Positions 1 through 64,000 of a DNA stretch of 64,000 nucleotides are shown here, piece after piece (the first letter of the stretch is position 1; each line of letters opens with the position of its first letter). Source of the stretch: Kordia zhangzhouensis (GTDB lineage Bacteria > Bacteroidota > Bacteroidia > Flavobacteriales > Flavobacteriaceae); NCBI RefSeq assembly GCF_001005305.1, contig NZ_LBMH01000003.1, positions 558,001 through 622,000 on the forward strand, in the 5' to 3' direction. Below the pieces are notes generated by a model, which saw only the letters and a program-made list of their open reading frames with translations, searched no databases and had not been told where the DNA came from. A program made the translations under genes and the position numbers.

Positions 1-29
1 TTTTAATCTATGGAATTTATAGCTAATAG

Positions 30-65
30 AAATGCCTGAGCAATTGCTCGGGCATTTCGCTTTTA
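30..65 (+). terminator. Rho-independent terminator of the gene upstream of the window
   Basis: A 14-bp stem with a single G-T pair and almost no loop (centre between 43 and 44), AAATGCC on one side and GGCATTT on the other, is followed by CGCTTTT. It lies before the first gene and must end a transcript entering from the left, or act in both directions. Confidence 0.7.
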
Positions 66-135
66 AATACTAAATGGCGGTGAGCTTCGTTTTTCCTTAC
101 AAAATACATTATCATTTATTTAACATACTTTATAC

Positions 136-143
136 TATCTTTG
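136..143 (+). promoter_or_regulatory. -7 promoter element of the TPR gene
   Basis: TATCTTTG matches the Bacteroidota sigma-A -7 consensus TAnnTTTG exactly. No good -33 TTG is visible at the expected distance. Its last bases form an in-frame TTG that an ORF finder takes as a start codon; the real start is the ATG at 159, which leaves a leader of roughly 11 nt. Confidence 0.5.
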
Positions 144-158
144 ACAAAAAGCTCAGCT

Positions 159-1943
159 ATGCGTAATCTTTTCATTTTTATATTTAGCGTATTAATGTGT
201 GTAAAAAGCTACGGACAAAATGAAGTGTTGGCGCAGCAGTATTATGACAAAGGAGAATACAAAAAAGCGATTATTGCGTTTGAAGATCTTTATAAAAAAT
301 CTCCTAGAAAAATTAATTTTTTCATTTCAATAGTGAATTGTCATCAACAATTGGAAGATTTTGAAACTGCCGAAAAGCTTTTATTGGAAGAATTGAAAAA
401 ACCTCCGCTCAATCCTATTCTATTAGTAGAGACTGGGTTTAACTACGATCTTAAAAGAGATACCATTACAGCTCAAAAATATTATGAAAATGCTCTTGAG
501 TATAGCAAAGGAAAAATTTCATCATCTTATATTGTTGGAAGAGCGTTTGAAAAAAAATCGTTGTTAGATTATGCATTGCGTGTATACCAAAACGCTATGG
601 AAGAAAACCCTAACTACAATTTTATGAACAACATTGCACGTATTTATGGTGAAAAGGGTGAAATTGAAAAAATGTTTTCTAGCTATTTGGACTTAATACG
701 CGATCGTGTAGAACAAAAAGGATATGCACAACGCATTATCAGTCAGTTTTTACGAAACGACCCTAATGATGAAAATAATACTCTTTTTAGAAAGTTACTT
801 CTAAAACGCAATCAGCAAGAACCAAATTTATTGTGGAATGAGTTATTAAGTTGGTTATTTGTTCAACAAAAACAATACAAACGAGCATTCATTCAAGAAA
901 AAGCAATTTATGCACAAGGTGATTATTCTTTACAACGCATTTTTGAACTGGCTAGCTTAAGTATAGAAGATGGTGACCACGAAACAGCTCGGGAAATCCT
1001 AAACTATATTATTGAAAACTCAAATCAAGATGCAACTAAGATTCGTGCTTCACAAAATCTTATTCAAATTGATCTCGAATCGATTACAGATGGAAATTAT
1101 ACCGAAATCCAAAAGCGTTTTGACACACTTTTTGAAACGTATGGACGTAACTTTAAAACAGTAATATTACAGCGCGATTATGCAAATTTTTTAGCTTTTC
1201 AAAAAGAAACACCCGAAACAGCTGTACAATATTTAAAAGAAACACTTCAACAACCTCTCAATAAGCGTCAACAAGCAGAAATCAAACTTGCTTTAGGAGA
1301 TATTTTAGTATACCAAGAACAATTTAATCAAGCTTTAATTTATTTTTCTCAAGTTCAGCAAACACTAAAAAACGATGTTACAGGACAAGAAGCACGCTTT
1401 CGAGTTGCTCGAACAAGTTACTACAAAGGCGATTTTGATTGGGCAGAAACACAACTCAAAGTATTAAAATCTTCTGTATCACAATTGATCGCTAATGATG
1501 CATTGCAGCTAAAGTTAATCATTTCCGATAATTCACTAGAAGATTCTACGCAAACGGCACTCAAAAAATATGCTAAGGCTGATTTACTTGCATATCAAAA
1601 AAAAGATACCAAAGCCATAGAGACTTTAGAAGATATTTTACAAAATCATAAAGGTGAAAAAATTGAAGATGAAGCATTATTCATGCAAGCCAAACTCTAT
1701 GAAAAACGTGGAGAATATGATAAAGCAAGACTGAATTACAAAAAGATTATTGAATTTTACAAAGATGATATTTTGGTAGATGATGCCTATTTTGCAATAG
1801 CACAACTGTACTTAAATCATTTTGATGACCCTGAAAAAGCAAAACAATTCTTTGAAGAAATCATTTTCAATCATCAAGACAGCATTCATTATGTAGCGGC
1901 ACAGAAATCATATCGCAAATTACGTGGTGATACTATCAATTAA
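159..1943 (+). CDS. Tetratricopeptide repeat protein, exported
   Basis: A 594-residue protein. The N-terminus is a signal peptide (hydrophobic stretch ending near SYGQ, residues 1-20), so it should be periplasmic or envelope-associated. The rest is built of helical TPR units; clear ones are at the N-terminus (QQYYDKGEYKKAIIAFEDLY) and C-terminus (KRGEYDKARLNYKKII). I chose ATG 159 because the upstream TTG (141) is part of a perfect -7 box and would add residues before the signal peptide. In flavobacteria this gene commonly precedes DUF4286, rsmA and mgtE, as here. TPR proteins scaffold protein complexes; the partner is unknown. No enzymatic domain was seen. Confidence 0.85.
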   Translation: MRNLFIFIFSVLMCVKSYGQNEVLAQQYYDKGEYKKAIIAFEDLYKKSPRKINFFISIVNCHQQLEDFETAEKLLLEELKKPPLNPILLVETGFNYDLKRDTITAQKYYENALEYSKGKISSSYIVGRAFEKKSLLDYALRVYQNAMEENPNYNFMNNIARIYGEKGEIEKMFSSYLDLIRDRVEQKGYAQRIISQFLRNDPNDENNTLFRKLLLKRNQQEPNLLWNELLSWLFVQQKQYKRAFIQEKAIYAQGDYSLQRIFELASLSIEDGDHETAREILNYIIENSNQDATKIRASQNLIQIDLESITDGNYTEIQKRFDTLFETYGRNFKTVILQRDYANFLAFQKETPETAVQYLKETLQQPLNKRQQAEIKLALGDILVYQEQFNQALIYFSQVQQTLKNDVTGQEARFRVARTSYYKGDFDWAETQLKVLKSSVSQLIANDALQLKLIISDNSLEDSTQTALKKYAKADLLAYQKKDTKAIETLEDILQNHKGEKIEDEALFMQAKLYEKRGEYDKARLNYKKIIEFYKDDILVDDAYFAIAQLYLNHFDDPEKAKQFFEEIIFNHQDSIHYVAAQKSYRKLRGDTIN

Positions 1944-1978
1944 AACCGTAATTTTGCAGTTCATTACAAATTGCACGC

Positions 1979-2293
1979 ATGTACATTTACAACGTTACCA
2001 TAAATATTGACGACAGTATCCACGAAGAATTCAAATTGTGGATTCGAACACATATTCCAGATGTATTAGCTACTGGAAAATTTACGTCTGCACGCTTAGT
2101 AGAAGTATTAGTAGAAGAGGAAATGGGTGGCACAACCTATGCCGTTCAATACACAGCAAAATCGAAGGAAGCTCTTGAAGCTTATTATGAAGAAGATGCT
2201 CCAAGACTTCGAGAAGAAGGCATGAAAAAGTTTGCCGACAAAATGCTTGGTTTCCGCACAGAATTAAAAATTATTGAAGATTTTAAAGCGTAA
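1979..2293 (+). CDS. DUF4286 family protein
   Basis: A 104-residue soluble protein starting MYIYNVTINIDDS. This matches the Bacteroidota DUF4286 family: a ferredoxin-like dimeric alpha-beta fold is expected, with a conserved MYIYNVT start and a GFRTEL-type ending. The function of the family is unknown. It lies 35 bp after the TPR gene and just before the small membrane protein and rsmA, so it is probably co-transcribed with them. No signal peptide and no membrane segment. Confidence 0.85.
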   Translation: MYIYNVTINIDDSIHEEFKLWIRTHIPDVLATGKFTSARLVEVLVEEEMGGTTYAVQYTAKSKEALEAYYEEDAPRLREEGMKKFADKMLGFRTELKIIEDFKA

Positions 2294-2297
2294 TACT

Positions 2298-2741
2298 ATG
2301 CAGGAACATAAATATTATTCTCAATATGCTTATCTTATTAAAATAGTATTAATTATTGCTGTACTCGTTTTTGGTTTTTTCATAGCAACACTATTCTCTC
2401 ATAAAATTGCAAAAGAACTAAGCATTGAATTTAGAAAAAACTTAGTAGCTATTGAATATATAATTAATGGATTTGTAGGACTTATTTCAATACTTTTCAT
2501 CGTAATTATCGCTTTAAGAGGAAAACCACAAATTGTACTAAACGCCACTACGCTTAAAACGAATCGTTTTAAAAGAAATTTCGCTGACTTAAAATCATAT
2601 CACAAAGGCAAAGGAGGTAGCGAACCTTATGTGATTTCGCATGACGGAAAACAATTTGACATTGAACTCTCTTGGTTTTCTAAAAAAGATCGTCAAAAAA
2701 TTGAATCGCACATAATACAACAAATAGAAGCTGCTAATTAA
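2298..2741 (+). CDS. Small two-TM protein with a PH-like C-terminal domain
   Basis: A 147-residue protein with two predicted membrane helices (about residues 12-34 and 50-72). A cytoplasmic tail of about 70 residues (LNATTLKTNRFKRNF... then a beta-rich part) resembles bacterial PH-like membrane proteins, but I do not recognise a named family. A longer frame begins at TTG 2274 inside the DUF4286 gene; ATG 2298, 4 bp after that gene's stop, is far more likely. Probably in the rsmA-mgtE operon (6 bp before rsmA). Function unknown. Confidence 0.7.
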   Translation: MQEHKYYSQYAYLIKIVLIIAVLVFGFFIATLFSHKIAKELSIEFRKNLVAIEYIINGFVGLISILFIVIIALRGKPQIVLNATTLKTNRFKRNFADLKSYHKGKGGSEPYVISHDGKQFDIELSWFSKKDRQKIESHIIQQIEAAN

Positions 2742-2747
2742 ATCCGT

Positions 2748-3536
2748 ATGTCAGACAAAGTCAAAGCTAAAAAACACCTCGGTCAGCATTTTTTAAAAGA
2801 TGAAAATGTAGCCAAACGCATTGCAGATACGCTAACATTAAATCAATATCAAAATGTACTTGAAATTGGACCAGGCATGGGCGTTTTGACAAAGTATTTA
2901 CTCGAAAAACCGATAACAACATATGTCTGTGAAATTGACACAGAATCTGTTGACTATCTAAAAGCACACTATTTACAGCTTTCAGATAGAATTCTGGAAA
3001 AAGACTTCTTAAAATACGATTTGACTAAAACATTTGATGATAAACCTTTTGCTATAATAGGAAATTTCCCATACAATATTTCTACACAAATAGTGTTTAA
3101 AACCCTTGAAATGCGCGATCAAATTCCAGAATTTAGCGGGATGTTTCAAAAAGAAGTAGCACAACGTATTTGTGCGCCTCATGGAAACAAAACCTATGGA
3201 ATTTTATCTGTTTTAACACAAGCCTTTTATGATGCGGAATACTTATTCACTGTTCCTCCTGGTGTTTTCAATCCGCCTCCAAAAGTTGATTCGGGTGTAA
3301 TGCGACTTATCAGAAAAAAGGATTATACACTTTCATGTGATGAAAAATTATTCTTTAGAGTTGTAAAAACAGCCTTCCAACAACGAAGAAAAACACTCCG
3401 TAACAGTTTAAAAACATTCAATCTTTCCGATAATTTAAAAGAAGATACTATCTTTGGGCTACGACCTGAACAAATAAGTGTTCAAGGTTTTATAGACCTA
3501 ACCAGTAAGATAGACAATGATTCCATTCAAACTTAG
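2748..3536 (+). CDS. rsmA: 16S rRNA (adenine1518/1519-N6)-dimethyltransferase RsmA
   Basis: A 262-residue cytoplasmic enzyme that uses S-adenosylmethionine to dimethylate two adjacent adenines near the 3' end of 16S rRNA during 30S maturation. Signatures: the KsgA N-terminal motif KKHLGQHFL (8-16), the SAM-binding loop EIGPGMG (39-45) and the catalytic NFPYN (106-110, the N-[LF]-P-Y motif). The C-terminus carries the [12 protein letters not shown]-binding segment. Length is typical. It overlaps the start of mgtE by 20 nt, so the two are translationally linked. High certainty. Confidence 0.97.
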
Positions 3537-4869
3537 CGAAGAACTCATTGCGCAAGTAGCGCAACTCATTGAAGAAGGAAAAGATGCTACACTTCTAGAA
3601 TTACTAGAAGAAGTGCATTATGCTGATGTCGCTGAAATTATTGATGAATTGAATCTTGATCAGGCTACCTATCTTATCAAATTACTAGATAGTGAAAAAA
3701 CATCTGACATTCTTACAGAGCTAGACGAGGATACACGTGAAAAAATACTCGAAAATCTTTCTGCCAAAGAAATTGCGGAAGAAATTGATGAACTAGACAC
3801 TGATGATGCTGCAGATATTATTTCTGAGCTTCCTGAAGAACGAATTCAAGAAGTAATCTCTGAAATAGAAGACAAAGAACACGCAAAAGAAATCGTCGAA
3901 TTACTTCGTTATGACGACGATACTGCCGGTGGATTGATGGCAAAAGAGTTGGTTTGGGTAAATGAAAACTGGAATGTCATGACCTGCGTTAGAGAAATGC
4001 GCAAGCAAGCAGAAGAAGTAACCCGTGTACACTCCATTTATGTAGTTGATGATAATGATATCCTAAAAGGTAGACTGTCATTAAAAGACTTACTTACAAC
4101 ATCAACACGAACGCCAATCAAGGATATATATATTCCAAAAGTTGACTACGTAAATGTGGGAGACAAAGCCGAAGATGTAGCGAGAGTCATGTCAAAATAT
4201 GACTTAGAAGCTATTCCTGTAGTAGATGAAATGAAGCGATTGGTAGGACGCATTACCATTGATGATATTGTCGATGTTATTAAAGAAGAAGCTGACAAAG
4301 ATTATCAATTAGCTGCAGGTATTACACAAGATGTAGAAGCTGGTGATAGTATTTGGCAACTCACACGTGCACGCTTGCCATGGCTATTTTTAGGATTGGT
4401 AGGAGGAATTGGTGCTGCTGCCATCATGGAAGGTTTTGAAGAAATGATTAGCAAATATGCTATTCTATTCTTTTTTACTCCATTAATAGCAGCCATGGCA
4501 GGAAATGTAGGAGTTCAATCAAGTGCAATTATTGTACAAGGACTAGCAAATGATGATATTAAAGGTAGCATTAACAATAGATTGTGGAAAGAAATGCTAT
4601 TAGCCATGCTCAATGGTATTGCTTTGGCTTCCATTCTTTTGATTGTAGTATGGATTTGGAAAGATGATGCCACAGCAGCTTTGGCAATTTCTGTTTCATT
4701 AGTAATTGTAATCATCGTTGCCGGCATCATTGGTACTTTTATTCCGTTATTCTTAAACAAACGCGGAATAGATCCTGCAATCGCTACTGGTCCATTTATT
4801 ACCACTAGTAATGATATTTTTGGAATATTGATTTACTTTTTAATTGCTAAACTCATCATTGGCATCTAA
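3517..4869 (+). CDS. mgtE: Magnesium transporter MgtE
   Basis: A 450-residue inner-membrane magnesium channel. The domain order is canonical: an acidic helical MgtE-N domain (about 10-120, rich in [14 protein letters not shown]-type motifs), a pair of CBS domains (about 125-255) that sense cytosolic Mg, and a five-helix membrane domain (about 280-450). The membrane domain carries the conserved [15 protein letters not shown] pore-lining segment and a conserved glycine/proline-rich last helix. The start lies within the 3' end of rsmA. The rsmA-mgtE overlap is a common flavobacterial arrangement. Confidence 0.96.
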
Positions 4870-4871
4870 AA

Positions 4872-4895
4872 AAGCGAACTCTTACGAGTCCGCTC
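4872..4895 (-). terminator. Terminator for the reverse-strand GG-leader peptide
   Basis: A 9-bp stem with one mismatch (AGCGAACTC / GAGTCCGCT, loop TTAC) is followed, when read on the minus strand, by TTTTTAG. It sits 30 nt beyond the stop of the minus-strand peptide and 3 nt after the mgtE stop, so it may end both transcripts. The U-run favours the minus strand. Confidence 0.6.
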
Positions 4896-4924
4896 TACGT
4901 TAAACTTCAATATTTCTTGCTTTT

Positions 4925-5098
4925 TTATCCACAAGTATAATTCACTGTATACTCACAACCTATCGCATTTGAAGTACACATAGTATCTTCCTGTGTTAAT
5001 ACACTTCTATTTCCTCCTTTAACACCTTGGGCACTTTGAGAATTCAACTCAGAAACTACCGATTTCTTTAATAACAATGATTTAAGATTTTTTTTCAT
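4925..5098 (-). CDS. GG-leader peptide (putative RiPP precursor), orphan
   Basis: A 57-residue peptide read on the reverse strand. It starts MKKNLKSLLLKKSVVSELN and has a double glycine at 28-29 within GVKGG, then a 28-residue core holding three cysteines (41, 48, 56) and several Thr/Ser. This matches the Bacteroidota 'GG leader natural product precursor' pattern: a basic MKK start, LK..K..V/IA.LN, then a KGG cleavage site. GG leaders are cut by C39 peptidase-type exporters. It stands alone between mgtE and a GNAT gene, with no modifying enzyme beside it. Its upstream stretch (5099-5387) shows no other gene. The sequence class is well supported; modification or activity is unknown. Confidence 0.75.
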   Translation of the reverse strand: MKKNLKSLLLKKSVVSELNSQSAQGVKGGNRSVLTQEDTMCTSNAIGCEYTVNYTCG

Positions 5099-5387
5099 AG
5101 TCTATAATTTAATCTCCTACTCTTTTTACTATTTGGCTTTTCGGAATCCACCATAACTAGTACATATTAGCAGAATAAAAATAGTTTGAAATCTTAAATT
5201 TAGACTTGATTTTGACGTCAGATAGGTATGTTTGTAACCATTCGTACGCTATTTAACATTAATTAAGAAATGGTGATGTTAAAACTTAAAAACTTTCTCA
5301 ATGCTGCTATACTATTCTTCTTTTCACATCGTTTACTAACAAAAAGAAGCTCCATACAACACAACTACTGAAAAGGTAAAATACAGC

Positions 5388-5909
5388 ATGGCACATCATA
5401 CCATACGACAAGCAGTTCCCGAAGATGCTAAGTATATTTCACTATTGGCTAAAATCAATTTTTCCGAATCGTTTGGCAATTTGTTTTCTTCAGAAAAAGA
5501 ACTCCGGTTGTATATTAATGAGAAATTTTCCGAGGAAAAAATGAAAGCTTCCATTGAAAACAGCGAGAATATTTTTTGGATTGCCTACGCACAGACACTT
5601 CCTGTAGGTTTTGCGAAACTCAAAAAAGACATGCCCGTTCCTGATACCCACTACAAAGAAGCTGCAGAATTGCAAAAACTGTACATTTTAAAAGATTATC
5701 GCACAGAAGGAAATGGCAATCAACTCAAAGTAGATTTCTTCGAAGAAATTCAAAAGTTAAATATCAAGCATGTTTGGCTAAAAGAATTACATACAGACCA
5801 GCGAACACTAAATTTTTATAAAGAGCACGACTTTCACAAACACCATTCACACTCATTTACCATTGGTAAAGAAGACTTTGTTTTTAATATAATGATGAAA
5901 ACAAGTTAA
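5388..5909 (+). CDS. GNAT family N-acetyltransferase
   Basis: A 173-residue cytoplasmic acetyltransferase of the GNAT fold. It begins with a typical IRQAVPEDAKYISLLAK beta1-alpha1 unit. The acetyl-CoA pyrophosphate-binding loop is the YRTEGNGNQL segment (about 105-114, the R/Q-x-x-G-x-G motif), preceded by the characteristic LQKLYIL strand. The C-terminal LNFYKEHDFHKH is the usual 'FY...GF' segment. The acceptor substrate cannot be told. It is a single gene with neighbours in other transcription units. Confidence 0.88.
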   Translation: MAHHTIRQAVPEDAKYISLLAKINFSESFGNLFSSEKELRLYINEKFSEEKMKASIENSENIFWIAYAQTLPVGFAKLKKDMPVPDTHYKEAAELQKLYILKDYRTEGNGNQLKVDFFEEIQKLNIKHVWLKELHTDQRTLNFYKEHDFHKHHSHSFTIGKEDFVFNIMMKTS

Positions 5910-6023
5910 AGTACAACTCTGTCCCATTTAAATTACCATTCTCTTTGGGTAATAAACTCATATTCAGTAAAATTATATAACAAACTGTAAAATATGTGTA
6001 ACATACAACTGTAAGTAAATCTC

Positions 6024-6031
6024 TAATTTTG
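6024..6031 (+). promoter_or_regulatory. -7 promoter element before the small membrane protein
   Basis: TAATTTTG is an exact TAnnTTTG match 20 nt before the ATG at 6052. No clear -33 TTG at 17-21 bp upstream was seen. Confidence 0.45.
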
Positions 6032-6051
6032 AATCATAACCAATACACACA

Positions 6052-6258
6052 ATGAATATGATAAAGACCTTAGGATTTTTACTAACAATTGGAGCTGGAA
6101 TCACATTAACCCTTGGTGTACTATCTGTTTTTGGAAGTATGAATATGGGAAATGTCCAATGGCCAATGATTATTTTAGGAACTGTTTTTTTCTTTGCAGG
6201 AATTGGCCTTTTAAAATATCGAAAAGACACAGATGCTATCCAAGCAGATAACAACTAA
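6052..6258 (+). CDS. Small hydrophobic two-TM protein
   Basis: A 68-residue protein with two hydrophobic segments (about 6-28 and 37-57) and a short charged tail (RKDTDAIQADNN). I recognise no family. It has its own -7 box upstream and a strong terminator about 40 bp downstream, so it is transcribed alone. The ATG at 6058 is an alternative start. The function is unknown. Confidence 0.6.
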   Translation: MNMIKTLGFLLTIGAGITLTLGVLSVFGSMNMGNVQWPMIILGTVFFFAGIGLLKYRKDTDAIQADNN

Positions 6259-6298
6259 CAAAATACCTTTTAACAATAATAAAGAATAAACAATTGAA

Positions 6299-6334
6299 AA
6301 TAGCATGCACAATAAAAGTGTATGCTATTTTTTT
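6299..6334 (+). terminator. Rho-independent terminator
   Basis: A 12-bp stem (AATAGCATGCAC with GTGTATGCTATT, one G-T pair) and a 7-nt loop, followed by TTTTTTA. It ends the transcript of the small membrane protein. Confidence 0.8.
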
Positions 6335-6410
6335 ATATGCAGTTATAAACCTTATACATGAATTTCATTTTTGATAAACATAAGTCTAAAAAAACATGTA
6401 ATTTAGTTGC

Positions 6411-6776
6411 ATGAACGCAATCAATATCAAAGAAAAGTTCCAACTTTTCGACAAACAATGGCATCCACATCAAATTGCTGTGGTTGATAATATGCAAGTA
6501 CTTTTAGCAAAGATTAAAGATGAATTTGTGTGGCATTCTCATGAAAATGAAGACGAACTGTTTCAGGTCGTAAAGGGAACATTATACATGAAATTTCGTG
6601 ACAAAACAGTTACCGTCAATGAAGGTGAAATAATTGTTGTTCCTAAAGGAGTAGAACATTGTCCAACCACAAAAAATGGCGAAGAAGTACATGTGTTATT
6701 ATTTGAAAAATTAACAACAGCACATACAGGAACCGTTCAACATGAAAAAACACAAACTGAATACCCTAAAATATAA
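6411..6776 (+). CDS. Cupin domain-containing protein
   Basis: A 121-residue single-domain cupin. The first cupin motif is visible as WHSHENEDELFQVVKG (about 44-59), supplying two His and a Glu for metal binding. The second is VPKGVEHCPTT, supplying the fourth His. Small stand-alone cupins of this kind may bind a metal and a small sugar-like or acid ligand; the substrate is unknown. It sits 5 bp before a 2-hydroxyacid dehydrogenase and is probably co-transcribed with it. Confidence 0.85.
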   Translation: MNAINIKEKFQLFDKQWHPHQIAVVDNMQVLLAKIKDEFVWHSHENEDELFQVVKGTLYMKFRDKTVTVNEGEIIVVPKGVEHCPTTKNGEEVHVLLFEKLTTAHTGTVQHEKTQTEYPKI

Positions 6777-6781
6777 TCGCT

Positions 6782-7720
6782 GTGAATATTTTACATTTGG
6801 ATGAAAACCATCCACTACTCATCAATCAATTAAACGCTTTAGGTCATTCTAATTTTGAAGACTACACATCTTCAAGAGAAGAAATTATGGAAATAATCCA
6901 TAAATATGATGGTTTTATTATTCGTAGTCGTTTTAAAATTGACGCTGAATTTTTATCAAAAGCTACACAGCTAAAATTTATTGGAAGAGTTGGCGCAGGA
7001 TTAGAAAATATTGACATAGAATATGCAGTAAAACAAGGAATACAACTCATTTCTGCGCCTGAAGGGAATCGAAATGCAGTTGGAGAACATGCCTTAGGCA
7101 TGTTACTTTCTTTATTGAACAAACTTAACAAAGCTGATAATGAAGTACGAAAAGGTTTGTGGCTACGGGAAGCCAATCGCGGAGTAGAACTTGATGGACA
7201 AACCGTTGGCATTATCGGGTATGGAAATATGGGAAAAGCATTTGCTAAAAAATTAAGAGGTTTTGATGTAAATGTTTTGTGTTATGATTTAAAAGAAAAC
7301 GTAAGCGATGAAAATGCAACGCAAGTCTCGCTGAAAGAGTTACAAGAACAAGCAACTGTTTTGAGCTTACATACTCCACAAACACCGCTCACATTAAACA
7401 TGATTAATAAAGATTTCATTGAAAAGTTTTATCACGATTTTTGGTTCATCAATACCGCTCGTGGAAAAAGTGTTGTAACTCAAGATCTTGTTGAAGCACT
7501 CAAATCTGGAAAAATTCTCGGTGCAGGATTGGATGTATTAGAATATGAAAAAAGTTCGTTTGAAAATTTATTTCAAGACGGTCATTTACCCGAGGCATTT
7601 CAATACTTGATAGAAGCAAAAAATGTGTTACTAACACCACATGTGGCTGGCTGGACAAAAGAAAGCAAAGAAAAACTTTCACAAACCATTGTAGATAAAT
7701 TCAAAATATATTTTCATTAA
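6782..7720 (+). CDS. D-isomer-specific 2-hydroxyacid dehydrogenase (SerA-like)
   Basis: A 312-residue NAD-dependent oxidoreductase. The Rossmann motif is GIIGYGNMGKAF (about 142-153). Catalytic Arg is in NTARGKSVV, and the His is in LLTPHVAGWT near the C-terminus, as in the D-3-phosphoglycerate dehydrogenase group. It lacks the C-terminal ACT domain of long SerA enzymes, so the exact substrate (3-phosphoglycerate or another 2-hydroxyacid) is open. The start is GTG at 6782, 5 bp after the cupin stop. The following gene begins directly at the stop codon. Confidence 0.9.
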   Translation: MNILHLDENHPLLINQLNALGHSNFEDYTSSREEIMEIIHKYDGFIIRSRFKIDAEFLSKATQLKFIGRVGAGLENIDIEYAVKQGIQLISAPEGNRNAVGEHALGMLLSLLNKLNKADNEVRKGLWLREANRGVELDGQTVGIIGYGNMGKAFAKKLRGFDVNVLCYDLKENVSDENATQVSLKELQEQATVLSLHTPQTPLTLNMINKDFIEKFYHDFWFINTARGKSVVTQDLVEALKSGKILGAGLDVLEYEKSSFENLFQDGHLPEAFQYLIEAKNVLLTPHVAGWTKESKEKLSQTIVDKFKIYFH

Positions 7721-8146
7721 ATGAAAAAGACTGTTTTTGTTTTTACTATACTAATCATTGCCTTACTAGCACTATTTCAGTTAAGCAAACTCTCTATTAT
7801 GAGAAGAGATACTTCCATAGAACTTATAATTGCGAGCATAGCTATTATTTTTTTCTTCATTGGAATCTATATTAACAAACGAAAACAATTAAAAAATACA
7901 GAAACAACCGTTAAGAACTCTGTAATCAATCATGCACAGATTGAAAATTTAGGTTTGAGCAAACGTGAGTATGAAGTTCTTTGTAAACTCGCTGAAGGAC
8001 ATTCCAACAAAGAAATTGCTTCACTCCTATTTGTTTCAGAAAGTACAATCAAAACTCATGTTTCAAACATATACACAAAATTAAACGTTAAACGTCGTAC
8101 ACAAGCCATTCAAAAAGCAAAAGACCTTTTCATATTACCTCACTAA
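7721..8146 (+). CDS. Membrane-anchored LuxR-type HTH regulator without receiver domain
   Basis: A 141-residue protein: two hydrophobic helices (about 5-22 and 33-51), a short linker, then a complete LuxR/GerE helix-turn-helix (about 79-133). The helix-turn-helix includes LSKREYEVLCKLAEGHSNKEIA split into LSKREYEVL and SNKEIASLLFVSESTIKTHV. There is no receiver or ligand domain, so the DNA-binding part is tethered to the inner membrane. It directly abuts the dehydrogenase stop (0-nt gap), indicating an operon. Targets are unknown. Such short TM-LuxR proteins are frequent in flavobacteria. Confidence 0.85.
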   Translation: MKKTVFVFTILIIALLALFQLSKLSIMRRDTSIELIIASIAIIFFFIGIYINKRKQLKNTETTVKNSVINHAQIENLGLSKREYEVLCKLAEGHSNKEIASLLFVSESTIKTHVSNIYTKLNVKRRTQAIQKAKDLFILPH

Positions 8147-8250
8147 AAATTTCACTTTACTCAATCGTAAGTATACTTAACAAAATATAACTTTATAAAC
8201 ATAAAAAAGTTCACAATCTTCATTGAAATAATAAGAATAACTCAATACAA

Positions 8251-8943
8251 ATGCCTGTGACCAAAGTTATATTTCAGTATTTACTATTTCTTATCATCTC
8301 AAACTCATTTGCTCAAGAAAACTTTTTACGTATTGAGGTAGTTCCTAAAAAAGAAATGAATAGGAGTTCTGATTACCATCTATATCAGAATGATTCGTTA
8401 CTATTTACCCAGTGTCATTTAAAAAATAATTCACATATTTTACACAAATTACCAAAAGGAAACTACAAACTTAAATATGATACTGTTTTTGGAGTAGATT
8501 CTATAGCGTTCTCGTTTGAATCGGATCGAGAGTTCAAAAAAATCATTCTACAAACAGAAAACCCTTCTCGTGAAAGACTTGCGAATACATTTTCTTCTGT
8601 TGAATCTTTAAAAAACAACGAACAAATTACAGTTGAATATGGTTTAAGTGCATGCTTCATTCATAAAAAGAAAAAGGCTACTATCCTTAAAGAAAATGAT
8701 CAATACTACTTTATCGATTACAGACACAAGCGATTAATTAATGAAAGAAGAATCAACCGAATTATTCGTCATGAAAAAATTCTAAAGAACTTAAATTTTG
8801 AAAATACACTTCATGGATATGAAGTATATGTCACATGCGTTGAATTTTTTTCATTGAGCAAAGATGAAATACAAGTGTTTGAAAAAAGTGTGTTTTGTGG
8901 TATGTGGAGCGAATCTTCAACGATTAGGAATTGGATAAAATAA
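8251..8943 (+). CDS. Exported protein of unknown function
   Basis: A 230-residue protein with an N-terminal signal peptide (hydrophobic region ending near SNSFAQ, about residue 23). A beta-rich N-terminal part (YHLYQNDSLLFT ... KLPKGNYKLKYDTVFG) resembles a carboxypeptidase-regulatory-like or Ig-like fold, and is followed by a basic region of about 120 residues. I do not recognise a family. Neighbours give no functional hint. Confidence 0.6.
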   Translation: MPVTKVIFQYLLFLIISNSFAQENFLRIEVVPKKEMNRSSDYHLYQNDSLLFTQCHLKNNSHILHKLPKGNYKLKYDTVFGVDSIAFSFESDREFKKIILQTENPSRERLANTFSSVESLKNNEQITVEYGLSACFIHKKKKATILKENDQYYFIDYRHKRLINERRINRIIRHEKILKNLNFENTLHGYEVYVTCVEFFSLSKDEIQVFEKSVFCGMWSESSTIRNWIK

Positions 8944-9074
8944 CTTTCTACACTATCCTAAAATCATCACATTCTTAAAATTAGTACCTTCGTAGGAATG
9001 AATTGGTACTTTCGTATGAGTCCTGTTTGTATTGCCTCCACTACTTTTGGTCGCAACTTAAAAATTACATAAAG

Positions 9075-9590
9075 ATGAAAAATACAGTTCTTAAATACGG
9101 AATGTTTGGCTTTATTACTGCATTCGTCTTATTCTTTTTAGCACTTTATTTTGGGCAAGGGTACACATTTAAAGTGCAGGCCATTGTAGGATATACTACA
9201 ATGATTACATCTTTGATTTTTGTATACTTTGGAATTAAACATCATAAAGATTATGAATTGAATGGGGAAATCAGCTTTAAAACTGCTTTTACAATTGGCG
9301 CTTTGATTTCTATCTTTACAGCACTTGGTTTTGGGTTGATGGATGCTATATACATTACTTGGATTAATCCTGAATTTGCCGAACAATATTTAGCATATGA
9401 AATGAATCTGTTAGACGCTCGAACAGATCTTTCCACAGAAGAAATAAGACTGGAAAAACTTACCTTACGAAAACAAAACGAAGCGTATGGAAATCCGCTT
9501 GTTGTGTTTTTCTCCATGACTATGATTGTATTTGTCATTGGCGTAATCATTTCATTACTTTCTTCATTACTACTTCATAAAAAATCATAA
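9075..9590 (+). CDS. DUF4199 domain-containing membrane protein
   Basis: A 171-residue inner-membrane protein with four predicted helices (about 8-28, 35-55, 72-95 and 140-165). It includes the loop YELNGEISFKTAF typical of the Bacteroidota DUF4199 family. An upstream in-frame TTG (9003) lies in a promoter-like region (a perfect TACTTTTG at 9042-9049), so ATG 9075 is preferred. It is followed 12 bp later by a VOC-family gene. The biochemical role of DUF4199 is not known. Confidence 0.85.
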   Translation: MKNTVLKYGMFGFITAFVLFFLALYFGQGYTFKVQAIVGYTTMITSLIFVYFGIKHHKDYELNGEISFKTAFTIGALISIFTALGFGLMDAIYITWINPEFAEQYLAYEMNLLDARTDLSTEEIRLEKLTLRKQNEAYGNPLVVFFSMTMIVFVIGVIISLLSSLLLHKKS

Positions 9591-9602
9591 AAACAAATAC
9601 AC

Positions 9603-9989
9603 ATGAAAAAAAGAGTTACTGGCTTAGGTGGGTTTTTCTTCAAGACTGAAGACCCAAAAGCATTAAAAAATTGGTATGGAACGCATCTTGGATTACCTGT
9701 TGATGACTACGGATGTACATTTTGGTGGAAAGATAAAGACGGAAAAGACTGCTCAACTCAATGGAGTCCGTTTTCAAAAGAAACTACTTATTTTAAACCT
9801 AGCGAAAAACAATTCATGATGAATTTTCGGGTAGAAAATTTAGTTGAATTACTCGAAACTTTGCGACAAGAAGGCGTTACTATTGTTGGTGAAATAGAAG
9901 AATATGAATACGGAAAATTTGGTTGGATTCTTGACCTTGAAGGAAACAAAATTGAACTTTGGGAACCAATTGACGCTGCATTTCAATAA
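9603..9989 (+). CDS. VOC family protein (glyoxalase/bleomycin-resistance fold)
   Basis: A 128-residue protein with the paired beta-alpha-beta-beta-beta units of the vicinal oxygen chelate superfamily. It starts GLGGFFFKTEDPKALKNWY (first strand and helix) and ends with the DLEGNKIELWEP strand that supplies the usual Glu metal ligand. The substrate cannot be inferred. Probably in one operon with the DUF4199 gene, 12 bp upstream. Confidence 0.88.
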   Translation: MKKRVTGLGGFFFKTEDPKALKNWYGTHLGLPVDDYGCTFWWKDKDGKDCSTQWSPFSKETTYFKPSEKQFMMNFRVENLVELLETLRQEGVTIVGEIEEYEYGKFGWILDLEGNKIELWEPIDAAFQ

Positions 9990-10100
9990 AATCTTTGTAA
10001 CAAAAAATTGCATTTGTAAACTTATCGTTATCCTATTGATAGAAAGTTTCTTAAAAGTAAAAAAATAGTAACTTTAAGAAACCAACTTAAAAAAACGATT

Positions 10101-10835
10101 ATGAGTGAAAAAAATAAAGATCTGGAGAAAAAAATAGATGAAACTTCAGAAGCTGCGAAAGCGAAAGCCGAAGAAATAAAAGATGAAGCGAAAGAAAACA
10201 TCAAACAAAAAGAAGAAGCTGTAAAAAATGAGGTAAAAGAAACTCTTGAATCTGCTAAAGACACATTAGAGGAACTTCGAGAAAAAGCCGAAAACATTGA
10301 AGATAAAGCTTCGGAAAACTCCAAAAGCAAAGTAGATGAGCTTAAGGCAGAAGCGAAAGAAACATTTAGTGCCGCCAAAGAAAAATTTAACGAGTTTACT
10401 GATTCTGCTAAAGAGAAGACCGCAGATTTTGCTGAAGATGCCAAAGAAAAGTTTGAGGAAGCTAAGAAAAAAGCTAACGAATACGGCCAAGAAGCAAAAG
10501 AAAAGTTTCAAGAATATAAAGAAATTGCAGAAGAAAAAGCGGCTGATTTTGCTGAAGAAGCCAAAGAAGTATATGGAGAAGCGAAAGAGAAAGCTGCCGA
10601 GCTAGCCGAAGAAGCCAAAGAAAAATTTCAAGAGTACAAAGAAGTCGCTAAAGAAAAAGCCAATGAATTTAGTGAAGAAGCGAAAGAAGTGTATGAAGAT
10701 GTAAAGGAAAAGGTAAGCGAATTTGCAGAAGAAGCTAGCGAACGTTTGGAGGAATTTACAGAAGAAGCTAAAGAAACCTTAGACGAAGCTTCCAAAAAGA
10801 CAAAAAGCTTTTTTAGGCGTTTGTTTGGAAAATAA
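10101..10835 (+). CDS. LEA-like / apolipoprotein-like Lys-Glu-Ala repeat protein
   Basis: A 244-residue, highly charged protein composed almost wholly of E, K and A with a recurring 11-residue amphipathic motif (EEAKEKFQEYKE, EEAKEVYGEAKE, EEAKEVYEDVKE). It has no signal peptide and ends in the basic hydrophobic tail KSFFRRLFGK. The pattern is that of group-3 LEA proteins and related YtxH/apolipoprotein-like helices. Those are disordered in solution and become helical on drying or at membranes, usually in stress protection. That role is inference. Repeats at DNA level (AAGAAGCCAAAGAA units) produce long antisense reading frames that are artefacts. A -7-like TAACTTTA precedes it, and a strong terminator follows. 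Confidence 0.8.
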   Translation: MSEKNKDLEKKIDETSEAAKAKAEEIKDEAKENIKQKEEAVKNEVKETLESAKDTLEELREKAENIEDKASENSKSKVDELKAEAKETFSAAKEKFNEFTDSAKEKTADFAEDAKEKFEEAKKKANEYGQEAKEKFQEYKEIAEEKAADFAEEAKEVYGEAKEKAAELAEEAKEKFQEYKEVAKEKANEFSEEAKEVYEDVKEKVSEFAEEASERLEEFTEEAKETLDEASKKTKSFFRRLFGK

Positions 10836-10841
10836 AAACAT

Positions 10842-10872
10842 AAAAAAGCTGGAGTGTATCCAGCTTTTTTTA
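10842..10872 (+). terminator. Rho-independent terminator after the LEA-like gene
   Basis: A perfect 12-bp stem (AAAAAAGCTGGA with TCCAGCTTTTTT), loop GTGTA and an extended T-run. Very strong. Confidence 0.92.
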
Positions 10873-10898
10873 TCTTTATTGCAATATTACATTGCAAT
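10871..10898 (+). promoter_or_regulatory. Promoter and likely ArsR operator
   Basis: TATCTTTA (10871-10878) is a near-match to the -7 box. It is overlapped by the palindrome ATTGCAAT (10878-10885), which is repeated 13 bp later (10891-10898), just before the ArsR start codon. Two identical self-complementary octamers over the transcription start are what an autoregulating ArsR dimer would bind. The sequence is seen; its use as an operator is inferred. Confidence 0.45.
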
Positions 10899-10907
10899 GA
10901 CATTTCT

Positions 10908-11246
10908 ATGGGAATTACAAAAAATCACATCTTTGACGAATATCAAAACGAAACTGCCCTAATCACTAAAGTTCTTGGACATCCTGCACGAATCTCTATT
11001 TTGCAATATATTAGCAAAAATGAATATTGCAATTGTAATGATTTAGTCAAAGCAACAGGATTAGCACAACCTACTATTTCTCAACATCTTTCTGAGATTA
11101 AGCGAATCAAATTATTAAAGCAAAAAACACAAGGAAAAAATATTTTTTATGCCATTGATCTCAATCTTTTAAATCAATATAGGAGAAACATCAATGATTT
11201 TTTTGTAAAAATTCAAGTCAATTGCCAAAGTAAAAACTCGCAATAA
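10908..11246 (+). CDS. ArsR-family metalloregulator
   Basis: A 112-residue winged-helix DNA-binding protein. The core is VLGHPARISILQYI, then the metal-site region EYCNCNDLV, and recognition helix LAQPTISQHLSEIK. The Cys-Asn-Cys in the position of the ArsR ELCVC motif suggests it can sense arsenite or another thiophilic metal. A longer frame begins inside the preceding terminator (10854); ATG 10908 fits the family's N-terminus. An ArsC-type gene follows 172 bp downstream. Probably a repressor of itself and that gene. Confidence 0.88.
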   Translation: MGITKNHIFDEYQNETALITKVLGHPARISILQYISKNEYCNCNDLVKATGLAQPTISQHLSEIKRIKLLKQKTQGKNIFYAIDLNLLNQYRRNINDFFVKIQVNCQSKNSQ

Positions 11247-11323
11247 CATACTTAATAACAGCTTCAAATGTTAAAATAACATCATTTTTAGACGAAAGGT
11301 AAACGAAAAACTATTCTTCTGCT

Positions 11324-11331
11324 TACATTTG
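11324..11331 (+). promoter_or_regulatory. -7 promoter element before the ArsC-type gene
   Basis: TACATTTG matches TAnnTTTG. It would give an 80-odd nt leader for the gene at 11419. No good -33 was seen, so this is tentative. Confidence 0.35.
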
Positions 11332-11418
11332 TTATAATTGTTATTAATTTCTGAAAATCCCCAAATCTTCAAATAAATAACCCTCAGAAATTAATACGTT
11401 AAAATCCTACCAAAAATT

Positions 11419-11838
11419 ATGAAAAATGTACTTGTACTCTGCACGGGAAATTCGTGCCGTAGTCAAATGGCAGACGGGTATTTACACCATTTTGCAAAAG
11501 AAAAAGCAACCATTTATAGTGCCGGAATTGAAACGCATGGAGTCAATCCAAAAGCAATTGCCATCATGAAACTTGATGGAATTGATATTTCCAACAACAC
11601 TTCCAATACTATTTCCGAATACAAAAACATTAATTTTGATTACATTATTACTGTTTGTGACCATGCACAAGAAAACTGTCCAGTAATTCCTAGTAAAAAT
11701 GCAAAACGTATTCATCAAAATTTTTTCGATCCATCCAAAGTCAACGGCTCTGAAGAAAAAATTTTCAATGCATTTAAAAATACACGAAACCAAATAAAAG
11801 CTTTTTGTAAAGAATTTGCGGAAACAGAATTGAGTTAA
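11419..11838 (+). CDS. arsC: Arsenate reductase, thioredoxin-coupled (low-MW phosphatase family)
   Basis: A 139-residue cytoplasmic protein of the low-molecular-weight tyrosine phosphatase fold. It has the P-loop CTGNSCRSQ (Cys8-x5-Arg14) and the redox cysteine pair Cys80 and Cys87 in VCDHAQENCP. This is the spacing of thioredoxin-dependent ArsC enzymes, where three cysteines relay electrons to reduce arsenate to arsenite. It follows an ArsR regulator, which supports the assignment. No arsenite efflux pump (Acr3/ArsB) is in the window. A plain phosphatase role cannot be excluded. Confidence 0.87.
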   Translation: MKNVLVLCTGNSCRSQMADGYLHHFAKEKATIYSAGIETHGVNPKAIAIMKLDGIDISNNTSNTISEYKNINFDYIITVCDHAQENCPVIPSKNAKRIHQNFFDPSKVNGSEEKIFNAFKNTRNQIKAFCKEFAETELS

Positions 11839-11907
11839 AACGAGTAAATCTTTACTGTAAAAAGAGTCCTTTCAACTAAAAAGCTTCTTTTCCTGCAAAA
11901 ATTAAAA

Positions 11908-11915
11908 TATTTTTG
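11908..11915 (+). promoter_or_regulatory. -7 promoter element of the large outer-membrane protein gene
   Basis: TATTTTTG, an exact TAnnTTTG match, lies 22 nt before the ATG at 11938. The TTG at 11932 that opens the longer frame would be within the short leader. Confidence 0.5.
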
Positions 11916-11937
11916 ATTGGAATTAGTTTAGTTGTTG

Positions 11938-14900
11938 ATGAGGTCACTTCTTCTATTTTTTTGTATCGGCATGTTTTTCACTGTACAGCTTCAGGGACAA
12001 ACAAAAAATCGTCGTACCAAAAAAGTAGCCGTAAAAGATTCAATTGTGTTAGATACGGTAAGTATCAATCCATTCCAATTCAGAGTTTTGGATACACAAC
12101 GTATGCCTATTGATACAATAGCATATCGTGTTGACTTTGCCAAAGCGATTCTTTATTTAGACCGTTCAAAAATCACAACGGATTCTATTCACATCAATTA
12201 CACCAAATACCCTGAATTTCTCACAAAAAAATACTCAGGATTTAATACCAGTGTTATTGTTGAAAATCCTATTGATATTGATAAAATCGTTTCGTTATCT
12301 TCAAATAAAGAAGTTAAAAACACTCGCCTTTTTGATGGGTTGAATACTTCTGGAAGTATTTCGCGAGGGGTTACTGTAGGGAATAACCAAAATACAGTTT
12401 TAAATTCTGAGCTGGACCTTCAAATCTCTGGTAAAATATCCCAAAATGTAACACTTAGAGCATCAATTCAAGACGCAAATATTCCTATTCAAGAAAGCGG
12501 GTATTCGCAACGCTTAGACGAATTTGATCAAGTGTTTATTGAATTGGAAAGTAAAAATTGGAAAATTCGTGCTGGTGATGTGAATTTAGAAAATACATCT
12601 ACCGATTTTATGCGTTTTCAGAAAAAAGTTCAAGGTGTAGGAATTACAGCAAATTTACCAAGCGAAAATAGCAATACTACTCTTTTTGCTGCGGGCGCAT
12701 TGGTGCGTGGACGTTATACACAAAGTAGATTTCAAGGCCAAGAAGGCAATCAAGGCCCTTACAAACTTACAGGGCCAAATGAAGAACTTTTTATTCTGAT
12801 TGTTTCGGGTAGTGAAACAGTGTATGTAAATGGTTTGCCTGTTCAACGTGGAGAAAATAATGACTATGTAATTGATTACAATGCGGGAGAAATCACATTT
12901 ACGTCCAAATTTCCAATTACTTCTGAAATGCGAATTACTGTGGAGTATCAGTTTACAGACAACAATTATACTCGTTTTGTAGCCTATGGAGGTGCACAAT
13001 ACGAACAAAAAAAATTCAAAATAGGTGGATATATATATTCTGAAAATGATTCTAAAAATCAACCTATACAACAAAATTTGTCTGAAGAACAAGTTTCTAT
13101 TTTACGTGAGGCTGGAGATAATCAAGATTTAATGAGCGCTCCTTCGGCTGTAGAACAAGCTTTTTCAGAAAATCGAATTTTATATAGGAAAGAACTCATC
13201 AATGGAGTTGAAGTGTTTGTTTTTTCCAATAATCCAGATGACACCCTTTTTGATGTTCGTTTTACGCTTGTTGGAGCCAATCAGGGAAACTATATATTGT
13301 CCAACACCGCTTCTAATGGACGAATTTATGAATACATTGCTCCCATTTCAGGCATTCCACAAGGAAATTACGAACCTATTATTCAGTTAGTTGCTCCAAC
13401 AAAAACACAAGTTGCCGTCGTAAATGGAGCTTACACTCCAAGTAACAAAACAAACATGCAATTTGAAGTTGGTTTTAGTACTAACGATCAGAATTTATTT
13501 TCTTCTTTGGATGATGAAAATAACCAAGGATTGGCAGCAAAAGTTCGTGTAAAACAACAATTATTAGACAAAAACTGGAAAATTGAAAGTTTTGCAGATT
13601 TAACTCATATTGACGAACAATTTCAAACCATAGAAAGATTATATTCCATTGAGTTTAATCGAGATTGGAACTTACAGAATCGATTGAATACAGGAACTCA
13701 ACAATTTTTGGCTGCTGGATTGAATTTTTTAAACAAAAAAAATGGAACAGCTCAATACCGTTTTGAATATTTAGATTTTGACAATAATGCCACAGGAAAT
13801 AGACATGTTCTTAACACTCATTTACAGTTTGGAAAATTACGAGTGCAATCTAGCGGAAGCTATTTGACTAGTGAAACCACCACAACTACATCGGATTTCT
13901 TACGATTATTTGCAAAAACTGCCTATAGTTTCAAGAAAAGTTGGATAGGAGCTCGTGTCGATTTAGAAGGTAATGAACAAAAAGAAATAACCACTAAAAA
14001 CTTTACTCCTATTAGCCAACGATTCAAAGCCTATACTGGTTTTGTAGGCGTTGGTGATAGTTTAAAGATTCATGCTGAAATTGGGTATACACACCGAGTA
14101 AATGATAGTTTACGCAACGAAAATTTACAACGAGTGAACGCTTCTAACACTTATTTTATGCGTTCTCGATTGATTCAAAATGAACGTACACAGTTATCAT
14201 TGTTTGTTAATTATAGAATATTACAACAAGAGGATGAAAGTATTGAAGATGAAAAGTCTTTAAATTCACGTCTTGTATACCAACAGCGATTATTTGACAA
14301 CAAAGCCTTGTTAAATACGGTATACGAAACCAACTCGGGCACATTACCGCAACAAGAATTTACATATATACAAGTAGATCCTGGACAAGGTGTTTATACT
14401 TGGAATGATTATAACAACAATGGTATTCAAGAGTTGAATGAATTTGAATTGGCTCAATTTCCTGACGAAGCTATTTATGTACGTGTATTATTGCCCAATC
14501 AAATTTTCATTAAAACACATCAAACTAAATTTAGTCAGGTAATTACTTTAAACCCTGCACAATGGAACAATAACAATACTATAGGACTAAAGAAATTTTT
14601 ATCGCATTTTTACAATCAAACATCATTTTTAATTGACAGAAAGACTCTCCGAAACAATGATAATTTTAATTTTAATCCTTTTAATAGCAGAAATGAAGAA
14701 GATGTATTAGGGCTAACACAAACTTTACGAAATGCTTTGTTTTATAATAGGGGAAAACAAAAATATACGACATCATATACCTATTTGAGCGCTCAATCGA
14801 AAAATTTGCTTTCAGTTGGATCTCAAGAAAACATCAATACCTCACATCAACTCCAATTTACACACAAAATTGGCAATTTCTGGTTAACTGATTTTATAGC

Positions 14901-15357
14901 AAGTACAGGAAAAACAGAAAGCATTTCAGAAAATTTCTTAAACAAAAATTTTAAAATTGGTCTATTTAAAATAGAACCTACTTTATCCTATATATTCAAT
15001 AGAAATAGTCGCTTCAGTCTTTTTTATAGGCTTGAAAACAAAGAAAATCTAATTGGAGATTTGGAAACTTTAACTCAACAAAAACTAGGTGTTTCTTTTG
15101 CATATAGCAATCAGCAAAAAATTTCGTTGAATGGTGAGTTCAATTACTTTACGAATGATTTTTCAGGAAATGCTTTCTCTCCTGTTGGGTATCAAATGCT
15201 TGAAGGGTTACAACCAGGCACCAACTTTACTTGGAATCTTTTACTTCAAAAAAAATTAACCAAATTCTTAGATTTAAACTTATCTTATTTTGGAAGAAAA
15301 AGCGAAACTTCTAAAACCATTCATACAGGGAATGTACAATTACGAGCGTTCTTTTAA
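11938..15357 (+). CDS. Very large predicted outer-membrane beta-barrel protein
   Basis: A 1139-residue protein with a signal peptide (residues 1-22, ending LQGQ). The N-terminal 250 residues contain a conserved Bacteroidota stretch with SGSISRGVTVGNNQN, VRGRYTQSRFQGQEGNQGP, and NGLPVQRGENNDYVIDYN. The last 700 residues are alternating polar/aromatic strands ending in the aromatic terminus LRAFF, typical of an outer-membrane barrel. No TonB box or plug domain was recognised. It is the type of protein annotated simply as 'hypothetical' in Bacteroidota. It has its own promoter, so the arsenic genes just upstream need not be functionally linked. Confidence 0.75.
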   Translation: MRSLLLFFCIGMFFTVQLQGQTKNRRTKKVAVKDSIVLDTVSINPFQFRVLDTQRMPIDTIAYRVDFAKAILYLDRSKITTDSIHINYTKYPEFLTKKYSGFNTSVIVENPIDIDKIVSLSSNKEVKNTRLFDGLNTSGSISRGVTVGNNQNTVLNSELDLQISGKISQNVTLRASIQDANIPIQESGYSQRLDEFDQVFIELESKNWKIRAGDVNLENTSTDFMRFQKKVQGVGITANLPSENSNTTLFAAGALVRGRYTQSRFQGQEGNQGPYKLTGPNEELFILIVSGSETVYVNGLPVQRGENNDYVIDYNAGEITFTSKFPITSEMRITVEYQFTDNNYTRFVAYGGAQYEQKKFKIGGYIYSENDSKNQPIQQNLSEEQVSILREAGDNQDLMSAPSAVEQAFSENRILYRKELINGVEVFVFSNNPDDTLFDVRFTLVGANQGNYILSNTASNGRIYEYIAPISGIPQGNYEPIIQLVAPTKTQVAVVNGAYTPSNKTNMQFEVGFSTNDQNLFSSLDDENNQGLAAKVRVKQQLLDKNWKIESFADLTHIDEQFQTIERLYSIEFNRDWNLQNRLNTGTQQFLAAGLNFLNKKNGTAQYRFEYLDFDNNATGNRHVLNTHLQFGKLRVQSSGSYLTSETTTTTSDFLRLFAKTAYSFKKSWIGARVDLEGNEQKEITTKNFTPISQRFKAYTGFVGVGDSLKIHAEIGYTHRVNDSLRNENLQRVNASNTYFMRSRLIQNERTQLSLFVNYRILQQEDESIEDEKSLNSRLVYQQRLFDNKALLNTVYETNSGTLPQQEFTYIQVDPGQGVYTWNDYNNNGIQELNEFELAQFPDEAIYVRVLLPNQIFIKTHQTKFSQVITLNPAQWNNNNTIGLKKFLSHFYNQTSFLIDRKTLRNNDNFNFNPFNSRNEEDVLGLTQTLRNALFYNRGKQKYTTSYTYLSAQSKNLLSVGSQENINTSHQLQFTHKIGNFWLTDFIASTGKTESISENFLNKNFKIGLFKIEPTLSYIFNRNSRFSLFYRLENKENLIGDLETLTQQKLGVSFAYSNQQKISLNGEFNYFTNDFSGNAFSPVGYQMLEGLQPGTNFTWNLLLQKKLTKFLDLNLSYFGRKSETSKTIHTGNVQLRAFF

Positions 15358-15464
15358 CATATATTTTATAAACGCCTACGCAACCTTTTCTTTCTTCTAG
15401 AATCTAATGATGGTATGATTGTTGATATAACAAGCAACATGTAACAACAAAACCGTTAATTATT

Positions 15465-16031
15465 ATGAGAAAAATTTTTACTCAATGCATTACAGCATTA
15501 TTATTTTTTACAGGATTTCAGAGTTTTGCTCAAGAAACTACACCACAACAAGATGATTTTTATAACGTAGGTAATCGTGTAAATGAGCTTCGTTTAGACG
15601 TATTTGACGCCGCTTTTTTCTCCGCTATCGATCTTACTTATGAGCGTGTAAGTGATACTTCTTATGGATACGGAGCTTCTCTATTTGCTAATTTTAGAGA
15701 TAGTGATGATGGGTATTATGAAAAGTTTGCTATTACTCCATTTTTTAGATTCTACTTTTTTAACAAGCAAGATTATGGAGCTAAAGGATTATTTGTAGAA
15801 GTATTTACAAAATTTGCTTCTGGAGAAGATTATGATAGCATTTTTGATGTTGATGCTCCAGAACGTGATTATTTTGATGTTGCTGCTGGTTTTGGAATAG
15901 GAAATAAATGGGTAAATAAAAGAGGATTCATGTTAGAAATTTCACTTGGTGGTGGACGTAATATTGGATTAGATGATAATTCTCCAGAGTTTACCTTTAG
16001 AGGTGGTGTTTCTTTAGGATATAGATTCTAA
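15465..16031 (+). CDS. Outer-membrane beta-barrel protein, small porin-like
   Basis: A 188-residue protein with a signal peptide (ending QSFAQE, about residue 22). It then has repeated amphipathic beta-strands with aromatic belts (TPFFRFYFFNK, GFGIGNKWVNKRGFMLEISLGG) and ends in FRGGVSLGYRF. The terminal Phe is the outer-membrane insertion signature. The length resembles small 8-strand barrels such as DUF3575-like proteins. The substrate or role is unknown. It is terminated by a strong bidirectional hairpin shared with glyS. Confidence 0.8.
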   Translation: MRKIFTQCITALLFFTGFQSFAQETTPQQDDFYNVGNRVNELRLDVFDAAFFSAIDLTYERVSDTSYGYGASLFANFRDSDDGYYEKFAITPFFRFYFFNKQDYGAKGLFVEVFTKFASGEDYDSIFDVDAPERDYFDVAAGFGIGNKWVNKRGFMLEISLGGGRNIGLDDNSPEFTFRGGVSLGYRF

Positions 16032-16046
16032 AATAAAAAGCAAAAT

Positions 16047-16083
16047 AAAAAAGCTGTTCTTTATTTAAGGAACAGCTTTTTTT
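16047..16083 (+). terminator. Bidirectional terminator between porin-like gene and glyS
   Basis: A 13-bp perfect stem (AAAAAAGCTGTTC with GAACAGCTTTTTT) flanked by A and T runs on both sides. It can end the plus-strand barrel gene and the minus-strand glyS. Confidence 0.92.
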
Positions 16084-16102
16084 ATGTTTTTATATCAGAT
16101 TA

Positions 16103-17644
16103 TTACATCTTCATTAACCAAGCACGCATGTCTACTTCCTTATTGATGATTCCTCGAACATCTTCAATCTTAACACGTTGTTGTTCCATTGTATCTCTAT
16201 GACGAATGGTTACCGTTTGATCTTCCAATGTTTGATGATCTACCGTAATACAAAAAGGTGTTCCTGCGGCATCTTGTCTACGATAGCGACGACCTACAGC
16301 ATCTTTTTCGTCATAGATGACATTAAAATCAAACTTAAGATCATCAATAATTTCACGAGCAATTTCTGGCAATCCATCTTTTTTTACCAAAGGCAATACC
16401 GCAGCTTTTGTTGGTGCTAATACAGCTGGCAAGCGCAATACAGTACGTTCAGAACCATCTTCCAAAGTTTCATCTACCAACGAGTTTGAGAAAACAGCTA
16501 AAAACATACGATCTAGACCAATAGATGTTTCTACAACATACGGCACATAACTTTCTTTAGATTCATGATCAAAATATTGAAGTTTTTTTCCTGAATATTT
16601 TTCGTGCTGACTTAAATCGAAATCTGTGCGTGAATGAATTCCTTCTAATTCTTTGAAACCGAACGGGAATTTAAATTCAATATCTGCAGCAGCATCTGCA
16701 TAGTGCGCTAATTTTTCATGATCGTGAAAACGATAGTTTTCCGCTCCCATTCCTAACGACAAGTGCCACTTTAAGCGACTTTCTTTCCATTGTTCATACC
16801 ATTCTTTCTGAGTTCCTGGCTTCACAAAGAATTGCATTTCCATTTGTTCAAACTCTCTTTGTCTAAAGATAAATTGACGTGCCACTATCTCGTTACGAAA
16901 AGCTTTTCCTGTTTGTGCAATTCCAAACGGAATTTTCATACGCCCAGTTTTTTGCACATTTAAAAAGTTTACAAAAATACCTTGCGCTGTTTCAGGTCGC
17001 AAATACAAATCCATTGCGGTATCTGCAGAAGCTCCCAACTTTGTTCCAAACATTAGGTTGAATTGCTTTACGTCTGTCCAATTTTTTGAACCAGATATAG
17101 GATCGGCAATCTCCAATTCTTCTATCAAAGCTTTGACATCATCCAAGTCTTCATTTTCTAATGATCTTGCCAAGCGAGACAAAATACTATCAATTTTTTC
17201 TTGGTATCCTACAACGCGTCCATTGGTTGCTAAAAATTCTTTTTCATTGAATGCCTCTCCAAAACGCTTTGCTGCTTTTGTAACTTCTTTCTCAATTTTT
17301 GCTTCAATTTTGGCACAATATTCTTCTACCAAAACATCTGCTCTATAGCGTTTTTTAGAGTCTTTATTATCAATCAACGGATCGTTGAATGCATCTACGT
17401 GACCAGAAGCCTTCCACGTGGTTGGATGCATTAATATTGCAGCATCAATTCCTACAATATTTTCATTCATTTGCACCATAGCCTTCCACCAGTAGTCGCG
17501 TATATTTTTTTTGAGTTCTACACCATTTTGGGCGTAGTCGTAAACAGCACTCAAACCATCATATATTTCACTTGATTGAAATATATAACCGTACTCTTTT
17601 GCGTGCGATATTACCTTTTTAAATTGATCGTCTTGTTTTGCCAT
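16103..17644 (-). CDS. glyS: Glycyl-tRNA synthetase (alpha2 type)
   Basis: A 513-residue class II aminoacyl-tRNA synthetase that charges tRNA-Gly. It shows the family start KQDDQFKKVISHAKEYGY, motif 2-like QTGKAFRNEIVARQFIFRQRE (given here in part), motif 3 SIGLDRMFLAV, and a C-terminal anticodon-binding domain (VLAPTKAAVLPLVKK onward, about 400-513). It is the single-chain GlyS of Bacteroidota rather than the GlyQ/GlyS heterotetramer. The start is fixed by the conserved N-terminus, and only 4 nt separate it from a perfect -7 box, implying a nearly leaderless mRNA. Confidence 0.97.
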   Translation of the reverse strand: MAKQDDQFKKVISHAKEYGYIFQSSEIYDGLSAVYDYAQNGVELKKNIRDYWWKAMVQMNENIVGIDAAILMHPTTWKASGHVDAFNDPLIDNKDSKKRYRADVLVEEYCAKIEAKIEKEVTKAAKRFGEAFNEKEFLATNGRVVGYQEKIDSILSRLARSLENEDLDDVKALIEELEIADPISGSKNWTDVKQFNLMFGTKLGASADTAMDLYLRPETAQGIFVNFLNVQKTGRMKIPFGIAQTGKAFRNEIVARQFIFRQREFEQMEMQFFVKPGTQKEWYEQWKESRLKWHLSLGMGAENYRFHDHEKLAHYADAAADIEFKFPFGFKELEGIHSRTDFDLSQHEKYSGKKLQYFDHESKESYVPYVVETSIGLDRMFLAVFSNSLVDETLEDGSERTVLRLPAVLAPTKAAVLPLVKKDGLPEIAREIIDDLKFDFNVIYDEKDAVGRRYRRQDAAGTPFCITVDHQTLEDQTVTIRHRDTMEQQRVKIEDVRGIINKEVDMRAWLMKM

Positions 17645-17648
17645 GGCG

Positions 17649-17679
17649 CAAATATAAAACGTTTGTGAATCAGCTACAA
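17649..17679 (-). promoter_or_regulatory. glyS promoter, near-leaderless
   Basis: Read on the minus strand: TTG (17677-17679), a 20-bp spacer, then TATATTTG (17649-17656), and only GCGC before the ATG. Both Bacteroidota sigma-A elements are present at the usual distance. The transcription start would fall at or within a few bases of the start codon. Confidence 0.7.
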
Positions 17680-17680
17680 G

Positions 17681-18235
17681 CTATTTTTTTGCGATGTATA
17701 CAAAAGCGGGAGGAATGTTGAATGCTTCAAATGATAATTTGACCTGATCGTTGAAAACTTCTTTTAGTTTTTTGTAGTATGTAAGACTGTATTGGTATTG
17801 AACGAAGAGCGTATCTTTTTTCATTGCTTTATACGAATTGTCTAAAATTCGGTCGCTAATTTCTGTGGGAATGTTAGTAAGAGGCAAACTAGAGATGATA
17901 CAATCTGCTTTATCAAAACCGTGTTTTTTTAAAATCGATTCTACTTTTTCTGCGGAAACTTTTTCAATAATCAATTGTGAATGTTTAATTTTTTCAAGAG
18001 ATTGAAAAAACTTATCATTAATTTCAAAAGCAATTAAAATAGCATCTTTTGGTATTCTTTTGAGAATTTCTTTAGTGATAATTCCGTTACCTGGTCCAAA
18101 CTCAACAATAACTTTGGCTTTTGAAAAATCGATTGTATTTACAATTCTTCGAGTCAGAAATCGTGAACTGGGAAAAATAGTTCCAGAAGTTTTAATATCG
18201 CGTATAGCTTCTCTAAAAAATTTTAATTTATCCAA
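17681..18235 (-). CDS. Class I SAM-dependent methyltransferase (phospholipid/rRNA-adenine type)
   Basis: A 184-residue methyltransferase. The SAM-binding motif is VIVEFGPGNGIITKEIL (about 38-54), and the catalytic-loop region is IISSLPLTNIP (replacing the NPPY of N6-adenine enzymes). The N-terminus KFFREAIRDIKTSGTIFPSS matches the family of PmtA-like phospholipid N-methyltransferases and rRNA-adenine-like proteins. The start appears to be TTG at 18235: no in-frame ATG or GTG lies between the upstream stop and the conserved N-terminus. It lies 36 bp upstream of glyS on the same strand. The substrate is not certain. Confidence 0.8.
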   Translation of the reverse strand: MDKLKFFREAIRDIKTSGTIFPSSRFLTRRIVNTIDFSKAKVIVEFGPGNGIITKEILKRIPKDAILIAFEINDKFFQSLEKIKHSQLIIEKVSAEKVESILKKHGFDKADCIISSLPLTNIPTEISDRILDNSYKAMKKDTLFVQYQYSLTYYKKLKEVFNDQVKLSFEAFNIPPAFVYIAKK

Positions 18236-18360
18236 ATGAAGAACCTTTTTACACTTTTTTAGTGGTCAATTTTTATTCTATGCGAAGTAAAGAAAATATT
18301 CAGAAATTATACTACTTTTTTAGGATTCTTTGCTATTTCTTAAAACGAAGAAGACTTGAA

Positions 18361-18759
18361 TTAATAGCTTGTGTTCATGTCACCAGAAGACATTCCTTGA
18401 TTAAGTTCTTGCTGCATTTGTCGGTTACTTTTACGTAATTCAATCATTTGCTTGCGATAATCAATAATGGTTTCATAGTCCAATACGCTTGCTTGTATCC
18501 TTTTAAGCAATGCTTTCACTTTTTCTTTTTCTAGTTGTACTTGTGTTGCTTTGGTCGTTGATACTTTTCCAAAGTGATCATAATTTTTGATAATCTCTGT
18601 TAATTCTTCTTGTACCAAGACTTTCTCTTTTTCTAAATACTCGTTTTTCTGTTTATTATCATTATAATTGAATATAGAAATAAGTATCATAGATACTGTC
18701 ATTGCCGAGAGTGCAATTAGTAATATTCTTTGAATTGTGTCTTTTGTGGCTCGGCCCAT
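18361..18759 (-). CDS. Single-TM coiled-coil protein of unknown function
   Basis: A 132-residue protein with one membrane helix (about 12-30, ILLIALSAMTVSMILISIF). It is followed by a long coiled coil rich in Lys/Glu/Gln (about 38-120), with a short flexible tail. The topology (short cytoplasmic N-terminus, coiled coil outside) is similar to small divisome or envelope scaffold proteins, but I recognise no family. It is transcribed away from comF. Confidence 0.6.
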   Translation of the reverse strand: MGRATKDTIQRILLIALSAMTVSMILISIFNYNDNKQKNEYLEKEKVLVQEELTEIIKNYDHFGKVSTTKATQVQLEKEKVKALLKRIQASVLDYETIIDYRKQMIELRKSNRQMQQELNQGMSSGDMNTSY

Positions 18760-18810
18760 AAAAAAGTAGTACTTTTAACTGCTAATGATACTATATCGAG
18801 ACTTTTTTGA

Positions 18811-19500
18811 ATGACAAATATATTAAATAATATTCTTTCTTCCTTTTTTCCAAAAACTTGTATTGGTTGTTCAGAAAAACTTATGCATCAAGAAACGCAT
18901 GTATGCACAAAATGTTTTCACAAATTACCTTTTACTAATTTTCATGAGCACCAACAAAATCCTGCATACAACACTTTTTACGGACGCATAATTCTTGAAA
19001 ATGCAACTGCTTTGTTACATTACAAGAAAAAGGGAATAGTACAACAGTTACTACATCATTTAAAGTATAAAGGACAAGAAGAAATTGGAACTTTTTTGGG
19101 GACTTTATTAGGAAATCAACTAAAAGACATTCCTTCCTACAAAAACATTTCATATGTAATTCCAGTCCCATTACATAAAAAACGTTTGCGAGCGCGCGGG
19201 TATAATCAAGTTGCAAAATTTGCACAGCAACTTGCTCTACATTTAGAAGCAACATATACTGATACGGTTCTTCAAAAAACAACGCATACAAAAACACAAG
19301 CATTCAAAAATAGGACTGATCGTTGGCTAACTATTCAAAATTCTTTTGAAGTTACTGACTATGAGATTTTAAAAAATCAACACATATTACTTGTAGATGA
19401 TGTTATTACTACTGGAGCAACTCTTGAGGCATGTTCAAATGCACTTCAAAAAACGCCAAATATTAAAATCAGTATTGCAACAATGTCAATAGCAAGTTAA
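18811..19500 (+). CDS. ComF family protein (phosphoribosyltransferase fold)
   Basis: A 229-residue protein of the ComF/GntX family. The N-terminal zinc-finger-like region has two CxxC pairs (CIGCSEK, then CTKCFHK, about 17-36). The middle carries the family signature VPLHKKRLRARGYNQ (about 114-128). The C-terminus carries the PRPP-binding loop ILLVDDVITTGAT (about 192-204). ComF proteins are linked to DNA uptake in some bacteria. It is single, and here adjacent to an Ig-like lipoprotein. Confidence 0.92.
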   Translation: MTNILNNILSSFFPKTCIGCSEKLMHQETHVCTKCFHKLPFTNFHEHQQNPAYNTFYGRIILENATALLHYKKKGIVQQLLHHLKYKGQEEIGTFLGTLLGNQLKDIPSYKNISYVIPVPLHKKRLRARGYNQVAKFAQQLALHLEATYTDTVLQKTTHTKTQAFKNRTDRWLTIQNSFEVTDYEILKNQHILLVDDVITTGATLEACSNALQKTPNIKISIATMSIAS

Positions 19501-19559
19501 AACCTTCGTTAGTACGAAAAATAATTAGTTAATTTGTAGCGCATTATTTAGTTTAGTTA

Positions 19560-21176
19560 ATGAGACAACGTTTTATATATTTTTCTTTAGTTTTCTTTTT
19601 GATTTTATCTTTGATGAATTGCGCAAAGCGTGGTTTCCCTACAGGTGGCGATCCAGACAAAACGCCTCCAAAAATGGTAAAATCGCAGCCTGAGGAATTT
19701 AGCACTAACTTTAATGAAAAGCGGATTCGTATTTATTTTGATGAATATATCAAAGTAAAAGATATTCAAAAGCAATTAATTATCTCGCCACCTATTAAAG
19801 ATGGTGGTTATATTATTTATCCTCAAGGGAGTGCTAGTAAATATATAGATATTCAAATTATAGATTCCTTACAACCTAATACAACGTATTCATTCAATTT
19901 TGGTCAAAGTATTGTAGATAATAATGAAAACAACCCATACGATTATTTCAAATATGTATTTTCTACAGGTCCTTATATTGATTCTCTTGAGGTTTCAGGA
20001 ACTATTGAAGATGCCTTAAATAGGAAACCTGAAGATTTTGTATCGGTAATGTTGTATGCCATTGATTCTACATACAATGACTCTACTGTATACAAAAAAA
20101 CACCTACTTATATTACCAACACACTTGATAGTTTAACAGAATTCAAACTTTCAAACCTACGTGCTGGTACTTATAAAATGATTGCATTAAAAGATGTTTC
20201 CAACAATTATGTTTTTAATCCTTCACGAGATAAAATTGGGTATGTAGAACAGGAAGTTACTATTCCAACTGATTCATCATATACCATCACATTATTTAAA
20301 GAAATTCCAGCTTTTAAAGCTACGCGTCCAGCACAAATTTCAAAAAAAATGATTGCTTTTGGATATGAGGGTGAAGTAGATAGCATGAATATTACGGTCA
20401 CATCTGATGTTCCAAAAGATTTTCGGTACGCAATAACACGTGATCCAGAAAAAGACACCTTGCGATATTGGTTTGATAATATTAAACCCAAAACAGATTC
20501 TTTAGTGTTTACGGTTTCTAAAGGGAATTACAGCAAAGATTTTACTGTAAAATTGAAAGATATAGAACGAGATTCTATGACCCTAACACCCAATTATCGA
20601 GGCACCATTCCTCCAAACAAAAATTTTAAAGTAATTTGTAATACTCCTATTGTTGATTTTGACGAACGCCAAATATCAATTCAAAATAAAGACTCTGTGG
20701 CTGTTACATTCAAAACAACATATAATAAAATAGACAATAGTCTAGATATTGCTTTTGAGAAAAAAGAAAGTCAACGATATACGGTAAAAATGTTACCTAA
20801 AGCAATGACAGATTTTTATGGCGAAGTAAATGACACATTGAATTACACACTCACAACTAAAGAATATAAAGAGTACGGAAATATTGAATTATCATACAAT
20901 AGTAGTTCCTACCCTATTATTATTCAAATTGTGAATGAAAAACTGGAAGTCATTGCCGAAGAATATGTAACAGAACCAAAGCCTTCGTATACTTTTCCGT
21001 ATATCGACCCACAATTTGTATATTTCCGCGTAATTTTTGACAGCAATAAAAATGGAAAATGGGACACTGGAAATTACTTAAAAAATATCCAACCCGAAAC
21101 AGTTAAGTATTTTCCAAAAAGAGTTGAAATTCGCGCTAATTGGGATGTAATTGAAACACTTACAAATTTAAAGTAA
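19560..21176 (+). CDS. Ig-like domain lipoprotein
   Basis: A 538-residue protein with a lipoprotein signal peptide (lipobox LMNC, cysteine at residue 21) and then GGDPDKTPPKMVKSQPEEFS. This is the opening of the Bacteroidota Big_5/SbsA-like Ig domain family (EKRIRIYFDEYIKVKD, TYSFNFGQSIVDNNE). The remainder is beta-rich, and the C-terminus RVEIRANWDVIETLTNL matches the family end. It should be anchored to the outer membrane, role unknown. Its last 17 nt overlap the convergent nitrilase gene. Confidence 0.87.
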   Translation: MRQRFIYFSLVFFLILSLMNCAKRGFPTGGDPDKTPPKMVKSQPEEFSTNFNEKRIRIYFDEYIKVKDIQKQLIISPPIKDGGYIIYPQGSASKYIDIQIIDSLQPNTTYSFNFGQSIVDNNENNPYDYFKYVFSTGPYIDSLEVSGTIEDALNRKPEDFVSVMLYAIDSTYNDSTVYKKTPTYITNTLDSLTEFKLSNLRAGTYKMIALKDVSNNYVFNPSRDKIGYVEQEVTIPTDSSYTITLFKEIPAFKATRPAQISKKMIAFGYEGEVDSMNITVTSDVPKDFRYAITRDPEKDTLRYWFDNIKPKTDSLVFTVSKGNYSKDFTVKLKDIERDSMTLTPNYRGTIPPNKNFKVICNTPIVDFDERQISIQNKDSVAVTFKTTYNKIDNSLDIAFEKKESQRYTVKMLPKAMTDFYGEVNDTLNYTLTTKEYKEYGNIELSYNSSSYPIIIQIVNEKLEVIAEEYVTEPKPSYTFPYIDPQFVYFRVIFDSNKNGKWDTGNYLKNIQPETVKYFPKRVEIRANWDVIETLTNLK

Positions 21177-21945
21177 ACGCATCTTTATCATTTAAAAATT
21201 TTAGCTTATTCCTGTATGTGGCAATGTGATTTTTGGTCAATGTCACAATTTCCGTTTGCTCTGTATTTGGCAAAATAGTTGAAATCTTTTCACCTAAAAC
21301 ATCATACGCTGCTGAATGCCCTGAATACTCGTTCGAATTTGCGTCCAATCCTACTCGATTGACTCCAATACAATAACTCATATTTTCAATTGCACGAGCT
21401 TTAAGTAATGCATCCCAAGCGTTTACACGTGGTTTTGGCCAATTGGCTACATATAATAAAACGTCATAATTTTCTACATTTCGAGCCCAAACAGGAAAGC
21501 GCAAATCATAACAAATTAACGGACAAAGATTCCAACCTTTGTAATGAATCATCTTTTTTTCAGTTCCTGCCGTATATACTTTATCTTCTCCTGCTAATGT
21601 AAAGGTATGTCTCTTATCATATGTTTCAACTTCACCTGAAGGAAATACAAATACAGAACGATTGTAATAATGTCCGTTTTCAGAGATTACCATACTTCCT
21701 GTAATGGCTACATTTTTGGATACTGCCCAATTTTTCAACCACAACATCGTTTCTCCATCCATTGTTTCTGCTACAACTTGCGGATTCATAGTGAAACCAG
21801 AGGTAAACATTTCTGGTAATACAATTATATCTACAGACTCCGTAATTGCTTCTATTTTTTTAGACAGTTGAGAACGGTTTTCTTGAGGGTTTTCCCAACT
21901 AAGACTCGTTTGCACTAATGCAATTTGTAAAACTTCTTTCTCCAT
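21160..21945 (-). CDS. Nitrilase-family amidohydrolase (omega-amidase like)
   Basis: A 261-residue enzyme of the carbon-nitrogen hydrolase superfamily. The catalytic triad is Glu in LPEMFTSGF, Lys in YDKRHTFTLAGE, and Cys in PLICYDLRFP, in the right order and spacing. LRFPVWARN is characteristic of YafV/omega-amidase enzymes that hydrolyse alpha-ketoglutaramate. A longer frame to 22002 lacks support; I start at MEKEVLQIALVQ (MISMEKE, 21954, is an alternative). Convergent overlap of 17 nt with the Ig-like lipoprotein gene. Confidence 0.92.
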   Translation of the reverse strand: MEKEVLQIALVQTSLSWENPQENRSQLSKKIEAITESVDIIVLPEMFTSGFTMNPQVVAETMDGETMLWLKNWAVSKNVAITGSMVISENGHYYNRSVFVFPSGEVETYDKRHTFTLAGEDKVYTAGTEKKMIHYKGWNLCPLICYDLRFPVWARNVENYDVLLYVANWPKPRVNAWDALLKARAIENMSYCIGVNRVGLDANSNEYSGHSAAYDVLGEKISTILPNTEQTEIVTLTKNHIATYRNKLKFLNDKDAFTLNL

Positions 21946-22077
21946 TGAAATCATATAAAAATGAGAGTATGAAAGTACAAAAAATATCTTTCGCCCTATC
22001 ACTCATTAGTGTAGTTTTCAGTATAACAGCAATAATTTTCAGTTAACTAATTTTAGCTAAACAAAGACATCTTTAGC

Positions 22078-22782
22078 TCAATGACCATGAATATTTAATA
22101 CTTCAAAAAGCTTTGTTTTAAAGGTTCTTCCTATTGGAATACGTTGATCATAAATATACACTTCATTTCCCGCAATTTTTTCAACATGATCTTTATTAAT
22201 TACAAATGACTTGTGTACTTGTACAAATTGATGTTCAGGTAGTTTTTCCTTCCAAGTTCGCAATGTTCCAATAAAAGAAAGCTTTTGCTGCTTACTGACA
22301 AGCGTCAAGTAATTTCGCTCAGACTCTACATAATATACATCTTGAAACTGGATTTTATAAAAAGTCTTATCAACATTTAAAAATAAAGTCTCTGTGACAA
22401 GTTTTGGCTCTTCTTTTAATACAGCTTGAACTTTAAAGCGTTGTATTTTTTGAATAGCTTTTAAGAAACGTTCCAATGAAAAAGGTTTTACTAAGTAGTC
22501 CACAATTGTTTCAAATTCAAAACTCTCTACGGCATAATCAGGATATGCTGTAGTCATAATAATTGTTGGTGGATTTTTTAATGTTCGCAAAAAGCTTAAT
22601 CCTGAAATATCTGGTAAATTAATATCTAAAAATATAAGATCAATCTCTTCCGTATGTAATATATCATATGCTTTTAAGGCTGCGTTGAATGTTCCTACCA
22701 ATTCTACATAAGAAACTTTTTCTATATAGCTTTTTAAAATCCGTTGTGCAGGAATTTCATCTTCAATTATTATACATTTCAT
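22078..22782 (-). CDS. LytTR-family response regulator
   Basis: A 234-residue two-component response regulator. The N-terminal receiver domain (about 1-115) has the phosphoacceptor Asp in LIFLDINLPDISG, the conserved Thr/Lys (TTAYPDYA, LVKPFS) and the acidic pocket (EDEIP). The C-terminal LytTR DNA-binding domain (about 135-234) has FLNVDKTFYKIQFQDVYYVE and QVHKSFVINKDHVEKI. Its start overlaps the upstream histidine kinase gene by 4 nt, so they are co-translated. Targets are unknown. Confidence 0.93.
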   Translation of the reverse strand: MKCIIIEDEIPAQRILKSYIEKVSYVELVGTFNAALKAYDILHTEEIDLIFLDINLPDISGLSFLRTLKNPPTIIMTTAYPDYAVESFEFETIVDYLVKPFSLERFLKAIQKIQRFKVQAVLKEEPKLVTETLFLNVDKTFYKIQFQDVYYVESERNYLTLVSKQQKLSFIGTLRTWKEKLPEHQFVQVHKSFVINKDHVEKIAGNEVYIYDQRIPIGRTFKTKLFEVLNIHGH

Positions 22783-23747
22783 ACTAATTGTAATTTTAAC
22801 GTTACACAGTATTCCTCATGAGTAGTTACTTTTAGTTCATAACAATCTTTGTAAATCAACTCCAGTCGTTTTTGCAAATTTTGCAACCCAATTGCTTCTT
22901 TTTCTGTTTCTTTAGAAGCATCATACGCATTTACACATTTACAAGTTAGCACCTCATTATCAAGAGTAATAAAAATTTTAATCTTTGTATCCATTGTACT
23001 ATGCTTAAACGAATTTTCTATCAATGTAATTAAGAGCAATGGAGCTATCATATAATGATTGTCTTGAATTTGTTTAGAATATTCAATTGTTTTGATTCCT
23101 TCCGTTCTAATTTCTTGAAACTTGATATAATTATCTATGAAGGTAATTTCTTTTTCTAACGGAACAAACGTTGCATTGCTTTCATACAATACATGTTTCA
23201 AATTATTGGATAACATTAAGATTAATTCTGGCACTTGAGCAGGTTTTTCTAACGAGTACGCATAGATTGTATTTAAATTATTGAATAATACATGTGGATT
23301 GATTTGAGACTTTAAGAACTTCAGTTCCATTTCAGTATGTTTTTGCTCAATAGCTTCTACTTCATCCTTTTTTTGTAAATACCGAAATAACATCCACACA
23401 AAAGAAAAGAAAATGATTGGTACAATGGTTTGCCATACATAATCCGACAAACACTTAGCTACACTACATCCACATTGAGCAAACACGTTGCAATATAATT
23501 GTGTTGCTAAAAAACTAATGATTGTAATTATCAATATATATAATGCATACCATTTTTTCTTTTCAAAAAAAGGAAGTAATACAAAGTCGTTCACATACAC
23601 AATACTCACTAAAATCGATAAATATTGCAAAAACGGATTCTCAGCCCAATAATAGTCTGAAAAGTAAAATAGGGAAACAAAGATGAATAATGCCCAAAAT
23701 AAAACATGGATTAGAATCTTTGATATTTTATAGTTAAAAAAATTCAT
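22779..23747 (-). CDS. LytS/YehU-type sensor histidine kinase
   Basis: A 322-residue inner-membrane kinase. Four helices occupy about 10-135, followed by the His_kinase domain with LKSQINPHVLFNNLNTIYAY (phospho-His in the NPH motif) and an HATPase-type C-terminus (ITLIENSFKHST N-box, AIGLQNLQKRL G-box). A longer frame reaches 23867, but a potential -7 site (TACTTTG) and the family N-terminus favour ATG 23747. Odd: the loop between helices 3 and 4 holds four cysteines (86, 92, 94, 99). Pairs with the LytTR regulator (4-nt overlap). Confidence 0.9.
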   Translation of the reverse strand: MNFFNYKISKILIHVLFWALFIFVSLFYFSDYYWAENPFLQYLSILVSIVYVNDFVLLPFFEKKKWYALYILIITIISFLATQLYCNVFAQCGCSVAKCLSDYVWQTIVPIIFFSFVWMLFRYLQKKDEVEAIEQKHTEMELKFLKSQINPHVLFNNLNTIYAYSLEKPAQVPELILMLSNNLKHVLYESNATFVPLEKEITFIDNYIKFQEIRTEGIKTIEYSKQIQDNHYMIAPLLLITLIENSFKHSTMDTKIKIFITLDNEVLTCKCVNAYDASKETEKEAIGLQNLQKRLELIYKDCYELKVTTHEEYCVTLKLQLV

Positions 23748-23970
23748 CTTGGTTTGTTTACAAACAATCAAAGTACTAAGAAAGCGAAAGATCGTCAAAT
23801 TATGAAGTATAAAAAGCAGAAATGTAGGTATCAAATTCCAACTCTCTTCAAAAAAGAACAAATACATTCTTCTTGTTGTTTATTGATTCTTTTATGCAGT
23901 TGATACACTTTCTTAGTTTTTCATAATTGCGTTAACCAATTTTGAATTCTCAATCTAAAATCATCAAAAA

Positions 23971-24858
23971 ATGAACAAGTATATCCTTTGCATCATCGCA
24001 GTATTCTTATGCCAACGTTCGCTTTCACAAGATGCTACTATTCTAAGTAAAGATGCTCGTGGAAATGAAAAAATGTTAGGTATTATTACAAAACAAGGAT
24101 TGACCTCGAATTCTTTTAATTCCTGGTTTACCCCAAATTTTGAAGCATATGAGCCTAATGAACAAATAATTAAAAAGCTTCGCAGAAAATTAAAAAAACA
24201 TACTCTTACTATTTTTATGGGAACTTGGTGTGGCGATAGCAAACGCGAAGTTCCAAGATTTTACAAAATTCTGGAAGCAACGGGTTTCCCACAGGACAAG
24301 TTACGTGTTATCGGGCTCAATAATGAACGAGATTCATACAAACAAGGACCTAATCATGAGGAAAAAGGGTTTGATATTCATCGAGTTCCAACTTTTATTG
24401 TATTCGATCAAAAAGGAAAAGAAATTGGTCGTATCGTCGAACATCCTGTGGAAAGTTTGGAAGCCGATCTTTTAAAAATCTGCCGAAAAAAACCATACGA
24501 GCATTCGTATCAAATTGTCACTCAGCTTCAGCAACTTATTGAAAAAAAAGGAATAACTCACATTACAAACCATATTACTGAAATTGTCACTCATCTTCAA
24601 CCGTATGCGAAAAGTTTGAAAGAACTCAACACCTACGGATATGTATTACTTCGTGCTAAGGAAATTGATAAAGCAATTACTGTATTTACAATTAACACAC
24701 ATCTTTTTCCAAAAAATAAAAATAGTTACGACAGTCTAGCTGAAGCCTATTACGAAGCACATAACTTCCAAGCTGCTCAAAAATATTACCGAAAAGTTTT
24801 AGATATAGACCCAAACGACCAAAATGCTCAAAAAATGCTTAGCCAAATAGAAAAATAA
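23971..24858 (+). CDS. Exported thioredoxin-fold protein with TPR tail
   Basis: A 295-residue protein with a signal peptide (ending RSLSQ, about 20). A thioredoxin-like domain (about 70-170) has active-site region MGTWCGDSKREVP and the cis-Pro HRVPTFIVF. A C-terminal TPR pair follows (KEIDKAITVFTIN, HNFQAAQKYYRKVL). The active site reads Cys-Gly-Asp-Ser, so it has one catalytic cysteine rather than a CxxC pair. It is therefore unlikely to be a classical dithiol oxidoreductase. Periplasmic; the partner is unknown. A strong terminator follows. Confidence 0.85.
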   Translation: MNKYILCIIAVFLCQRSLSQDATILSKDARGNEKMLGIITKQGLTSNSFNSWFTPNFEAYEPNEQIIKKLRRKLKKHTLTIFMGTWCGDSKREVPRFYKILEATGFPQDKLRVIGLNNERDSYKQGPNHEEKGFDIHRVPTFIVFDQKGKEIGRIVEHPVESLEADLLKICRKKPYEHSYQIVTQLQQLIEKKGITHITNHITEIVTHLQPYAKSLKELNTYGYVLLRAKEIDKAITVFTINTHLFPKNKNSYDSLAEAYYEAHNFQAAQKYYRKVLDIDPNDQNAQKMLSQIEK

Positions 24859-24891
24859 GGATTCTTTCTTACAAACAACGTTTGTTTTTTT

Positions 24892-24931
24892 AAAAGCAAC
24901 ACCTCTCAATATGAGATTTGTGTTGCTTTTT
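24892..24931 (+). terminator. Rho-independent terminator
   Basis: An 11-bp outer stem (AAAAGCAACAC with GTGTTGCTTTT) with a small inner TCTC/GAGA stem, followed by T. It ends the thioredoxin-TPR gene. Confidence 0.85.
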
Positions 24932-25049
24932 GCGTTATGTATAGAATTATTGCTAATTTTAACAAAAAGTGTTCGTACAGAAAATTGTCTACCATTATTT
25001 TTCAATCACTTTTTAATAGCCAATTAAAGCCGACGACAGGAATATATTT

Positions 25050-26744
25050 ATGAGATTTTCGCTTTCTAGACTTTTAGCATGCTTCTTTTTTGTAGTAATG
25101 CACAATTATACGTGTGCTCAAGAAATGCCACAAAATGCTTCTTCCGAAGACATCCTTGCTTTTATCATTCAACAAAAACATTCCAATCCTGAACTGGCAA
25201 AAAAATATGCTAGCATTCTACTCGACAAAAGTAGAAATGCATATGATATTCGTGGTATTTTTGATGCTCATTTTCAAAATGCTCGAATTGCCACAATTGA
25301 AGGAGATTATTCACTTTCTATAAGTTATTGTGATTCTGCAATTCTATATGCTCATAAGCTCAAAAACAACTTTTCGCTTGCAGAATCTTATTTAACCAAA
25401 GGAACTGCTATTGTATACTTAGGCGACAATAAAGAAGCTTTAGCGATGTATCTCAAAGCTTTAGAAATTGCAAATCAACGGAATGATATTCAACTTAAAA
25501 TTAAAGCGACTGCTAATATTGCCAAGATTAAAAGACGCATGGAGTTTTTTGAAGAAGCTTTAGAAATTTATAAAACGAATGCAAATCTTGCCGAACAGTA
25601 TCAATTTAAAGATCCTCTCATCGCTATAAACTCTTACATGGGCATTGGTGGTACTTTTTTAAGGCTAAGGCAACCCGACTCAACTTTGCATTATTCTGAA
25701 ATTGGATTGCAAAAAAGCTTGGCAATTAATGACGCTGAAGGTGTTAGCTATTTCTATATTGATTTTGGAATTGCACATTTTATTAAAGGCGATTTTGAAC
25801 TTGCTATTGATTATTTAGAAAAGGCTGAAAAAATTACTAGAGGACTCAACAATCAAAAAAGGCTCACCGAAATTTATTACTACATCGGAAAATCATATTA
25901 TGAGCGTAAAGAATATCAAAAAGCTGTAACATATTTAAAAAAAGTAGAAACAATTGTAGCTGCTATTAATAAAGAAAACCCAAACGGTTTTAATCCTCCC
26001 GAATTATTAGGAACCTACAGAGCATTGGCTAACGCTTATGAAAAATTACAAGAAGAAGATGCCTATGCCCAGTATACGCAGAAGTTTTTTGAGCTCAATG
26101 AATATAATGAAAGTGAAAATATAGAAGTAATCAAAGATTTATATGAAACCGTACGTAAAGAAAATGACACGCTTTCATCATTGACAACAAAACTAGAGAG
26201 TAGGTTAATTTATATGGTACTATTTGCTGTTTTTGTTGTTGCACTATGTGCGTTTATTCTATTTAAATTAATCAAAGCTCGCAAGCAGAATAAAATTATT
26301 TTTGAAAAGTTGGTTTCACAAATTGAATCAACAAAAGAAGAGCCTGCTAAAAAAGACCTTATTATTGAAGATAAAAAAGTAGAAGAAATTTTAGACCGTT
26401 TAGATAAGTTAGAACAATCCTTATTCTTTTTAAGTAGTAATTGTACATTGCAAACACTTGCTAAAAAAGTAAAAACCAACACAACCTATTTATCTAAAAT
26501 CATAAGCACTTATAAAGAGAAAAAATTCTACGAATACATCAATGAATTACGAATTGAATATGTAGTAAAACGATTAAAAGAAGATCCTAAATTTAGAAAG
26601 TATTCCATCAAACACATTGCTGAAGAGATTGGTTATAAGAGTACAAATTCGTTTACCAAACATTTTAAAGCACACACTAAACTATATCCGTCCTATTACA
26701 TTAAAAATCTTGAAGATAACTCTAAAAAGAATACCTCAAATTAA
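25050..26744 (+). CDS. TPR - transmembrane - AraC-HTH regulator
   Basis: A 564-residue hybrid. It has a signal-like N-terminus (ends YTCAQE), then about seven TPR units across 60-340 (for example AEQYQFKDPLIAINSY, KGDFELAIDYLEKAEKI, YYERKEYQKAVTYLKKV). One membrane helix is LIYMVLFAVFVVALCAFILF (about 388-407). A cytoplasmic coiled segment precedes a C-terminal AraC-type HTH (about 455-555, TLAKKVKTNTTYLSKII and HIAEEIGYKSTNSFTKHFK). The periplasmic TPR part presumably senses a peptide or protein and controls the tethered DNA-binding domain. It is directly upstream of the GG-peptide cluster, which is suggestive but not proof of function. Confidence 0.88.
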   Translation: MRFSLSRLLACFFFVVMHNYTCAQEMPQNASSEDILAFIIQQKHSNPELAKKYASILLDKSRNAYDIRGIFDAHFQNARIATIEGDYSLSISYCDSAILYAHKLKNNFSLAESYLTKGTAIVYLGDNKEALAMYLKALEIANQRNDIQLKIKATANIAKIKRRMEFFEEALEIYKTNANLAEQYQFKDPLIAINSYMGIGGTFLRLRQPDSTLHYSEIGLQKSLAINDAEGVSYFYIDFGIAHFIKGDFELAIDYLEKAEKITRGLNNQKRLTEIYYYIGKSYYERKEYQKAVTYLKKVETIVAAINKENPNGFNPPELLGTYRALANAYEKLQEEDAYAQYTQKFFELNEYNESENIEVIKDLYETVRKENDTLSSLTTKLESRLIYMVLFAVFVVALCAFILFKLIKARKQNKIIFEKLVSQIESTKEEPAKKDLIIEDKKVEEILDRLDKLEQSLFFLSSNCTLQTLAKKVKTNTTYLSKIISTYKEKKFYEYINELRIEYVVKRLKEDPKFRKYSIKHIAEEIGYKSTNSFTKHFKAHTKLYPSYYIKNLEDNSKKNTSN

Positions 26745-26756
26745 ATAATTTGAGGT
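26733..26756 (+). terminator. Hairpin at the stop codon of the TPR-AraC gene
   Basis: A 10-bp perfect stem (ACCTCAAATT with AATTTGAGGT, loop AAAT) containing the TAA stop. No clear T-run follows, so it is a weak terminator or an mRNA-end structure. Confidence 0.4.
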
Positions 26757-26797
26757 TCAGCAAGCGCAAATGTTTATGTAAGTGAACTAAAAAAAAG

Positions 26798-26805
26798 TAT
26801 CTTTC
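26798..26805 (+). promoter_or_regulatory. -7-like element before peptide B
   Basis: TATCTTTC is a seven-of-eight match to TAnnTTTG, 32 nt before the ATG at 26838. It supports transcription of the peptide independent of the upstream regulator. Confidence 0.4.
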
Positions 26806-26837
26806 ATTGTATAATTGCAACCTAAAACCCAAAATAA

Positions 26838-26990
26838 ATGAAAGCAAAAAAACTTAAAAAAATCCATTTCAAAAAAGCTGTTATTGCAAAAATGAATAGT
26901 GTCGATGTTGAAAAGATTAAAGGAGGAACACGCTCTTTTGATCCTGAAACTGGGTTAGACACTCACTGTAAAGACTACATTTGTTTCTAA
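26838..26990 (+). CDS. GG-leader peptide B (putative RiPP precursor)
   Basis: A 50-residue peptide. The leader MKAKKLKKIHFKKAVIAKMN... ends at IKGG (Gly29-Gly30), a standard Bacteroidota GG-leader with LK/IA.L.N/IKGG features. The 20-residue core has two cysteines (44 and 49) near its end (HCKDYICF). It starts 94 bp after the TPR-AraC regulator and is followed by a strong terminator. No maturase is nearby. It may be a bacteriocin-like or signalling peptide; unmodified function is unknown. Confidence 0.78.
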   Translation: MKAKKLKKIHFKKAVIAKMNSVDVEKIKGGTRSFDPETGLDTHCKDYICF

Positions 26991-27022
26991 ATTATAGACT
27001 TTGTAATTTACATATGAAAAAC

Positions 27023-27046
27023 GGGGAGCAATACGCTCCCTTTTTT
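27023..27046 (+). terminator. Rho-independent terminator after peptide B
   Basis: GGGAGC, loop AATAC, GCTCCC and six T. Short but GC-rich and textbook. Confidence 0.88.
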
Positions 27047-27154
27047 ATGCAATAAACTCCCTCAATTCCTTCAATTTTTAAACGAAATGCGTTGTTTACA
27101 CTTTTATACGCTCCGTTTCTAATGTACTTTTAGAAAACAAAATTTACAGGAAAA

Positions 27155-27162
27155 TACATTTC
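27155..27162 (+). promoter_or_regulatory. -7-like element before peptide C
   Basis: TACATTTC resembles TAnnTTTG (last base differs), 37 nt before the ATG at 27200. Tentative. Confidence 0.3.
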
Positions 27163-27199
27163 CGAAATCTTAAATTATTAACTATAAATTATTTTAACC

Positions 27200-27355
27200 A
27201 TGAAAACTCAAAAAAGAAAATCTTTAAAATTCGTAAAAGCTTCTATTGCAAATTTAGATAAGCAAACATCACAAGAAATTAAAGGTGGAGTAACAGGATT
27301 TGCAGATTGTCATAGTAGAACTTCTTTGTGTATCACATCTTGTCACGTTCACTAA
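27200..27355 (+). CDS. GG-leader peptide C (putative RiPP precursor)
   Basis: A 51-residue peptide. The basic leader MKTQKRKSLKFVKASIANLD... ends at EIKGG (Gly29-Gly30). The 21-residue core carries three cysteines (37, 44, 48), with Ser/Thr and His (CHSRTSLCITSCHVH), so disulfides or thioether crosslinks are possible. Its leader aligns closely with that of peptide B (K-K..A.IA.L....IKGG). It is flanked by terminators on both sides. No identified enzyme in the window would modify it. Confidence 0.78.
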   Translation: MKTQKRKSLKFVKASIANLDKQTSQEIKGGVTGFADCHSRTSLCITSCHVH

Positions 27356-27378
27356 GAAGCAATATTTTATTTAGGTTG

Positions 27379-27409
27379 AAAAGCTCTTGTGTATACAAGA
27401 GCTTTTTTT
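27379..27409 (+). terminator. Bidirectional terminator between peptide C and the aminotransferase
   Basis: A perfect 12-bp stem (AAAAGCTCTTGT with ACAAGAGCTTTT), loop GTAT, with T-run. It also lies at the 3' end of the convergent aminotransferase gene. Confidence 0.92.
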
Positions 27410-28553
27410 ATATGGTATTTAAAATATTTGCAGCGGCAGCTAAGGTTTCCTCTGTTTTGGCAAAACAAAATCGCAACAATTGATGATTTTCTTTTTGTGC
27501 ATTAAAAACGGAAAGCGGAATGGAAGCTATTTTATGTGTTCGAGTTAATCTTTTGGCAAAGTCTACATCATACTCGTCTGTAATGTTCTCATACGAAAGA
27601 ACTTGAAAATAGGTTCCTTGAGAAGGTTTCCAAGTGAAACGTGAATCTTTGATTTTATCTAAAAAATAATCACGCTTTTGCTGAAAAAAAGCAGGAAGCT
27701 CCATATAATGCTTAGGAGTTTTTAAATATTTTCCAATCCCAATTTGCATAGGATGATTTACTGAAAACACATTGAATTGATGAACTTTTTTAAACTCTTC
27801 CATTAGTGGTTTTGGCGCAACACAATAGCCTATTTTCCATCCTGTATTGTGAAATGTCTTTCCAAAAGAAGCTGTAATAAATGCTCGTTCAGCCAGTTTG
27901 GGATGTAATGCCGCACTTTGATGTGGTACTCCGTCAAAAATTATATGTTCGTATACCTCATCACTCAGCAAAATAATATCAGTGTTTTCTAAAATAATGG
28001 ACAATTCACGCATATCGTCCTCAGACAAAACTGTTCCACTAGGATTATGAGGTGTGTTAATAATAAGCATTTTTGTTTTGGAAGAAATTTTACTTCGTAC
28101 TTCGTCCCAATCAACTGAAAATTCTTTTCCTCGAAGCTGAATAGGCACAACTTTTCCTCCATGCGTTTCTATTGCAGGCGCATAACAATCATAAGCAGGT
28201 GTAAAAATAATAACTTCATCTTTAGGACGAATAAAAGCACTTATAATAGTAAATATTGCTTGTGTAGCTCCTGCTGTTACCACAATTTCAGTATCTGGAT
28301 TATAAACGCGTTGATACAGAAGTTCCATTTTTTCTGCAATCGCTTCTCTCAAAATTGACGCACCTGGCATTGGTGCATACTGATTGTAATTTTCACGCAA
28401 GGCTTGTTGCACCATTCCTATCAATTTTGGATCAGATGGGAAATTTGGAAAACCTTGTGATAGATTGATTGCGTTTTCTTTAGCAGCTAATTGACTCATT
28501 ACCGTAAAAATGGTAGTTCCTACATTGGGTAATTTGGAAGTATGTTGAATCAT
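27408..28553 (-). CDS. PLP-dependent aminotransferase (methionine/kynurenine type)
   Basis: A 381-residue fold-type I aminotransferase. The family start VGTTIFTVMSQLAAKENAINLSQGFP (in part), TAGATQAIF, and the PLP Lys in ITASFGKTFHNTGWK are all present. Substrate-contacting regions NTPHNPSG and SDEVYEH are conserved. It is closest to the YbdL methionine aminotransferase / kynurenine-oxoglutarate transaminase group; which amino acid is used cannot be told. It is an ordinary gene sitting inside the peptide cluster on the other strand. Confidence 0.92.
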   Translation of the reverse strand: MIQHTSKLPNVGTTIFTVMSQLAAKENAINLSQGFPNFPSDPKLIGMVQQALRENYNQYAPMPGASILREAIAEKMELLYQRVYNPDTEIVVTAGATQAIFTIISAFIRPKDEVIIFTPAYDCYAPAIETHGGKVVPIQLRGKEFSVDWDEVRSKISSKTKMLIINTPHNPSGTVLSEDDMRELSIILENTDIILLSDEVYEHIIFDGVPHQSAALHPKLAERAFITASFGKTFHNTGWKIGYCVAPKPLMEEFKKVHQFNVFSVNHPMQIGIGKYLKTPKHYMELPAFFQQKRDYFLDKIKDSRFTWKPSQGTYFQVLSYENITDEYDVDFAKRLTRTHKIASIPLSVFNAQKENHQLLRFCFAKTEETLAAAANILNTI

Positions 28554-28758
28554 GTAATTCTTAGGTTTTTTTGACTCGTATTGTATTAATTATAATGTGA
28601 GTCTCAATTATCAAAACAAATTTTTAACGATTTATAATATGAAAAGACGTCATTATTCTCTGCTAAAAGTCGTGATTTTAGTCCACTTTAAAAAAAGAAA
28701 CGTAGAAAAATAAAAGGCTTGTGAGTGTATTCAATTATTCCTTTCCTGTAATTGCATT

Positions 28759-28777
28759 AGTACGGTAAACCCGTACT
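28759..28777 (+). promoter_or_regulatory. Inverted repeat upstream of peptide D
   Basis: AGTACGG - TAAAC - CCGTACT is a perfect 7-bp inverted repeat, 55-73 nt before the peptide D start. A TATTATTTTG promoter-like stretch follows at 28801-28810. Probably a regulator site; it has no T-run and is unlikely to be a terminator. Confidence 0.35.
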
Positions 28778-28831
28778 TAAACTTTAGAAAAAAAGCGTAT
28801 TATTATTTTGGTAATCAAAAACTTATACATC

Positions 28832-29044
28832 ATGAAAAAAAGAAAAGCAAACCCTTTAAAACTTCATAAGAATGCTGTTGCCAATTTTCCTCTCCATTCA
28901 ATGTATGGAGGCGCAGACGATGCAGAAGTGACAGTTACTTGTTTTACTAAGTTGGATGCTTGCAATACTAGAGACGTTATTAGATGCCAAACTGGCGATG
29001 CATGTCCAAGCGTATATGCCTGTCCGTCTTTTGTAAGATGCTAG
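28832..29044 (+). CDS. GG-leader peptide D, six-cysteine core
   Basis: A 70-residue peptide. The short leader MKKRKANPLKLHKNAVANFP... ends at MYGG (Gly26-Gly27), with the LK..K.AVA pattern of the family but Tyr before the double Gly. The 43-residue core has six cysteines (37, 44, 52, 58, 63, 70) and several Thr/Ser. The frame can be extended upstream to TTG 28808, but that TTG is part of a -7-like TATTTTG; ATG 28832 gives the family leader. A long imperfect terminator follows. Function unknown. Confidence 0.75.
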   Translation: MKKRKANPLKLHKNAVANFPLHSMYGGADDAEVTVTCFTKLDACNTRDVIRCQTGDACPSVYACPSFVRC

Positions 29045-29069
29045 TATATATGTATTAGATTTTTTCTGG

Positions 29070-29117
29070 CTAGAATCTTTTCTGTTGAAAACAAAAAAGC
29101 ATTTCTAGAGGTTTTTT
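29070..29117 (+). terminator. Terminator of peptide D
   Basis: A long imperfect hairpin: CTAGAA with TTCTAG outside, CTTTT/AAAAAG inside, with small bulges. It is followed by GTTTTTT. Confidence 0.6.
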
Positions 29118-29168
29118 ATATGTCTTTTTTTAATAGAAAAGAAGGATTTTTTATTCTAGTTCTATTCG

Positions 29169-29190
29169 GTGGCACTTTATAAAATGTCAC
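29169..29190. promoter_or_regulatory. Operator-like palindrome, copy 1
   Basis: GTGGCACTTTATAAAATGTCAC: 11-bp arms with two mismatches, centred between 29179 and 29180. It shares 17 of 20 positions with copy 2 (TGryACTTTATAAArTGTCA). A TAATTTTT -7-like stretch begins 2 bp after it, but no gene follows within reach. Confidence 0.5.
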
Positions 29191-29341
29191 TTAATTTTTT
29201 ACGCTCAGCAACACTATATTGAGAAGAAAATATTTAATACAAATGCTTAATTTTCAGTAATTTAAAATTTTAAATATTGAAAACACAATCACTGTTTTTT
29301 TCATAAAAAGAGACATTAAAAATTACTTTAAAATTCACCGC

Positions 29342-29361
29342 TGATACTTTATAAAGTGTCA
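29342..29361. promoter_or_regulatory. Operator-like palindrome, copy 2
   Basis: TGATACTTTATAAAGTGTCA: 10-bp arms with one wobble mismatch. It sits 6 bp upstream of the exact -7 box, that is over the -33 region of the peptide E promoter. A repressor or a competitor for RNA polymerase would act there. Confidence 0.55.
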
Positions 29362-29367
29362 CACACA

Positions 29368-29375
29368 TACTTTTG
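29368..29375 (+). promoter_or_regulatory. -7 element of peptide E promoter
   Basis: TACTTTTG matches TAnnTTTG exactly; the leader to the ATG at 29435 would be about 55 nt. The usual -33 TTG is absent, and the place is taken by palindrome copy 2, suggesting activator-dependence or repression. Confidence 0.55.
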
Positions 29376-29434
29376 AAGCTACTTTTTTTTATCATTCCTT
29401 TGATTCATTGTTTAACCACAAAAATCAAAACAGT

Positions 29435-29701
29435 ATGAAAAAAAATAGTTTTAAGAAAATTGCTTTAAATAAAAAAACAATTTCTATAATCAACGGAAGA
29501 ACCATTCATGGAGGAGCTTTGCCTTCAAATTATGCAAACCATGGAAATTATTCAGATGTTCCTTCAGAATTAGTAACACTTCCTGTTGCTACTAACTGTC
29601 CGACAGATACTTTCGAACTATCTTGTATTTGTGGTGGCGCTGCTGACGATACAAAGCAAGATCCAGGGCAACATCAGCAAGACCCAATACGAAATAGATA
29701 A
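29435..29701 (+). CDS. GG-leader peptide E, long core
   Basis: An 88-residue peptide. The leader MKKNSFKKIALNKKTISIIN... ends at IHGG (Gly26-Gly27). The 61-residue core is rich in Pro, Asn and Thr and has only three cysteines (54, 64, 66 approximately), two of them in CICGG, plus a Gln/Pro/Asp-rich tail. It is the largest of the peptides and differs from the short ones. The frame can be extended to TTG 29408, which I reject in favour of ATG 29435. Own promoter with operator-like palindrome. Function unknown. Confidence 0.7.
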   Translation: MKKNSFKKIALNKKTISIINGRTIHGGALPSNYANHGNYSDVPSELVTLPVATNCPTDTFELSCICGGAADDTKQDPGQHQQDPIRNR

Positions 29702-29715
29702 TTTGATGCAAGAAG

Positions 29716-29760
29716 GGTTATCTGAAAAGTAAGATTCTTCAGAACGCTTTTCGGATAACC
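29716..29760 (+). terminator. Long-stem hairpin between peptide E and the membrane protein gene
   Basis: A 14-bp stem with one G-T pair (GGTTATCTGAAAAG with CTTTTCGGATAACC) and a 17-nt loop. It lies between convergent genes and has only a weak T-rich flank. Probably a bidirectional terminator. Confidence 0.6.
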
Positions 29761-29764
29761 TATT

Positions 29765-30373
29765 TTAGTGCAACGTTTCTAGAATTTCTTCTAGGTTTTT
29801 GATAATTGGAACAACATCTTTGTTGTTCTTTTTTTGTTTTTTTCGTGTGACTATAAAGCCCACAAATAATAACCAACCATATGTAAATGTGTGGATAAGT
29901 ATTTTGTATGAAAGAGTAACATTTCGCAAAGTATCTTGAAAATAAATAGTGATTCCAATAGCTAATAATATCAGATATACAGGCATGAAAAAGTTTGTAA
30001 TCCACACAAAGTAGCGCAGTTTTTTTAGCATTTTTACAGCAAATTCTTTCATATTTTCAGAAATGTTGTTTGGTGTTCTCCAAAATAGTACCCGATACCA
30101 CATCATTATTAGTGTAACGATTAATAAAATAAACATAAATGTAAGTGCGAGATAAAAATTATCTGAACGTTCTTTGAGTGGATTGGCTTTCCACAACCAA
30201 ATAAAAACGGCAAACACGGTGGCAAATGAAATACTCATAAGTAAGTTTCCAAATACAATTTTTCGTTGTAGTTTTTTAAGTTTTTCGAATAATGAATTTG
30301 TTTCTTTTCCAACCTCGGTTTTACTTGAAACAACCAAATTCCAATCGTTTATCATGTCGTTAAAATCCTTCAT
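29765..30373 (-). CDS. Multi-TM protein co-encoded with ECF sigma factor
   Basis: A 202-residue protein with four hydrophobic helices in two pairs (about 40-62, 72-95, 125-147, 155-178). It has a soluble N-terminal part (1-38) and a basic C-terminus. It overlaps the end of the sigma-factor gene by 14 nt, the typical position of an anti-sigma factor. I do not see a zinc-finger ZAS motif (HxxxCxxC) or FecR domain, so if it is an anti-sigma factor it is an atypical one. No family recognised. Confidence 0.7.
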   Translation of the reverse strand: MKDFNDMINDWNLVVSSKTEVGKETNSLFEKLKKLQRKIVFGNLLMSISFATVFAVFIWLWKANPLKERSDNFYLALTFMFILLIVTLIMMWYRVLFWRTPNNISENMKEFAVKMLKKLRYFVWITNFFMPVYLILLAIGITIYFQDTLRNVTLSYKILIHTFTYGWLLFVGFIVTRKKQKKNNKDVVPIIKNLEEILETLH

Positions 30374-30866
30374 TGTTATATATTTTTAAAAGTCGTTTTT
30401 TGATTCTATTAATACGCACGCCCACATTATTGACTTCTATTCCAATAATCTCTGCAATTTCCTTATAACTTAATTCTTCGAGAACTAAACTGATAATGAG
30501 GCGTTCTTCTTTTTTTAGTTTTTGCACACATCTCATGAGTTTATTCACACGATTTTCCTGCGCCTGCCGTTCAGTGTCTAACACCTCTTCAAATGAATCT
30601 GGAATTTGATTGTTGAATATTTGCAAATGCTTTTTGTGATGCCTATTAAAGGTAATAGTCGTATTGAGTGTAACACGATACAACCATGTAGTTAGCTTTG
30701 CGTTTCCTTTAAAGTTTTTGAGTCCGTTCCACACATTGATTAACACTTCTTGATACAGATCTTCAACCAACTCTTTCTCATATAAATAAGCGAAACAGAT
30801 TCGATAGATTTTGTCTTTGTGTTGTGTAATAACCTCTTGAAAGTAGTGTTCTCGTGATGATTGCAT
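30360..30866 (-). CDS. ECF-type RNA polymerase sigma factor
   Basis: A 168-residue sigma-70 family protein with only regions 2 and 4. Region 2 spans about 10-80 (FAYLYEKELVEDLYQEVLIN and GNAKLTTWLYRVTLN). Region 4 spans about 110-162 (LKKEERLIISLVLEELSYKE then IAEIIGIEVNNVGVRINRIKKRL). It redirects RNA polymerase to a regulon not identifiable here. It is followed by a membrane protein overlapping by 14 nt, and lies 660 bp from the GG-leader peptide E on the opposite strand. Confidence 0.93.
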   Translation of the reverse strand: MQSSREHYFQEVITQHKDKIYRICFAYLYEKELVEDLYQEVLINVWNGLKNFKGNAKLTTWLYRVTLNTTITFNRHHKKHLQIFNNQIPDSFEEVLDTERQAQENRVNKLMRCVQKLKKEERLIISLVLEELSYKEIAEIIGIEVNNVGVRINRIKKRLLKIYNNEGF

Positions 30867-31018
30867 GTGCTACAAGATAAAAATTTGTGATGCTATTTTT
30901 ACTTTAGTAAACGAACAAGCAATTTATTACAGTGTTGACAGAAAAAAATTTCTAACTGACATTGGCAAGATTGATCTCTACACGAGAAGAAATGAAGTAA
31001 TTGAAAAAAAATTATAAT

Positions 31019-31060
31019 CAACTACTCACTTCAGGGAAAAACCCATAAAGCAAGTAGTTG
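31019..31060. terminator. Hairpin downstream of the 31098 gene
   Basis: CAACTACT pairs with AGTAGTTG over 8 bp, with an inner GGG/CCC mini-stem in the loop. It is 3' to the minus-strand hypothetical gene. There is no T-run on the minus strand, so terminator function is doubtful. Confidence 0.3.
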
Positions 31061-31097
31061 AAACAATTCATACATCTTGATTATTAGGTATAATACA

Positions 31098-31664
31098 TCA
31101 ATTTACAAATTTCGTGTACACGGCATCTGTTATCAATTCTTTCAAAACTTTGTCTTTAATGTTGTTGATATACACCTGTTGAAAATCAGCATGCAATGCT
31201 TGAATTTCCTTCAAATTCACATCATTTCTTTGCAAATTACGTGTAGTTTCATTCCAAATTTGAGACAACTTTTTAATAATCTTTCTGTTGGATTTTTGTT
31301 GTAAATTTACTTGATTCAACATACTTTTTAAATACTTCAGAAATATCGATTCTTCCACGACATGAACGATAGACATATCGATTATGCATTGAATTTCTTT
31401 TTCATTTTGAAGCGAAAGTACATCAAAACAAACATTCACATCACGCTTCTCACTCATCACTAAAGTCAGTATGTTTTTAATAATGTTCGTGTAATCATCC
31501 GAAGATTCATAATAAACTTCCAAACCAAAATGGGTATTGATGACTAAGACTTCTTTTTGGATTAAGTCTTTTAAAAGTTCTTTTAATAGCAAGACTTGCT
31601 TTGAGGAAATCAGTAATTTTTCCGTTAACTGTTTTTCGTTAACACGGAGATATTTCAATTCCAT
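31098..31664 (-). CDS. Hypothetical cytoplasmic protein
   Basis: A 188-residue protein without signal peptide or membrane segment. It is largely helical and charged in the C-terminal half (QKSNRKIIKKLSQIWNETTRNLQRNDVNLKEI), with a mixed alpha/beta N-terminal half. I recognise no family. It stands alone between the ECF sigma factor and the MutS-like gene. The upstream region has a hairpin at 31700-31720 (ACTTTTAC/GTAAAAGT) and a palindrome at 31754-31769. Confidence 0.5.
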   Translation of the reverse strand: MELKYLRVNEKQLTEKLLISSKQVLLLKELLKDLIQKEVLVINTHFGLEVYYESSDDYTNIIKNILTLVMSEKRDVNVCFDVLSLQNEKEIQCIIDMSIVHVVEESIFLKYLKSMLNQVNLQQKSNRKIIKKLSQIWNETTRNLQRNDVNLKEIQALHADFQQVYINNIKDKVLKELITDAVYTKFVN

Positions 31665-31753
31665 TGAACGTTGTATTTATGCAATTACAGAATAGGGGAA
31701 CTTTTACGGGGAGTAAAAGTAGTACTGCCGACATAGACATTACTATTTCTAAG

Positions 31754-31769
31754 GTATGAAATTACATAC
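31754..31769. promoter_or_regulatory. Palindrome upstream of the 31098 gene
   Basis: GTATGAAATTACATAC: 8-bp arms with one A-A mismatch. It lies 90 bp upstream of the minus-strand ATG (31664). Possible operator. Confidence 0.3.
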
Positions 31770-31875
31770 TGAAAATAGGTTAAATTAGATTAGTGGATAC
31801 AATTACACGATAAAGGAATGACTGACAACGATTTGTTGTGTCTGGAAAAGACACTAAACAATGATTAAAAAAAAT

Positions 31876-33654
31876 TTACTCTACAATTTTCATCTTTTTT
31901 AGTAAGAATGATGCATTCATATTTTTACATATTCCTTTTTTGAGTTGATATCCAAAGAAGAGTTCATCATTGATAATTTCTGCATCAAAAAAGTAGTTTT
32001 TCACTTGATCTATCTCAGCTTCCAATTCGCACAAGCTTAAATCGTGCGTCGCAATAATTCCTGCCGCATGTTGCGACGCTAGTTTTTGTACAATTTTTTT
32101 AGATCCCATTGCTTTGTCATGACTGTTGGTTCCTTTTAAAATTTCATCTAAGATGATAAAGTAGGTATTGTTTTCAATGGTATCCACAATCATTTTTAAA
32201 CGCTGTAATTCCGAAAAGAAATATGAAGCGCCTTCTGCCAGCGAATCAGTAGTACGCATACTTGTGATAAGTTTGATTGGAGAATAGCGAGCTTCTTTTG
32301 CACAAATAGGCAATCCGACATTCGACAGTACAATTCCCAAAGAAACTGTTCGTAAAAATGTACTTTTTCCTGCCATATTAGCTCCAGTTACAATAAAAAA
32401 CTCGGTGTTTCCAATAGTAAAATCATTATCAATTCGATTGCTTGCTCGAAGTAAAGGATGCCCTAACTGTTGCGCATCCATAACATAACTAACATTTTCA
32501 ACAATGATAGGATAGTTAAATGTAGGATGATTAAACGCAAAGTTTCCTAAACTGTTATACGCATCAAAAAAAGTAACAACTTCAAACCACTGCGCCACTT
32601 TTGTTCGGTGTTTCTCAATCCATGATTCAATTTGGTACGATTTAGAAATATCCCATAATAAAAACCCATTTAAAAAGATTCCTACTAAAATATTATTTCT
32701 ATTGTCCAAAGCATCTATTCGCTTGGAAAATTCTCTGACTAGGGTAGACGCTTTTTGAGCTTCTGTATGAATGTTTTTTTGTTTTTGAAGCAATAAAGAT
32801 GAAGTGAAATTTTCTTCTTCAATGAATCGAAGTAAATGTCCATATTGCTGAAATGTATCTTTGGCTTTGTTGGTATTGTTTGATAGTTGATTGATTTTTT
32901 TTAAAAACTTCCCTGTAATTCCCAATCCTATAAATAGCCATAATAATACATACGCAAAAGGAATTACTTGAAATGATGCAAGTGTGATTACTAATATTGA
33001 GAGTATTGAAAAAACTGTTGGTAAATATCGTATAGCACTAGGAACAAAACTTTTATACTGTTTTAGCCAATTTGTAATGCTTTGTGATGTAGTTTCTACT
33101 TGAATCAATAATGCTGTTGCAGAAAAATGTTGCCTCCAGTTTCCCTTATGAGCTAATTCTTGTATTGCTTCTTGGCGAAGAGTAATTTCAGTAGTATCAT
33201 TGCTCGTTAACAAAGAAGCTAGTGTATTTTTTCCTTCTTTTGTAGTGGCTCTATTGAGATATTGAAAAAAAGAAGCGTTGCCAAAAAGATCTATGTCATA
33301 GCTAAATTCATGTGCTGCATTTATATATTCTTCTCCAGTGGGCAATTTGGAAAGATCACCATTCAAAACATCTAATTCCAATTGATTACATTGAATCAAC
33401 GCTTTTAGTTTATTGCTTTGATATACCAAATCTGAATGACGAAAAACAAGAAACAAAAAAAGTGTCATTCCAACTACAGCAGCTAAGGTTACGTATATCC
33501 ACTCACCAAAAAAGATATATATAGTACACACAATACTCAAAAAAACAATCAGTCGCAGTATACTCGACAAATTTAGTTTTTGGCGTTGTACTTTTAATTT
33601 GGCTTCAAATGTTGCTTTCTGTTGTTTGTAAAAAGTGGTTGGATCTTGTATCAT
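31876..33654 (-). CDS. Membrane-tethered MutS-like ATPase
   Basis: A 592-residue protein. The N-terminus has two membrane helices (about 30-50 and 55-75). A second pair of hydrophobic helices is around 215-255. A MutS core/clamp-like helical region and a C-terminal MutS-family ABC ATPase follow (about 400-592). The Walker A loop is GANMAGKSTFLRT, the Walker B is YFIILDEILKGTN, and the signature-like His is in IIATHDLSLCE. It lacks the N-terminal mismatch-recognition domain (no Phe-x-Glu motif) and the Smr domain. DNA repair is unlikely to be its main role; such membrane MutS paralogues occur across Bacteroidota. Function unproven. Confidence 0.87.
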   Translation of the reverse strand: MIQDPTTFYKQQKATFEAKLKVQRQKLNLSSILRLIVFLSIVCTIYIFFGEWIYVTLAAVVGMTLFLFLVFRHSDLVYQSNKLKALIQCNQLELDVLNGDLSKLPTGEEYINAAHEFSYDIDLFGNASFFQYLNRATTKEGKNTLASLLTSNDTTEITLRQEAIQELAHKGNWRQHFSATALLIQVETTSQSITNWLKQYKSFVPSAIRYLPTVFSILSILVITLASFQVIPFAYVLLWLFIGLGITGKFLKKINQLSNNTNKAKDTFQQYGHLLRFIEEENFTSSLLLQKQKNIHTEAQKASTLVREFSKRIDALDNRNNILVGIFLNGFLLWDISKSYQIESWIEKHRTKVAQWFEVVTFFDAYNSLGNFAFNHPTFNYPIIVENVSYVMDAQQLGHPLLRASNRIDNDFTIGNTEFFIVTGANMAGKSTFLRTVSLGIVLSNVGLPICAKEARYSPIKLITSMRTTDSLAEGASYFFSELQRLKMIVDTIENNTYFIILDEILKGTNSHDKAMGSKKIVQKLASQHAAGIIATHDLSLCELEAEIDQVKNYFFDAEIINDELFFGYQLKKGICKNMNASFLLKKMKIVE

Positions 33655-33799
33655 TTATTTAGCGAGAAATATCGTATCAAGAAACAAAAAAAAATAGAAA
33701 ATCAAGAACGTTTTATAGGCTTCGTGACGTTTCTAAGGAAAGTTTAACAGTTCTGTTTTTTTAGCTTTTTTTTTCTTCACTCAAATCTTTAGCAAATAT

Positions 33800-34282
33800 T
33801 TATTTTGTCAATTGATAAAACACTTCATTTGCCAATTCAATATTCAGTTCAGGTAAAAACACAAAATGAGGACCTTCTAAATGTGTTATCCCTAAAACAC
33901 CATATTGACGATGATATAGTATCTGAGAATAATTCACTGACCTATACGCTGTAAAACCTTCTTTGTAAATCTGTTTATTCAAATATACTGGTGAATTTAA
34001 GGAAGTAAAATCATCAACATAAAAAATGATGTTTTTTGAAGATTTGTCATATAAAAATTCTAGGTCTTTTTTGTGATCTTTTAAATTCTTGTATGTATAT
34101 TTTATAACAGAGTCATTCTCTTTGATTCCAAATTGGTATTCCATGATTGGCTTTGCAACATCCGTAAAATATACGAATACATATCTTTTTTTATTATTAG
34201 AGTCTAGATATCTTTTAGAGTCAGTGCAACCAACAAGCGTTAAAAAGACCGTAATTATAATGATGTTTTTTTTCAATTTCAC
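33800..34282 (-). CDS. Small lipoprotein
   Basis: A 160-residue protein with a lipoprotein signal peptide (lipobox LVGC, Cys 19), then a soluble beta-rich body. I see no known domain. It overlaps the upstream M28 peptidase gene by 4 nt (ATGA type), so it is the second gene of a two-gene operon and may work with that peptidase in the envelope. Function unknown. Confidence 0.6.
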   Translation of the reverse strand: MKLKKNIIIITVFLTLVGCTDSKRYLDSNNKKRYVFVYFTDVAKPIMEYQFGIKENDSVIKYTYKNLKDHKKDLEFLYDKSSKNIIFYVDDFTSLNSPVYLNKQIYKEGFTAYRSVNYSQILYHRQYGVLGITHLEGPHFVFLPELNIELANEVFYQLTK

Positions 34283-35208
34283 AACGAAGTTTCCTCAACC
34301 TTTTTAAAGAAATTGATAATAGTCTGAACGGAATTCACGTAAAAATCCAAGTGAATGTTTTCAAAATCATCTGTTGGTTGATGGTAATCTTTGTGATCTT
34401 CAACTCCAAAATATACAAACGGAATATTTGCTTGATGAAAACCAGCATGATCGCTCATATACGTCCATTCTTTATGTCCAATCTTTAGTTCGACATTTCC
34501 AACTTTTTGAACTTTCTCAACGTAAGGTTTTAAGTGTGGATAATGCTGCGGACCAACTGCATACAATTCATTTTGGTCGCTTCGACTAATCATGTCCATA
34601 TTAATTGTAAGCTTTAGTTGATTTTTATTGATAATTGGATTTTTTACAAAAAAATACGATCCTACCAAGCCTTTTTCTTCTGCATCAAAAGCTGCTAGAA
34701 TTACCGAATGTTTTGGTGGGTGTTTTTGAAAATATTCTGCAAAAGCAAACAAAGCTGCTATTCCAGAAGCATCATCATCTGCACCATTATATATTTGATT
34801 ATTTTTAATTCCTTCATGGTCATAATGAGCAGAAATTACTATATACTCATTCGGTTTTTCACTTCCTTTAATCCAACCTATTACATTTTCTCCATATTCA
34901 ATATGTTCATTTTTAGGCATAGGAAACGATTGTTCAAATTTGCTTCCTAAAGGATGGACTCCCATTTTTTTAAACACATTGACAATGTAGTTTTTTGCTT
35001 TCACAGCTCCTCGTGTTCCCGTTTCACGACCTTCATATTTGTCTGAGGAAAGCTCTTTGACATGTTGCAATATTTGCTCTTTAGAAAAGTCATATATAAC
35101 TTCTGTAGCTACTTTATTAGTCTCCGTAGTAGTTTTGGTGGTTTGCCTTGTCTTGCAACTCACCAATAGTACGAGCACAAATAAACTTAGGGTTTTTGGT
35201 AGTAACAT
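34279..35208 (-). CDS. M28-family metallopeptidase, lipoprotein
   Basis: A 309-residue zinc aminopeptidase with a lipoprotein signal peptide (lipobox LVSC, Cys 18). M28 metal ligands are visible in order: His in SAHYDHEG, Asp in YNGADDDASG, Glu-Glu in FDAEEKGLVGS, Asp in NMDMISRSD, and His in YMSDHAGFH. Two zinc ions are expected. It should act on peptides in the envelope or periplasm. The next gene overlaps by 4 nt. The promoter region overlaps the sdh terminator (35233-35263). Confidence 0.92.
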   Translation of the reverse strand: MLLPKTLSLFVLVLLVSCKTRQTTKTTTETNKVATEVIYDFSKEQILQHVKELSSDKYEGRETGTRGAVKAKNYIVNVFKKMGVHPLGSKFEQSFPMPKNEHIEYGENVIGWIKGSEKPNEYIVISAHYDHEGIKNNQIYNGADDDASGIAALFAFAEYFQKHPPKHSVILAAFDAEEKGLVGSYFFVKNPIINKNQLKLTINMDMISRSDQNELYAVGPQHYPHLKPYVEKVQKVGNVELKIGHKEWTYMSDHAGFHQANIPFVYFGVEDHKDYHQPTDDFENIHLDFYVNSVQTIINFFKKVEETSL

Positions 35209-35232
35209 AGATTTTTTTGCTGAATATAACTA

Positions 35233-35263
35233 AAAAATCCTAAGCGTAGTGCCTAGGATTTTT
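35233..35263 (-). terminator. Terminator of the sdhCAB operon
   Basis: A 13-bp stem with one mismatch (AAAAATCCTAAGC with GCCTAGGATTTTT), loop GTAGT. Read on the minus strand it is followed by T. It lies 24 nt after the sdhB stop. Confidence 0.8.
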
Positions 35264-35286
35264 ATATAATGTATGAACAATTGTTC

Positions 35287-36033
35287 TTATCCTTTAAACG
35301 ATGCTTTTAAATACTCACGATTCATACGTGCAATATTTTCTAGTGAGATTCCTTTTGGACATTCAACTTCGCATGCTCCTGTATTTGTACAGTTTCCAAA
35401 TCCTTCAGCGTCCATTTGATTCACCATATTCAATACACGATCAGTTGCTTCTACTTGTCCTTGAGGCAACAATGCAAATTGTGAAACTTTGGCAGAAACA
35501 AATAACATTGCACTAGAGTTTTTACAACTAGCCACACATGCTCCACATCCAATACAAGTAGCTGCATCAAAAGCCGCATCTGCACTTGCTTTTTCAATAG
35601 GAATGGCGTTTGCATCTTGCGTATTTCCTGAAGTATTTACTGAAATAAATCCACCTGCATGCTGAATACGATCAAAAGCACCTCTGTCTACAATTAAATC
35701 TTTAATTACAGGAAATGCTTTTGCTCTCCAAGGCTCGATGTAAATGGTATCGCCATCTTTAAACTTACGCATGTGCAATTGACACGTCGTAATTAAACGG
35801 TCTGGTCCATGTGCTTCTCCATTTATATATAAAGAACATGAACCACAGATTCCTTCACGACAATCATGATCAAAAGCTACAGGTTCTTCTCCTTTTTCAA
35901 TGAGTTGTGTATTTAATACATCCAACATTTCAAGGAAAGACATATCTGGAGAAACGTCACTGATTTGGTAATCAACCATTTTTCCTTTGTCGTTAGCGTT
36001 TTTTTGACGCCATATTTTGAGTGTTAAATTCAT
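35287..36033 (-). CDS. sdhB: Succinate dehydrogenase/fumarate reductase iron-sulfur subunit
   Basis: A 248-residue protein carrying the electron-transfer clusters of complex II. The [2Fe-2S] ligands are in [12 protein letters not shown] plus TTCQLH. The [4Fe-4S] cluster is in [12 protein letters not shown], and the [3Fe-4S]/[4Fe-4S] set is in [14 protein letters not shown]. It sits at the inner membrane, passing electrons from SdhA to SdhC quinone. It is the third gene of the operon, 77 bp after sdhA. That gap holds three TATTGAG repeats. Confidence 0.97.
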
Positions 36034-36049
36034 AACTGTTTAGATTTTA

Positions 36050-36104
36050 GTATTGAGTATTGAGTATTGAGCAGTTACATTTCTAACATCTCATGTCTCA
36101 ATAC
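36050..36104. repeat. TATTGAG tandem repeat with inverted copy, sdhA-sdhB gap
   Basis: TATTGAG occurs three times in a row (36051-36071). GTATTGAG appears inverted as CTCAATAC at 36097-36104, so an mRNA hairpin is possible. Short tandem TATTGAG units of this kind recur between flavobacterial genes as far as I recall, so it may be a dispersed intergenic element. Confidence 0.5.
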
Positions 36105-36110
36105 CGACAT

Positions 36111-38108
36111 CTATTTATAACTTCTTTCTTTTACTTCTATATTTTGGTATACCAAGTCTTCTTTATGAAGCACTGCATCTTTCGGTTCTCCTTTATGTTC
36201 CCAAGCAGAAACAAACTGGAATTCTTTACGTCGCATAGCTTCTCCCTCTTCCGTTTGATATTCTTCTCTAAAGTGTCCTCCTGCTGATTCTTCACGAACC
36301 AACGCATCTTTAGCAAATAGTTCTCCTAATTCTAAGAAGTCAGCTACACGTCCCGCTTTTGCTAGTTCTTCATTAAATTCATTCGCATCACCTGGCACAC
36401 GCACATCTTTCCAGAATTCTTGTCTCAATTGAGAGATTTCATCAATTGCAGATTTTAAATCTTTCTCGTTACGTGCCATTCCACATTTGTTCCACATGAT
36501 TTTTCCTAACTTCTTGTGGAAATAATCAACAGGTTTTGTTCCATTATTATTGATGAAGTGTTCAATCTCAGAACGCACTTTATTTTCTGCTTCTTCAAAC
36601 TCTTTCGTATCGGTAGCAATTGGTCCTGTACGAATATCATTTGACAAGTAATCACCTATTGTATAAGGCAATACAAAATATCCATCTGCCAATCCTTGCA
36701 TTAATGCAGAAGCTCCTAATCGGTTAGCTCCATGATCAGAGAAGTTTGCTTCTCCAATAGCATACAATCCTGGAATTGTAGTTTGCAAGTTATAATCAAC
36801 CCAAAGTCCTCCCATCGTATAGTGAACGGCAGGATAAATCATCATTGGAGTTTCATATGGGTTTTCGTCTACGATTTTCTCATACATTTGGAACAGGTTT
36901 CCATACTTAGTCTTAACTACTTCTTGACCAAGTTTTTTAACCAAAGTTGCATCATTTTCATCTAGTCCTTTTACGTGTGCTTGCTCTTTTCCATAACGTT
37001 GAATTGCTGAAGCAAAATCTAAATATACCGCTTCTCCAGTTGCGTTTACACCATAACCGGCATCACAACGTTCTTTGGCAGCACGCGATGCAACATCTCG
37101 TGGCACGAGGTTTCCAAAGGCAGGATAACGACGTTCTAAATAGTAGTCTCTATCTTCTTCTTTGATATCAGTAGGCTTCAACGTTTTATTACGAATTGCC
37201 TCTACATCTTTTTTATGTTTTGGAACCCAAATTCGACCATCATTACGTAAAGATTCAGACATCAATGTCAATTTTGACTGATGATCTCCTGACACTGGAA
37301 TACATGTTGGGTGAATTTGTGTATAACATGGATTTGCAAAATAAGCTCCACGTTTATGTGCTTTCCAAGCAGCAGTTACGTTACTTCCCATTGCATTAGT
37401 AGAAAGGAAGAATACATTTCCATATCCACCAGTTCCTAATACAACCGCATGAGCTGAATGACGCTCTATCTCTCCTGTAACTAAGTTACGCGTAATAATT
37501 CCTCTTGCCTTTCCATCTACAATTACGACATCTAACATTTCGTGGCGATTGTACATTTTAATCTTTCCACGTCCTATTTGTCTATTCATTGCAGAATAGG
37601 CTCCTAGTAATAATTGTTGACCTGTTTGGCCTTTAGCATAAAAAGTACGAGATACTAATACACCTCCAAACGAACGGTTGTCTAGTAACCCTCCATAATC
37701 ACGTGCAAAAGGAACGCCTTGCGCCACACATTGATCAATGATATTTGCAGATACTTCTGCCAATCGATATACGTTTGCTTCTCTTGAGCGATAATCACCT
37801 CCTTTTACAGTATCGTAAAAAAGTCTGTAGGTCGAATCTCCATCACCTTGATAGTTTTTCGCTGCGTTGATTCCTCCTTGTGCCGCAATAGAGTGTGCGC
37901 GTCGTGGAGAATCTTGAAAGCAAAATGCTTTTACATTATATCCTAATTCAGCTAGTGTTGCTGCCGCAGATCCACCAGCAAGTCCAGTTCCTACTACAAT
38001 TACATCTATAAGACGTTTATTAGCAGGATTGACTAAGTTGATATTATTTTTATGGTTTGTCCACTTATCTGCTAGTGGTCCTTGAGGTATTTTTGAATCT
38101 AAAGCCAT
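36111..38108 (-). CDS. sdhA: Succinate dehydrogenase/fumarate reductase flavoprotein subunit
   Basis: A 665-residue flavoprotein that oxidises succinate to fumarate. The FAD-binding Rossmann motif is [20 protein letters not shown] (about 36-55), and the FAD-His loop is [15 protein letters not shown] (about 71-85). Substrate-binding motifs are HPTCIP, the active-site region [11 protein letters not shown], and the C-terminal domain [16 protein letters not shown]. It is long for an SdhA but usual for the Bdellovibrio/Bacteroidota b558 type. Centre gene of sdhCAB. Confidence 0.97.
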
Positions 38109-38122
38109 AGTTCTGATAAGTT

Positions 38123-38794
38123 TTAATGAACGAAATGATGATATAAAGCGATAAAAATGAATCCTGCTGGAATTCCAATTGCGTAGACTTTACCGAAGCC
38201 TTGTAATGCTCTTGTGTATTTATTATTAGCTCCTACAGATTGAAAAGCAGAACCAAAACCATGTAATAAATGTAACGCTAAAAAGATGAATCCTACACAG
38301 TATAGTGCTACTCGCCATATAGGAATAAACTTTTCTTGTAATTCATGGAAATATCTGTATTCACCATTGTGCATTCCAGACATATCACCTACAATATATT
38401 TCGTATTTATTTCAGGAATCCAGAAATCAATAAAGTGAATGATTAAGAAAACAAGAATGAAACCTCCACTCCAAATCATATTTCTACTCATCCAAGAAGA
38501 GTTTGCTCTCCCGTTATTTTTCGCATAACTTACTTTTCTTGCATTGTTATTTCTTATTTCGAGCACAAATCCCATCACAAAGTGAAAAATCACTCCAAAG
38601 ATTAAAACTGGCTGCAAAATAAACTGTACTGCCCAAAAAGTCCCCATGAAGTGTGATGCTTCATTGAAAGTTTCAGAACTAAAAACAGAAAGAATGTTGA
38701 TTGCAAAATGCTGTAAGATAAAGATCATCAGGAAGAACGCTGAAAGTGCCATTGCAAACTTTCTTCCAATCGAAGAATTTAAAATTCCGCTCAT
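38123..38794 (-). CDS. sdhC: Succinate dehydrogenase cytochrome b subunit (b558 type)
   Basis: A 223-residue inner-membrane protein with five predicted helices. It has the His residues expected to ligate heme b ([40 protein letters not shown]). The length and single membrane subunit identify the Bdellovibrio/Bacteroidota type, in which one large cytochrome b replaces SdhC/SdhD. It anchors SdhAB and reduces menaquinone. It is the first gene of the operon with a good promoter upstream. Confidence 0.94.
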
Positions 38795-38821
38795 TATAAT
38801 TGTGATTAATTATTTGTTATA

Positions 38822-38853
38822 CAAATATACGGCTCACACAGAACGTCTACAAA
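38822..38853 (-). promoter_or_regulatory. sdhCAB operon promoter
   Basis: On the minus strand: TTTG (38850-38853), a 20-bp spacer, then TATATTTG (38822-38829). Both Bacteroidota sigma-A elements are exact. The transcription start should be near 38817, leaving a leader of about 23 nt. This is the best promoter match in the window. Confidence 0.78.
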
Positions 38854-39029
38854 TTTTAACATTGATTTTGAAGTCTATTTAGAATGAATATAATTAAATT
38901 TTTTCCTCACAACTTTTCATTGCAAACCTTAAGCAATAGTATTCATTAAAAATTTAATTTTTTTATTGAACAGACATTAAATGAGAAACTTTACTTATTT
39001 TTAAAAAATATTACTTGATCCCACGAGCA

Positions 39030-39923
39030 ATGAATATTTACATTCTTTCTATTAACTCGCGAATTTATTCTACTAATAGATTGTATCATGAAGCAGTAAA
39101 AAAAGGGCATAATGTTCGTGTGATTGATCATACGAAATGTGCTATCATTCTCGGAGCAGAGTCTAAACCCCAAATTTATTTAGGACGTGAAAATATTACA
39201 AAAGATGTTCATGCAATTATTCCTCGTATCGGAACATCAGTTACCCAACACGGCGCAGCAATTGTAAAACAGTTTGAAGCGAATGGCGCTTTTACTACTG
39301 CACAATCTTTAGGAATTTTACGTTCTCGAAATAAGTTGCGAACAATGCAAATTTTGGCTCGGAAGCGTATTCCTATCCCAAAAACATTGTTTGCAAAAGA
39401 CACTTCAAATATCAAATCACATATAGATTTACTTGGAGGCGCTCCTATTATTATTAAAGTACAAGAAGGAACTCAAGGACTGGGCGTTATGATTGCTGAT
39501 AGTAAAAAGTCAGCCAAGTCTATTATTGAATCTTTGTACAACATGAATGTGAGCATTATTTTGCAAGAATTTATTGAAGAAGCTAACGGGCAAGATATTC
39601 GAGTATATATTGTTGGAAATAAAATTGTAGCTGCAATGATGCGCAACAGTGCTGAAGAAGATTTTAGAAGCAATGTACATCGTGGCGGCACAACTACTTC
39701 TGTAGAACTAACTGATCAAGAGAAAAAAGTGGCAATTCAAACTGCCAAAGTATTAGGATTACCTGTGTGTGGTGTAGATATTTTACGATCCAAACGCGGC
39801 CCTTTAGTTATTGAAGCTAATTCTTCTGCTGGTTTGGAAGGAATTGAAGCGCACACTAGAGTGAATGTAGCACGAGAAATTATCAAATATGTAGAAAAGA
39901 ATGTTCGAAAGTTTAGAAAATAA
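39030..39923 (+). CDS. rimK: RimK family alpha-L-glutamate ligase
   Basis: A 297-residue ATP-grasp ligase. The RimK pre-ATP-grasp part spans about 1-95 (IYILSINSRIYSTNRL, IPRIGTSVTQHG). ATP-grasp signatures are IIKVQEGTQGLGV and QEFIEEANGQDIRVY. Mg ligands are near GVDILRSKRGPLVIEANSS. RimK adds glutamates to the C-terminus of ribosomal protein S6; relatives ligate glutamate to other acceptors, so the exact acceptor is not proven. The TTG at 39015 is an unlikely start. The next gene overlaps by 23 nt. Confidence 0.9.
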   Translation: MNIYILSINSRIYSTNRLYHEAVKKGHNVRVIDHTKCAIILGAESKPQIYLGRENITKDVHAIIPRIGTSVTQHGAAIVKQFEANGAFTTAQSLGILRSRNKLRTMQILARKRIPIPKTLFAKDTSNIKSHIDLLGGAPIIIKVQEGTQGLGVMIADSKKSAKSIIESLYNMNVSIILQEFIEEANGQDIRVYIVGNKIVAAMMRNSAEEDFRSNVHRGGTTTSVELTDQEKKVAIQTAKVLGLPVCGVDILRSKRGPLVIEANSSAGLEGIEAHTRVNVAREIIKYVEKNVRKFRK

Positions 39924-40866
39924 AACTATCACTATTTATGATGAAACTGTCGCACCAGGTGAAGAAAAATGGATCAAAATACCCATTGATCGGTTACCGA
40001 CAGGCACACTGATTGATATTCCTATTTATGTTTACAATGCCCAGAAAGCAGGCCCAACAATGCTCGTACAAGGAGGACTGCATGGTGATGAAATTAATGG
40101 CATGGAAATTATTCGCAGAATGCTTTTTGAAGGGTGTTATAAAATAAAACATGGTGCTGTTGTCGTATTACCTTTGTTGAACATTTTTGGATTTATTCAC
40201 TTTTCACGACAAGTCCCTGACGGAAAAGATGTAAATCGTAGTTTTCCTGGAATTAAAAATGGTTCTTTAGCTTCACGAATTGCTTATCAAGTAACACAAC
40301 AAGTATTACCTCAAATAGATTTCGGAATTGACCTTCATACGGGTGGCGGACAACGAAATAATCATCCTCAGATTCGGTATACAGAAGATTTACCTAAGAG
40401 TAAAAAACTAGCAGAAGTTTTTAATGCTCCTTTTTATTTTGCAACTTCATTGATTGCTCGATCATTTCGCAAAACAGCGTACAAACTGAACGTTCCCATT
40501 ATTGTATATGAAGGTGGTGAAAGTATGCGCTTTGACGAATATGCGATTAAAGAAGGTATACAAGGAATTATGAATGTGATGAAGTTTGTAGGCATGATTG
40601 ATAAGATAGACCCCATACTAATCGAACGTGAAAAAAGTCAATTAATAACAGATCACAAATGGTTGCGTGCACCAACTGCAGGCATGTTTGTCCCGCAAGT
40701 GTTAAATGGCAGTTCTGTGCAAGAAGGAGCTATTTTAGGTGTTGTAACCGACACATTTGCCGAATATTGTATAGAAATCAAGGCTCCCTATGATGGTTTT
40801 GTGTTTTGTATTAACAATCAGGCAGTGGTTAACCAAGGAGATGCATTGTTTCATATCGGTAGTTAA
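39901..40866 (+). CDS. Succinylglutamate desuccinylase/aspartoacylase family zinc hydrolase
   Basis: A 321-residue protein of the AstE/AspA (M14-like) family. Zinc ligands are His and Glu in GGLHGDEING (about 57-67) and His in GIDLHTGGG (about 141-149). The catalytic Glu is in VYEGGE. The C-terminal beta domain (about 245-321) resembles the lid of aspartoacylases. It overlaps rimK by 23 nt. Since rimK-linked AspA-like proteins occur in many marine bacteria, it may remove or trim what RimK adds; that is inference. Confidence 0.9.
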   Translation: MFESLENKTITIYDETVAPGEEKWIKIPIDRLPTGTLIDIPIYVYNAQKAGPTMLVQGGLHGDEINGMEIIRRMLFEGCYKIKHGAVVVLPLLNIFGFIHFSRQVPDGKDVNRSFPGIKNGSLASRIAYQVTQQVLPQIDFGIDLHTGGGQRNNHPQIRYTEDLPKSKKLAEVFNAPFYFATSLIARSFRKTAYKLNVPIIVYEGGESMRFDEYAIKEGIQGIMNVMKFVGMIDKIDPILIEREKSQLITDHKWLRAPTAGMFVPQVLNGSSVQEGAILGVVTDTFAEYCIEIKAPYDGFVFCINNQAVVNQGDALFHIGS

Positions 40867-40971
40867 ATCGGTTCGTTGTTAAATTTTGGGCGTATTAGAA
40901 ACTCTCAATATTTTTACAGTGAGCTGTTCATTAAGTGTAGTCGAAATGCAATGCTAACAACTCTTACCTGC

Positions 40972-41469
40972 TTAACTTTTATGCGTGCTGATAATACGTG
41001 TCATTTGCCAGTTCCCATTGTCATTTTTCCAAATAGTAACAAACTTGCTAGGAATAGATATAGCCGTAGGCTCTTGATTATTAAAAAATTTATGCTCCCC
41101 TATTTGTACTGCTCCATAGCCTTCAATTGGGTAAACTTCAACGCTGCCTTCTATAAGTGTACGTGTAACTTTGCCACAAATATTATTTTTCATTGCTTCC
41201 ATAATTTGTGCTTTAGAAGTTGCTAGTCCGCCTTTATCATGGTAAAATTCTAAATCTTCCGAAATAAGTTTATCCTGAGTTTCCAAATCACAAGAGTTGT
41301 AAGCATCAAAAAACTGTTTATCCAAGTTCATAATGGTAGTATAGAGTTGCTGATTTACAGGAACATATACTTCTTTTGGGTCGTCTACACGTTTAGACTT
41401 TGTTCTAATGGAAATACAAGAAGTTGCACAAATAACAATTGCGAGTAAAAATAAATGTTTTAGTTTCAT
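40972..41469 (-). CDS. NTF2-like (SnoaL/DUF4440) lipoprotein
   Basis: A 165-residue protein with a lipoprotein signal peptide (lipobox CATSC, Cys 18). The NTF2-like fold follows (LYTTIMNLDKQFFDAYNSCD helix, then AVQIGEHKFFNN and NWQMTRIISTH strands). NTF2-like domains often bind small ligands or catalyse mild hydrolase/isomerase steps; this one is unassigned. Single gene. Confidence 0.8.
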   Translation of the reverse strand: MKLKHLFLLAIVICATSCISIRTKSKRVDDPKEVYVPVNQQLYTTIMNLDKQFFDAYNSCDLETQDKLISEDLEFYHDKGGLATSKAQIMEAMKNNICGKVTRTLIEGSVEVYPIEGYGAVQIGEHKFFNNQEPTAISIPSKFVTIWKNDNGNWQMTRIISTHKS

Positions 41470-41540
41470 GGTTGTTTTTGATTGATGATATTAGAAAAGA
41501 CAACTATTTTCTAAAAATGTTACACATACTACATTATTAA

Positions 41541-41587
41541 AAACAAAAAACGCACACTTCGACTCCGTTTAGTGTACGTTTGTTTTT
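41541..41587. terminator. Bidirectional terminator-like hairpin
   Basis: AAACGCACACT pairs with AGTGTACGTTT (one mismatch) across a 12-nt loop, flanked by an A-run on one side and TGTTTTTG on the other. It lies between the NTF2-like gene and the large propeller gene, both on the minus strand; it ends the propeller transcript. Confidence 0.65.
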
Positions 41588-41647
41588 GTCATATATTATT
41601 GGATAGAAGAGTAAACTTTTCAACCAATTTATAAACTCCAAAAAAGA

Positions 41648-44500
41648 CTACTCAATTACCAACTTGGTTGTATCTTTTCCTCCATTACCAGAAACTTCAA
41701 TTGTATAGGTTCCTTTTGGAAGATAATAGGCTCCATTTTTCTTTTTAGAGATATCTACATCTTTGTTAGTTTTGAGATATTTTTTACGTCCTTTTTCAGT
41801 AACACTTAAATCATAGTTCCACGCATTAAATCCTGCATCTGCTTTAAGTTCGTATGTATTCATTTCTATATCATCTGCCAAAACTTTTATTGTAATTTTC
41901 CCTTTATTTTTAGTATAAAAGTATAGTTCTTTTTTTGGAACGTTTGGCTCCATCCATTTACTCCAAGTTGATCCCCAAAATGAACGATAGCGCTCACTTG
42001 TTGTATCAAAAACGTGTATATCTTTGGCTGCAATTGTTGCGTCTAGTTGTTGCAATACCGCAATATTTGCTTTGTAAATAGAACGTCCGTGAGTTCCTAA
42101 CAATAGGTCTTTTGCTTTCTTTTGAATCACAATATCGTGTACAGCTACGTTTGGCAATCCCTTATGAAATGGTTGCCATGTTTTTCCCATATCTAACGAA
42201 GCATACGCTCCATTGTCCGTCCCTATATATAATACATTTTCATTGGTTGGATCTTCTTTTATTACGTTTACTGGTGACGCAGGAATTTCATTGCCAATAT
42301 TTTTCCACGTTTGTCCGTAGTCATCAGACAGGTATACATAAGTGGTAAAGTCATCCCAACGATACCCGTTTAATGTAACATATACACGTTCTTTTTTGTG
42401 CGCAGAAGCAATTACACGTGAAACCCAAAGATCTTTTGGGAATGTATTTGAAATTTTCTGCCAATCGCTACCTCCATTTTTTGTAATATGTACGAGTCCA
42501 TCGTCACTTCCTACATAAATTAATCCGAATTGGAAAGGCGATTCTGAAATACTAGTTAACGTTCCATATGCAACGTTTCCTTTTTTTCCTCCTTGTGTAA
42601 GATCGCCTGAAATGGTTTCCCATTCGTCACCTTTATTGAGAGAACGATGCAGTTTGTTTCCTCCTAAATAGAGAATATCTTGATTGTGAATTGAGAGATG
42701 AATAGGTGTTTGCCAATTGAATCGATAAGGAGATTCGCCTAATTCATGTTTCGGTTGAATGTACTGACGCAAACCTGTTTCACGATTGATTCTAAAATAA
42801 TTTCCAAATTGATATCCTGTATATACAATATTTGGGTTACGCACATCAACTTCAACTTGCATTCCATCACCTCCCATGAGTCGCTCATACGGATACTGCC
42901 CTTCTTCATGCCACTTTACAGAAGCTTTATAACTGTTTGGCCCTACCCAAACACCGTTATCTTGCAAACCTCCATAAACTTTATAAGGCTCTTGCTGATC
43001 AGCATAAATTGCGTAAAATTGTCCCACAGCTGGCGTATTACACTTAATCCAGTTTTCTCCTTTATCATAAGAGATATTTACTCCTCCATCATTTCCATTA
43101 ATAATATGATTAGGATTGGTTGGGTTTACCCAAAGTGCATGATGATCTACGTGAACATTTTCTCCATTCACTGATTTGAATGTTTTTCCTCCATCTTGTG
43201 AACGCAAAATTGGCACACCTGCAATGTATAGCTCTTTTTCATTTTTTGGATTGACACGAATCATTCCAAAGTAATAGCCATAAGAATATACAACATCATC
43301 TAAATAATCTTCATGCGTTTTCTCCCATGATTTCCCTCCATTGGTTGTTTTGAAAATTTGAGCTCCAATTACTGGTGTGTCAAATAATAGTGAATTGGCA
43401 TCTTCCAGATATTTTGCTAAATCTTCAGGTTGTATCGTGTTACTTCTTACCAGTTGTTTTACATTTTCTGCTCTGTATTTTTCCTGAAAACCGTTTGTTT
43501 TTAAGTATGTATTTAATTCTTTATCCGAAAGATTTAAGAATTTTTCCGATGACATGGTTTTAAAATCTTCTTTTGTCAATGCTTTAGAATCACTTTTTTC
43601 TTTTTTCTCTTTTTCACGTCTAAATTGACTATCGTGAAACGCATACACAGTATCATCATCATATACTGCCAATCCGATACGCCCTACACCATCACCTTCA
43701 GGGAAACCTACTTTTTCACTTACTTTTGTCCAAGTACTTCCCGCATCTGTACTTTTGTATATGGCTGAATTCACTCCATTCCCCACAAAGTTCCAAGCTT
43801 TACGATCGCGTTCCCATGAAGAGGCATATTGCACTTTAAAGTTAGTTGGTGAAACAGCCAAATCAACTATTCCTGTTTCTTCATTCACAAACAATGTTTT
43901 GTTCCAAGTTTTTCCTCCATCGGTAGTTTTAAAAATTCCTCGTTCAGAATTAGGAGAATATAAATGACCTAAAACCGCTACTACGACTTCATTTGAATTG
44001 GTAGGATTAACAAGTATTCGGCTAATATGGTGTGAATCAAACAAGCCCATATTTTGCCAACTCTTTCCTTGATCTGTACTTTTCAAAATACCAATTCCCG
44101 CATAAGATGAACGTGATGAATTATTTTCTCCTGTTCCTACCCAAATGGTTCTAGAGTTCCAGTCGACAGCAATATCTCCAATATTTTGTGTAGGAGCAGC
44201 ATCCATGATAGGTTCAAATGTAGTTCCGTTATTTTTTGTGTACCATAATCCACCAGAAGCATAGGCTACATAAAACTCTATTGGATTATTAGGATTTACA
44301 GCCAAATCAACCACACGACCACTCATAATAGTAGGACCAATATTGGTAAATTCGATATTTTTTACGGTTGAATTTTGGGTGAGTTTTGTCTTTTCTTCAA
44401 GAGCTTTTTGTACTTTTTCTGCTGTAGTTGGAGTACTTTGCGAAAAACTAACTTGTATAAATAATAGAGATAATACGGATAGAAAAATATTAGGTTTCAT
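41648..44500 (-). CDS. Large exported BNR/sortilin-like propeller protein
   Basis: A 950-residue protein with a signal peptide (ending QVSFSQ, about 21). It is composed mainly of BNR/VPS10-like beta-propeller blades recognised by the repeated S/T-x-D-x-G-x-T/S-W motif: KSTDQGKSWQNM, KTTDGGKTWNK, KSTDAGSTWTK, KTTNGGKSWEKT, LSDDYGQTWKN. The C-terminus has a beta-sandwich part. No T9SS sorting domain is evident, so the protein is probably periplasmic or surface-held by other means. It is commonly annotated as 'glycosyl hydrolase', but no catalytic residues can be assigned. A 60-residue charged insertion (KEKKEKSDSKALTKEDFK) interrupts the propeller. Confidence 0.87.
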   Translation of the reverse strand: MKPNIFLSVLSLLFIQVSFSQSTPTTAEKVQKALEEKTKLTQNSTVKNIEFTNIGPTIMSGRVVDLAVNPNNPIEFYVAYASGGLWYTKNNGTTFEPIMDAAPTQNIGDIAVDWNSRTIWVGTGENNSSRSSYAGIGILKSTDQGKSWQNMGLFDSHHISRILVNPTNSNEVVVAVLGHLYSPNSERGIFKTTDGGKTWNKTLFVNEETGIVDLAVSPTNFKVQYASSWERDRKAWNFVGNGVNSAIYKSTDAGSTWTKVSEKVGFPEGDGVGRIGLAVYDDDTVYAFHDSQFRREKEKKEKSDSKALTKEDFKTMSSEKFLNLSDKELNTYLKTNGFQEKYRAENVKQLVRSNTIQPEDLAKYLEDANSLLFDTPVIGAQIFKTTNGGKSWEKTHEDYLDDVVYSYGYYFGMIRVNPKNEKELYIAGVPILRSQDGGKTFKSVNGENVHVDHHALWVNPTNPNHIINGNDGGVNISYDKGENWIKCNTPAVGQFYAIYADQQEPYKVYGGLQDNGVWVGPNSYKASVKWHEEGQYPYERLMGGDGMQVEVDVRNPNIVYTGYQFGNYFRINRETGLRQYIQPKHELGESPYRFNWQTPIHLSIHNQDILYLGGNKLHRSLNKGDEWETISGDLTQGGKKGNVAYGTLTSISESPFQFGLIYVGSDDGLVHITKNGGSDWQKISNTFPKDLWVSRVIASAHKKERVYVTLNGYRWDDFTTYVYLSDDYGQTWKNIGNEIPASPVNVIKEDPTNENVLYIGTDNGAYASLDMGKTWQPFHKGLPNVAVHDIVIQKKAKDLLLGTHGRSIYKANIAVLQQLDATIAAKDIHVFDTTSERYRSFWGSTWSKWMEPNVPKKELYFYTKNKGKITIKVLADDIEMNTYELKADAGFNAWNYDLSVTEKGRKKYLKTNKDVDISKKKNGAYYLPKGTYTIEVSGNGGKDTTKLVIE

Positions 44501-44643
44501 GGGTTGGTTTGATTTAGTGATGGAAATTACTCAATGTTGTAAACTTGGCAAAATTTTGACTGTTTTTTTAACAATAGTTAAAGAAAGAGCCTTTTTTTAA
44601 ACAACAAAGTCCGTACTTTAGCGAATATTCTATAGTCAATTCA

Positions 44644-45225
44644 ATGATTTCTAAAGCCAATTTTGAAGCGTATATTAAAGACACTCTCAACGATGATTCC
44701 TTGAATAATCAAGTTGATACCATCTTGAATATGTTTCATCATAAACGCTTACAAAAAAATCAACTTTTTGTAGAAGAAGGAAAAATCTGCCCCTATTTTT
44801 GTTTTATTGAAAGCGGCATATTACAACACAATATTTTAATTGAAGGAGAAGAAAAAACTACATATCTAGCATTAAAAAATTCTGTTACAGCTGCTTTAAA
44901 AAGTTTTATGCATCAAATTCCTTCACGAAAAAACATCAAAGCGATTAGCAATTGCGACTTGTTTGTAATCAATCAAAAAGACTTTCTATATTTATTGAAT
45001 ACAAATCATGCTTTTGAGCGTTTTTATCACAATTTAATTGAAAATCAGATTTATCGAATTGACGATTATCGAATTGACTTGTTGACTTTAACACCTGAAG
45101 AGCGTTACAAAAAACTACTTATCAACGATCCAAAATTATTGAGAGAAGTTCCATTGCACTATTTAGCTTCTTTCCTTGGAATTTCTTCACGCCATATGAG
45201 TCGAATTCGAAAATCAATTAAATAA
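44644..45225 (+). CDS. Crp/Fnr family transcriptional regulator
   Basis: A 193-residue regulator with an N-terminal cyclic-nucleotide-like binding domain (about 25-115, EEGKICPYFCFIESGIL and TTYLALKNSVTAALKSF). A short C-terminal helix-turn-helix is YLASFLGISSRHMSRIRKS (about 174-192). It lacks the cAMP-binding residues of E. coli Crp and the Fnr cysteines, so the ligand is unknown. A TACTTTAG box (44615-44622) precedes it. It lies between two propeller genes, divergent from one and co-directional with the other. Confidence 0.85.
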   Translation: MISKANFEAYIKDTLNDDSLNNQVDTILNMFHHKRLQKNQLFVEEGKICPYFCFIESGILQHNILIEGEEKTTYLALKNSVTAALKSFMHQIPSRKNIKAISNCDLFVINQKDFLYLLNTNHAFERFYHNLIENQIYRIDDYRIDLLTLTPEERYKKLLINDPKLLREVPLHYLASFLGISSRHMSRIRKSIK

Positions 45226-45361
45226 AATACGATAATTAATTGACCTTGACCTTATTAAATTGAGGTAATTTTATATTTTTACAACAAGTTCAGAATAAAA
45301 CACACCTTCGAACTTTACCTTTTTTGCCTCGATTTTATTGTTAGATTAGACAAGTTACGCT

Positions 45362-48300
45362 ATGAAAAAATTACTATTCTTGTTCGTATTGCTTCATGCA
45401 GTCGTTAATTATGGGCAACAATCTCCCAAAGTAGAAATTTCAAATCAACTATTTAAAGAAGCTCCTTCATGGGCAAAACTAATGTATAGTGAAAACCCAA
45501 ATGTAAATACTGTTGATTATTTATATCGAACCTATTACGAGACGCATCCGTATGAGAAAACATTTCACACACAGTATTATAAAAGATGGCGTAGAGCGAT
45601 TAACCCATACTTAAATGAGGAAGGGTTTTACGATTATACCAAGAAATTGCAAGCCATAGTTGCTACTGAAAAACTTCAACGTTCTCAACATTCAAACTCA
45701 GAAACAGGAAACTGGTCGGTTATCGGGCCTTTTGAAAGCTATCGTGAAGGTGGCACTACATTAAGTGGTGCACAAACCAACGTATATTGTATTGACAAAT
45801 GCTTAAACGTTCCAAACACCTTATATTGTGGCACAGAATCAGGTGAAATTTACAAAACTACCGATGGAGGTAACAATTGGATAAATGCATCTAAAACACT
45901 AGTTACTACATTAGCTCCACAAGCGGTAATTGCAAATGCTGGCGTACGCGCTATTGCAGTGCACCCTACCAATCCAGATATCGTATATGCAGGATCGGGA
46001 AGCGAAGTTTTTAAAACCACCAATGGTGGCGCTTCATGGTCGGTAGTTTTTGACAGTAATATTGCCTTATCTGATTACATTGAAAACCCAGCAGAGATTT
46101 TCATCAATCCAACCAATCCAGATATTATATTGCTAGCTGGAAAAGCAGGTGTTCACAGATCTACCGACGGCGGGAATAATTGGATACGAGTTGTGGCAAA
46201 TGAAACTTATGATATTAAAGCGCAACCTGGAAACCCATCAACTTTATATGTTATACGAAGAAATACAGCTACCAATACACATCAATTTTTAAAATCAACC
46301 GATGGAGGAATTGTATGGATTGCACAAACTGCCGGTTGGTATACTTCAACTGACTCAAATCGAAATGTTGTTGGCGCTAAAATTGCAGTGAGTGATGCCA
46401 ATCCTAACCGTGTATATGCATTTTTAATTGGTAATTCAAAAGCAGGTGATAATGGTTTTATTGGCGTATATCGGAGTGACGATGCCGGTGTTTCGTGGAC
46501 AAATACCATGGGTTACGATGGCGCACCATACACAGCAACACATCCTAACTTGTTAAATTCTGACACATCAGCCACTGGTTTTAATCAAGGATTTTATAAT
46601 TGTGCCGCAATGGCATCCAACTCTAATGCTAACGAAGTATTAGTTGGTGGTATAGGTATGTGGAAGTCTAATGATGGCGGACAAACATTTACATGTATTT
46701 ATAATTACGGTTGTGGCAATTACAATCCAATGCACGTTGACATGCAGCAGTTTAGTGCATTTGGCAATGAATATTGGGCAACAACCGATGGTGGTATGTT
46801 CAAGTCAAACGATTTATTTGCGACGCAACCTGAGTTTAAAATGAATGGTGTACACGGAACGGATTTTTGGGGATTTGGTTCTGGTTGGAATCGTGACTTA
46901 CTTGTTGGTGGAACATTTCATAATGGTGTAGATGTATACGCAGAGGGTTTTCCGTTTGGAAGCTTTTTAGATCTTGGCGGTGGCGAACCTGCGTCTGGCT
47001 ATGTAAACCCAGGTACAGAACAAATTTATTCTACCAATATTGGAAGCCGTTTCATTCCGACAACCTTAAGCGGAGCGGTTTTAAACGCATCTTTAGGAAT
47101 TGCTCCAAATGAGTCACCTTGGTTTGCACAATCATCCGAAATGGAATTTCACCCAAGTTGTTATAATTATGTATACACAGGTAATGCAAACCAACTGTTT
47201 AAAAGTGAAGATGCAGGTGCTACGTTTGACGCTATTTATACAGCTCCAGCGAATAGTGAAGTGTTGGGTATTGAAATTTCTCGTAGCAATCCAGATACGA
47301 TGTACATCGTGGTTCGCCCAAATTCTGGCAGTGCGTATATCGTAAAAACTATTGACAATTGGGCTACCAATTCAATCGTAACACTTCCAAATATAAATAC
47401 AACTTTGGCTTTAATTAGTTTGGATCCTGAAAACGATCAAACAATTTGGCTCGCATTTCCGCGTGGTGGCAACGGCACTAAAATATACAAAAGTATAGAT
47501 GGTGGTTCTACTTGGAATAACGAAACGTCTAGCGAATTGGATGGACAAAATATACAAGTATTGACCACTATTGGTGGTACTGATGGTGGTGTGTATGTGG
47601 GAACAAGCATGTCCGTATATTATAAAAATAATACGATGTCTTCATGGACACTAGACAATGCAAATTTACCAACAACAATAGGAGCAAACGATTTACGACC
47701 TTTTTACAGAGATGGAAAAATTCGTTTAGCAAGTTATGGAAAAGGTATTTGGGAAAGCAATTTATTTGAAACACCCGCACGTCCAGTAGCTAAAATCATG
47801 GTTGATAAATTGAAAGCTACATGTGCTGGTGATATTTTCTATTTTGATGATTATTCGATGCTGAATCATACAAATGCTACCTGGTCATGGACATTTGAGA
47901 ATGGCAACATCACCGCCTCTTCCTTGCGTAATCCGCAAGTAAGCTTTACAACTGCTGGAACACATTTAGTAACTCTCACAGTTACAAATGATGCCGGTAT
48001 TTCTTCAAGTGATAGCATCACAATTACCATGGAAGCTTTGACCAATACTGCATTGGAGGAAGATTTTGAAGTAGCATTCGTCCCTGATGGTTGGACACAA
48101 GAAGCTACTGGAAATTATGCTTGGACATACCAAAATACCGTGGGCGGATTTGGACAGAGCACCAATTCTATGTTCGTAAATAATTATGTAATTGCACAAC
48201 AAGGAACTTACTGCGACATTATTGCACCTTTAAATATGTTGAGCACGAATGCAGGTGATGCAATACTTACCTTCGATGTAGCATACGCGTTGTACTCTAG

Positions 48301-48823
48301 TGCATATGCTGACGGATTGGAAGTGTATGTTTCTACAGATTGTGGTATGACGTGGACTTCTGAGTATAGCAAGTTTGGAAGTACTTTAGCAACCGCACCT
48401 AATACAACAGCACAATTTGAACCAACAGCTACACAATGGCGACAAGAAAGTATTGACCTTTCAGCTTATATTGGCAATGAAAATGTTCAGGTGAAGTTTC
48501 GAAATGTGAATAATTATGGACAAGCATTATATGTTGATAACATCAACTTAGGAAGTACCCTTAGTGTTTCTGAAGTAAACAACAACACTCTTACTTTCTT
48601 TCCAAACCCAGTAAAAAGTGGCAATACCGTTTTTGCAAAAAGCTCTAAAAACGAAGACATTACATTCTCACTGTATACCATTCAAGGAAAGGTAATTGGC
48701 ACAATTTTTACTCAAACCAACAAAGCCATTCCTACCAATCAATGGAATTTAAGTGCTGGCATTTACTTATATAATATTCGAACACAAAACAAAATAGTAA
48801 AAGGAAAATTAATTGTATATTAA
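45362..48823 (+). CDS. T9SS cargo protein with BNR propeller and PKD domain
   Basis: A 1153-residue secreted protein with a signal peptide (ending NYGQQ, about 20). It has repeated propeller blades with the motif S/T-x-D-G-G-x-x-W (KTTDGGNNWIN, KTTNGGASWSV, RSTDGGNNWIR, KSIDGGSTWNN). A PKD domain spans about 815-890 (TFENGNITASSLRNP, VTLTVTNDAG). A jelly-roll-like MAM/CUB-type domain spans about 895-1060. A C-terminal Por secretion sorting domain ends it (FFPNPVKSG ... GIYLYNIRTQNKIVKGKLIVY, in part). The type IX secretion system should export it to the surface or medium. Function may be adhesion or polymer binding; no active site seen. Confidence 0.88.
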   Translation: MKKLLFLFVLLHAVVNYGQQSPKVEISNQLFKEAPSWAKLMYSENPNVNTVDYLYRTYYETHPYEKTFHTQYYKRWRRAINPYLNEEGFYDYTKKLQAIVATEKLQRSQHSNSETGNWSVIGPFESYREGGTTLSGAQTNVYCIDKCLNVPNTLYCGTESGEIYKTTDGGNNWINASKTLVTTLAPQAVIANAGVRAIAVHPTNPDIVYAGSGSEVFKTTNGGASWSVVFDSNIALSDYIENPAEIFINPTNPDIILLAGKAGVHRSTDGGNNWIRVVANETYDIKAQPGNPSTLYVIRRNTATNTHQFLKSTDGGIVWIAQTAGWYTSTDSNRNVVGAKIAVSDANPNRVYAFLIGNSKAGDNGFIGVYRSDDAGVSWTNTMGYDGAPYTATHPNLLNSDTSATGFNQGFYNCAAMASNSNANEVLVGGIGMWKSNDGGQTFTCIYNYGCGNYNPMHVDMQQFSAFGNEYWATTDGGMFKSNDLFATQPEFKMNGVHGTDFWGFGSGWNRDLLVGGTFHNGVDVYAEGFPFGSFLDLGGGEPASGYVNPGTEQIYSTNIGSRFIPTTLSGAVLNASLGIAPNESPWFAQSSEMEFHPSCYNYVYTGNANQLFKSEDAGATFDAIYTAPANSEVLGIEISRSNPDTMYIVVRPNSGSAYIVKTIDNWATNSIVTLPNINTTLALISLDPENDQTIWLAFPRGGNGTKIYKSIDGGSTWNNETSSELDGQNIQVLTTIGGTDGGVYVGTSMSVYYKNNTMSSWTLDNANLPTTIGANDLRPFYRDGKIRLASYGKGIWESNLFETPARPVAKIMVDKLKATCAGDIFYFDDYSMLNHTNATWSWTFENGNITASSLRNPQVSFTTAGTHLVTLTVTNDAGISSSDSITITMEALTNTALEEDFEVAFVPDGWTQEATGNYAWTYQNTVGGFGQSTNSMFVNNYVIAQQGTYCDIIAPLNMLSTNAGDAILTFDVAYALYSSAYADGLEVYVSTDCGMTWTSEYSKFGSTLATAPNTTAQFEPTATQWRQESIDLSAYIGNENVQVKFRNVNNYGQALYVDNINLGSTLSVSEVNNNTLTFFPNPVKSGNTVFAKSSKNEDITFSLYTIQGKVIGTIFTQTNKAIPTNQWNLSAGIYLYNIRTQNKIVKGKLIVY

Positions 48824-48913
48824 TTTAACCACTCATCTTCAAACTGATAAAACAAAAATATCGTTACAATAAAAAACCCGCCATTTGGCTACATGCTCCT
48901 TTTTTTGTTTGCG

Positions 48914-48921
48914 TATTTTTG
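48914..48921 (+). promoter_or_regulatory. -7 element of the aminopeptidase gene
   Basis: TATTTTTG, an exact -7 match, lies 28 nt before the ATG at 48950. No -33 TTG at the normal distance. Confidence 0.45.
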
Positions 48922-48949
48922 AAAGAAATCAATTTAAAAAGACATATTT

Positions 48950-50242
48950 ATGAAATACCACCCAATAGATCGCAACTTATTCATCAAGAATAGAAAAAAC
49001 TTCATGGCACAGATGAAGTCTAGTAGTTTGGCTATTTTTAATTCAAACGATATTTATCCAATTAGTGCAGATAGTACGATGCCTTTTGAGCAACACAGAG
49101 ATATTTTTTACCTCAGCGGAGTAGATCAAGAAGAAAGTATTCTGGTATTATTCCCTGATGCTCCCAAAGAAAAACATCGTGAGATTCTATTTTTGAAAGA
49201 AACTAATGAGCATATTGCAATTTGGGAAGGCGAAAAATTAACAAAAGAAGCGGCTTTTCAAACGTCAGGAATCAAAACCGTATACTGGTTGCAAGATCTT
49301 GAAAAGATTATGTTTGAGATTATGACACAATGCAATACGGTTTACATCAACACCAATGAACATTACCGTGCCAATGTAGAAACGGAAACTCGCGAAGATC
49401 GCTTTACAAAATGGTTAAAAGATAAATACCCAGCGCATAGCGTAGCGAAAAGCAATCCAATTTTACAACGTTTACGTTCTGTAAAAGATTCGATTGAACT
49501 CGATTTGATGCAAAAAGCATGCGACATTACCGAAAAAGGATTTCGCAGATTGCTCAATTTTGTAAAACCAGGAGTTTGGGAATATGAGATTGAAGCAGAA
49601 CTCATTCACGAGTTTTTACGAAATCGCTCTAAAAAATTTGCTTACACTCCTATTGTTGCCTCTGGAAATAATGCCAATGTTTTACATTACATTGAAAACA
49701 ATCAACAGTGTAAAGCTGGTGAGTTGATTCTTTTGGATGTTGGTGCTGAATACGCTAACTATGCAAGTGATATGACACGTACAATTCCTGTTTCAGGGCG
49801 ATTTACAGAACGACAAAAAGCCGTATATAACGCTGTTAATCGTGTAAAAAATGAAGCTACTAAAATGCTTGTTCCAGGAACCATTTGGGCAGATTATCAT
49901 GTTGAGGTCGGTAAAATTATGACTTCTGAACTATTAGGTTTAGGATTGTTAGACAAAGCTGATATTCAAAACGAAGATCCTGAATGGCCAGCATACAAAA
50001 AGTATTTTATGCATGGAACCTCACACCATATCGGACTTGATACTCACGATTATGGAATATTAACGGAACCAATGCAAGCCAATATGGTATTTACAGTAGA
50101 GCCTGGGATTTATCTTCCTGAAGAAGGCTTTGGAATTCGCTTGGAAGATGATGTTGTAATACAGGAAAGTGGAGAACCATTCAACTTAATGCGCAATATT
50201 CCTATTGAAGCAGACGAAATTGAGGAGTTGATGAACAAATAA
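48950..50242 (+). CDS. Xaa-Pro aminopeptidase (aminopeptidase P, M24 family)
   Basis: A 430-residue cytoplasmic metallopeptidase that removes an N-terminal residue preceding proline. The N-terminal creatinase-like domain covers about 1-165. The catalytic pita-bread domain has dinuclear metal ligands: Asp in LLDVGAEYANYASDMTRTIP (two Asp), His in HGTSHHIGLDTHD, Glu in FTVEPGIYLP and Glu in IRLEDDVVI. Length is typical. It is a single gene, ended by a strong terminator. Confidence 0.95.
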   Translation: MKYHPIDRNLFIKNRKNFMAQMKSSSLAIFNSNDIYPISADSTMPFEQHRDIFYLSGVDQEESILVLFPDAPKEKHREILFLKETNEHIAIWEGEKLTKEAAFQTSGIKTVYWLQDLEKIMFEIMTQCNTVYINTNEHYRANVETETREDRFTKWLKDKYPAHSVAKSNPILQRLRSVKDSIELDLMQKACDITEKGFRRLLNFVKPGVWEYEIEAELIHEFLRNRSKKFAYTPIVASGNNANVLHYIENNQQCKAGELILLDVGAEYANYASDMTRTIPVSGRFTERQKAVYNAVNRVKNEATKMLVPGTIWADYHVEVGKIMTSELLGLGLLDKADIQNEDPEWPAYKKYFMHGTSHHIGLDTHDYGILTEPMQANMVFTVEPGIYLPEEGFGIRLEDDVVIQESGEPFNLMRNIPIEADEIEELMNK

Positions 50243-50284
50243 AGAAGTGTAAAAAGTCAAACTCTTTATAAATTTTAAGCATAA

Positions 50285-50313
50285 AAAAAGCACGCTTTTC
50301 AGCGTGCTTTTTC
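50285..50313 (+). terminator. Rho-independent terminator
   Basis: A perfect 12-bp stem (AAAAAGCACGCT with AGCGTGCTTTTT), loop TTTC. Confidence 0.92.
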
Positions 50314-50342
50314 ACTTATTAATCATGAAAAAAACAAAGACA

Positions 50343-50723
50343 TTACTCAACGATTAATGTATATTGAGGTGTCGGATTGAGTGGACAGAAGTACACATAT
50401 TCTCCTTTGGCAAGTGTAACTTCTTTTGAGTGTCCTGTTGTATTATTTTTTACCACTTCAGTTACATAAGCATTTTGTATATGATGAGCTGCATCTGTTT
50501 TCCCTTTTGGTGCTAATACGAATCCTACATCGTGCCCTACATTGGTGTTTGCAATCTCAAATACGTATGTTCCTGGTGAAAGTGTAATTGATTTTTGTGT
50601 AAACTCTCCTTTCGTTTGCTCTAAAGAAACCGTTTTCACATCTTTCTTCATCATTTTGTGTTGTGCGTTCGCAGAGATTGAAAACCCTACGAATAATACT
50701 AACATGGCAAGTACTTTTTTCAT
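50343..50723 (-). CDS. Cupredoxin-like exported protein with incomplete copper site
   Basis: A 126-residue protein with a signal peptide (ending SANAQ, about 20). The plastocyanin-like beta-sandwich has ITLSPGTYVFEIANTNVGHDVGFVL and GEYVYFCPLNPTPQYTLIVE. One His (GHDVG) and the Cys (YFCPL) of a type 1 copper site are present. The expected second His and the Met after the Cys are not, so copper binding is doubtful. It is conserved-looking and single. It may be a non-copper cupredoxin fold or bind copper differently (HKMMKK near the N-terminus). Confidence 0.8.
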   Translation of the reverse strand: MKKVLAMLVLFVGFSISANAQHKMMKKDVKTVSLEQTKGEFTQKSITLSPGTYVFEIANTNVGHDVGFVLAPKGKTDAAHHIQNAYVTEVVKNNTTGHSKEVTLAKGEYVYFCPLNPTPQYTLIVE

Positions 50724-50846
50724 TGTAATTTCTCTTTAAAATTAATGTCTATATAATTAGTTGTTTTACTATAGAACTCTTGATTTTTTTTGAAAGAATC
50801 AAGAAGTTCTCAATTTTTAAATATGAAGTTGAATCAATAGTATTTA

Positions 50847-51404
50847 CTATTGTGCGACAGCAAATTTTCCTGCTTCTACAGTTGGAAAGTCAATTTCTGT
50901 TTCTGCAATATGGTTTACATAGTTTGTCAAAGTATTGGATACCACATTTAATACAATCTCTAAAATATCACCATCAGTATATCCAACAGCTTTTACTGCT
51001 GCAATTTCTTCTCCAGTTACATTTCCTCTATTTTTAGTAACACTTTGAGCAAATTGTAATCCTGCTTGTACTTTTGCATCATTTGCGAGTCCTTGACGAC
51101 TTGCTTCGGTTTGCTCTTCTGTCAAGCCATTCATTTTTCCAATAGCTGTATGTGCTGATAAGCAATAATTACAACTATTTTCTTCTGCAATAGCAAGTGC
51201 TAATTGCTCTCTAAATTTATTACTAAAGTTTCCGCTTGCAGTTAATTCTCCTAAGCTTAAATAGCTTTTTAATGTAGCTGGAGAGTTTCCAAATACTTTA
51301 ATTAAATTAGGAATGAATCCTAATTTGTTTTGTACTGCATTAAATAATTCTTTTGATGTTCCTGTTGTTGTTTCTGGGTTTAATGTTTCAATTCGTGTAC
51401 TCAT
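50847..51404 (-). CDS. Carboxymuconolactone decarboxylase/AhpD-like protein
   Basis: A 185-residue helical protein of the AhpD-like superfamily. The redox-type motif CNYCLSAH (Cys-x-x-Cys, plus His) is near residue 80, and the family start ETTTGTSKELFNAVQNKLG is visible. These proteins can act in peroxide defence, with alkyl-hydroperoxide or quinone-like substrates. The small zinc-ribbon gene lies 37 bp upstream on the same strand. Upstream of that is an AraC-family regulator, likely to control them. Confidence 0.85.
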   Translation of the reverse strand: MSTRIETLNPETTTGTSKELFNAVQNKLGFIPNLIKVFGNSPATLKSYLSLGELTASGNFSNKFREQLALAIAEENSCNYCLSAHTAIGKMNGLTEEQTEASRQGLANDAKVQAGLQFAQSVTKNRGNVTGEEIAAVKAVGYTDGDILEIVLNVVSNTLTNYVNHIAETEIDFPTVEAGKFAVAQ

Positions 51405-51441
51405 AATTTCTAAATCTTTAAATTTTTATTTTTTTATCATT

Positions 51442-51540
51442 TTAATTTTCACTTCCGCAGAATTGTTCTCCTGAAAGCTGTTCGTCGTATTCTTGGTAGC
51501 CCCAACAATTTGGGCAAGCTGTTTGTTTTGTATGTTTCAT
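51442..51540 (-). CDS. Very small zinc-ribbon-like protein
   Basis: A 32-residue peptide, MKHTKQTACPNCWGYQEYD..., with a CPNC knuckle at 9-12 and a third Cys near the end (FCGSEN). I recall similar 'ACPNCWGxQEYD' proteins in other flavobacteria, sometimes longer. The frame can be extended to 51636, but those residues are not family-like. It starts 37 bp upstream of the AhpD-like gene and is probably co-transcribed with it. Function unknown; the short length is unusual but the CPNCWG motif makes it credible. Confidence 0.6.
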   Translation of the reverse strand: MKHTKQTACPNCWGYQEYDEQLSGEQFCGSEN

Positions 51541-51893
51541 AATTTTTAATGTATCTGTTTGTTTTTTTTGAACAGTACAAAGATGCAGCAGAAATACAGG
51601 CCAAGAAATGGACAAAAGTTCCTTCCTATTGGACAAATAGGTTTTTGATTACACAAAGAGATAATTAGACCCTTTTCACACATCTACTTTGAACAATTTA
51701 ACACCTAATTACATACTGATTATAGCAAGCGATTGATTCATATCAATGCATACTATACTCAGTATAGAATGATACTTTTTTGTAAAATCATGATACTTGT
51801 GAAGAAAGTAACCTTTGGAAGTTAATCGTGAAATAATGTACCCAACAAGTATTAAAGTATGAACTTTGTTAACACCAAAAGTGTTTTAAAATT
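51541..51893. other. 353-bp promoter region with direct repeats
   Basis: No coding potential. It holds a CATCTTTG -7-like box (51578-51585, minus strand) and two direct repeats of TTTGTCCA (minus strand) at 51609-51616 and 51630-51637, spaced 21 bp. A small hairpin CCTATT/AATAGG overlaps the second. The rest, up to the AraC stop at 51894, shows nothing clear. Confidence 0.55.
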
Positions 51894-52739
51894 CTACTTT
51901 TTATAATCTGCTTTAAATGTAAGTGGTGATTGCTGAGTGGCTTTGGTAAAAAAGCGTGAAAAGTAGGCTGGATCATTAAATCCAAGTTCGAAAGCGATTT
52001 CCTTTACAGATTGTTCAGTATATAATAATTGACGTTTGGCTTCGAGAATGATTCTGTTTTTAATGAAATCACTTGGTGTATTAGTGCCTAATTTTTGAAA
52101 ATGTTTAGTGATAGATTTAGGTGACATTCCTAAACGTTTTGCATAGGCAGAAACGGAATGTAATTCTTTAAAATTTTGTTCAACCAACACACTAAAGTCT
52201 TTATATAACTTTGTTTCTGCTTCTTCTTTAACAACAAAGTCATCTTTTTTAATTCGCACTGAATGAATGATAAACTGCTTCAGATAACTTTGCAACATAT
52301 CGTATTGTCCCGAATCTGTATTATTAAATTCTTCAATGAGATCTTCCACCAACAAGCTCATACGCTGTATATCTTTTGCCTTAGGAATAACAAAAGGCAT
52401 GTCATACACATTATTAAATAATACACCATTACAAGATATTTCTTGATCGTGAGTTTGAATACAATAAAAATCACGCTTAAATGATAATTTATAGGCTTCT
52501 TTAATTTTTTCTGAACTTACTGAAAAGACTTGCCCTGGTGATAAAAAGAAAATGATAGTTCCATCAAAAGAATATTCTTCAAAATCGATATGATACGTTC
52601 CTTTTCCTTCTTTAATCCAATAAATCGTATATGAATCCACTTGTTCGGGTTTGTTAACCACGCAGGCTTTTTCAAATTGTACAACACTTAACGAGAAGGT
52701 ATTTTGGTACGTATAATGAGTAATATCTTGAACAGCCAT
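51894..52739 (-). CDS. AraC-family transcriptional regulator
   Basis: A 281-residue regulator: an N-terminal cupin-like ligand domain (about 20-120, TIYWIKEGKGTYHIDFEEYS) and a C-terminal double helix-turn-helix (about 185-280). The two helices lie in LHSVSAYAKRLGMSPKSITKHFQ and IAFELGFNDPAYFSRFFTKAT. It is adjacent and co-directional with the small zinc-ribbon and AhpD-like genes. The direct repeats in the gap are a plausible binding site. The ligand is unknown. Confidence 0.9.
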   Translation of the reverse strand: MAVQDITHYTYQNTFSLSVVQFEKACVVNKPEQVDSYTIYWIKEGKGTYHIDFEEYSFDGTIIFFLSPGQVFSVSSEKIKEAYKLSFKRDFYCIQTHDQEISCNGVLFNNVYDMPFVIPKAKDIQRMSLLVEDLIEEFNNTDSGQYDMLQSYLKQFIIHSVRIKKDDFVVKEEAETKLYKDFSVLVEQNFKELHSVSAYAKRLGMSPKSITKHFQKLGTNTPSDFIKNRIILEAKRQLLYTEQSVKEIAFELGFNDPAYFSRFFTKATQQSPLTFKADYKK

Positions 52740-52765
52740 GTGTAAAAATAAATTGTATTACAGGC

Positions 52766-53737
52766 TTAGTCGTAATTATTTTGAATCCTTAAACATACTA
52801 TTTTATATAGCTCACTTGGTGTTATATGTAAAGTTGTTGTATATAATTTAAGCGGCGAACCATATTTACGATAATTTGCTTTGGCAATAGCTTTTTTAAA
52901 GTGGTTGTTTTGCTGATTTATAAATATTTCTGGGTTTTTCAGGATCGGAACAACCCATTTATAGCCAAACGTAGATTCTGCAACTTCTACACGCTCAATG
53001 TCTTTCCAAGGAATTATTGTATTTGTAACAAACATGGAATTATCCATCAGTCCTTCATCCGATATTACCAATCCTATCTTCTTTCCTAAAAACTTATTTA
53101 AATATGGATAAACATGTTTTAACATAAAGTACATAGGAAATATCATTATTAGCCCAAAAAAAATAGAGACAAATACAGATGTTATAGTATTTATTTGATA
53201 ATTGAATACGATGAAGATTAAATAAAATTCTGTTGATAGAGCAAGCAACAAATACCCTAGTACTTTAGCACCATTAAATTCAATAGTAATCGGAGCGTTT
53301 TCTACATTATACTTCCCTCTATTTTTGCTAGAGTATGAATTCCCTACAAAAACAAGTTGTACTCCTAAAAGCATTGCCATAAAAAAATAATACTCTATGT
53401 TGAAAGCATCTTTAAAGATTAGCTGTAAAATAAATAATGCCGAAGTCATTACAAAAACCCAAGCGTACATCATCCAACTTTTAGGCTCTTGAAACCAATT
53501 TGCTCGTATCTCACATGATTCTTCGAACACACGTTTTTCTTGTTGTTCTATCTCTAAATTATAATCCAATGCTTCAAAAATCGCTTTGAGTGTGTAACTT
53601 CGTGGTGTTACTTCTCCAGCTTCTATCCGTTGAATGGTTCGAATACTTACATTACAACGTTCTATTAATTCTTCTTGGGTAAGTCCCTTTTCTTTGCGTA
53701 AAGCTGCAATCTTTTGTCCTAATTTTGGCTGTTTCAT
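52766..53737 (-). CDS. XRE-type HTH regulator with membrane domain
   Basis: A 323-residue protein. The N-terminal HTH is LGQKIAALRKEKGLTQEELI and IRTIQRIEAGEVTPRSYTL (about 5-60). Five or so membrane helices follow (about 100-250, including AWVFVMTSALFILQLIF), then a PH-like C-terminal tail (about 255-323). The membrane-bound XRE regulators of this shape may sense envelope signals. ATG 53737 is chosen because an exact promoter (TAGTTTTG at 53756-53763) ends at 53756, so the ATG at 53755 would lie before the transcript start. Confidence 0.85.
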   Translation of the reverse strand: MKQPKLGQKIAALRKEKGLTQEELIERCNVSIRTIQRIEAGEVTPRSYTLKAIFEALDYNLEIEQQEKRVFEESCEIRANWFQEPKSWMMYAWVFVMTSALFILQLIFKDAFNIEYYFFMAMLLGVQLVFVGNSYSSKNRGKYNVENAPITIEFNGAKVLGYLLLALSTEFYLIFIVFNYQINTITSVFVSIFFGLIMIFPMYFMLKHVYPYLNKFLGKKIGLVISDEGLMDNSMFVTNTIIPWKDIERVEVAESTFGYKWVVPILKNPEIFINQQNNHFKKAIAKANYRKYGSPLKLYTTTLHITPSELYKIVCLRIQNNYD

Positions 53738-53755
53738 GGTATATACATTTTTCAT

Positions 53756-53784
53756 CAAAACTAGTACAGGATTTTAAAGTTCAA
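53756..53784 (-). promoter_or_regulatory. Promoter of the XRE regulator gene
   Basis: TTG (53782-53784), an 18-bp spacer and TAGTTTTG (53756-53763) on the minus strand. It would start transcription near 53751 and leave a leader of about 14 nt to the ATG at 53737. This decides the start of the coding region. Confidence 0.55.
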
Positions 53785-53890
53785 TAAAAAATAGCGCGCT
53801 TTTTACCCGCCATTTGCTTGCTATTACTACGATGACTGATTTTTAACATAGATATCATGTATCTAATTTACTTTTAAACTACTTACACAA

Positions 53891-55186
53891 TCATGCTTCA
53901 TTTTTTTGAAAAAAACCAACCAACAAAAATGTTGTTAACGCAGGTAATACCCAACCAAAATCATATACTCCCAACGGAATGGCTTCTCTAAAAGTAAGCA
54001 ACCAATAGTTTTCAGGGTAAAAGAATGTGATAGCATCAGCCAAACCAAAGAGAAATGTGACTAAAACAACTGCTCTGTATACAAATGGTGTTGCAAATTT
54101 TTGTGATACAATATTTAAAAAGATTAAAATTATAGCTATCGGGTAAATAAATTTTAATACAGGTATTGCAATCATAATGATATTATGAAAGTCCAGCTGT
54201 CCAACTATTACTCCTATAAAACAAGCAATAATTGCTGTAAAAATGTATGCTTTTTGCGAACCTCTACACAGTTGCTTAACGTAATCGGAAGTTCCTGTTA
54301 CTATTCCAACAGCCGTTGTAAAACATGCCAAAGCGACCAATACACTTAAAAATGCAGTTCCAATATTTCCTAATGTAGCAAGACTGATACCTCTTAGCAA
54401 AGTAGCGCGCTTCATATCGCCACTCATATTCATATCAATTTGGATTTCATTTGTAAAATAAGAGCCCAATAAAATTAATCCCGCATAGATAGCAAAAAGA
54501 CCGAAACCAGCTATCCAACCCGACTGAGCAATGAGTCGTTTCTTTGCTTCATATGAATGATGTCCTTTTAAGTTTAAAGAAATAATGATTACGCCACCAA
54601 TAACAATAGCACCAATAGCATCAAAGGTTTGGTATCCTTCTAATAGTCCTACAAACAAAGGGAATGTATCCATCGAAGAAGATGTAACAGCTTCATGTGG
54701 CATAGCAAGTCCTATTCCAATAATCAATAATAAAATCATTACAATTAATGGAGTTAAAAACTTCCCTAATAAATTTAAAATTTTCGAACGATTCAACACA
54801 AAAACCAACACCAAAGCAAAGTAAATACTACTAGTTACCAATGCGCTTGTTCCAAAATTAGGGTATATTGAAATTTCATGTGTTGCAGCAGCAGTTCTGG
54901 GAGAAGGAATTGCAATCGCAATTATATAAATTATAATACAGAACGTTGTGCTAAAAATTGGAGATACTTTTTTTCCAAAATCATATATAGAACCCTGCAA
55001 CCGTGCATGAGCCAAAATTCCAAATATAGGAATGATTACTGCCGTAATCATAAAACCAAGAGTAACCCAAGTCCATTGAGTTGTTGCTTGATATCCTAAA
55101 AGTGGCGGCAATAATAAGTTACCAGCACCAAAAAACATGGAAAATAACGCAAAAGCGGTAATTAATAACTCTTTATTTTTTGACAT
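53891..55186 (-). CDS. brnQ: Branched-chain amino acid transporter, LIVCS family
   Basis: A 431-residue inner-membrane carrier with about twelve helices. It begins ELLITAFALFSMFFGAGNLLLPP, the family signature with the FGAGNLI-type unwound helix. It should import Leu/Ile/Val with Na+ or H+. The start is ATG 55186 (MSKNKELL); a longer frame adds seven residues. It overlaps the upstream four-helix protein by 14 nt, suggesting an operon. Confidence 0.93.
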   Translation of the reverse strand: MSKNKELLITAFALFSMFFGAGNLLLPPLLGYQATTQWTWVTLGFMITAVIIPIFGILAHARLQGSIYDFGKKVSPIFSTTFCIIIYIIAIAIPSPRTAAATHEISIYPNFGTSALVTSSIYFALVLVFVLNRSKILNLLGKFLTPLIVMILLLIIGIGLAMPHEAVTSSSMDTFPLFVGLLEGYQTFDAIGAIVIGGVIIISLNLKGHHSYEAKKRLIAQSGWIAGFGLFAIYAGLILLGSYFTNEIQIDMNMSGDMKRATLLRGISLATLGNIGTAFLSVLVALACFTTAVGIVTGTSDYVKQLCRGSQKAYIFTAIIACFIGVIVGQLDFHNIIMIAIPVLKFIYPIAIILIFLNIVSQKFATPFVYRAVVLVTFLFGLADAITFFYPENYWLLTFREAIPLGVYDFGWVLPALTTFLLVGFFQKNEA

Positions 55187-55745
55187 AAATTGTTTTTTTA
55201 AAACCAATCACTAACCAGCTTACAATAATATATATAATAGCTAGCATGAGGTGTATAAATTTTATAGTTGCTGCTGCAAATGCCAAATGCGTCCAAAGCG
55301 ATTTCACATCTCCATAATACAATAAAAGTAAAGCCGCATTTTCAACCATATCTAAAAAAGCTGCTAGTATTACCATACGAATCATAATAGTTCCTAATCG
55401 AAACCCCAAGCCATCTTGCGATTTCCAACACTTTTTTTGAGTATGACCAATAATTAAACTCAGCAGTAATGCATACGTGATAATAAAAATATAATCAAAC
55501 CACAAACTCCACTCTGCCGATAATATTGCATTTTCAGTTGTTTGCCAAAGCGTTAAGATTTGTAATGCTTTTTCGGGTGTTTTTGCCAATTCGAAAGAAA
55601 CAATTCCCAAAGGAGTAATTTCACTTTTTAACGGCTCATCAAAATGTATCATACAGCTAGCTGCCAACAAAAAAGAAGCTATTGTTAGGACGAACAGCCT
55701 TTTTTCGGCTGTGACTGAGAGTGTTGAAAAAGTTCGTATAAACAT
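55173..55745 (-). CDS. Four-TM protein of unknown function
   Basis: A 190-residue inner-membrane protein. It has four hydrophobic helices (about 18-38, 82-102, 115-140, 155-180) and a short soluble stretch after the first. The motif LGTIMIRMVILAAFLDMVENAALL and a conserved-looking SAEWSLWFDYIFI are visible; I recognise no family. It overlaps brnQ by 14 nt and is divergent from the hydrolase gene, sharing a 48-bp gap. Confidence 0.65.
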   Translation of the reverse strand: MFIRTFSTLSVTAEKRLFVLTIASFLLAASCMIHFDEPLKSEITPLGIVSFELAKTPEKALQILTLWQTTENAILSAEWSLWFDYIFIITYALLLSLIIGHTQKKCWKSQDGLGFRLGTIMIRMVILAAFLDMVENAALLLLYYGDVKSLWTHLAFAAATIKFIHLMLAIIYIIVSWLVIGFKKTIYVKK

Positions 55746-55781
55746 TTTGACCTTGAGGTTTTACAACTAACGAAAGATACA

Positions 55782-55789
55782 TATTTTTG
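55782..55789 (+). promoter_or_regulatory. -7 element directly before the hydrolase start, near-leaderless
   Basis: TATTTTTG is an exact -7 match, and only CCAG separates it from the ATG at 55794. The transcript would begin at or very near the start codon. A -33-like TTTT lies at 55759-55762, about 20 bp upstream. Confidence 0.6.
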
Positions 55790-55793
55790 CCAG

Positions 55794-56576
55794 ATGCAAC
55801 AGTTTGTGAATTATAAAAATAGTGAAATTGCATATTCCGTTTCTGGAAATGGAAACGCACTAGTATTACTACACGGTTTTTTGGAAACTAGTACTATGTG
55901 GGAACCGTTTGTGAAACAACTTTCCAAAACTCATAAAATCATAACCATCGATTTGTTAGGACATGGAAATACTGCCTGTATAGGATATATTCATACGATG
56001 GAAGAAATGGCAGAAACGGTGTTTGCTGTGATAAAAGAATTACGTTTGCGTAAAATATACATTGCAGGTCATTCTATGGGTGGTTATGTAGCGTTGGCTT
56101 TTGCCGAAATGTTTCCTGATTATGTAAAGGGATTATGTTTGATAAATTCTACATCACGAGCCGATAGCGAAGAACGTAAAAGAAATAGAGATCGTGCCAT
56201 CGCAGCTGTCAAATACAATCACAAACAATTCATACGTTTGGCAATTTCAAATTTATTTAGACCAAAGAACCGGAAAATTTTCGCCAAAACTATAAAAGAA
56301 ATTAAAAAAGAAGCGCTTACAACTTCTCCTCAAGGAATTGTTGCTGCTTTGGAAGGCATGAAAATTAGAGAAGACAGAGAAGTTCTGTTGCATTTTACTC
56401 CGTATAAAAAGATGATGATTATAGGAAAACGAGATCCTATTTTAAATTACGAGCACCTTTTAGAACAAACAGAAAATTCATCTGTAGACGTGCGTATTTT
56501 TTCAGATGGTCATATGAGTCACATAGAACATAAAGAAGACTTACTGATTTCTTTAAAAGATTTCATCAAAAATTAA
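55794..56576 (+). CDS. Alpha/beta hydrolase
   Basis: A 260-residue enzyme with the alpha/beta hydrolase fold. The oxyanion-hole loop is LLHGFLETSTMW, the nucleophile Ser is in AGHSMGGYVAL (about 94-104), the acidic residue is Asp in GKRDPIL, and the catalytic His is in DGHMSHIEHKEDL. The cap region is helical (about 130-200). The substrate cannot be deduced. Single gene, divergent from the four-helix protein. Confidence 0.92.
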   Translation: MQQFVNYKNSEIAYSVSGNGNALVLLHGFLETSTMWEPFVKQLSKTHKIITIDLLGHGNTACIGYIHTMEEMAETVFAVIKELRLRKIYIAGHSMGGYVALAFAEMFPDYVKGLCLINSTSRADSEERKRNRDRAIAAVKYNHKQFIRLAISNLFRPKNRKIFAKTIKEIKKEALTTSPQGIVAALEGMKIREDREVLLHFTPYKKMMIIGKRDPILNYEHLLEQTENSSVDVRIFSDGHMSHIEHKEDLLISLKDFIKN

Positions 56577-56799
56577 CTTTTTTTCCTATCAGATAAGCAC
56601 AAAAACACTCTTTAGTAAGAAAATACTTTTTTATTGATAAGATTTTACAATTTTAATAGAAAGAATTTATTTTTTAACATACCGTTAAACTTTTAAAACT
56701 GTGTCGTTCATCTAAAAAACCAGTCGCTTCATCGGATAAATGACTGAGTTTATGTATATTCGAACTAACCAAAAAAACTTACTTAACCTACTTATTCTA

Positions 56800-57048
56800 A
56801 TGGAAGATATGAGCATAAAAACTACTTTTTCTTTAGGAAAAATTTATTGTAACTTTTTCGGACATCGCTACCGAATAACCAAAAAAATCACTTCTCACAT
56901 CAATGAATATCAATGTATGCTTTGCAATTGTGAAGCCACAAATGATGATAAAGGGAAATTAACACAACTTACACCTCAACTACGAGACATTAATGAAACT
57001 CTTACATTGTTACACCAAAAAAAGAATCATGCTTTTTTAAACTCGTAA
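56800..57048 (+). CDS. Small zinc-binding motif protein
   Basis: An 82-residue protein starting MEDMSIKTTF (or MSIKTTF at 56809). It shows the motif Cys-x4-Gly-His (YCNFFGHRY) plus CMLCN further on (NEYQCMLCNCE), a likely Cys/His metal site similar to DUF1660-like small proteins found in phage and Bacteroidota chromosomes. It begins after a 223-bp gap with no gene. It converges on thiL, with stop codons only 12 bp apart. Function unknown. Confidence 0.55.
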   Translation: MEDMSIKTTFSLGKIYCNFFGHRYRITKKITSHINEYQCMLCNCEATNDDKGKLTQLTPQLRDINETLTLLHQKKNHAFLNS

Positions 57049-57060
57049 TCTCTGTATGTA

Positions 57061-58107
57061 TTATTCGTTCATCGCATTCCAACCTTGCGCTTTTAAGGCT
57101 ATCTTGGTATTAGCTCTCGTAATTAAGTGTATGCCTTCGTTGGCTTCTGTCATATGACCTATTACCGTAAGGTTAGGATTTGCTTTAATTTTTGGATAAT
57201 CTTCTTGACGAATTGTAAACAATAATTCGTAATCTTCACCACCACTCAACGCAATGGTTGTACTGTCAAGTTCAAATTCTTCACATGTTGAAATAACTTG
57301 CGGATCTAATGGAATTTTTTCTTCAAATAAATTACAACCAACGCCAGATTGCTTGCATAAATGCATAATTTCAGATGACAACCCATCACTTATGTCAATC
57401 ATAGAAGTAGGTTGTACTTCCAATTCTTTCAATAATAATGGAATATCTTTTCGAGCCTCTGGTTTTAACTGACGCTCTATAATGTATGAATACATATCCA
57501 AATCAGGTTGATTATTTGGGTTTACTTCAAATACAGATTTTTCACGTTGTAATACTTTCAACCCTAAATATGCGCCACCAATATCACCCGTAACAACCAA
57601 CAAGTCATTTTCTTTGGCTCCATTTCGATATGTAATCTTTTCTTCAGCAACTTCACCAATAGCTGTAACACTAATCAACAATCCTTTTGTGGAAGAAGTA
57701 GTATCTCCTCCAACCACATCTACATTATAAATTTTAGCTGCTAATTGAATTCCTGCATACAATTCTTCTAAAGCTTCTAGAGGAAAACGATTGGAAACTG
57801 CAATTGAAACCGTTACTTGTGTAGCCGTAGCGTTCATAGCATAAATATCAGACAAGTTTACTATAATCGCTTTATAACCTAAGTGTTTTAAAGGCATGTA
57901 ACTCAAATCAAAATGAACACCTTCCACTAACAAATCGGTAGAAACAACTACTTTATTAGATTTAAAATCTAAAACAGCAGCGTCATCTCCAATTCCTTTG
58001 ATTGTAGAATTCTGTGTGATTTTAAAATTTGCTGTCAAATGATCGATTAAACCAAATTCTCCTAAACTCGCTAAAGATGTACGTTCTTCATTCTTATCTT
58101 TTAACAT
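57061..58107 (-). CDS. thiL: Thiamine-monophosphate kinase
   Basis: A 348-residue ATP-dependent kinase making thiamine diphosphate from thiamine monophosphate. The AIR-synthase/PurM-like fold has the N-terminal glycine-rich GIGDDAAVL (about 40-48), the Mg/ATP loop VVGGDTTSSTKG (about 135-146), the aspartate cluster VTGDIGGAYLG, and ISDGLSSEIMHL. Length is typical (about 340). It is divergent from the anchor-B operon. Confidence 0.95.
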   Translation of the reverse strand: MLKDKNEERTSLASLGEFGLIDHLTANFKITQNSTIKGIGDDAAVLDFKSNKVVVSTDLLVEGVHFDLSYMPLKHLGYKAIIVNLSDIYAMNATATQVTVSIAVSNRFPLEALEELYAGIQLAAKIYNVDVVGGDTTSSTKGLLISVTAIGEVAEEKITYRNGAKENDLLVVTGDIGGAYLGLKVLQREKSVFEVNPNNQPDLDMYSYIIERQLKPEARKDIPLLLKELEVQPTSMIDISDGLSSEIMHLCKQSGVGCNLFEEKIPLDPQVISTCEEFELDSTTIALSGGEDYELLFTIRQEDYPKIKANPNLTVIGHMTEANEGIHLITRANTKIALKAQGWNAMNE

Positions 58108-58197
58108 GTTCCACTAGTATTTATTACGTTAAAATTGTATTTTGTTCCACTGTTTTTAAAGCCTCGATCACTTAAAAACGCAAAATTAGCCAAAAAA

Positions 58198-59625
58198 ATG
58201 ACACGTATTGCACGAAACCTACTCTTTGTTCTTGCGCTTTATTGTAATTCCCTTTCCTTTGCTCAAGTAACTCCGTGTACAAATGGTTTTGCTGGAGCTT
58301 TTCCATGCAATGGATATGATTTACTTTCAAACATACCAAAATCTACACTCAGTAATGAAGACGGAAGTGACATTTGGGGATGGACAGATTCCACTACCAA
58401 CAAAGAATATGCTTTGATAACATTTGAAGATAAAACTTGTTTTGTTGATGTGACCGACCCTGTAAATCCAATCTACCTAGGAAATATCCCTACAAATGCA
58501 GGAGTAAATTTTTGGAGAGATATCAAAGTTTACAATAATCACGCTTATATTGTGGCTGACATTGTTGGAAACCACGGAATGCAAGTGTTTGACTTGACAC
58601 GACTACGAAATGTAAACAACCCACCGCAAACTTTTGTTCCTGATAACGTATTAACAGATGTAGGAAGTTGTCATAATATTGCAATTAATGAAAGCACTGG
58701 CTTTGCTTACTTATTAGGCTGCAACACATATAGTGGCGGACCTCATTTTGTAGATCTTTCCAATCCCGCCAATCCTGTTACAGTTGGCGGTTATGCTACA
58801 GACGGTTACACTCACGACGCACAAATTGTTACTTACAATGGTCCAGATACACAACATACAGGAAAGGAGATTATGATTGCTAGTAATGAAAATGAAATCG
58901 TTATTCTTGATGTAACAAACAAAGCCTCTGTAACAAGACTCTCTAGTATTGATTATGTAGATGTAGGTTATACGCATCAAGGTTGGTTATCAGACGACCA
59001 ACGTTACTTCTTTTTAGGCGATGAAACAGACGAAATTGATTTTGGATATGCCACACGAGGGCTTGTTTTTGACTTCTCTGATTTGGACAACCCGAGTTTT
59101 GTAACGACTTTCTTAGGAAACTCCAATGCAATTGATCATAATTACTATACACATGGAAATAAACTATACCAAGCTAATTATACCGCAGGATTACGTATCT
59201 TAGACATTAGCAACCCTTCTAATGTAACAGAAATCGGTTTTTTTGATACGCATCCCGAAAACAACAATACAACATTTTTTGGAGCGTGGAGTGTATACCC
59301 CTATTTTGCTAGCGGAAATATCATTGTAAGTGATATTGATAGAGGATTATTCGTTATAAGAGAAAGTAATACGTTAACAACTAAAGAACAAACAATAACG
59401 GAATTTTCTATGATTCCGAATCCTGCGTCTAATAACACGCTCATTTCTGCAAGCAATAATCAAAAAATAAAAAAAATAGAGGTGTTTGACATGCTTGGAA
59501 AAAAGATAGTTTCTTATGAAGCATTACACGATGATCAATTCCAATTGCCTGTTGCAAATTTTCCGGAAGGCTTATACATTATTAAAATAAATGAATCGTC
59601 GTCTCAAAAACTAATAGTGAATTAG
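58198..59625 (+). CDS. Choice-of-anchor B family protein, T9SS cargo
   Basis: A 475-residue exported protein with a signal peptide (ending SFAQ, about 22). The choice-of-anchor B domain has the conserved GYDLLSNIP, SDIWGWTDSTTNKEYAL, FWRDIKVYNNHAYIV, GMQVFDLTRLRN, and YTHDAQIVTYNGPDT (about 30-400). The C-terminal Por-type sorting domain (about 400-475, FSMIPNPASNNTLIS, KIEVFDMLGKKI, GLYIIKINESSSQKLIV) sends it through T9SS. The start is ATG 58198; a longer frame from TTG 58135 has no signal-like N-terminus. Its partner paralogue follows at 59655. Confidence 0.88.
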   Translation: MTRIARNLLFVLALYCNSLSFAQVTPCTNGFAGAFPCNGYDLLSNIPKSTLSNEDGSDIWGWTDSTTNKEYALITFEDKTCFVDVTDPVNPIYLGNIPTNAGVNFWRDIKVYNNHAYIVADIVGNHGMQVFDLTRLRNVNNPPQTFVPDNVLTDVGSCHNIAINESTGFAYLLGCNTYSGGPHFVDLSNPANPVTVGGYATDGYTHDAQIVTYNGPDTQHTGKEIMIASNENEIVILDVTNKASVTRLSSIDYVDVGYTHQGWLSDDQRYFFLGDETDEIDFGYATRGLVFDFSDLDNPSFVTTFLGNSNAIDHNYYTHGNKLYQANYTAGLRILDISNPSNVTEIGFFDTHPENNNTTFFGAWSVYPYFASGNIIVSDIDRGLFVIRESNTLTTKEQTITEFSMIPNPASNNTLISASNNQKIKKIEVFDMLGKKIVSYEALHDDQFQLPVANFPEGLYIIKINESSSQKLIVN

Positions 59626-59654
59626 CGAAATAATTTGCTTTAAAATTCATTTAC

Positions 59655-60923
59655 ATGAAAACTTTCAAATACATTCAATACGCCTTTATAACAACCCTAT
59701 TTCTGTATGGATGTTCCTCTGATGATCATTCGACACCTACATCTCCAATATCTGGAGAGATTCCAAACTCAATTGCCTTTCCTAATGCTATTATTTGTGA
59801 AAATGGTATGGCAGGTTTGTATCCTTGCAATGGTTATGATTTAATGAAACATTTGCCTTTAAGTACATTTGGAGCTGTAAGAGGAAGTGATTCATGGGGA
59901 TGGACAGATTCCCAAACCGGAAAAGAGTATGCACTTATATGCACTGATGAAAATACTGCATTTGTTGATATTACGAACCCTACATCTCCTATTTATCTTG
60001 GGTACTTACCAACCCAAACTGTAGCTAGTAATTGGAGAGATGTAAAAGTATACAATAACTATGCATTCATTGTAAGTGAAGCTCCTGGTCACGGAATGCA
60101 AGTGTTTGATTTGACACGGTTACGAAATAGTGATAATGCTCCGCAAATATTCACTACAGATGCTTGGTATGATGGTTTTGGTAGTGCTCATAATATTGTA
60201 ATTAACGAACAAAGTGGCTATGCGTATGCTGTAGGAGCAATGACATTGGACGATTCTACATTTTCATTTAATGGTGGACCTCATTTTGTAAATATTCAAA
60301 ACCCTACCAACCCAGTAGCTGCTGGCGGATATGCAGACGATGCGTACTCACATGATGCACAAGTTATTACTTATAATGGTCCCGATACAGAACATGCTGG
60401 AAAAGAATTGCTCATCGGCAGTAATGCAAACGAAGTAATTATTATTGATATTTCCGACAAAGCAAACCCAATTCAGTTATCTACAATTACCTACACAAAT
60501 ATTGGCTATACGCATCAAGGTTGGTTTACAGAAAATCAACGCTATTTTATATTAGGAGACGAATTAGACGAATTAAATTTTGGGTTCAATTCACGAACAG
60601 TAGTTTTTGACCTTCAAGATTTGGACAACCCTGTAGTACACATGACATATACAGGGCCAACCGAAGCAATTGATCATAATGGTTACACCAAAGGGAATCA
60701 ATTTTTCTTAGCAAATTATTCTGCTGGAGTACGTGTAATCGATATCGCTCAAATTAATGGGAATCAAATGCAAGAACAAGGTTTTTTTGATACTTTCCCT
60801 GCAAATAATGAAGCTGTCTTTAGTGGTGCATGGAACGTATATCCTTATTTTGAAAGTGGAAACATTATCATAAGTGACATCAACTCAGGTCTTTTTATCA
60901 TTCGAAAAAATAACGAACAATAA
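59655..60923 (+). CDS. Choice-of-anchor B family lipoprotein
   Basis: A 422-residue paralogue of the preceding protein, with a lipoprotein signal peptide (lipobox LYGC, Cys 20, then SSDDHS) in place of the sorting domain. It shares the motifs NGYDLMKHLP, SDSWGWTDSQTGKEYAL, NWRDVKVYNNYAFIV, GMQVFDLTRLRN, and YSHDAQVITYNGPDT. The outer-membrane anchor comes from the N-terminal lipid. It follows the T9SS form by 29 bp and immediately precedes the next lipoprotein, so an operon is likely. Confidence 0.88.
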   Translation: MKTFKYIQYAFITTLFLYGCSSDDHSTPTSPISGEIPNSIAFPNAIICENGMAGLYPCNGYDLMKHLPLSTFGAVRGSDSWGWTDSQTGKEYALICTDENTAFVDITNPTSPIYLGYLPTQTVASNWRDVKVYNNYAFIVSEAPGHGMQVFDLTRLRNSDNAPQIFTTDAWYDGFGSAHNIVINEQSGYAYAVGAMTLDDSTFSFNGGPHFVNIQNPTNPVAAGGYADDAYSHDAQVITYNGPDTEHAGKELLIGSNANEVIIIDISDKANPIQLSTITYTNIGYTHQGWFTENQRYFILGDELDELNFGFNSRTVVFDLQDLDNPVVHMTYTGPTEAIDHNGYTKGNQFFLANYSAGVRVIDIAQINGNQMQEQGFFDTFPANNEAVFSGAWNVYPYFESGNIIISDINSGLFIIRKNNEQ

Positions 60924-62294
60924 ATGCTAAAAAAATACACATACCTTCTAAGTTTATTATCATTGTTCATCGCTTGTTCGTCTGATGATAATAATACTGT
61001 AACTCCCCATCCTGAACCTTCCGTTTTTTTAGGCCAAATTGACTGGATTAAAACAATTGGAGGAACTCAGGAAGACAATGCGCAAGATATAACTCATACT
61101 TCAGATGGCGGATTGGCAATTATTGGGTATACCAAAAGTATCGATGGTGATATTTCTGATCACGTAACCGAACAAAATGATTATTGGGTAACACGGTTAG
61201 ACGCAAATGGTTCTATTCTTTGGAGTAAAACATATGGTGGTTCTGCAGATGATCGTGGAGAAGCTATCAAAACAACCAATGATGGAGGTTTTATCATTAC
61301 TGGTTATAGTAGAAGTGCTGATGAAGATGTGTCGAGCAATAATGGTTTTTATGACCAATGGATTGTAAAACTGGATGCTAGTGGAAATATTCAATGGGAA
61401 AAAAGCATTGGCTATTCAGGAAGTGATCAAGCTTTTGACATTATTCAAACCAACGATGGCGGGTATCTTACAACAGGTTTTTTAGATATTACCGCATCTG
61501 GCGGACAAGGAAACTTCGGAAGATCTACTAGTATTGGAGCTTTTGAAAACCCTGAACATGGAGTTGGCGAATTTTGGTGTCATAAATTAGATGCTAATGG
61601 AACAATTATTTGGAGTCGTTATTTTGGCGGCACTAATAACGATAGGTCCTATGCAGTATTAGAAACCTCAAATCATCATTTTATCCTTGCAGGTTCTTCA
61701 GAAAGTACTGATTTTGACATTACAAACAGTAAAGGAAGCTATGACTTTTGGGTTGTCAAATTGGCTCCTAACGGCGACATGATTTGGCAGCAATCGTATG
61801 GTGGCTCTGGAATTGATATTGGATATGATATTACCCATACTGAAGATGGAAATTATATTGTAGTAGGTGATACAAGAAGTGCTGATGGTGATATTTCAAA
61901 CTTAAAAGGATCGGCTGATTTCTGGGTTATTAAAATCAATGATACCGATGGATCTCTTATGTGGGAGCGAACCTTTGGAGGAAGCGACTTTGATTCAGCA
62001 AGAGCAATTACTCCTTTGCAAAATGGCGGATTTGCTATTGTAGGTAGCTCAAAAAGTGATGATACTGATGTAGAAACCAATTATGGGCAAAACGATTTTT
62101 GGGTAATTAAAATAGGAAATGATGGCACACTTCTTTGGGAGAAAAATTTTGGAGGTTCACAATTAGATATTGCGTTTGGAGTTACCGAAACAAATAATCA
62201 AAAATTAGTTGTAATTGGAAGTACACAAAGTACAAATGGAGATATTGTGCAAAACAAAGGTGTTAAAGACGCGCTACTTATCCAAATAAAATAA
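60924..62294 (+). CDS. Repeat-containing surface lipoprotein
   Basis: A 456-residue lipoprotein (lipobox FIAC, then SSDDNNT). The body consists of seven or eight repeats of roughly 50 residues, each carrying W-x-K/R-x-x-GG-S/T (WIKTIGGTQED, WSKTYGGSADD, WEKSIGYSGSD, WSRYFGGTNND, WQQSYGGSGID, WERTFGGSDFD, WEKNFGGSQLD) followed by T-x-DGG-x-I/A. This pattern makes a beta-propeller likely. The start directly follows the previous stop codon. Function unknown. Confidence 0.85.
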   Translation: MLKKYTYLLSLLSLFIACSSDDNNTVTPHPEPSVFLGQIDWIKTIGGTQEDNAQDITHTSDGGLAIIGYTKSIDGDISDHVTEQNDYWVTRLDANGSILWSKTYGGSADDRGEAIKTTNDGGFIITGYSRSADEDVSSNNGFYDQWIVKLDASGNIQWEKSIGYSGSDQAFDIIQTNDGGYLTTGFLDITASGGQGNFGRSTSIGAFENPEHGVGEFWCHKLDANGTIIWSRYFGGTNNDRSYAVLETSNHHFILAGSSESTDFDITNSKGSYDFWVVKLAPNGDMIWQQSYGGSGIDIGYDITHTEDGNYIVVGDTRSADGDISNLKGSADFWVIKINDTDGSLMWERTFGGSDFDSARAITPLQNGGFAIVGSSKSDDTDVETNYGQNDFWVIKIGNDGTLLWEKNFGGSQLDIAFGVTETNNQKLVVIGSTQSTNGDIVQNKGVKDALLIQIK

Positions 62295-62297
62295 AAA

Positions 62298-63050
62298 ATG
62301 AAAAGAAATATATATACATTATTAAGTATTTTTTTAATGCTATTATCGTGTAATAACGATGATAGTTCTTTATCAAAATCAACAATGCAAATAACATTTG
62401 ACAATCGTATTTCTGCTGAGCAAGATCTTGTATTAGGCACCACAACGTTTGTAAACCAAAACAATGAAAATATAGTGACTAATGAATTGAAATATATTAT
62501 TTCGAACATCACATTACGTACCGACAATGGTACTACATTCGAATATCCCAAAGAAAACTCTTATTTTGTCATTAATGAAGCTGACCCAAGTAGTTTGACA
62601 ATAAATTTATCTGAAATCCCTGTTGGCAATTATACACATATTTCATTTGGAATTGGTGTAGATCAATCGGAATACCCTTTAAATGGTCTTCTTAATTTTA
62701 TCCCAACCGCCCAAGAAGCTCAAATGATCTGGAATTGGGCTGCGGGTTATATTTTTATCAAATTTGAAGGATCTTTTACACCACAAAATGGCACAGAAAG
62801 TCCTTTCGTAATTCACGTAGGAAGCCATGGACAAACATTAGATAATTACAAATTCATCACACTTCCACTAGAAAATACGTTAGAGGTTTCTTCTGGAAAT
62901 AATGCGACCGTAACTATTCAAACTCATGTTGAAAAAATTCTCGATGCATCAAACTCTATTAAATTATCTGAAACTAACAATATTCAAGTAGACCCTGTAA
63001 ATGCACCCAAAATTGCAACAAACTTTGAAAGTGCATTCCAAGCCAATTAA
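62298..63050 (+). CDS. MbnP family lipoprotein
   Basis: A 250-residue lipoprotein (lipobox LLSC, Cys 18, CNNDD). It has the MbnP-type features: QITFDNRISAEQDLVLG, LKYIISNITL, the conserved W-x-W in MIWNWAAGYIFIKFEG, and IHVGSHGQTLDNYKF. MbnP proteins are known from copper-related gene sets and usually sit beside the di-heme MbnH; here no MbnH-like gene is in view. It is co-directional with the anchor-B lipoproteins (3-nt gap), so it belongs to the same surface module. Metal binding is possible but not shown. Confidence 0.85.
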   Translation: MKRNIYTLLSIFLMLLSCNNDDSSLSKSTMQITFDNRISAEQDLVLGTTTFVNQNNENIVTNELKYIISNITLRTDNGTTFEYPKENSYFVINEADPSSLTINLSEIPVGNYTHISFGIGVDQSEYPLNGLLNFIPTAQEAQMIWNWAAGYIFIKFEGSFTPQNGTESPFVIHVGSHGQTLDNYKFITLPLENTLEVSSGNNATVTIQTHVEKILDASNSIKLSETNNIQVDPVNAPKIATNFESAFQAN

Positions 63051-63095
63051 AATACTACAAACTGTAGTACTCCAACTATCCCATAATTAGTATTT

Positions 63096-63119
63096 TTAGA
63101 GAAACGTACGTTTCTCTAA
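63096..63119 (+). promoter_or_regulatory. Perfect 24-bp palindrome at the start codon
   Basis: TTAGAGAAACGT followed by its exact reverse complement ACGTTTCTCTAA. The last base is the A of the ATG at 63119. A TATTTTTA box (63091-63098) overlaps its left end. It may be an operator or an mRNA hairpin masking the start. No mismatch over 12 bp per arm. Confidence 0.65.
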
Positions 63120-64000
63120 TGAAAAAAATCATTCTATATAGCGTTTTTTGGTTGAATTGTTTTGTGCTAAATGCTCAATACTGGACCAAACAACATTTTA
63201 ATGTAGAAAATGGCTTGCCTAACAATTACACGTTTGCTGTAACGAAATTTCAAGATGAAATATATGTTGCTACAGATGGAGGTTTGGTTACTTTTGATGG
63301 GACACATTTTAAAATTCAGAATAAAAAAGAAATTCGCTACCCAGTATCACTACTCAATGCTCATGATAGTATACTATATATAGGCTCATGGCTTGATGGA
63401 ATTGTAACTACAAATGGAAATAACATCAAACATATATATCCAGATCGCATCAATAGAATTTTAAAAACAAACAATAAACACCTTGTATACAACACATATC
63501 AACGAGAAGCTCTTTTGCGCATAAAGAACGGACATCAAGTAGATACTATTGTAGACTTACAAAACACAAATCCAAACCGACGCATTGCAATAGATGATAC
63601 ATCCATTTACGTTGCAGAAAAAGAGTTCATTTATGTGTATAATTGGCTAGGAAAAAAACAATACGAATTTCCTCATCAAACTACAGCAACAATTGAAACC
63701 TTATTTGCTATAGATAATCTTTTATTTATTGGAGATCAAAAGGGAAATTTATCTTGGTTTTCTAAAAAAGGGGCAACTAAAAAATTATCCCATCATTTTG
63801 AAAAAATTGCTGCTATAAAAAAAATGATTCCTTACAAAAAACAGCAATTTTTAATACAACTGAATCATCGAGCAGAACAAAATAGTCTCTGCTTGCTAAC
63901 GTTTGACAATGAGTATTCAAAAATAACAGACATCACTCCGATATTAACCATCAACAATGGAATAAGTGATGTTTTTGTAGATAAAGAAACAATATATGTA
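63119..64000 (+). CDS. Propeller-type sensor protein, N-terminal part (cut by window end)
   Basis: An open frame of 294 codons running off the window. It has a signal peptide (ends VLNAQ, about 20), then WTKQHFNVENGLPNNYTFAV and VATDGGLVTFDGTHFK, which match the Reg_prop sensory propeller of Bacteroidota hybrid sensors or LytTR/LuxR regulators. Further blades (YIGSWLDGIVTT, FIGDQKGNLSWF) are visible. The signalling or DNA-binding output must lie beyond the window, so its class is unresolved. ATG 63119 follows the MbnP stop by 68 bp, with a perfect palindrome touching the start. Confidence 0.8.
   Translation, partial: MKKIILYSVFWLNCFVLNAQYWTKQHFNVENGLPNNYTFAVTKFQDEIYVATDGGLVTFDGTHFKIQNKKEIRYPVSLLNAHDSILYIGSWLDGIVTTNGNNIKHIYPDRINRILKTNNKHLVYNTYQREALLRIKNGHQVDTIVDLQNTNPNRRIAIDDTSIYVAEKEFIYVYNWLGKKQYEFPHQTTATIETLFAIDNLLFIGDQKGNLSWFSKKGATKKLSHHFEKIAAIKKMIPYKKQQFLIQLNHRAEQNSLCLLTFDNEYSKITDITPILTINNGISDVFVDKETIYV

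What the first reader, a model, noticed from the sequence alone, without database searches (positions are those of the whole stretch)
26838..29701. A cluster of four GG-leader peptides beside a TPR-transmembrane-AraC regulator
Seen: four short frames (26838, 27200, 28832, 29435) with Lys-rich leaders ending in a Gly-Gly, and cysteine-bearing cores of different length. They have individual promoter or terminator signals and sit directly downstream of a membrane protein with periplasmic TPRs and an AraC HTH. An ECF sigma factor with a membrane partner lies on the other side. No synthetase, radical SAM enzyme, C39 peptidase or exporter is in view. Inference: an orphan precursor family matured by enzymes elsewhere, possibly acting as signals sensed by the TPR regulator, in loose analogy to peptide-TPR systems of Firmicutes. 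The alternative is a bacteriocin bank.
Basis: partly seen in the sequence, partly recalled or inferred. Interest (0 to 1): 0.72.

Follow-up and report, generated by a model that had tools for sequence, protein, structure and literature searches.

The report
Membrane regulators paired with lanthipeptide-like peptides
This marine bacterium scatters well over a hundred small lanthipeptide-like precursor genes around its genome, and a family of membrane-anchored switches mostly sit next to their own small peptide gene, often behind a private DNA control site, which looks like a peptide-signalling network.

Summary
The four GG-leader peptides are real. The genome is a Kordia (flavobacterium). They are 4 of about 130 dispersed precursors with a class I lanthipeptide-type leader. 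The only LanB-C gene lies on another contig, in a hub with LanC, LanB-N, a C39-ABC exporter and a paralogue of the window's TPR-TM-AraC regulator. That Kordia is rich in RiPP precursors is already in print; I found no report of the regulation. Of 101 TPR-TM-AraC genes in 11 Kordia genomes, 89 have a GG-leader gene within 200 bp downstream (78 at a stricter score; reversed-DNA null 0). In 44 of 91 pairs (16 of 35 regulator groups) a palindrome is centred 70-100 bp before the peptide's ATG, fixed relative to the peptide and not to the regulator. The window's palindrome recurs in all 11 genomes. Away from regulators, 15 of 21 sites, including 7 of 7 exact ones, lie 74-132 bp upstream of other GG-leader genes. 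Outside Kordia, 11 of 14 regulators in LanB+ genomes have a leader gene downstream, 0 of 14 in LanB- genomes. Best reading: each pair is a circuit, the linked peptide its likely signal, that also controls unlinked precursors. Operator control is strongly supported by sequence; peptide sensing is inferred.

The parts
25050..26744 (+). TPR-TM-AraC one-component membrane regulator (564 aa): N-terminal hydrophobic helix, TPR superhelix about 32-350, probable TM helix within 384-425, AraC-type HTH about 441-562
   Evidence: Pfam TPR_12 and HTH_18; AF2 model mean pLDDT 80.7; 13 matches at E<=1e-30 in the own genome, itself included
26733..26756 (.). Putative operator: palindrome ACCTCAAATT-AAAT-AATTTGAGGT, overlapping the end of the regulator gene, centred 93 bp before the ATG of peptide 1
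   Evidence: core pattern present in 11 of 11 Kordia genomes (35 sites, reversed-pattern control 2)
26838..26990 (+). Peptide 1, regulator-linked GG-leader peptide (50 aa); candidate signal
   Evidence: homologues with core TR...C...C(Y/F) 87-95 bp behind the orthologous regulator in 10 of 10 other Kordia genomes
27023..27041 (+). Intrinsic-terminator-like hairpin after peptide 1
27200..27355 (+). Peptide 2, GG-leader peptide (51 aa), core ...CITSCHVH; the orthologous loci hold two to five further leader genes, mostly of this kind
27379..27406 (+). Inverted repeat followed by a T-run, terminator-like, after peptide 2
28832..29044 (+). Peptide 3, GG-leader peptide (70 aa, 6 Cys in the core)
29340..29363 (.). 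Operator-like element GCTGATACTTTATAAAGTGTCACA, centred 83 bp before the ATG of peptide 4; resembles the hub regulator's palindrome, tentative
   Evidence: 5 mismatches to the hub site, equal to the best shuffled match; 3 to a symmetrised form
29435..29701 (+). Peptide 4, GG-leader peptide (88 aa)
4925..5098 (-).
   Evidence: C22:562925-563098

Best explanation
The window holds one module of a genome-wide network. A TPR-TM-AraC membrane protein binds a private palindrome 70-100 bp upstream of the peptide gene next to it and controls that gene, most likely by activation. The same site, in front of unlinked GG-leader precursor genes elsewhere in the genome, brings those under the same switch. 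The precursors are class I lanthipeptide-type substrates, modified by the split LanB and LanC and cut at GG and exported by the C39-ABC/HlyD pair, all encoded in a hub on another contig. The peptide linked to the regulator (peptide 1 here) is most likely the signal: after export it is sensed by the regulator's extracytoplasmic TPR domain, while the Cys-richer unlinked peptides are the effectors. Shown by sequence: the leader family, the hub, the regulator-peptide pairing, the palindromes and their fixed position, and the recurrence of the window's palindrome before unlinked precursors. Inferred: binding and control (about 0.85), maturation of the window peptides by the hub (about 0.75), sensing of the linked peptide (about 0.5).
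For: Precursor family: 72 matches to NF038153 at E<=1, 129 at E<=0.01 with the own leader profile; 128 read, 127 of them with Cys and Ser/Thr in the core, cores 11.4% Cys and 12.2% Thr. The ten other Kordia genomes have 133-150 hits, 150 being the scoring cap. Hub: one Lant_dehydr_C match in the genome, with LanC, LanB-N, HlyD and C39-ABC beside it; the enzymes, exporter and a TPR-TM-AraC recur in 8 of 8 Kordia-labelled loci. Co-occurrence: leaders in 13 of 21 LanB+ and 5 of 228 LanB- genomes. Pairing: of 101 TPR-TM-AraC genes, 89 have a leader gene <=200 bp downstream at >=8 bits (78 at >=14 bits) and 94 (87) <=600 bp; reversed-DNA null 0. Other genera: 11 of 14 in LanB+ against 0 of 14 in LanB- genomes; a regulator begins within about 310 bp after LanB-C on the same strand in 10 of 21 LanB+ genomes. 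Operators: 46 of 91 pairs with a palindrome score >=9 against a dinucleotide-shuffled mean of 5.0; 44 of 91, in 16 of 35 regulator groups, lie at -100 to -70, against 0 at -160 to -130 and 1 at -65 to -35, shuffled groups mean 1.2 and maximum 4; centre relative to the peptide ATG sd 10.7, relative to the regulator stop sd 33. Regulon: window site in 11 of 11 genomes, 35 sites against 2 for the reversed control; of 21 away from regulators 15 lie 74-132 bp upstream of a leader gene, 7 of 7 exact ones among them. The C22:217102-type site recurs at -79 to -81 before three further own peptides. Signal class: linked cores have median 2 Cys against 4, and 4 of 11 linked peptides outside Kordia have none. 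Core and TPR similarity r=0.71, permuted maximum 0.066.
Against: There are no transcript, binding or mass-spectrometry data here. The preference of the core for the TPR domain over the HTH disappears among distant pairs (partials 0.107 and 0.160), and operator similarity follows the TPR about as well as the HTH there (0.249 and 0.239), so shared descent explains much of the correlation. The 101 genes are not independent: the 91 used pairs fall into 35 groups. 47 of 91 linked pairs show no strong palindrome at -100 to -70, and unlinked own peptides as a whole show no such peak. Palindromes are also found upstream of 9 of 62 control genes, though not tested there for position. Six of 101 regulators have no peptide downstream by detection or by eye. 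Of 21 window-type sites away from regulators 6 have no leader gene. Peptides 2 and 3 have no matching operator. The window peptides are below NCBI's leader cut-off. Peptides without Cys cannot form lanthionine rings. Three related LanB loci in other genera have no regulator within 10 kb. Radical SAM and LanM genes were not searched for.
Confidence: 0.62

Rival explanations
1. The regulators control the peptides through the palindromes but sense something else (envelope stress, a nutrient or an algal cue); the linked peptide is just the first target gene and all peptides are effectors (a regulated bacteriocin bank).
For: The closest solved folds to the model are eukaryotic LGN TPR domains, with Rap-CSF only at rank 41. 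Relatives of the regulator without a peptide occur in LanB-less genomes (0 of 14 with a leader), so the receptor class is not always peptide-linked. The coevolution test does not single out the TPR domain among distant pairs.
Against: A peptide gene beside nearly every one of 101 copies, conserved linked cores at orthologous loci, a distinct Cys-poorer class of linked peptides, and linked peptides without any Cys outside Kordia fit a signal better than a lanthipeptide effector.
Confidence: 0.28
2. The palindromes are transcription terminators of the regulator genes, not operators, and the pairing is only co-location.
For: They lie just behind the regulators; read on the minus strand the window palindrome was itself listed as terminator-like; 9 of 62 control genes also have a palindrome upstream.
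Against: Position is fixed relative to the peptide ATG and not to the regulator's stop (sd 10.7 against 33); the window's overlaps the end of the regulator gene and has no T-run on the coding strand; its site recurs before unlinked precursors.
Confidence: 0.04
3. The precursors are substrates of radical SAM or other enzymes rather than of LanB/LanC.
For: Peptides 1 and 2 also match TIGR04149 (rSAM-modified RiPP) weakly (18 and 17.2 bits against 25); a published survey describes both lanthipeptide and rSAM classes in Kordia (PMC11118758, section 7 read). No radical SAM search was made here.
Against: Leader presence tracks LanB in 249 genomes (13 of 21 against 5 of 228); the hub contains the same leaders; cores are rich in Thr, Ser and Cys.
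Confidence: 0.12
4. The four frames are chance open frames or decayed remnants.
For: Short frames in an AT-rich genome; no transcript data.
Against: Reversed-DNA null 0; intact homologues of peptides 1 and 2 at 10 of 10 orthologous loci.
Confidence: 0.01

Closest known systems
Bacteroidetes class I lanthipeptides (LxLxKx5L leader motif, many GG-ended with a C39 protease in the cluster; PMC7268733, passages read; pinensin and Pedobacter details recalled)
   Same: Leader motif, GG site, LanB, LanC, C39 exporter
   Different: Here nearly all precursors are far from the enzymes and number about 130 or more per genome; a TPR-TM-AraC regulator family is attached
Prochlorosins / synechococsins (83 and 79 precursors in the two richest strains; PMC10783134, passages read and start of abstract)
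   Same: Many dispersed precursors with diverse cores served by very few enzymes
   Different: ProcM-type class II enzyme and Nif11-family leaders there; LanB/LanC and a different leader here; in the passages read, regulators near some clusters are mentioned but no paired receptor and operator
RiPP-rich Kordia genomes in an ocean survey (PMC11118758, section 7 read, passages)
   Same: Reports Bacteroidota with up to 176 RiPP precursors on a genome and names Kordia as an example
   Different: No regulator, operator or shared-enzyme network in the parts read ('AraC' does not occur in its main text)
TPR and HTH genes in Bacteroidales RiPP clusters (PMC10352776, passages read)
   Same: Notes TPR-domain genes in two clusters and an HTH gene in another and suggests, by reference to other bacteria, that TPR domains may regulate after pheromone binding
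   Different: Separate genes in LanB-less Bacteroidales clusters; no fused TPR-TM-AraC receptor, no one-to-one pairing and no operator in the passages read
Peptide-pheromone-controlled bacteriocin regulons of Gram-positive bacteria (plantaricin, Blp/Com type; recalled)
   Same: Inducer gene beside its receptor, and the same operator before the inducer and unlinked effector genes
   Different: Histidine kinase and response regulator there; here one membrane protein joining TPR and AraC domains, in a Gram-negative
RRNPP (Rap, PlcR, PrgX) TPR-peptide regulators (recalled)
   Same: TPR superhelix and linked peptide gene; Rap-CSF is at rank 41 of the fold search
   Different: RRNPP are cytoplasmic and read short re-imported peptides; here a hydrophobic N-terminus and a TM helix suggest a TPR domain outside the cytoplasm, and the DNA-binding domain is AraC-type

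Membership tests
Bacteroidetes class I lanthipeptide precursors | Leader matches NF038153 at its cut-off | tested here: not met
   Window peptides 16.4, 20.6, none and 12.3 bits against 22; 12 other precursors of this genome are over it
Bacteroidetes class I lanthipeptide precursors | LanB and LanC encoded in the genome | tested here: met
Bacteroidetes class I lanthipeptide precursors | GG-ended leader and a C39 exporter | tested here: met
   (3 of 128 own precursors without a clear GG-type site)
Bacteroidetes class I lanthipeptide precursors | Ser/Thr and Cys in the core | tested here: met
   127 of 128 own precursors, the four window peptides among them; 4 of 11 regulator-linked peptides outside Kordia lack Cys
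Bacteroidetes class I lanthipeptide precursors | (Methyl)lanthionine rings in the product | not testable with these tools
   needs mass spectrometry
Prochlorosin-like libraries | Dispersed precursors, one enzyme set | tested here: met
   127 catalogued leaders over 17 contigs, one LanB-C match
Prochlorosin-like libraries | Nif11-type leader | tested here: not met
   no Nif11 hit for the four window peptides in Pfam
Prochlorosin-like libraries | Class II LanM of the ProcM group | not tested
   no LanM search was made; three LANC_like matches were seen
RRNPP peptide receptors | Cytoplasmic TPR receptor without TM | tested here: not met
   long hydrophobic helix in the model; 19-residue hydropathy at least 1.64 in 91 of 91 regulators and a hydrophobic N-terminus in 79 of 91
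Pheromone-controlled bacteriocin regulons | Same operator before inducer and unlinked effector genes | tested here: met
   by sequence only:
Pheromone-controlled bacteriocin regulons | Histidine kinase / response regulator pair as receptor | tested here: not met
   the linked gene is a single TPR-TM-AraC protein
Pheromone-controlled bacteriocin regulons | Induction by the secreted peptide | not testable with these tools
   needs a reporter assay

The most novel reading that the evidence does not exclude
Kordia and related LanB-bearing flavobacteria run a dozen to dozens of parallel peptide-signalling channels per cell. In each, a single-protein membrane receptor (extracytoplasmic TPR, TM, AraC) reads one GG-leader peptide encoded next to it and, through a private palindrome, fires that peptide and a chosen set of unlinked lanthipeptide precursors, all matured by one shared enzyme hub. 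This would be a new class of peptide quorum sensing in Gram-negative bacteria and a wiring diagram for a combinatorial lanthipeptide library.
Probability: 0.45. Interest if true: 0.93.

Novelty: new variant of a known kind. Interest (0 to 1): 0.83.

Why it matters
The role and control of large dispersed lanthipeptide libraries are open (the start of the abstract of PMC10783134, seen, calls the biological function of prochlorosins unknown). Here sequence alone gives part of a wiring diagram: which regulator goes with which peptide, which DNA site, and, for the window's module, which remote precursors. That makes the question testable with one regulator deletion, one operator and two peptides. 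If the linked peptide is the ligand, it would be a peptide-signalling class in Bacteroidota with a receptor architecture for which my paper searches found no description, and a source of many receptor-operator pairs.

Tried and rejected
A motif shared by all own precursors was sought with word counts against 62 control genes and not found (best p 1.4e-4 among about 245,000 words). The TAnnTTTG element (recalled as the Bacteroidetes promoter) was rarer before peptides (18 of 128 against 18 of 62).

RNA folding of regulator-peptide intergenics gave a weak signal (mean z -0.84, 21 of 88 below -2); it led to the palindromes, which I read as DNA sites.

A second LanC locus (C1:109394) sits with an APH-like gene, a HopA1-family domain gene and a repeat protein; a partial LanC at C12:70462 has one leader gene nearby. 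The only LanB-C match in the genome is at the hub, so neither was taken as the main maturase.

Coevolution: core with TPR rather than HTH is clear over all pairs, not among distant ones; operator with HTH rather than TPR is weak (partials 0.308 and 0.212) and absent among distant pairs. Inconclusive for direct sensing.

ECF sigma in the window as regulator of the peptides: convergent, no linking evidence found; not pursued.

L102-L104 (other genera) have the enzymes and leaders but no TPR-TM-AraC within the 10-kb flanks (0 of 3). The 10 of 21 for LanB-C followed by a regulator is a lower bound, because only 5 regulator candidates per genome were scored.

Rows dropped and limits: 4 of 72 NF038153 matches (3 not leader-like, 1 not fetched). 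Two held own leader hits (C12:72241, C1:65957) were not in the catalogue script; one doubtful entry (C33:444745, no GG, no Cys) was kept; one search used 127 of 128. Ten of 101 regulators without a usable linked peptide were left out. The 88 regulators from other Kordia genomes are among those listed best (28 given as loci, 60 fetched), not a random draw, and distances run from the end of the match. One search tested one regulator in each of 14 LanB+ and 14 LanB- genomes, of 16 and 25 with a match outside Kordia, at a loose score of 5 bits for both. One search scored at most 150 candidates per genome, at most 127, at most 33.

Full report
Observation. The four frames exist as stated, with leaders of 27-30 residues ending in GG and cores with 2, 3, 6 and 3 Cys. 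Peptides 1, 2 and 4 match the class I lanthipeptide leader model below its cut-off (16.4, 20.6 and 12.3 bits against 22), peptide 3 not at all. Only peptides 1 and 2 lie directly behind the regulator; an aminotransferase gene on the other strand (27408-28553) separates them from 3 and 4. A fifth member lies at 4925-5098, minus strand.

The family. The window is part of a 4.03-Mb genome (G000). Its LanB-C protein is 90-94% identical to eight records labelled Kordia, so it is a Kordia. The NCBI leader model finds 72 places at E<=1, 12 over the cut-off; 68 were read as leader peptides. A profile built from these and from leaders found beside regulators finds 136 at E<=1 and 129 at E<=0.01. I read 128: 127 have both Cys and Ser/Thr in the core, and cores are 11.4% Cys, 12.2% Thr and 6.8% Ser. 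They lie on 17 contigs. The ten other Kordia genomes have 133-150 hits each, 150 being the scoring cap. That Kordia is rich in RiPP precursors is in print (PMC11118758, section 7 read: up to 176 precursors on a Bacteroidota genome, Kordia named as an example).

The enzymes. The genome has one Lant_dehydr_C match. It sits on another contig (C12) in the order sigma-70 factor, TPR protein, LanC, LanB-N, LanB-C, TPR-TM-AraC, two precursors, then HlyD and C39-ABC on the other strand. All of these genes are found in the same order in 8 of 8 Kordia-labelled loci, with one or two regulators and extra leaders in some. Among 249 Flavobacteriaceae genomes drawn by the tool, 21 have LanB-C; leaders occur in 13 of those 21 (two of them Kordia) and in 5 of the 228 others, the latter with one hit each. 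That the window's precursors are matured by this hub is inferred from these facts.

Regulator and peptide go together. The genome has 13 full-length TPR-TM-AraC genes; other Kordia genomes have 13-45 matches at E<=1e-30. I examined 101 genes: 13 own and 88 from the ten other genomes, taken from the best-listed matches. A GG-leader gene begins within 200 bp of the end of the match, same strand, in 89 (median 102 bp, range 74-162; score >=8 bits) or 78 (>=14 bits), and within 600 bp in 94 or 87; L118 and L180 have one by eye that the search missed at that place; reversed DNA of the same loci gave none. Of the 13 own genes 11 qualify within 200 bp and 12 within 600 bp. Six of 101 have none; three of these are one orthologous group. 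The 91 pairs used further fall into 35 groups by TPR similarity, so the counts are not independent. Outside Kordia, 11 of 14 regulators in LanB+ genomes have such a gene downstream (10 of them at 94-140 bp) and 0 of 14 in LanB- genomes. In 10 of 21 LanB+ genomes a TPR-TM-AraC begins within about 310 bp after LanB-C on the same strand.

The window module is conserved. In 10 of 10 other Kordia genomes the orthologous regulator (63-77% identity) is followed at 87-95 bp by a peptide-1 homologue (core starting TR, two Cys, final Tyr or Phe) and from 436-507 bp on by two to five further leader genes within the held flank, mostly of the peptide-2 kind ending in SCHAH, SCVVH or the like. The window itself has one, peptide 2.

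Operators. The regulator-peptide intergenics contain palindromes of about 18-28 bp that differ between regulator subfamilies: 46 of 91 score >=9 against a dinucleotide-shuffled mean of 5.0 and maximum of 10 in 20 shuffles; upstream regions of control genes score in 9 of 62 (shuffled 2.6) and of all own peptides in 18 of 128 (shuffled 5.6). What sets the linked pairs apart is position. Centres lie at a median of -82 from the peptide ATG (quartiles -88 and -78, sd 10.7), whereas relative to the regulator's stop the sd is 33. At -100 to -70 the count is 44 of 91 members and 16 of 35 groups, against 0 and 0 at -160 to -130, 1 and 1 at -65 to -35, and shuffled means of 1.3 and 1.2. The sites therefore seem to belong to the peptide's promoter, even where they overlap the regulator's last codons, as in the window (26733-26756). 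The 116 unlinked own peptides taken together show no such peak of strong palindromes.

Regulons. The window's palindrome core, with at most one mismatch, has 35 sites in 11 genomes against 2 for the pattern read backwards. Fourteen are at the 3' ends of the orthologous regulators and of tandem paralogues in three genomes (coordinates). Of the other 21, one is in this genome (C39:94458, centred 98 bp before the unlinked precursor C39:94566; 3 mismatches to the 20 informative bases of the longer site) and 20 were fetched. Of those 20, 14 lie 74-132 bp upstream of a leader gene and 6, all with a mismatch, do not; two of the 14 are second peptides at loci of the C3-type regulator. The 7 exact sites away from regulators all lie 74-98 bp before a leader gene. 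The precursors reached are repeatedly of the same families: one with core ...(V/A)DLC(Y/F)G(V/A)QTS... in seven genomes including this one, another with ...GPLLCGATSV... in three. In this genome the palindrome of the C22:217102 module recurs with 2-3 mismatches 79-81 bp before three further precursors, two far away and one divergent just upstream of that regulator, where shuffles give at best 6 mismatches. A TTTATAAA centre occurs at -70 to -90 in 17 of 115 unlinked own precursors, against 0 to 3 in 20-bp intervals away from it and 0 of 62 control genes at that distance. Peptide 4 of the window has such an element at -83 resembling the hub regulator's site; that single case is not significant on its own.

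A signal class? Linked peptides have fewer Cys (median 2 against 4; p=5e-20 for the Cys fraction, 91 linked from 11 genomes against 116 own unlinked, not independent; own linked median also 2), and 4 of 11 linked peptides outside Kordia have none, so a lanthionine product is not their common trait. The window regulator is predicted to have an N-terminal helix, a TPR superhelix, a long helix fit for a TM segment and an AraC domain; 91 of 91 regulators measured have a hydrophobic segment there and 79 of 91 a hydrophobic N-terminus. The TPR part resembles peptide-binding TPR folds (LGN complexes first, Rap-CSF at rank 41), which is compatible with peptide sensing and does not show it. Core and TPR similarity correlate (r=0.71; permuted maximum 0.066), with a partial of 0.50 given the HTH over all pairs but 0.107 among distant pairs. 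Operator and HTH similarity correlate at r=0.695 (permuted maximum 0.194), but the partials are 0.308 for the HTH and 0.212 for the TPR, and equal among distant pairs. These fit a circuit of peptide, TPR, HTH and operator, but shared descent explains much of it.

Judgement. What it could not see is the hub, the size of the family, the pairing, the palindromes and their copies before remote precursors. Class I lanthipeptides of Bacteroidetes with GG leaders, dispersed prochlorosin libraries, RiPP-rich Kordia, and the idea that TPR genes near Bacteroidales RiPP clusters may act after pheromone binding are in print (PMC7268733, PMC10783134, PMC11118758, PMC10352776; passages or one section read). 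My searches found no report of the regulator-peptide-operator pairing in the held open-access library, which lacks most subscription journals.

Noticed in passing
   Followed up: partly
window 28759-28777: Inverted repeat AGTACGG-N5-CCGTACT centred about 64 bp before the ATG of peptide 3 (by eye); outside the usual -70 to -100 range.
   Followed up: no
window 29168-29191: A second hub-type palindrome GGTGGCACTTTATAAAATGTCACT between peptides 3 and 4, with no catalogued peptide start 40-140 bp away.
   Followed up: no
L037:3255-4583 and 293-3055, minus: A subtilase (S8) and a TPR-CHAT protein beside the hub; S8 matches are present in 8 of 8 Kordia hub loci, a possible extra maturation protease.
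   Followed up: partly
L037:5017-6446: Sigma-70 factor and TPR protein upstream of LanC, conserved in 8 of 8 Kordia hub loci: candidate regulators of the enzymes.
   Followed up: no
L039:6065-10480 (C1): A second LanC with an APH-like gene, a HopA1-family domain gene and a repeat protein rich in GPTGTQGCT, without a LanB-C: perhaps another RiPP system.
   Followed up: partly
L040:1807-4110 (C1): A VKOR protein with a C39-like domain between two small GG-type peptides; may handle disulphides or cleavage of some precursors.
   Followed up: no
C22:634477-635023 (L003): Two tandem precursors with cores made of CPxxT-like repeats (8 and 9 Cys).
   Followed up: no
L087, L141, L147, L164, L173, L187: The six TPR-TM-AraC genes without a peptide downstream; L141, L164 and L187 form one orthologous group (55-62% identity).
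   Followed up: partly
L102-L104: Related LanB loci in an uncultured flavobacterium and Psychroserpens have several leaders but no TPR-TM-AraC within 10 kb.
   Followed up: partly
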